Positions 1 to 16,507 of a stretch of DNA of 16,507 bases are shown here, piece after piece. The notes beneath the pieces were generated by a model that was not told where the DNA came from, did no database searches, and saw only the letters and a program-made list of their open reading frames with translations. The stretch covers positions 1 through 16,507 of the forward strand of contig JAAWCI010000019.1 of assembly GCA_022793145.1 (NCBI GenBank). The letters run 5' to 3'. How positions within the stretch are numbered: position 1 is the first letter of the stretch; each line of letters opens with the position of its first letter. The DNA comes from Bacilli bacterium. GTDB lineage: Bacteria > Bacillota_I > Bacilli_A > RF39 > UBA660. The position numbers were made by a program, and so were the translations under genes.

Positions 1-50
1 GGCAACATAATATACAATCCACAGTTATCTTAAGTATATTATATAAAATT

Positions 51-124
51 AGAGAGAAATACGAAAGGAGTAATGATAATATACTAGTCAGTATTAAATA
101 CAAAATCTCTCTTGTAACTGACTA
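51..124 (+). promoter_or_regulatory. possible structured 5' leader
   Basis: No gene is visible in bases 1-145. The stretch holds two complementary pairs: AGAGAGA (51-57) with TCTCTCT (106-112), and TAGTCAGT (85-92) with ACTGACTA (117-124). The second arm of the first pair lies inside the loop of the second pair, so together they could form a pseudoknot-like or switching fold. A good Shine-Dalgarno sequence (AAAGGAG, 64-70) sits two bases before an ATG at 73 that opens a four-codon reading frame ending at 87. All of this is seen in the sequence. That it regulates the gene at 146 is inference, and in AT-rich DNA such short pairs can arise by chance. Confidence 0.2.
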
Positions 125-145
125 TATATATCATACAAGGCATAT

Positions 146-2503
146 ATGAGTAACTTGATATTATATAGAAAAATATGTTTAAAAGAAGCACATGACATTC
201 GAGAAAGATTATTTCAAATTATAGATAATGGATATAGAGATACAAGAAAATGGTTTACAGAATCTTTAATTGGTGCATTAAGGTTTCAAAATCCATATGC
301 AGATGTTGGTAATGAAGTTGTTATTCGAATTATAGTAGAAGAAGAATTTTTTCAACATAGAGAGCTGTCAAAAATAGTTTTTGAGAAAAATCAAGGATAT
401 AAATTTTATCGAAACACTAGTATTTCTGGTCCGATTATTGTTTGTCCTACGCATTTAGTAACAACAAAGTTTAGTAGTTATGGAATGCAAGAAGAAGCAA
501 TCCATACACTTAATGGCCATATATCTGGAATAGAGCTATTTGGACTTAATGAGATGTCTGATTTATATATAAGGGAAAATTTTGGAGTAGAAAATCCAAA
601 AGATGTAATTACTTCGTTTGCTCCCTCAACAGACAACTATTTTTATATTGCGATGCCGCAAGATTTAGGACTTGCCTTGAAACATGAACATTTGATTTTT
701 TCAGAAGGAATGGCCGAGAATAGGAAACGCATTGTTTCAAAAGATATCGAGTTAATTCGTAAAGTGAGTCCTAGTATGCCAACTTTACTTGCAGTAGAAT
801 TAATTGAAGATTCTTTTGCAAAAGAATGGGTTCGCAGTTTAGAAAGAATGCAAATAAGAGAATTAGATTTAAGTGACATTTTAAAAATAAATCCTTGGAT
901 TAAAAATGTAGAATTGATTGATATGGATTTGTCAAAAGGGGATTATAAAGTATATCAGCATATGGGAAATAATCAAAGATTGTTACATCGCCCAAAAGAA
1001 AAACCGATATTAAAACCATTAACAACTGAAGATTTGAATAAAGTACAAGAATTATTGAAAAATGGAAAGATAGAAGAGGTAATTTCTAAATATTTTCCTA
1101 TATTACTTGATATGAAAGATTGTTATCAATTAGATCCAAAACATATTGATGATGCATTTGAACATACGATGAAAGGAACTGTTGCACTAACTCAAGTAAT
1201 TCAAACTCTTTCTTTTTCGAGTGAATTAACAGAAGAAGATATTTTTATCATGCAACTAGCTATTCTATTTCATGACATTGGAAAACCTTATACAACTTAC
1301 GAAAATGAGGTAACAAGATATACACAATTTACTTATCATTATGAAAAGATTGGGATAGATCTTATTGACCAAATTTTTCAAAATTATAAAAATAAAGAAA
1401 TGCTAAAACAATTAGCTTCTATTTCTATTGTAAATGGAAAAAGAAAATATCACCATTTATTTGAGTCTTTGAAAGAAATATTAGGGGAAGAAAGAGAAAA
1501 AGCCATTTGGATGACATTTTTGATAAAGGTTGCCCATATCATGACATTAAAACCACAAAAGTTTTCAGCTTATTATCAAGAGTGTCTAAATTATTTACAT
1601 CACTTTTTATATTATAACGATCGATCTTGGAGAAAAGAAAACGCAGACAATCAAATAATTACTCCTGTTTTGGTAGCCCAGCTTTCATCATTAGAATCTA
1701 CATTACAGCCAAGCTATCAAATACAGAATGAGACATCTACAGAACTTGTAGAACCAATTTTATTAGATCTTTTGAATACTGAGTTAAATCAATTTTATGC
1801 TCACGATTTTTTTGCCAAAAAGGATCAATATTCTAGTTTATTACCACAAATGAATTTCATTGAAGCTGTAACTGTATTGAAAAAATCTCCTGTTTTTCCA
1901 TTATTCCAAACAGAATTGTCAGGGATTCGGATAGATGCTTTATTAAATAGCAAAGTTCATGGAGTTTATCACAATGAAAAAGTTGCTTTTTTCGCAACTC
2001 TGATTGCATTAAATGAGGAATGTTCTATGAAAGAAATTTCATTATTGTTAAAAGCTGCAATTTATCATGATTGTGGAAGAGTAAATGATCATGATGAAAC
2101 AAGACATGGAATATTAGGTGCTAAAAAATTTCAATCATTATTTCAAGATACCATTTCTTCTGAAGATATGAGAATAATTTCTTTTATGATAGAAGCCCAT
2201 GCAATTGCAGATAGTAGTATCAAAGAGTTATTAGTTAAATATCAGGTTTCAAAAGAAGAACAAGCCTTATTTTTCAAATTGACAAGTATTTTAAAAGATG
2301 CAGATGGGTTAGATAGAATACGTATTTCTATGGATCTTCCATATTCAAAGCTAAATCCTAATTATCTTAGAACTGAAACAGCTTTAAAGTTAATAAAAGT
2401 AAGTCATGAACTTAATGAATGTTATCAAAAACAATATTTTTATCAGGGAAAATTATTAAAAAGAAAACTTTATCAAAAATCTAGTTTGTATATCGAAGAT
2501 TAG
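146..2503 (+). CDS. tandem HD-domain putative phosphohydrolase (785 aa)
   Basis: This is a large soluble protein with two HD metal-dependent phosphohydrolase-like modules. The first has His340, the His376-Asp377 doublet in FHDIGKP and a following His398, an arrangement like the HD part of CCA-adding enzymes. The second has His605/His609, the His641-Asp642 doublet in YHDCGR and a downstream Asp718 in KDADGLDR, giving a complete H...HD...D set. The first 300 or so residues match nothing I recognise. HD proteins cleave phosphate esters in nucleotides, cyclic dinucleotides or RNA; the substrate here cannot be read from sequence. The start at ATG 146 has only a weak AGG upstream, but an in-frame stop at 119 leaves little room for an earlier start. 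The 3' end overlaps the convergent rodA by 23 bases. The HD assignment is strong; the function is open. Confidence 0.8.
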   Translation: MSNLILYRKICLKEAHDIRERLFQIIDNGYRDTRKWFTESLIGALRFQNPYADVGNEVVIRIIVEEEFFQHRELSKIVFEKNQGYKFYRNTSISGPIIVCPTHLVTTKFSSYGMQEEAIHTLNGHISGIELFGLNEMSDLYIRENFGVENPKDVITSFAPSTDNYFYIAMPQDLGLALKHEHLIFSEGMAENRKRIVSKDIELIRKVSPSMPTLLAVELIEDSFAKEWVRSLERMQIRELDLSDILKINPWIKNVELIDMDLSKGDYKVYQHMGNNQRLLHRPKEKPILKPLTTEDLNKVQELLKNGKIEEVISKYFPILLDMKDCYQLDPKHIDDAFEHTMKGTVALTQVIQTLSFSSELTEEDIFIMQLAILFHDIGKPYTTYENEVTRYTQFTYHYEKIGIDLIDQIFQNYKNKEMLKQLASISIVNGKRKYHHLFESLKEILGEEREKAIWMTFLIKVAHIMTLKPQKFSAYYQECLNYLHHFLYYNDRSWRKENADNQIITPVLVAQLSSLESTLQPSYQIQNETSTELVEPILLDLLNTELNQFYAHDFFAKKDQYSSLLPQMNFIEAVTVLKKSPVFPLFQTELSGIRIDALLNSKVHGVYHNEKVAFFATLIALNEECSMKEISLLLKAAIYHDCGRVNDHDETRHGILGAKKFQSLFQDTISSEDMRIISFMIEAHAIADSSIKELLVKYQVSKEEQALFFKLTSILKDADGLDRIRISMDLPYSKLNPNYLRTETALKLIKVSHELNECYQKQYFYQGKLLKRKLYQKSSLYIED

Positions 2504-3611
2504 AGTTGGAAATATTAAATATGATTCCAATCATAATCATATAACTTAATAAGCTAGAACCCCCATAACTGATAAAAGGAAGAGTAATACCAGTAATTGG
2601 CATTAGTCCAAAAGTCATTCCAATGTTTTGAAATTGCTGATAAAGAAGCATTCCTAAAATACCTGATATCACGTATTTATCAATTTTTTCACGACTATGG
2701 ATGGCTAAAAAAATAAGTTTGATATCGAAAAATAAGATAAGACTAATTAAAATACAAGATCCAAGAAAGCCAAAATTACTAGCATAAACAGCAAAGATGA
2801 AGTCTGTTTGAGGTTCTGGAAAGTAAATAGGTGTGTTATTGAATCCGTTTCCCAATAGTCCTCCAGATCCAATTGCACTCATTCCGTGTTCTAATTGAAA
2901 GCCCGATGTATTCGACCAATCTAATAACCGGTCAATACGCAAGAAGAAAGAAGTTCCAAAAATTTTAACAAACAAATCTTTGTTGAAAAAATAAAGCAGT
3001 AATAAAAATGTAAGGAATAAAGCAATAATTGATAGACCTAAAAGAAACCACCGATATCGAATGCCAGAGATAAATAGCATAGTAATTGTAATTAGTAAAT
3101 AAATAAGTACAACCCCAGTATCAGGTTCTAAAAAAGTCAAAATACTTGGAATAAGAACTATTATTCCTACTTTTAATAAAAATAGAAGTTCTTCTTTTAT
3201 AGAAGGGTTTTTATATTTTAGGTGAAATTCTTCGATCATTCTTCCTAGTGTAATAATTAGAATGATTTTCATAAATTCACTTGGTTGTATTGTTCCAATA
3301 CCTGGAATAGAAAACCAGCATCGAGCATTGTTAATTTCTTCTCCAAAAAATAATAGGAGTACAAGAAAAATGGTTCCAATAATATATAGATACCAAGCAT
3401 ATTTATAAATCCATTCTTTTCCTAAAAACATCATAAAATAGACAAGAATAAAGCCAACAAAATACCAAGCCATTTGTTTCAATGCTAAATCAGATAAATA
3501 ACTTGGAAGTAATGAAGTAGCGCTCCAAATTGTTAAGATGCTGATAATAGCAAATAAAACGATTGTAATAGGAAGCCATAACTCTGTTTTATATCTTGAT
3601 ATTCTTTTCAT
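2481..3611 (-). CDS. rodA: RodA-type SEDS peptidoglycan glycosyltransferase
   Basis: This is a polytopic membrane protein of 376 residues with about ten hydrophobic segments, belonging to the SEDS family that polymerises lipid II into glycan strands. Family marks seen include ARCWFSIPGIGTIQPSE, the FLEPDTG segment, AIGSGGLLGNGF, and PEPQTDFIFAV, whose Asp270 corresponds to the essential SEDS aspartate. Near the C terminus, GMTFGLMPITGITLPFISYGGSS favours RodA over FtsW, which usually has GVVTGLLPVTG there; SpoVE is a less likely alternative. The start is ATG 3611, with AGGTGAT four bases upstream; an earlier in-frame ATG at 3620 lies before that site. The gene is monocistronic here. Its probable partner, a class B PBP, lies at 13820-15913. 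Confidence 0.88.
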   Translation of the reverse strand: MKRISRYKTELWLPITIVLFAIISILTIWSATSLLPSYLSDLALKQMAWYFVGFILVYFMMFLGKEWIYKYAWYLYIIGTIFLVLLLFFGEEINNARCWFSIPGIGTIQPSEFMKIILIITLGRMIEEFHLKYKNPSIKEELLFLLKVGIIVLIPSILTFLEPDTGVVLIYLLITITMLFISGIRYRWFLLGLSIIALFLTFLLLLYFFNKDLFVKIFGTSFFLRIDRLLDWSNTSGFQLEHGMSAIGSGGLLGNGFNNTPIYFPEPQTDFIFAVYASNFGFLGSCILISLILFFDIKLIFLAIHSREKIDKYVISGILGMLLYQQFQNIGMTFGLMPITGITLPFISYGGSSLLSYMIMIGIIFNISNSNLRYTN

Positions 3612-3629
3612 ATTGATCACCTAATTTTA

Positions 3630-3658
3630 ATATTACAACAAAGTTTTATCTTATTCAA
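3630..3658 (-). promoter_or_regulatory. probable sigma-A promoter of rodA
   Basis: Read on the minus strand there is TTGAAT (3658-3653), a 17-base spacer and TAATAT (3635-3630), 18 bases before the ATG at 3611. Spacing is ideal and both hexamers are close to consensus. The predicted transcript would begin almost at the Shine-Dalgarno sequence, giving a very short leader. Confidence 0.5.
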
Positions 3659-3727
3659 CGAACTTCCTATAATGTGACAATCTTTTCAAAGAAAAAAGAA
3701 AATGTATTCAAATAATAAAATTTATAG

Positions 3728-3733
3728 TATAAT
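3728..3733 (+). promoter_or_regulatory. -10 element of the EIIB-like gene
   Basis: A perfect TATAAT lies 17 bases before ATG 3751. No convincing -35 hexamer lies 16-18 bases upstream, so only the -10 is called. Confidence 0.4.
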
Positions 3734-3750
3734 GTTAACAGGGTGATTAG

Positions 3751-4065
3751 ATGGAATATCTTCAATATATTATTATCATATCTGTATTATTAATTATTGC
3801 AATTGCAATTACGAAGTCAAAGAGGAAAGATTTTAAAATTGAAATAAATAAGTTAATTGAATGTTTAGGTGGAAAAAAGAATATTATCAAATATGAAGCA
3901 AATAAATCTAGATTTATTGTGACACTAAATGATGTTACAAAAGTAGATAAGGGTGCTATTCAAAAGTTAGGGGCTCAAGGTATTGTGGAAATTGATAATC
4001 AATTAAAAATTATTTTGGGTCCTGATGCAAAACAATTACAAAAATATATTGATGAGTTAAAGTGA
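3751..4065 (+). CDS. membrane-anchored EIIB-like protein lacking the phospho-cysteine
   Basis: The 104-residue protein has one N-terminal membrane segment (about residues 6-21), a short basic stretch and a domain (about 29-104) that resembles the type-1 EIIB domain of glucose-family PTS permeases. The signature order is visible: LIECLGGKKNI, then a strand ending in SRF, then KVDKGAIQKLGAQGIVEI and ILGPDAKQLQKYIDEL. In true EIIB the strand carries the phosphorylated Cys in an xCxTR context; here Asn51 occupies that place, although the following Arg54 is kept. It therefore should not transfer phosphate to sugar. The role is unknown; it could be a scaffold or sensor. The start follows GGGTGAT at three bases. 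It is a single gene with its own promoter and terminator, directly upstream of the sensor kinase. Confidence 0.75.
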   Translation: MEYLQYIIIISVLLIIAIAITKSKRKDFKIEINKLIECLGGKKNIIKYEANKSRFIVTLNDVTKVDKGAIQKLGAQGIVEIDNQLKIILGPDAKQLQKYIDELK

Positions 4066-4085
4066 TAAAAAACATCACTTTTTTT
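4059..4085 (+). terminator. Rho-independent terminator
   Basis: AAAGTGAT (4059-4066) pairs with ATCACTTT (4074-4081) across a seven-base loop and runs into a T tract. The left arm includes the stop codon of the EIIB-like gene. It separates that gene from the kinase. Confidence 0.8.
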
Positions 4086-4090
4086 CATAT

Positions 4091-4107
4091 TTCGACAAAA
4101 TTCGACA
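4091..4107 (+). promoter_or_regulatory. two tandem Spo0A-box matches
   Basis: TTCGACA occurs twice, at 4091-4097 and 4101-4107, exactly ten bases apart, each followed by AAA. The reverse complement is TTTGTCGAA, the classical 0A-box consensus bound by Spo0A (core TGNCGAA). Tandem boxes about one helical turn apart are how a Spo0A dimer binds DNA. They sit where the -35 region of the kinase promoter should be. The match is seen; Spo0A binding is inferred. Confidence 0.6.
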
Positions 4108-4118
4108 AAAGATTAAGA

Positions 4119-4124
4119 TATAAT
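4119..4124 (+). promoter_or_regulatory. -10 element of the sensor kinase
   Basis: A perfect TATAAT lies 20 bases before ATG 4145. There is no -35 at normal spacing. TCGACA (4092-4097), inside the first 0A-box match, is close to TTGACA but 21 bases away. An overlong spacer of this kind is known from Spo0A-activated promoters such as spoIIG. Confidence 0.5.
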
Positions 4125-4144
4125 ATTGGGGAGAGGTGAGAAAG

Positions 4145-5392
4145 ATGAATTTGTTTGAATTCACATTAGTCAATATTGTATTTACTTTATTTCCATTATT
4201 GATTTATTTAATTTATGTAGCGTATAGTTCTAGTATTTCCAAAAAAGAAACGAATTTATTTTTGGAATTTGCGCTTTTTTCTTCGATTTATTTGGTAATT
4301 CGATATGGAAAAACAATAGATGGGGAGAAGCTTCCTATTCTAATCATTAATGTACCGCTTATTATAGCATATTTAAAAAGAAGACCAATTGGGATTGTAT
4401 TAATTAGTAGTTTCTTAGTTTTGTATTATCAATGTTATTTTAATTCATCTTGGATATTATTAATTATAGAATACACTCTTTATTTGGTCTTATTTTTGAT
4501 AAAAGAGAAAAATAAAATTTCAGATAGAATTATGATTGTTTTATTTTTAATTATTAAAGCTCTCTTTTTTGGATATTTTTCTTTTCAGAATTATTATGAA
4601 GAAATTCCATGGAATCAGTTTCTAATAGAAATTGTTACTATGATTTTATTATTAATGGTTGTTACCTATGTAAGTGTTTTGTTATTTCAAAAAGGAGAAG
4701 AAATATTAAAGTTACATATGACAATTAAGGAATTAGAAAAAGAAAAACAAATTCGTATGTCTCTTTTCCAAATTACTCATGAAATTAAAAATCCAATTGC
4801 TGTTTGTAAAGGATATTTAGATATGTTTGATGTAAATAATAAAGAACATAGTCAAAAATATATACCAATCTTAAAAGAGGAAATAGAAAGAACTTTAATT
4901 TTATTGCAAGATTTTTTATCTATTCAAAAGATAAAAGTGGAAAAAGATATTTTAGATATGAATTTACTTTTAGAAGAGATTTTAACAAGTTTAGGACCCA
5001 TGTTTAAAGAGAAAAAAATAGAAGTTAGTTCGAATATTATTGATGACGAAATTTATATGAACGGTGATTACAATCGGTTAAAACAAGTTTTTATGAATGT
5101 TTTAAAAAATAGTATTGAAGCAATGACAAATGATAGAAAGCATAAGCTTCGGATAGAAGTAGGATCCCTAAAAGATGAAGTAGAAGTAAAAGTCATTGAT
5201 AATGGGGTAGGAATAGAAAAAGAAAATTTAAAGAAAATTAAAAATCCATTTTTTTCAACAAAGCAAAATGGAACTGGTCTAGGTGTATTTTTATCTAGTG
5301 AAATTGTGAAAGCTCATAATGGTAAGATTGATTTTATTTCTGATGAAAATGGTACAACAGTAGTTGTGGTTTTCCCAAAGGATATGAAATAA
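4145..5392 (+). CDS. orphan membrane sensor histidine kinase, sporulation type
   Basis: This 415-residue protein has an N-terminal membrane region of about six hydrophobic segments (residues 1-180), a short coiled coil (about 183-205) and a complete kinase core. The H-box is THEIKNPIAVCKG with His212 as the predicted phosphorylation site; the N-box contains Asn322 in LKNSIEA; Asp352 lies in DNGVGI; then FFSTKQNGTGLGVFL and a final GTTVVVVFP strand follow. This is the pattern of the Bacillus sporulation kinases (KinB-like topology), which feed phosphate through Spo0F to Spo0A. No response regulator gene adjoins it, which fits a phosphorelay input. The start is ATG 4145, four bases after GAGGTGAG; a GTG at 4136 is possible but lies in the ribosome binding site. 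The tandem 0A boxes upstream suggest feedback by Spo0A. Confidence 0.87.
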   Translation: MNLFEFTLVNIVFTLFPLLIYLIYVAYSSSISKKETNLFLEFALFSSIYLVIRYGKTIDGEKLPILIINVPLIIAYLKRRPIGIVLISSFLVLYYQCYFNSSWILLIIEYTLYLVLFLIKEKNKISDRIMIVLFLIIKALFFGYFSFQNYYEEIPWNQFLIEIVTMILLLMVVTYVSVLLFQKGEEILKLHMTIKELEKEKQIRMSLFQITHEIKNPIAVCKGYLDMFDVNNKEHSQKYIPILKEEIERTLILLQDFLSIQKIKVEKDILDMNLLLEEILTSLGPMFKEKKIEVSSNIIDDEIYMNGDYNRLKQVFMNVLKNSIEAMTNDRKHKLRIEVGSLKDEVEVKVIDNGVGIEKENLKKIKNPFFSTKQNGTGLGVFLSSEIVKAHNGKIDFISDENGTTVVVVFPKDMK

Positions 5393-5397
5393 TTTAT

Positions 5398-5429
5398 AAA
5401 AACTCATTTCAATATAGAAATGAGTTTTT
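5398..5429. terminator. bidirectional Rho-independent terminator
   Basis: A 13-base-pair stem (5398-5410 with 5417-5429; core ACTCATTTC) has a six-base loop and T tracts on both strands. It lies between the convergent kinase gene and the minus-strand gene ending at 5435 and can serve both. Confidence 0.88.
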
Positions 5430-5434
5430 AAATG

Positions 5435-5895
5435 CTATTTATTGATAATTTCAGCTTTGCATAATGATACAAATGCAGGATTACTGTTGTTATTTCCGAC
5501 GACAACAACTATACCATATTCGCTTCTTAAAATAGTTCCTTGCGCGACTGTTTGACCACTAGTATTGATATCTACGTTAGGTATCTCATCAGGAAGATAA
5601 GAATGTATTGCTGCTTCGCAGTTTGCATCACATCCTATTGGGGTTGATATTGGTGCTGGAAGATAAGTGATTGTAATAGATCCGATTCTACAAATTGATA
5701 ATGCTTCTTCAGGAGTTCCCTGAGTATTAATTAATTGGAAAAGGCTAGAATTTGGATTATTATTTGGACCAGGGAGGAAGGCTTCCAGGTCTTCCACTTG
5801 CATTATTTCCACTTTCCATAGCAACAATGGGTGATACATTTCTTATCATTTTTGATTTTTTTAAGAACTCTTTCATAATCAACTTTATTCCTCAT
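5435..5895 (-). pseudogene. small Asn/Pro/Gly-rich protein gene, broken by two one-base shifts
   Basis: A strong Shine-Dalgarno sequence (AAAGGAGAAGG) precedes ATG 5895, but that frame stops after 30 codons. Removing one A from the A7 run (plus-strand T7, 5856-5862) moves it into a frame reading SPIVAMESGNNASGRPGSLPP. Removing one C from the CCC run (plus-strand GGG, 5772-5774) joins this to GPNNNPNSSLF and an open frame to the stop at 5435. The repaired product has 152 residues: a charged N terminus, a low-complexity Asn/Pro/Gly/Ser stretch and a C-terminal part with four Cys and a Val-rich segment. I do not recognise the family. Its composition would suit a surface or spore-coat protein, but that is a guess. 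It may be a real pseudogene, a slippage-dependent gene or a sequencing artefact. Reading only 5435-5839 as the gene would use an ATG with no ribosome binding site. Confidence 0.6.
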
Positions 5896-5960
5896 ATTTC
5901 CTTCTCCTTTCTGCTTTAACATATTCGGAGAATTGATATATAGCAATTATGAATGCATCA

Positions 5961-5994
5961 TAAAATAAAAAAATAGTTAAAATTTAACTATTTT
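5961..5994 (-). terminator. Rho-independent terminator of the transglutaminase-like gene
   Basis: AAAATAGTTA (5970-5979) pairs with TAACTATTTT (5985-5994) across five bases. On the minus strand it is followed by a T-rich tract (5961-5970). The stop codon at 5988-5990 lies inside one arm. Confidence 0.7.
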
Positions 5995-6914
5995 GCTTCA
6001 ATGTAAATTGTTTTATCAAATTCATGTTGGGTTAAATCAATTTTTTGTAGTTCCTCTGTAGATATTAAGAAAAAGTCATGTAATAACAGATTTTCTTTTG
6101 TGGATACAACTGGATCATCCCAAGTAAGATCTAAATGGTACCAGGTTCCATCCACATATACAAAATTCCAAACATGATTTGTACTTGAAATTTTGTAATT
6201 TTTAATACCTAATTTATTAAGAAATAGAGCCATTGCATCACTATATCCACTACAGAGAGCTTTTCCTTTCATAAGAGGTCCTATAGCTTTATGTGATGGT
6301 TCTTGTAAGCTTAATTGTTTATTATTTTTAATTGCTTCAGCACGTTCTTCATCATAAACGCTATTTTCAATAATATAATCATGAATAACTTCTATCTTTT
6401 TTCTTAAACTCATGTCATCTGTTATCGTTTCATTTATAATATCATCTATAATAGAGTTTAATTCATTTTGTTCTGTTGTCGTATATAGTCGTACAGTTTC
6501 AATTGTTACTTTTCCTAGATTGTTTAATGTAATATATAATTTATCATAAGAATTATATGGATGTACAAAATTATTGATACTAGATAAAGTAGCCGAATCA
6601 TTTGCTAATTCTTTGACATCATCTATACAACTAGGATAAATATCTGTTTCACAGAAGAAGCTAAAATTATTCCATCCACGATTTAAATAAGTATAAATAA
6701 TATTTTTTAAATCTTGCTTTGATGTCGGTTTAAAATTATCAGTTTCTTGTACAAAAGAAAAATTATTTAAGAGTGCATATCGATTACTTTCTTGAATAAT
6801 AATTTCTCTTTTATATATAACATTATTTAATACGAACGTTACAATTGGCTCATGAAAAATGGCAATTGTAGCCGCAAGACCAATTAAAATTAAGAATGAA
6901 AACGCTTTCTTCAT
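5988..6914 (-). CDS. exported transglutaminase-like domain protein
   Basis: This 308-residue protein begins with MKK and a hydrophobic signal or anchor segment (about residues 4-29) with no lipobox Cys, so it should sit outside or on the cell membrane. The C-terminal third is a transglutaminase-like core in which the triad is readable: Cys221 in KALCSGYSDA, His247 in NHVWNFVYVDG and Asp262 in HLDLTWDDP. In bacteria such domains are found in proteases, amidases and cross-linking enzymes; the substrate cannot be told. The middle (about 60-200) is unassigned. The start is ATG 6914, three bases after GGTGAT; an ATG at 6941 lies upstream of that site. It is transcribed alone, from a TATAAT at 6935-6930 to the hairpin at 5961-5994, downstream of rpsT on the same strand. 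Confidence 0.82.
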   Translation of the reverse strand: MKKAFSFLILIGLAATIAIFHEPIVTFVLNNVIYKREIIIQESNRYALLNNFSFVQETDNFKPTSKQDLKNIIYTYLNRGWNNFSFFCETDIYPSCIDDVKELANDSATLSSINNFVHPYNSYDKLYITLNNLGKVTIETVRLYTTTEQNELNSIIDDIINETITDDMSLRKKIEVIHDYIIENSVYDEERAEAIKNNKQLSLQEPSHKAIGPLMKGKALCSGYSDAMALFLNKLGIKNYKISSTNHVWNFVYVDGTWYHLDLTWDDPVVSTKENLLLHDFFLISTEELQKIDLTQHEFDKTIYIEAK

Positions 6915-6929
6915 TTTATCACCACTTTT

Positions 6930-6935
6930 ATTATA
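6930..6935 (-). promoter_or_regulatory. -10 element of the transglutaminase-like gene
   Basis: A perfect TATAAT on the minus strand (6935-6930) lies 15 bases before ATG 6914. No clear -35 is present, since the preceding sequence is T-rich. The leader would be only about ten bases. Confidence 0.4.
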
Positions 6936-6954
6936 CAACAAAAAGTTAAAAATT

Positions 6955-6979
6955 ATAAAAAAAGAAGTAAAAATTTACT
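6955..6979 (-). terminator. probable terminator of rpsT
   Basis: On the minus strand AGTAAA (6979-6974), a short loop and TTTACT (6971-6966) are followed by a run of seven T. The stem is only six pairs, all but two of them A-T, so it may be weak and allow some read-through into the transglutaminase-like gene. Confidence 0.45.
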
Positions 6980-7238
6980 CCATTGCATTAACTTTTTTTG
7001 TTAATCTTGATTTATTACGAGCACAAGTATTTGCTTTTACAACACCTTTAGAAGCAGCCTTGTCAATTCTCTTAATAGCAGTTTTTAAATTTTCAGTTGC
7101 TTTTTCTTTGTTATTTTCATTTACTGCTTTTTCTACATTTTTAATAGCAGTTCTCATACTTGCTTTGTATTCATTATTTCCTACTTTTTGTTTTGCGATT
7201 TGTTTTACTTTTTTCTTCGCATTTTTCATATTTGGCAT
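6975..7238 (-). CDS. rpsT: 30S ribosomal protein bS20
   Basis: The product is an 87-residue, Lys-rich, all-helical protein that binds 16S rRNA in the small ribosomal subunit. It begins MPNMKNAKKKVKQ, has the family's KASMRTAIKNVEKAV segment and ends with ASKGVVKANTCARNKSRL. Length equals the usual bS20. The start is ATG 7238 behind GAGGTGGTGA; an in-frame ATG at 7259 lies before this site and is rejected. It is divergent from gpr, the same arrangement as in Bacillus subtilis, which supports both names. Confidence 0.95.
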   Translation of the reverse strand: MPNMKNAKKKVKQIAKQKVGNNEYKASMRTAIKNVEKAVNENNKEKATENLKTAIKRIDKAASKGVVKANTCARNKSRLTKKVNAME

Positions 7239-7273
7239 AGTTTCACCACCTCTCAGCAAACTCAGTACTTATA

Positions 7274-7302
7274 ATTTTATCGCATAATCTTAAAAAAAGC
7301 AA
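7274..7302 (-). promoter_or_regulatory. sigma-A promoter of rpsT
   Basis: On the minus strand TTGCTT (7302-7297), a 17-base spacer and TAAAAT (7279-7274) lie 36 bases before ATG 7238. The -35 overlaps the candidate -35 of gpr on the other strand. Confidence 0.5.
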
Positions 7303-7329
7303 TAAAATAATGCATTTTCGGGAAAAATA
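7299..7329 (+). promoter_or_regulatory. candidate forespore (sigma-F/G) promoter of gpr
   Basis: GGGAAAAATA (7320-7329) fits the sigma-F -10 consensus GGNNANANTR at every defined position. GCAATA (7299-7304), 15 bases upstream, is a rough match to the forespore -35 motifs. In B. subtilis gpr is transcribed in the forespore by sigma-F and sigma-G, so a forespore promoter is expected here. There is no plausible sigma-A -10 in this position. Confidence 0.4.
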
Positions 7330-7344
7330 TGTATGGGTGATAAG

Positions 7345-8376
7345 ATGAAACATGAAGTTGATTTAAAAAATTATACTATTCGAACTGATTTGGCGCTTGA
7401 ATCGATAGAAAATAATAGTATTGATAAAATAAAACAAGAATTTGAATCCATTGAAGATATAAAAGTTACAACTACTTATTTGGATGAAAAAAACGGGAAA
7501 AAAATTGATAAAAAAGAAGGTATTTATATTACGATTGAATTTGAAGATGTTACAGATCATAATAATTTGTTAAATGTAGAGAAGGTATTTTCTGATAAAT
7601 TAAATTTTATTTTAGAAAAAGAAAATATTAAAGAAGATGACTTAGGTTTAATTATTGGACTTGGAAATGAGCATTCAACACCTGATGCGTTAGGTCCTTT
7701 AGTGATTGATAAAATTATTGTAACAAATCCACTATATATATATGGAGATTTGGAAGATGGTTATAGAAGAGTTTGTGCAATAAGTCCAGGAGTGACAGGA
7801 GAAACTGGAATAGAAACAAGTGATTTTATCAAATATATCATTGATTGTGTGAAACCAAAATTTGTGATTGTGATAGATGCTTTAGCAAGTGGGTCTATAG
7901 AAAGAGTGAATAAGACAATTCAAATGACTGATACTGGCATTGCCCCAGGCTCAGGAATTGGAAATAAACGTAAGGAAGTGAGCAAAGAACTGTATGGAAT
8001 TCCTGTAATTGCGATCGGAGTTCCAACTGTGGTAGATGCCATTACCATTGTTGCTGATACAATAAAATATATGCAGAAACAATATACATATTCAAAACAG
8101 AATAGTACGAAACCTAAAAGTAGATTAATCCTTTCTCATCAATCAAATTATTTAAAAACTAAGATAGAAGAAAATAAAGAAGATAACAAACAATTATTGG
8201 GGTTAGTTGGAGGGTTAGAAGATGCAGAAATAAAACAATTGCTATTTGAAGTTTTGACACCAATTGGGTATAACTTTATGGTAACTCCAAAAGAGGTGGA
8301 TTTTGTAATGGAAAAATTAAGTGAAGTGATTGGAGAGGGAATTAATCATGCTCTACATAAAGCGATGAAAGATTGA
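7345..8376 (+). CDS. gpr: GPR germination endopeptidase
   Basis: GPR degrades the small acid-soluble proteins that coat spore DNA, releasing amino acids when the spore germinates. The protein has 343 residues and starts MKHEVDLKNYTIRTDLALES, the family's N terminus, where the zymogen cleaves itself near the RTDLA segment. Family blocks visible are LGLIIGLGNEHSTPDALGP with Asp114, VIVIDALASGS with Asp178 and GIAPGSGIGNKRKE. The two Asp residues lie in the blocks that hold the acidic active-site residues of Bacillus GPR. The start is ATG 7345, three bases after GGGTGAT; an ATG at 7333 is upstream of it. The gene shows that this organism makes, or recently made, endospores with alpha/beta-type SASPs. 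spoIIP, its usual downstream neighbour in Bacillus, is not here. Confidence 0.95.
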   Translation: MKHEVDLKNYTIRTDLALESIENNSIDKIKQEFESIEDIKVTTTYLDEKNGKKIDKKEGIYITIEFEDVTDHNNLLNVEKVFSDKLNFILEKENIKEDDLGLIIGLGNEHSTPDALGPLVIDKIIVTNPLYIYGDLEDGYRRVCAISPGVTGETGIETSDFIKYIIDCVKPKFVIVIDALASGSIERVNKTIQMTDTGIAPGSGIGNKRKEVSKELYGIPVIAIGVPTVVDAITIVADTIKYMQKQYTYSKQNSTKPKSRLILSHQSNYLKTKIEENKEDNKQLLGLVGGLEDAEIKQLLFEVLTPIGYNFMVTPKEVDFVMEKLSEVIGEGINHALHKAMKD

Positions 8377-8400
8377 CTTATCTTTATTTTGTGATAGAAT
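8373..8400 (+). promoter_or_regulatory. sigma-A promoter of the PurZ-like operon
   Basis: TTGACT (8373-8378), a 16-base spacer and TAGAAT (8395-8400) with the extended -10 dinucleotide TG at 8392-8393 form one of the best promoters in the window. The -35 overlaps the stop codon of gpr. This gives the four-gene operon its own vegetative transcription, apart from the sporulation-specific gpr. Confidence 0.6.
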
Positions 8401-8430
8401 AAATTCTTAATAAAAAGGCAGGTGATGAAA

Positions 8431-9219
8431 GTGAGAAAATCTTTGTGTAACATTATGGAAGAAACTGAAAAAAGTTCAATTGAACGAGCTGAAGCAATTA
8501 GTCGCCTTATTTTAAAAAAATTAGAAAAAATGATAGGATTATCGCTTGAAATGGATAAAGAGATTAATTCAATTACTTTTATGATTTCTTTATTGGTTGA
8601 TTCTAGTTTTCCATATCAATTTCAATTAAGAAAATTGTTAGAAAAGCATCAGGTAAATGAAAGAAATCTATTGTTATATTTGACGATGAGCTTATATTCT
8701 GTGATACCAGGAAGTAATTCAGAGAAACAACAAATTGCATCTTTGTTATCACTTCCTTATATTGAAAGTATTCTTTCAAAAGGAAATCATTATATAGTAA
8801 AATCAAAATATGGTACAATTGAAATGTTTGCATTAGAGGATTGGTTAAATGATCATAGAATTTGTTTTGCACCGAAAAGATTTAATGGCTTTTGTCACTA
8901 TGCTGTAGAAGCACTAGCACCACTTTTACCTGATGAATATATTACAACTAGTGAATTTAAAAATTTATTTGGAGGCGTTTATTATCATTCTTACTATACA
9001 TTAAAAGATGGTGGAATTGTTGATCCATCTAGAAATCTGTTCTATCCTGGAACTTGTTTTGAAGAAGTTTTTAAACCAAAAGTGGTTGTACAATACCCAG
9101 CTTCCGAATTACAAGAAAGATATCAAAAATTAAAAAAAAGTATGGATCAAAAAGATTTAGTAACTTTGGATCCTGTATGTGCTTTGGCAATGGACCAAAA
9201 AAGGAAAGTGTTAAAATGA
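8431..9219 (+). CDS. unknown protein, paralogue 1 of the PurZ-like operon; possible C-H-D enzyme
   Basis: I do not recognise this 262-residue protein. It has a helical N-terminal half (about 1-110), a strand-rich segment with KSKYGTIEMF, then FCHYAVEALAP, FGGVYYHSYYTLKDGGIVDPSRN and a C-terminal VFKPKVVVQYPASELQERY. The order Cys155, His186, Asp198 and the HSYY...VDPSRN spacing resemble transglutaminase-like or papain-fold hydrolases, which is a suggestion only. It has no signal or membrane segment. It is paralogous to the genes at 10316 and 11079. GTG 8431 is preferred because AGGTGAT stands four bases before it, as in neighbouring genes; ATG 8425 and GTG 8422 are alternatives. Its stop overlaps the next start as ATGA, so the two genes are translationally coupled. 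Confidence 0.8.
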   Translation: MRKSLCNIMEETEKSSIERAEAISRLILKKLEKMIGLSLEMDKEINSITFMISLLVDSSFPYQFQLRKLLEKHQVNERNLLLYLTMSLYSVIPGSNSEKQQIASLLSLPYIESILSKGNHYIVKSKYGTIEMFALEDWLNDHRICFAPKRFNGFCHYAVEALAPLLPDEYITTSEFKNLFGGVYYHSYYTLKDGGIVDPSRNLFYPGTCFEEVFKPKVVVQYPASELQERYQKLKKSMDQKDLVTLDPVCALAMDQKRKVLK

Positions 9220-10312
9220 GAGGAAAAGTTTATGTCGTAGCAGATGGACAAGCTGGTTCATGTGGGAAAGGGAAACTAGTTGGTTATCTTGCTAGAAAAT
9301 TAGATGTAGGTATCACAATTAATCACAATATGCCAAATGCTGGGCATACTTTTGTATTTGATGATGGAAGAAAAGTAGTCACACATCATTTGCCAATTGG
9401 AGTAGTAAATCCTAGAACTACATTGCTAATAGGAGCAGGGCCGTAATTAATCCCGATATTTTATATAAAGAATTAGAGGAAAATAAAGATCTGATTAATG
9501 GGAGAATGCTTTATATTCATGAAAGAGCTGCTGTTGTTTTTGACAAACATATTGTTTTTGAAAGAGAAAATATTCGATCTGGAAGTACTTTCCAAGGTTC
9601 AGCGGCAGCCAATGCAGAAAAATCCCTTCGAATGCCAGGTACTATTTTGGCGAAAGACTACCCTTGGAAGGGGAAAATATTTATTTATGATGATGATTTA
9701 TTTTTTCAAATGAGAAGAGCTGGATTATCAGTATTGATAGAAATGAGTCAAGGGTTTGATTTGGATATGAATCATGGACTTCCATATCCTTATACAACAA
9801 GTAGAGGTTGTACAATTACAGATGCTTTGGCTGATTGTGGGATACCATACAATGATGATATTACATCTTATATGATATTTCGTCCTTATCCAATTCGCAT
9901 TAGTAATGATTCAGTAGAAGGAAAAATTTATACAGGTGATTATGCTGGAAGTAGAGAAATTTCGTGGGAAGAAGTTTGTGAGAGAGCGGGATTGAATTAT
10001 ACAGAAGAGTATACAACAGTTACTAAGAAAAAAAGACGCGTATTCGAGTTTAGTTGGAGCAGATTTTATCATGCAATTGAAGCAAACAATCCTGATTATT
10101 TGGTTCTCAATTTTGCGCAGTATTTAGATGGAACCGTTTTAGAAAGCAAACATATAGAACAGGTACTTCAATCTTCAGCGATTATGGGAATGATTGCTAA
10201 TATTAAAGAATTATATAATAAAGAAGTTATCATGATAGGGACAGGTGCTAAAGAAGGAGAAATTATTGATTTATCAAAAGAAAAAGAGAAGGTTTATTCA
10301 AAAAGGAGTTAA
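9216..10312 (+). pseudogene. PurZ-like adenylosuccinate synthetase homologue, split by a one-base frameshift
   Basis: The N-terminal frame runs from ATG 9216 to a stop at 9444-9446. The rest continues in another frame from GCC 9440 to 10312. Adding one G to the GGG run (9438-9440) joins them as LIGAGAVINPDIL, giving 365 residues; PurA is usually about 430. PurA-family marks are GKGK (18-20 region), MPNAGHT with His44, GSTFQGSAAANAEK, the PYTTSRGCTITDALADCGIP loop and VTKKKRRVF. The WGDEGKGK motif of PurA reads AGSCGKGK, so the catalytic Asp is Ser15. That replacement, the short length and the TSRGCT loop mark the PurZ/PurZ0 branch, whose phage members join aspartate to dGMP on the route to diaminopurine deoxynucleotide. 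The actual substrate here is unknown. The break may be a sequencing error, a real mutation or, less likely, recoding. Confidence 0.8.
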
Positions 10313-10315
10313 GAA

Positions 10316-11095
10316 ATGAGTCTTTTAAATCAAGTTTTTAAAGAAGTTGAGAAGAATGCTTCAGAGCATGATCAATTAATTTGTGAGAAAATTTTAAGAG
10401 AATTAGAAACAATTTATCAAATTCCATTTGTAGGATTTGAAGATCGAACAAACGTTAGTATGATTTTATCTTTTTTTAAGTTATATGGAAATATGAATTT
10501 TCGAGATATGGTCTATGCATTGATGGAAAAAAATCATTTAAATAAACGGTCTTTTTTGTTTCGATTAACGAGTGAAATCTATCCGCCTGATTTTTTTGAT
10601 GAATCAAGAGTTCTTACAAACTGTCTTAATTTAGAAAGAAAATCAGATCATTATCACTTAAAAACATCTTTTGGAACTTTAAAACTATATCGTTTAACAG
10701 ATAAAATTTTAGATCAGGATATTAGATATATTTTGCAAAGAGAAGATATGCATCAAAAGTGTCATGCTGTTGTAGCAATGTTTGCTCCATATTTTCCAAA
10801 TGCTATCATTACAACAAGCAAATTAAATATGTTGTTTGGTGGAAAACAGTATCATTCCTATATGGTATCAGAAGATGGGAGTGGAGTGATGGATTTTTCT
10901 AGAAATACATTTTTTAGTGGGAATTGCTTTAATGAAGTATTTGACCCAGAAGTTGTGATACAATATAAAGCGAGCGAATTAGAAGAACGTTTTAGAGAAT
11001 TTTGTATAAGAAATCCAGAGCTTGTAAATGAATTTTATCCAGTTTTGCAATTAGCACTTAAAGAAGAGGTAGAAAAAAGTGGAAAAAGTATATAG
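10316..11095 (+). CDS. unknown protein, paralogue 2 of the PurZ-like operon; possible C-H-D enzyme
   Basis: This 259-residue protein is plainly homologous to the product of 8431-9219. Shared blocks are KTSFGTLKLY, QKCHAVVAMFAP, ITTSKLNMLFGGKQYHSYM, VMDFSRNTFF and FDPEVVIQYKASELEERF. The Cys149, His180, Asp193 set is kept. The N-terminal helical half is more diverged. It has no signal or membrane segment, so it should be cytoplasmic. The start at ATG 10316 has AAGGAG upstream and follows the PurZ-like gene by three bases. Its own end overlaps the next gene by 17 bases. The family is unknown to me; a papain/transglutaminase-like fold is an inference from the C-H-D order. Confidence 0.82.
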   Translation: MSLLNQVFKEVEKNASEHDQLICEKILRELETIYQIPFVGFEDRTNVSMILSFFKLYGNMNFRDMVYALMEKNHLNKRSFLFRLTSEIYPPDFFDESRVLTNCLNLERKSDHYHLKTSFGTLKLYRLTDKILDQDIRYILQREDMHQKCHAVVAMFAPYFPNAIITTSKLNMLFGGKQYHSYMVSEDGSGVMDFSRNTFFSGNCFNEVFDPEVVIQYKASELEERFREFCIRNPELVNEFYPVLQLALKEEVEKSGKSI

Positions 11096-11795
11096 AAATA
11101 AAAAAGAAGAGTCTGAATATTGGAAATTATATAACGAAAGAAAAGCTAGAAAACTCCTTTCTTTTGTTAAAGAAATTATGGGAGAAGGGATTTCTTATGG
11201 AGAAGCTAAGACACCTTTAGAACGTGTTTCTTATTTGTTAGAACACTTAGATGATGATGCACTTATTAATACTCTTTCTTATTATTTTGGAGAATATCCA
11301 ATAAATGAAAAAGGATTTGTGTTAGAGTTGCTTCAATTACTCGCTAAGTATTCATATGGTCTTTGTACAAAACCAATGATTAATGCTTATAAAAAATTTT
11401 CAATGATAGAAAAAATAGCTCCTAAAATGAGTGGTTTTAAAATTGTAACAAAAAGTGGAACGATTACAGTCTATCGAGCCTTAGAAATTTCAGGAAAAAG
11501 AAGAGTTGCTTTAAAGAATTATCAAATAATTCAAAGAAATGATGTTCATTTGCGAATGGCATTTCTCAATTCTAGCTTTTCAGAAGATACTGTGATTAGT
11601 TGTCTTATGCCTAGAATGTTTGGGGGATTTTCTTATGAACATTATATAAAATTAATAAAAGAGAATGGGTATTTGGATTTGAGACATAATTGTTTTTACC
11701 CAAAATGTGAATTTGAAGAATATTTTGAACCCAAAATATTAATGAGAAGAAAAGGAAAAAATTTAAGAACAGATATTCCACCTTTATTTAAATAA
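11079..11795 (+). CDS. unknown protein, paralogue 3 of the PurZ-like operon; likely without the Cys/His pair
   Basis: This 238-residue protein is the most diverged of the three paralogues. It aligns through KSGTITVYRA, MFGGFSYEHYIKLIKENGYLDLRHNCFY and FEEYFEPKILMRR. At the position of Cys155/Cys149 it has Val (NDVHLRMAF) and at the conserved His it has Glu (SYEHY), with a His one residue later; the Asp is kept in YLDLRHN. It may therefore be a non-catalytic partner of the other two. The C-terminal tail is shorter. The start is GTG 11079, with AGAGGT eight bases upstream inside the end of the previous gene; the 17-base overlap indicates one transcript. It is the last gene of the operon. Confidence 0.78.
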   Translation: MEKVYRNKKEESEYWKLYNERKARKLLSFVKEIMGEGISYGEAKTPLERVSYLLEHLDDDALINTLSYYFGEYPINEKGFVLELLQLLAKYSYGLCTKPMINAYKKFSMIEKIAPKMSGFKIVTKSGTITVYRALEISGKRRVALKNYQIIQRNDVHLRMAFLNSSFSEDTVISCLMPRMFGGFSYEHYIKLIKENGYLDLRHNCFYPKCEFEEYFEPKILMRRKGKNLRTDIPPLFK

Positions 11796-11830
11796 AATAA
11801 ATTAAAAGTTTGATATATTTGTAAATTAAA

Positions 11831-11941
11831 TTGATTGATAATTTGAAAGTTGCTAACTATGATCAATATATTTTGTTGAAACAAAAGATAGAGCGTGTTA
11901 AAAAGTATAATAATATAGATCTTGCTAAAAAAATCTTATAA
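11831..11941 (+). other. short open frame or gene remnant after the operon
   Basis: A 36-codon frame opens at TTG 11831 and ends in the terminator stem. It reads like real protein (for example VANYDQYILLKQKIERVKKY), charged and helical, but has no good ribosome binding site and a stop just upstream. It could be the tail of a lost gene. I cannot place it in any family. Confidence 0.2.
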
Positions 11942-11962
11942 AAAATAAGATTTTTTCTTTTT
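11928..11962 (+). terminator. Rho-independent terminator of the PurZ-like operon
   Basis: AAAAAATCTTA (11928-11938) pairs with TAAGATTTTTT (11946-11956) across seven bases and continues into CTTTTT. It lies 132 bases after the third paralogue and before the nfo promoter. Confidence 0.7.
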
Positions 11963-11988
11963 AAATTTGTTTTGTTTCAAGAAAACCA

Positions 11989-11997
11989 TGTTATAAT
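11989..11997 (+). promoter_or_regulatory. extended -10 promoter of nfo
   Basis: TGTTATAAT (11989-11997) is a perfect -10 with the extended TG. Poor TTGTTT hexamers lie upstream at non-ideal spacing (19 or 14 bases). ATG 12021 is 23 bases downstream of the -10. Confidence 0.5.
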
Positions 11998-12020
11998 AAA
12001 AAAGAATTGGAGTGATCGTA

Positions 12021-12938
12021 ATGGAAGGATTATATCTTGGATCTCATGTATCTTTTAAAAGAGAAGAGCAAATGTTAGGGTCAGTTGTAGAAGCATTGTC
12101 TTATGGTGCCAATACATTTATGTTTTATACAGGAGCTCCTCAAAATACGGCAAGAGCAAGTATTGATTTAGAACTAACTTCTTTGGCTCATAAATTGATG
12201 GAAGAAAATAATATAGATATAAAAAAAGTAGTGGTTCATGCTCCTTATATTATCAACTTGGCGAATGATAATGATAAATATGAATTTGCGATTCGTTTTT
12301 TAAAAGAAGAAATATCAAGAGTAGAAATGTTAGGGGTGGAACTTTTGGTATTACATCCTGGAAGTCATGTAGGACTTGGTAGTGAAAAAGGAATAGAAAA
12401 TATTATTAGAGCTTTGAATATTGTAATAGATAGTAAAACGAGTGTAAAAATATGTCTAGAAACAATGGCTGGAAAAGGTAGTGAATGTGGAAAAACATTT
12501 GAGGAAATTTCTCTTATTTTAAAAGGGATGAAGTATCCAGATAAAGTAGGAGTTTGCCTTGATACTTGTCATATTCATGACGCTGGTTATTCTTTACATG
12601 ACTTAGAAGACACCTTAACACAATTTGACAATATGATAGGATTATCAAAATTATGGGTTCTTCATATCAATGATAGCAAAAATGAAAAAGGTAGTCATAA
12701 AGATCGGCATGAAAATTTTGGATTTGGAACGATTGGTTTTGAAAATTTGATGCATGTGATAGAGCACCCAAAATTAAAAGGAATTCCTAAAATATTAGAA
12801 ACTCCTTATGTGAGTGTGGCTTTAGATTTAAAAGAAAAAATATATCCACCTTATAAATTTGAAATTGAAATGATTAAAAATAGAAAATTGAATCATAATT
12901 TAATAGAAGATATTAGAAACTATTATAAAAAGGATTGA
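12021..12938 (+). CDS. nfo: endonuclease IV (apurinic/apyrimidinic endonuclease)
   Basis: This enzyme cuts DNA 5' to abasic sites and other lesions in base excision repair. The 305-residue protein has the TIM-barrel family's whole metal set in order: His73 (HAPY), His112 (LHPGSH), Glu147 (LETMAG), Asp181 and His184 (LDTCHIHDAG), His215 (HINDSK), Asp228 and His230 (DRHENFG) and Glu260 (LETPY). These positions differ from E. coli Nfo by only a few residues, so it should be an active three-zinc enzyme. The start is ATG 12021, four bases after GGAGTGAT. In B. subtilis Nfo protects spore DNA and is made in the forespore; the promoter seen here is vegetative in type. The 3' end overlaps the convergent small gene by 16 bases. 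Confidence 0.95.
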   Translation: MEGLYLGSHVSFKREEQMLGSVVEALSYGANTFMFYTGAPQNTARASIDLELTSLAHKLMEENNIDIKKVVVHAPYIINLANDNDKYEFAIRFLKEEISRVEMLGVELLVLHPGSHVGLGSEKGIENIIRALNIVIDSKTSVKICLETMAGKGSECGKTFEEISLILKGMKYPDKVGVCLDTCHIHDAGYSLHDLEDTLTQFDNMIGLSKLWVLHINDSKNEKGSHKDRHENFGFGTIGFENLMHVIEHPKLKGIPKILETPYVSVALDLKEKIYPPYKFEIEMIKNRKLNHNLIEDIRNYYKKD

Positions 12939-13186
12939 TATTTTTGTTTCATTGTATAAAAAAGTTCAACGCCTTTCTCATAAGTAGTAGGAGAAAGTTT
13001 TGTTTTTAATTCACTAAAAATTGGAGTAGGATTTCCGTATAGAAAGATTTTCCAATTTTTTTTTAATTCTGCATATAAAATATCTATTTCTTCATCACAT
13101 AATGAAATAGAGTTAGAAATTCCAAATTTTTTAATATCTTCTTTTGTAATTCTTTCTACATATTTTTCAATCAATTGTTCTTTCAT
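12923..13186 (-). CDS. small protein, possibly DUF2624/YqfT-like
   Basis: This is an 87-residue, charged, mainly helical cytoplasmic protein with no membrane segment. It begins MKEQLIEKYVERITKEDI, and its C-terminal half contains FLYGNPTPIFSELKTKL and KGVELFYTMKQKY. From memory its length and C-terminal pattern recall DUF2624 (B. subtilis YqfT), a family of unknown function that in Bacillus is also encoded next to nfo (yqfS). I cannot confirm this by alignment. The start at ATG 13186 follows GAGGTGA. It is convergent with nfo and divergent from sodA. Confidence 0.65.
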   Translation of the reverse strand: MKEQLIEKYVERITKEDIKKFGISNSISLCDEEIDILYAELKKNWKIFLYGNPTPIFSELKTKLSPTTYEKGVELFYTMKQKYQSFL

Positions 13187-13202
13187 TTTTTCACCTCAGA
13201 TT

Positions 13203-13208
13203 ATTATA
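13203..13208 (-). promoter_or_regulatory. -10 element of the small convergent gene
   Basis: TATAAT on the minus strand (13208-13203) lies 16 bases before ATG 13186, with no clear -35. The rest of the 83-base gap to sodA must hold the sodA promoter, but only AT-rich partial -10 matches are visible there. Confidence 0.3.
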
Positions 13209-13269
13209 TGTAGCATGTATAGAATAATGTAGTAAATATTTCATAAAGTAATAATAAGGAGGAATTTAT

Positions 13270-13842
13270 ATGTTTGTTCCAAGTATCAACTATGTTCCAT
13301 TATTAAGTGAAGAAACCATGAATTTACATGTTCAAAAATTATACAAAGGATATCTTGAAAGACTTAGGAAAATAACAAATGATGATCCATTGTTTGCTGT
13401 TTTAAATATTTCTAATTATCCACTTAGTGAAAGAGGAGATATTTTATATAATGCAGGAGGAGTGTTGAACCATGAACTTTATTTTGAAGAACTCAATCAA
13501 CATGGAAATCATGAACCCAAAGGTCAATTAAAATTAGCGATCGATAAAAAATATGGAGATTTTGAAACTTTTAAACATGAATTTATTAAAATTGCCAAAC
13601 AATTAGTAGGTTCTGGATATACTTTTTTAGTACTTCAGAATGAAGAATTAAATATTGTAAACATGAGTAATCAAGAAACACCATATTCTTATGATATGAT
13701 CCCACTTATGAATATTGACTTATGGGAACATGCTTATTATTTAGATTATAAAACTAGTAAAGATGCCTATATAGAAGCTTTTTTTAAACTATTAGATTTT
13801 GATGTGATTGAAAATCGATATGAGCAAGCCACTCAAAACTAA
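13270..13842 (+). CDS. sodA: Mn-type superoxide dismutase, divergent
   Basis: The enzyme converts superoxide to oxygen and hydrogen peroxide in the cytoplasm. The 190-residue protein keeps all four metal ligands: His20 (NLHVQK), His68 (VLNHELYF), Asp150 and His154 (IDLWEHAYYLDY). Active-site Tyr28 is present. AGGVLNH and Gln135 in SNQETP match the Mn-type pattern, in which the outer-sphere Gln comes from the C-terminal domain; Fe-type has AAQVWNH. It is odd in lacking the second-sphere His of HxxxHH (Leu24 and Tyr25 here) and in having a shortened N-terminal loop. The start at ATG 13270 has an AAGGAGG site eight bases upstream. It overlaps the following penicillin-binding protein gene, so the two are probably cotranscribed. 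Confidence 0.88.
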   Translation: MFVPSINYVPLLSEETMNLHVQKLYKGYLERLRKITNDDPLFAVLNISNYPLSERGDILYNAGGVLNHELYFEELNQHGNHEPKGQLKLAIDKKYGDFETFKHEFIKIAKQLVGSGYTFLVLQNEELNIVNMSNQETPYSYDMIPLMNIDLWEHAYYLDYKTSKDAYIEAFFKLLDFDVIENRYEQATQN

Positions 13843-15913
13843 AAAGTCTTGGCAAAAGCAAAGTTATAAATCATTTAAACGAAAAAAAGAAAGAAATATC
13901 ACATCAATCATTTTAAAAAGGTACTATATATTAATTGGAGTCGTTATATTAGCAATGTCAATTTTATTATTAAATTTAGCTTATGTACAATTATTGAAGC
14001 AACAGTTTTATATGAAAAAAGTAGAAGCACTCAATACCAAAATTGTGGAAGGTTCTTCTGCTCCTAGAGGTAGAATTTATGATAGAAATCATAAATTGTT
14101 AGTAGATAATGTTCCAGTCAAAACAATTTATTATAAAAAGCAAACAGGCATTACAACCAAAGAAGAAATAGAACTTGCATATACTTTAGCGCAAGTTTTA
14201 GAAACAAGTACTTCTTCTTTAAAAGAACAAGAACTAAAAAAATTTTTTATTAAATCTAATCCAGAAAAAGCAAAAGCAAAAATTACAGAAGAAGAATGGG
14301 ATAAATTGAAAACGAGAAAAATTACAAAAGAAGATATTGAAACTTATCAATTAGAACGTATAACCAAAGAAGAACTAGACAATTACCAAGAATTAGATAT
14401 GAAAGCAGCTTATTTTTATACGTTGATGAATAAAGGCTATTCTTATTCTGAGAAAGTGCTCAAAAATAAAGATGTTACTGATATAGAGTATGCGAAAATT
14501 GTAGAGCTTAATTTAAAGGGAGTCAATGTTAGATTAGATTGGGAGAGAAGTTATCCTTATGAAAAAACGTTTCGTTCTATTTTAGGAACTGTTTCTAGTG
14601 CTGAAAGTGGAATTCCATATGAATTAAAAGATGATTATTTATCAAAAGGGTATTCTTTGAATGATAGAGTGGGAATTAGTTATTTAGAATATCAATATGA
14701 GGAATATTTAAAGGGAAAAAAGAATGTTTATCAAATTTTATCAAATGGCGAATATCAATTGTTACAAGAAGGTAATAGAGGAAATGATATTGTTTTAACA
14801 ATCGATATTGAGTTGCAACAGATGGTAGAAAAAGTGTTAGAAGAACAATTACTAATTGCCAAAAAATCTCCCAATACAAAATATTACAATCGTTCTTTTG
14901 TTGTGATTACAGATCCTAATACAGGGGATATTTTAGCTATGGCAGGAAAGCAGATCATTGAAAAAAATGGAGAATATTTATTTTATGATTATACACCAGG
15001 AATCGTAACAGCACCTGTAGTGGTTGGTTCTGTTATCAAAGGTGCATCACATATAGTAGGATATAATACAGGAGCTTTAAAAATTGGTGAAAAAAGAACA
15101 GATGAGTGTATTAAGGTAGCAGGAACCCCACTAAAATGTTCTTGGAAAACTTTTGGACAAATTGATGATTTATTGGCTTTAAAATATTCCTCTAATACTT
15201 ATCAGTTTAGAACAGCAATGAAAGTTGGTGGGGGACATTATATTTATGATGGACCTCTTGCTTTAAATCCAGAAGCTTTTACGACTTATCGAAATACATT
15301 TCATGAATTTGGATTAGGGGTAAAAACAGGAATTGATCTACCTGTAGAAAGTGTTGGACTTATTGGGAAAGATACTCAATCAGGTTTGCTTCTTGATTTT
15401 GCAATCGGACAATATGACACTTATACACCAATTCAATTATCACAATATATTTCTACAATAGCCAATGGAGGAAACCGAATACAACCTCATTTATTAAAGG
15501 AAGTTTATGATTCTACAAAAAAAAGTTTAACTGAGAAAATCTTTGAATATGAACCAGTTATTTTAAATAAAGTAAATACAGAAGAACAATATTTAAATCG
15601 TGTGAAAGAAGGATTAAAAATAGTTATGGAAAGAAATGGGACTGGATATACTAGTATGAATTTAAATTTAAAACCAGCTGGAAAAACAGGAACTAGCCAA
15701 AGCATTCTTGATACCGATGGAGATGGAATTGGGGATACTGAAACGATTACTACTACATTCGCAGGCTATGCTCCTTATGATAATCCAGTCATGACAATTG
15801 TTGTAGTTTCTCCTGATAGTTATTATCAAAATAGCAGTTCTGATTATGAATATCCTGTCACTCGCAAAATATCGAATGAAGTTTCAAAAAAATTCTTTGA
15901 AATTTGGAGATAA
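13820..15913 (+). CDS. class B penicillin-binding protein (PBP2-like transpeptidase)
   Basis: This 697-residue bitopic membrane protein cross-links peptidoglycan. In order: a basic cytoplasmic tail (1-32), one membrane segment (about 33-56), the dimerisation/pedestal domain beginning SSAPRGRIYDRNHKLLVDN, a Lys/Glu-rich insert (about 115-190) and a transpeptidase domain. The penicillin-binding motifs are intact: Ser404-Val-Ile-Lys407, Ser457-Ser-Asn459 and Lys622-Thr-Gly624. Straight after KTGTS there is an acidic loop, Asp631 to Asp639, of the DxDxDGxxD calcium-binding type. ATG 13820 lies 23 bases inside the end of sodA and lacks a clear ribosome binding site, so coupling is likely; TTG 13808 is the alternative. 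It could work with RodA (elongation), FtsW or SpoVE. Sequence alone does not decide, so no symbol is given. Confidence 0.9.
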   Translation: MSKPLKTKKSWQKQSYKSFKRKKERNITSIILKRYYILIGVVILAMSILLLNLAYVQLLKQQFYMKKVEALNTKIVEGSSAPRGRIYDRNHKLLVDNVPVKTIYYKKQTGITTKEEIELAYTLAQVLETSTSSLKEQELKKFFIKSNPEKAKAKITEEEWDKLKTRKITKEDIETYQLERITKEELDNYQELDMKAAYFYTLMNKGYSYSEKVLKNKDVTDIEYAKIVELNLKGVNVRLDWERSYPYEKTFRSILGTVSSAESGIPYELKDDYLSKGYSLNDRVGISYLEYQYEEYLKGKKNVYQILSNGEYQLLQEGNRGNDIVLTIDIELQQMVEKVLEEQLLIAKKSPNTKYYNRSFVVITDPNTGDILAMAGKQIIEKNGEYLFYDYTPGIVTAPVVVGSVIKGASHIVGYNTGALKIGEKRTDECIKVAGTPLKCSWKTFGQIDDLLALKYSSNTYQFRTAMKVGGGHYIYDGPLALNPEAFTTYRNTFHEFGLGVKTGIDLPVESVGLIGKDTQSGLLLDFAIGQYDTYTPIQLSQYISTIANGGNRIQPHLLKEVYDSTKKSLTEKIFEYEPVILNKVNTEEQYLNRVKEGLKIVMERNGTGYTSMNLNLKPAGKTGTSQSILDTDGDGIGDTETITTTFAGYAPYDNPVMTIVVVSPDSYYQNSSSDYEYPVTRKISNEVSKKFFEIWR

Positions 15914-15924
15914 TTTGCTATAAT
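15897..15924 (+). promoter_or_regulatory. sigma-A promoter of the rpmG-efp operon
   Basis: TTGAAA (15897-15902), a 16-base spacer and a perfect TATAAT (15919-15924), with extended -10 TG at 15916-15917, lie 35 bases before ATG 15959. The -35 lies inside the last codons of the PBP gene. Confidence 0.65.
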
Positions 15925-15958
15925 AGGTGTGAACTTATCGAAAAGGAGGGAAAATAGT

Positions 15959-16126
15959 ATGGCAAAAAAAGGAGAAGCTAGAGAAAGAATCACTCTTCAA
16001 TGTACTGTTTGTAAAGAAGAAAATTATCGTACAGAAAAAAATAAAAAAAATACGACAGATCGTTTAGAATTAAATAAATTCTGTCCAAAATGTAGAAAAT
16101 CAACAACTCATAAAGAGAAAAAATAA
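15959..16126 (+). CDS. rpmG: 50S ribosomal protein bL33, zinc-binding form
   Basis: This 55-residue large-subunit protein begins [15 protein letters not shown]. Cys15, Cys18, Cys42 and Cys45 form two CxxC knuckles, so this is the zinc-containing C+ paralogue. In other bacteria such forms can be replaced by a C- copy during zinc shortage, but no second copy or Zur-like operator is visible here. The start is ATG 15959 behind AAAAGGAGG; an earlier ATG at 15929 precedes that site. It is followed eleven bases later by an unknown small gene and then efp. Confidence 0.95.
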
Positions 16127-16137
16127 GGAGATACAAA

Positions 16138-16317
16138 ATGGGAAAGAAACAACCTATTGTAAATCATGGATTGTTACATGATAGTGTTAATTATAGTGCT
16201 TTAATAGAAGCACAAGCAATGACGCCTGCTTTTGGTAAAGCTAGTAAAGAAGAAAAACCAAAAGTAAAATCTCTTGGCAAAATGAAACCAAATTATAAAA
16301 GAACTACCAATAAGTAG
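16138..16317 (+). CDS. unknown 59-residue basic protein
   Basis: A reading frame from ATG 16138 to TAG 16317 has AAGGAG upstream and fits the eleven- and fourteen-base gaps between rpmG and efp. The product begins [20 protein letters not shown], contains [13 protein letters not shown] and ends in a Lys-rich tail with [16 protein letters not shown]. It has no membrane segment or Cys. Its spacing, ribosome binding site and non-repetitive composition suggest a real gene. I do not recognise the family; a link with the ribosome is inferred only from its neighbours and charge. Confidence 0.6.
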
Positions 16318-16331
16318 AAAGGAGGACTTTT

Positions 16332-16507
16332 ATGTTTAATATTAATGATATCAAAAATGGAATTACTTTTATTTATGAAGATAATATTTATCAAGTTTTA
16401 GAATTTTTACATGTAAAACCAGGAAAAGGTGCTGCGTTTGTAAAAGCAAAATTGCGTAATTTAAGAACTGGATCAACAGTTGAAAAAACATTTAATACTA
16501 GTATTAA
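16332..16507 (+). CDS. efp: elongation factor P, N-terminal part (cut by window end)
   Basis: EF-P rescues ribosomes stalled at runs of proline. The first 58 residues are visible: [20 protein letters not shown], then the KOW-like domain with [21 protein letters not shown]. Lys32 in PGKG is the tip residue that is modified in many bacteria. The start is ATG 16332 behind AAAGGAGG. The gene continues past the window, so its 3' two thirds cannot be judged. It is probably the last or a middle gene of the rpmG transcript. Confidence 0.93.

What the first reader, a model, noticed from the sequence alone, without database searches (positions are those of the whole stretch)
8373..11962. Four-gene operon of a PurZ-like enzyme with three paralogous unknown proteins
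A promoter at 8373, an ATGA overlap, a three-base gap, a 17-base overlap and a terminator at 11928 define one transcript. It encodes three copies of one unrecognised family wrapped around an adenylosuccinate-synthetase relative. PurZ is known from phages with diaminopurine genomes, where it travels with polymerase and dATPase genes. None of those is here, and the operon sits in chromosomal sporulation/housekeeping DNA. It may be a cellular pathway that makes or uses an aspartyl-purine compound, or a nucleotide-based defence or immunity module. The gene set is seen; the function is open.
Basis: partly seen in the sequence, partly recalled or inferred. Interest (0 to 1): 0.85.

Follow-up and report, generated by a model that had tools for sequence, protein, structure and literature searches.

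The report
Cellular PurZ-like operon without PurB
A gut bacterium carries, on its chromosome, a relative of the enzyme with which some phages build an altered DNA letter, packed with three related proteins of which two look like thiol enzymes; the cell appears to lack the usual next enzyme, so it may make an unfamiliar amino-acid-tagged nucleotide.

Summary
The operon is real: its promoter hexamers are unchanged in the window and three related genomes, and the whole block is absent from the same gpr-nfo site of a sister species. The second gene encodes a chromosomal PurZ-like enzyme: Ser replaces the catalytic Asp of PurA, PurZ-specific substrate contacts are kept, and it joins a bacterial clade next to phage PurZ. 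In the window its frame is broken near 9440; intact copies exist in relatives, under purifying selection. purB was found in 0 of 37 genomes of the family and in 0 of 22 carriers of PurZ-like genes, so the predicted aspartyl-deoxynucleotide may be the end product. An unlinked MTH1-type NUDIX gene is present in the three held operon-bearing genomes of the genus and not found in the other three; such a domain is fused to 32 of the 120 listed PurZ-like homologues. The three unknown proteins form an orphan family with a Cys-His-Asp triad and a probable papain-like fold; the third has lost Cys and His. They occur widely without PurZ, which weakens the idea of a dedicated partnership. Reaction probable, purpose open. 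New variant of a known kind.

The parts
8373..8400 (+). promoter, TTGACT - 16 - TAGAAT with TGTG before the second hexamer
   Evidence: identical hexamers in window, G001, G002, G006; absent in G003
8377..11981 (.). accessory block between gpr and nfo; in G003 the two genes are 407 bases apart, 377 of them unrelated to the window
8425..9219 (+). P1, paralogue 1 (start ATG 8425 or GTG 8431), Cys-His-Asp present
9216..9446 (+). PurZ-like gene, first piece: GSCGKGK loop and NAGHT motif; frame lost near 9440
9506..10312 (+). PurZ-like gene, second piece in another frame; rest of the active site
10316..11095 (+). P2, paralogue 2, Cys149-His180-Asp193; model pLDDT 87.6, pTM 0.86
11079..11795 (+). 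P3, paralogue 3, Cys and His lost (Val, Glu), Asp kept: probably a dead copy
11928..11956 (+). terminator hairpin followed by T tract

Best explanation
This is a chromosomal accessory operon of an uncultured gut Bacilli genus. Its enzyme is a cellular cousin of phage PurZ that most likely joins L-aspartate to C6 of a guanine (deoxy)nucleotide, dGMP first of all, with ATP as phosphate donor, giving N6-succino-2-amino-2'-deoxyadenylate. The substrate is probably supplied in trans by an MTH1-type NUDIX pyrophosphatase that the operon-bearing species carry. Because adenylosuccinate lyase and other Lyase_1 enzymes were not found in the family, the aspartyl nucleotide is not turned into 2-aminoadenine by known chemistry and is either the end product or is worked on by something else. 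P1 and P2, thiol enzymes of probable papain-like fold, are the candidates in the same transcript; P3 is a dead copy that may regulate them. Shown by sequence: gene order, shared promoter, clade, active-site residues, selection, no purB found, co-occurrence with the NUDIX gene. Inferred: reaction, substrate, donor, product fate, any role of P1-P3.
For: Ser at the PurA Asp13 position, directly in the window and in 117 of the 120 listed homologues of 777 found (2 Asp, 1 not readable by the pattern). All three PurZ-unique substrate-contacting residues named for S-2L PurZ (S23, T273, Q308; PMC8342488 section 8) and the adenine contacts N305/F306 are kept in the window species' intact copy P0010; 25 of 30 mapped positions agree. 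Best solved relatives are PurZ of phiVC8 and S-2L (E 3e-44, 6e-41), before Pyrococcus PurA (3e-27) and other PurA (3e-17 and weaker). Trees: cellular rows 97/98 and 95/96, beside phage PurZ, PurA apart. dN/dS 0.085-0.106 between intact copies, like gpr (0.05-0.06) and nfo (0.08-0.10). purB 0 of 37 family genomes and 0 of 22 carriers, while 14 of 14 control genomes ring, 13 over the cut-off; Lyase_1 0 of 25 family genomes, controls 14 of 14. MTH1-type NUDIX (E <= 1e-15) in 3 of 3 held operon-bearing and 0 of 3 other genus genomes, PDB MTH1 E 4e-35; in 193 family genomes 4 have it and all 4 have a PF00709 protein (29 of 193 do; hypergeometric 4e-4, not corrected for kinship). NUDIX box before the PurZ part in 32 of 120 listed homologues (one, P0024, matched to MTH1).
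Against: The intact copies score 202-208 bits on the NCBIfam PurZ model, below its cut-off of 300. Five of 30 mapped pocket positions differ from S-2L (Y21A, C204T, V241I, R244D, P336A). purB is rare in these lineages anyway (2 of 39 in a Clostridia carrier's family), so its absence is a property of the hosts and not of PurZ carriage; the genomes are MAGs, and a non-homologous lyase cannot be excluded: PurA itself occurs without purB in G012, G013, G018. Of 13 carriers tested outside the genus 12 have no MTH1-type gene at E 1e-15, and inside the genus G004 carries another PurZ-like gene without it. The 3-against-3 genus contrast has Fisher p 0.05, is confounded by kinship, and G005 is only 71% complete. 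P1-P3 are not generally linked to PurZ. The enzyme is frame-broken in this window, P2 is frame-broken in G001 and has a stop in G006.
Confidence: 0.42

Rival explanations
1. Nucleotide sanitation: MTH1-type NUDIX releases an oxidised or alkylated purine dNMP (such as 8-oxo-dGMP) and the PurZ-like enzyme tags it with aspartate so that it cannot be re-phosphorylated. P1-P3 are bystanders or regulators.
For: The NUDIX protein of G001 is MTH1-like (E 4e-35) more than MutT-like (1e-12); NUDIX box fused in 32 of 120 listed homologues; in G174 the PurZ-like gene lies next to an OGG-type 8-oxoguanine glycosylase (E 3e-13).
Against: The pocket keeps most dGMP contacts of phage PurZ; OGG neighbour recognised in 1 of 23 loci read; MTH1-type gene not found in 12 of 13 carriers outside the genus.
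Confidence: 0.2
2. P1-P3 and the PurZ-like gene share a transcript by accident of insertion: the paralogues are a lineage-specific thiol-enzyme family with unrelated substrates, and the PurZ-like enzyme works alone or with the NUDIX protein.
For: Paralogue family in 50 of 193 genomes, overlap with PF00709 9 seen against 7.5 expected, same contig in 1 of 9; other copies lie in other neighbourhoods, read by eye as lepB and MerR loci.
Against: Tight junctions (ATGA, 3 bases, 17-base overlap) and shared promoter kept across species about 77% identical in DNA; P1-P3 are under purifying selection too (dN/dS 0.16-0.32).
Confidence: 0.25
3. Antiphage or abortive module that drains dGTP/dGMP and ATP during infection.
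For: Accessory block with presence/absence among sister species; dGTP to dGMP to aspartyl-dNMP would be an irreversible drain without PurB; NUDIX part of P0024 matches candidate defence family PDC-S07 (E 2e-13).
Against: No PADLOC match for the PurZ-like protein P0006, P1 or P2, and only weak ones for P3; housekeeping neighbours; sigma-A-type promoter.
Confidence: 0.08
4. Genuine Z pathway: the host puts 2-aminoadenine into its own DNA or into a resident phage's DNA.
For: PurZ-type active site.
Against: No purB or other Lyase_1 enzyme found in the genus (0 of 6); no DatZ, MazZ or DpoZ recognised beside it; no close relative in viral contigs.
Confidence: 0.04
5. An aberrant PurA that still makes adenylosuccinate from IMP.
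For: Same superfamily; no ordinary PurA in 6 of 6 genomes of the genus by the PF00709 scan.
Against: Asp13 replaced by Ser, adenine-type donor pocket, clade with PurZ; PurA model 105-110 bits against a cut-off of 396; no purB found to use the product.
Confidence: 0.06

Closest known systems
Phage PurZ (succino-2-amino-deoxyadenylate synthase; phiVC8 6FM1/6FKO, S-2L 7ODX)
   Same: Ser in place of Asp13, S23/T273/Q308 and N305/F306 contacts, closest solved structures
   Different: Chromosomal and under selection in bacteria; separate clade; below the NCBIfam PurZ cut-off; no DatZ/MazZ/DpoZ recognised beside it; no PurB found in the hosts; sits with three paralogues of an orphan family
PurA, adenylosuccinate synthetase
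   Same: PF00709 family, GxxGKGK loop, NAGHT and RR motifs
   Different: Catalytic Asp is Ser; donor-site residues F306/Q308 are of the PurZ kind; does not group with PurA
MTH1/NUDT1 (oxidised purine nucleoside triphosphatase)
   Same: The unlinked NUDIX protein of G001 and the NUDIX part of fusion P0024 match MTH1 at E 4e-35 and 5e-35
   Different: Bacterial, co-distributed with or fused to PurZ-like enzymes; a role like that of phage MazZ is only inferred
Papain-like thiol enzymes (LapG, papain-like CdiA-CT, NAT, staphopain, vasohibin)
   Same: Order Cys (helix start) - His (strand) - Asp (next strand); the first 13 structural rows for the catalytic part are of this fold, by title or recalled

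Membership tests
PurZ (phage 2-amino-adenylosuccinate synthetase) | Ser in place of PurA Asp13 | tested here: met
   GSCGKGK in the window piece 9216-9446 and in P0006-P0012; criterion from passages of PMC12884076
PurZ (phage 2-amino-adenylosuccinate synthetase) | PurZ-unique substrate-contacting residues S23, T273, Q308 (S-2L numbering) | tested here: met
   on P0010; residues named in PMC8342488 section 8
PurZ (phage 2-amino-adenylosuccinate synthetase) | groups with phage PurZ and apart from PurA | tested here: met
   sister group to 6 phage PurZ rows, not inside them; the one PurZ0 row fell on the PurA side as a long branch; archaeal Ser/Gly sequences not included
PurZ (phage 2-amino-adenylosuccinate synthetase) | reaches the NCBIfam NF038379 cut-off of 300 bits | tested here: not met
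   202.0 and 207.6 bits for intact relatives; 62 and 116.9 for the two window pieces. So filed as PurZ-like, not as PurZ
PurZ (phage 2-amino-adenylosuccinate synthetase) | travels with DatZ, MazZ or DpoZ | tested here: not met
   operon proteins and 13 other window proteins scanned: none recognised; a 785-aa HD-domain protein lies 6 kb away; rest of the genome not scanned for them
PurZ (phage 2-amino-adenylosuccinate synthetase) | makes succino-2-amino-dAMP from dGMP and Asp | not testable with these tools
   needs enzyme assay
PurA | catalytic Asp13 | tested here: not met
   Ser
PurA | NCBIfam purA cut-off 395.55 bits | tested here: not met
   104.7 and 109.6 bits
Papain-like thiol enzyme (P1, P2) | Cys-His-Asp triad in papain/transglutaminase order | tested here: met
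   P1 and P2, and 19 of 23 rows of A2 and 18 of 21 of A3, the exceptions being P3-type copies
Papain-like thiol enzyme (P1, P2) | papain-like fold | tested here: inconclusive
Papain-like thiol enzyme (P3) | catalytic Cys and His | tested here: not met
   Val and Glu in the window, L022 and L023 copies
Known antiphage system | match to a PADLOC model | tested here: not met
   none for PurZ-like P0006, P1, P2; P3 only weak ones, best E 0.0037

The most novel reading that the evidence does not exclude
Bacteria without PurB use a chromosomal PurZ, fed by an MTH1-type pyrophosphatase, to make an aspartylated deoxyguanosine nucleotide as an end product (metabolite, signal or precursor), and in this genus two thiol enzymes of a new family process it: a non-viral, non-DNA use of PurZ chemistry.
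Probability: 0.25. Interest if true: 0.85.

Novelty: new variant of a known kind. Interest (0 to 1): 0.6.

Why it matters
PurZ is known from phages that swap adenine for 2-aminoadenine. A bacterial clade with nearly the same active site, in cells where the second enzyme of that route was not found, and often fused to or (in this genus) co-distributed with an MTH1-type pyrophosphatase, suggests that PurZ chemistry has a cellular use that is not 2-aminoadenine DNA. It is directly testable with intact genes from relatives, and it may bear on where phage PurZ came from.

Tried and rejected
Tried and led nowhere: Pfam, NCBIfam, PHROGs and PADLOC on the three paralogues (only sub-cut-off rows such as Hemocyanin_N, best E 0.0017), profile search of PDB sequences (nothing under E 0.16), viral structure library (no match at E 0.001), Rfam, tRNA, paralogue P2 in phage records (none), PurZ-like protein in viral contigs (9 pattern matches, none a relative; such a scan finds close relatives only). 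Structural families not listed by VIA-align are not excluded.

Rejected: ordinary PurA (residue, tree, scores); host Z-DNA (no lyase found); paralogues as obligate PurZ partners; a phage or plasmid as the direct source (housekeeping flanks kept in the window and G001, G002, G006; best phage hit 40% identity among 60 listed of 203, plasmid hits at most 32% among 20 listed of 31). Promoter score alone was rejected as evidence; conservation was used instead.

Limits: the 193 family genomes were an even draw from a larger group; counts by E 0.001 include fragments and weak hits. The trees are rooted at the midpoint for drawing, with PurA far off; archaeal PurA/PurZ were not included. In the first tree the PurZ0 phage row joined the Agrobacterium row on the PurA side (long branches, 90/38), against the published grouping of PurZ0 with PurZ. 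The second tree left out six rows (Moki_PurZ0, Agro_pAt, PurA_L019, G004_C61, P0113, P0090). 35 of the 120 listed homologues (P0007-P0126) were put in the first tree. One of the 22 carriers (G180) has Asp at the Ser position (sequence printed).
Full report
Observation. The window is chromosomal: ribosomal protein S20, germination protease (gpr), AP endonuclease (nfo), superoxide dismutase, a penicillin-binding protein and L33 surround the operon. P1, P2 and P3 are one family. The promoter hexamers and spacer length are the same in the window, G001, G002 and G006 and missing in G003. A hairpin followed by T ends the unit.

The block is accessory. In G003, of the same genus with gpr 91% identical, gpr and nfo are 407 bases apart, 377 of them unrelated; tblastn with P1, P2, P3 and the second PurZ-like piece finds nothing there and blastn only chance-level words. 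G003 also has no PF00709 or paralogue match anywhere. G004 has a P3-like gene after gpr and then its contig ends; G009 has other genes there. So window 8377-11981 is a present/absent block. The window is 97% identical to G001 over the operon and about 77% to G002 and G006.

State of the genes. In the window the PurZ-like frame is lost near 9440; G001, G002 and G006 have it open. G001 has P2 in two frames and G006 a stop in P2. Whether these are assembly errors or real cannot be told here. Between intact copies dN/dS is 0.085-0.106 for the PurZ-like gene, 0.05-0.10 for gpr and nfo, 0.21-0.32 for P1-P3 between species (0.16 for P3 against G001): the enzyme is kept, the paralogues change faster.

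The enzyme. Solved structures rank phiVC8 PurZ (E 3e-44) and S-2L PurZ (6e-41) first, then Pyrococcus PurA (3e-27), 7vf6 (3e-21, PurZ0 of a Gordonia phage according to a passage of PMC12884076) and other PurA (3e-17 and weaker). The loop GSCGKGK has Ser where PurA has Asp13. PMC12884076 (passages read) reports Ser in all 147 phage PurZ sequences and 99% Asp in its PurA group; its PurZ group held four archaeal sequences, and I saw no bacterial one mentioned. Mapping 30 positions of the S-2L enzyme (PMC8342488, sections 7 and 8; also passages) on the intact copy P0010 gives 25 kept, among them S23, T273, Q308, N305, F306, N49, H52, Q190, R240, R280, and five changed: Y21A, C204T, V241I, R244D, P336A. 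Two trees, 57 and 51 rows, put the bacterial rows in one group (43 rows, 97/98; 40 rows, 95/96) beside phage PurZ with PurA apart; the PurZ0 row fell on the PurA side in the first, with poor support for its join. Of the 120 listed homologues (777 found) 117 have Ser, 2 Asp and 1 is not readable by my pattern. The passages of the two papers differ on which donor PurZ and PurZ0 prefer, so ATP as donor is a prediction from the N305/F306/Q308 contacts only.

What is missing. TIGR00928 (purB) rings in 14 of 14 control genomes (13 over the cut-off) but in 0 of 37 genomes of the window's family and in 0 of 22 carriers of a relative of the PurZ-like protein, 12 of this family and 10 Clostridia genomes (one of the 22, G180, has Asp at the Ser position). 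Lyase_1 (PF00206) is found in 0 of 25 family genomes. In the family of one Clostridia carrier purB is in 2 of 39, so the lack is a habit of these small genomes and is not tied to PurZ. Three family members have true PurA without purB (G012, G013, G018). Either an unknown lyase exists or succinyl-purines are end products here.

What comes with it. In 32 of 120 listed homologues a NUDIX box precedes the PurZ part; the NUDIX part of P0024 matches MTH1 in the PDB at E 5e-35. Where named, the fusions are from Clostridia (P0060, L062, L063). A NUDIX gene lies beside the PurZ-like gene in L064 and L121 and two genes off in L124; that of L121 (G198) is not MTH1-like at E 1e-15. In the window's genus an MTH1-type gene (G001 copy: E 4e-35 to MTH1, 1e-12 to MutT) lies between lemA and dxs in G001, G002 and G006, all with the operon, and is not found in G003, G004, G005, where the operon was not found (G004 carries a different PurZ-like gene; G005 is 71% complete); between lemA and dxs G005 has other genes. 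The names lemA and dxs are read by eye. Of 193 family genomes 4 have it, and all 4 have a PF00709 protein: PurZ-like in G001 and G143, PurA in G013 and G018. Outside the genus 1 of 13 carriers tested has it, so it is not universal. Other neighbours in 23 loci read (L024-L026, L062-L066, L068, L070, L072, L121-L132): an exopolyphosphatase/GppA-like gene in 6 (three tested, E 2e-11 to 7e-13 but far below the curated cut-off; the other three by like sequence), an OGG-type glycosylase in 1 and cytidine/dCMP-deaminase-type genes in 2. Of the 23 loci's neighbours only those named were scanned. The recognised ones point to the nucleotide pool.

How it may work. PurZ-like plus Asp plus ATP turns dGMP (from the NUDIX protein or normal turnover) into the succino compound; without PurB it stays so, unless P1 and P2 act on it. 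Confidence in guanine-nucleotide aspartylation is about 0.6, in a thiol-enzyme nature of P1 and P2 about 0.7, in their acting on the product about 0.25. These are judgements, not computed.

In print. Searches of the held library returned 6, 3, 6, 3, 19 (10 listed), 78 (10 listed) and 5 papers; none of the titles and abstract starts listed describes a bacterial PurZ-NUDIX fusion or a cellular PurZ role. Two of these papers were opened in part; subscription papers are mostly not covered.

Noticed in passing
P0024, P0022, L062:5539-7071, L063:5539-7071: A NUDIX (MTH1-like in P0024) or, in P0022, a GNAT domain is fused to the PurZ-like enzyme; one Clostridia genome has two near-identical NUDIX-fused copies, each near an ORF6N-like gene (label recalled, not scanned).
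   Followed up: partly
G012, G013, G018: Full-length PurA with no purB or any Lyase_1 protein found in the same genomes.
   Followed up: partly
P0020, P0031: Two PurZ-like proteins have Asp back at the Ser position and at the same time Asp in place of Gly next to the active-site His, an apparent coupled change; L128 (G180) looks alike.
   Followed up: no
L095:2156-6738 (Agrobacterium plasmid): PurA/PurZ-like 533-aa protein near a UvrD helicase, a metallophosphoesterase, an integrase and VapBC; weak PADLOC matches (E 4e-6): possible mobile or defence island.
   Followed up: no
L122:3680-4525 and neighbouring gene: OGG-type 8-oxoguanine glycosylase gene beside a PurZ-like gene, anaerobic ribonucleotide reductase nearby.
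   Followed up: partly
L024, L025, L125, L126, L129, L130: A longer PurZ-like subtype (about 456 aa, GSCGKAK) sits directly after an exopolyphosphatase/GppA-like gene.
   Followed up: partly
window 8377-11981; L137, L138: The gpr-nfo interval is variable among relatives: this block, 407 bases without it, or other genes.
   Followed up: yes
L027:3409-3687: A 93-aa PurA-N-terminus-like frame (GGLYEKEGKGK) in G006 beside genes that look like a nucleoside transferase and a PnuC-type transporter (labels recalled).
   Followed up: no
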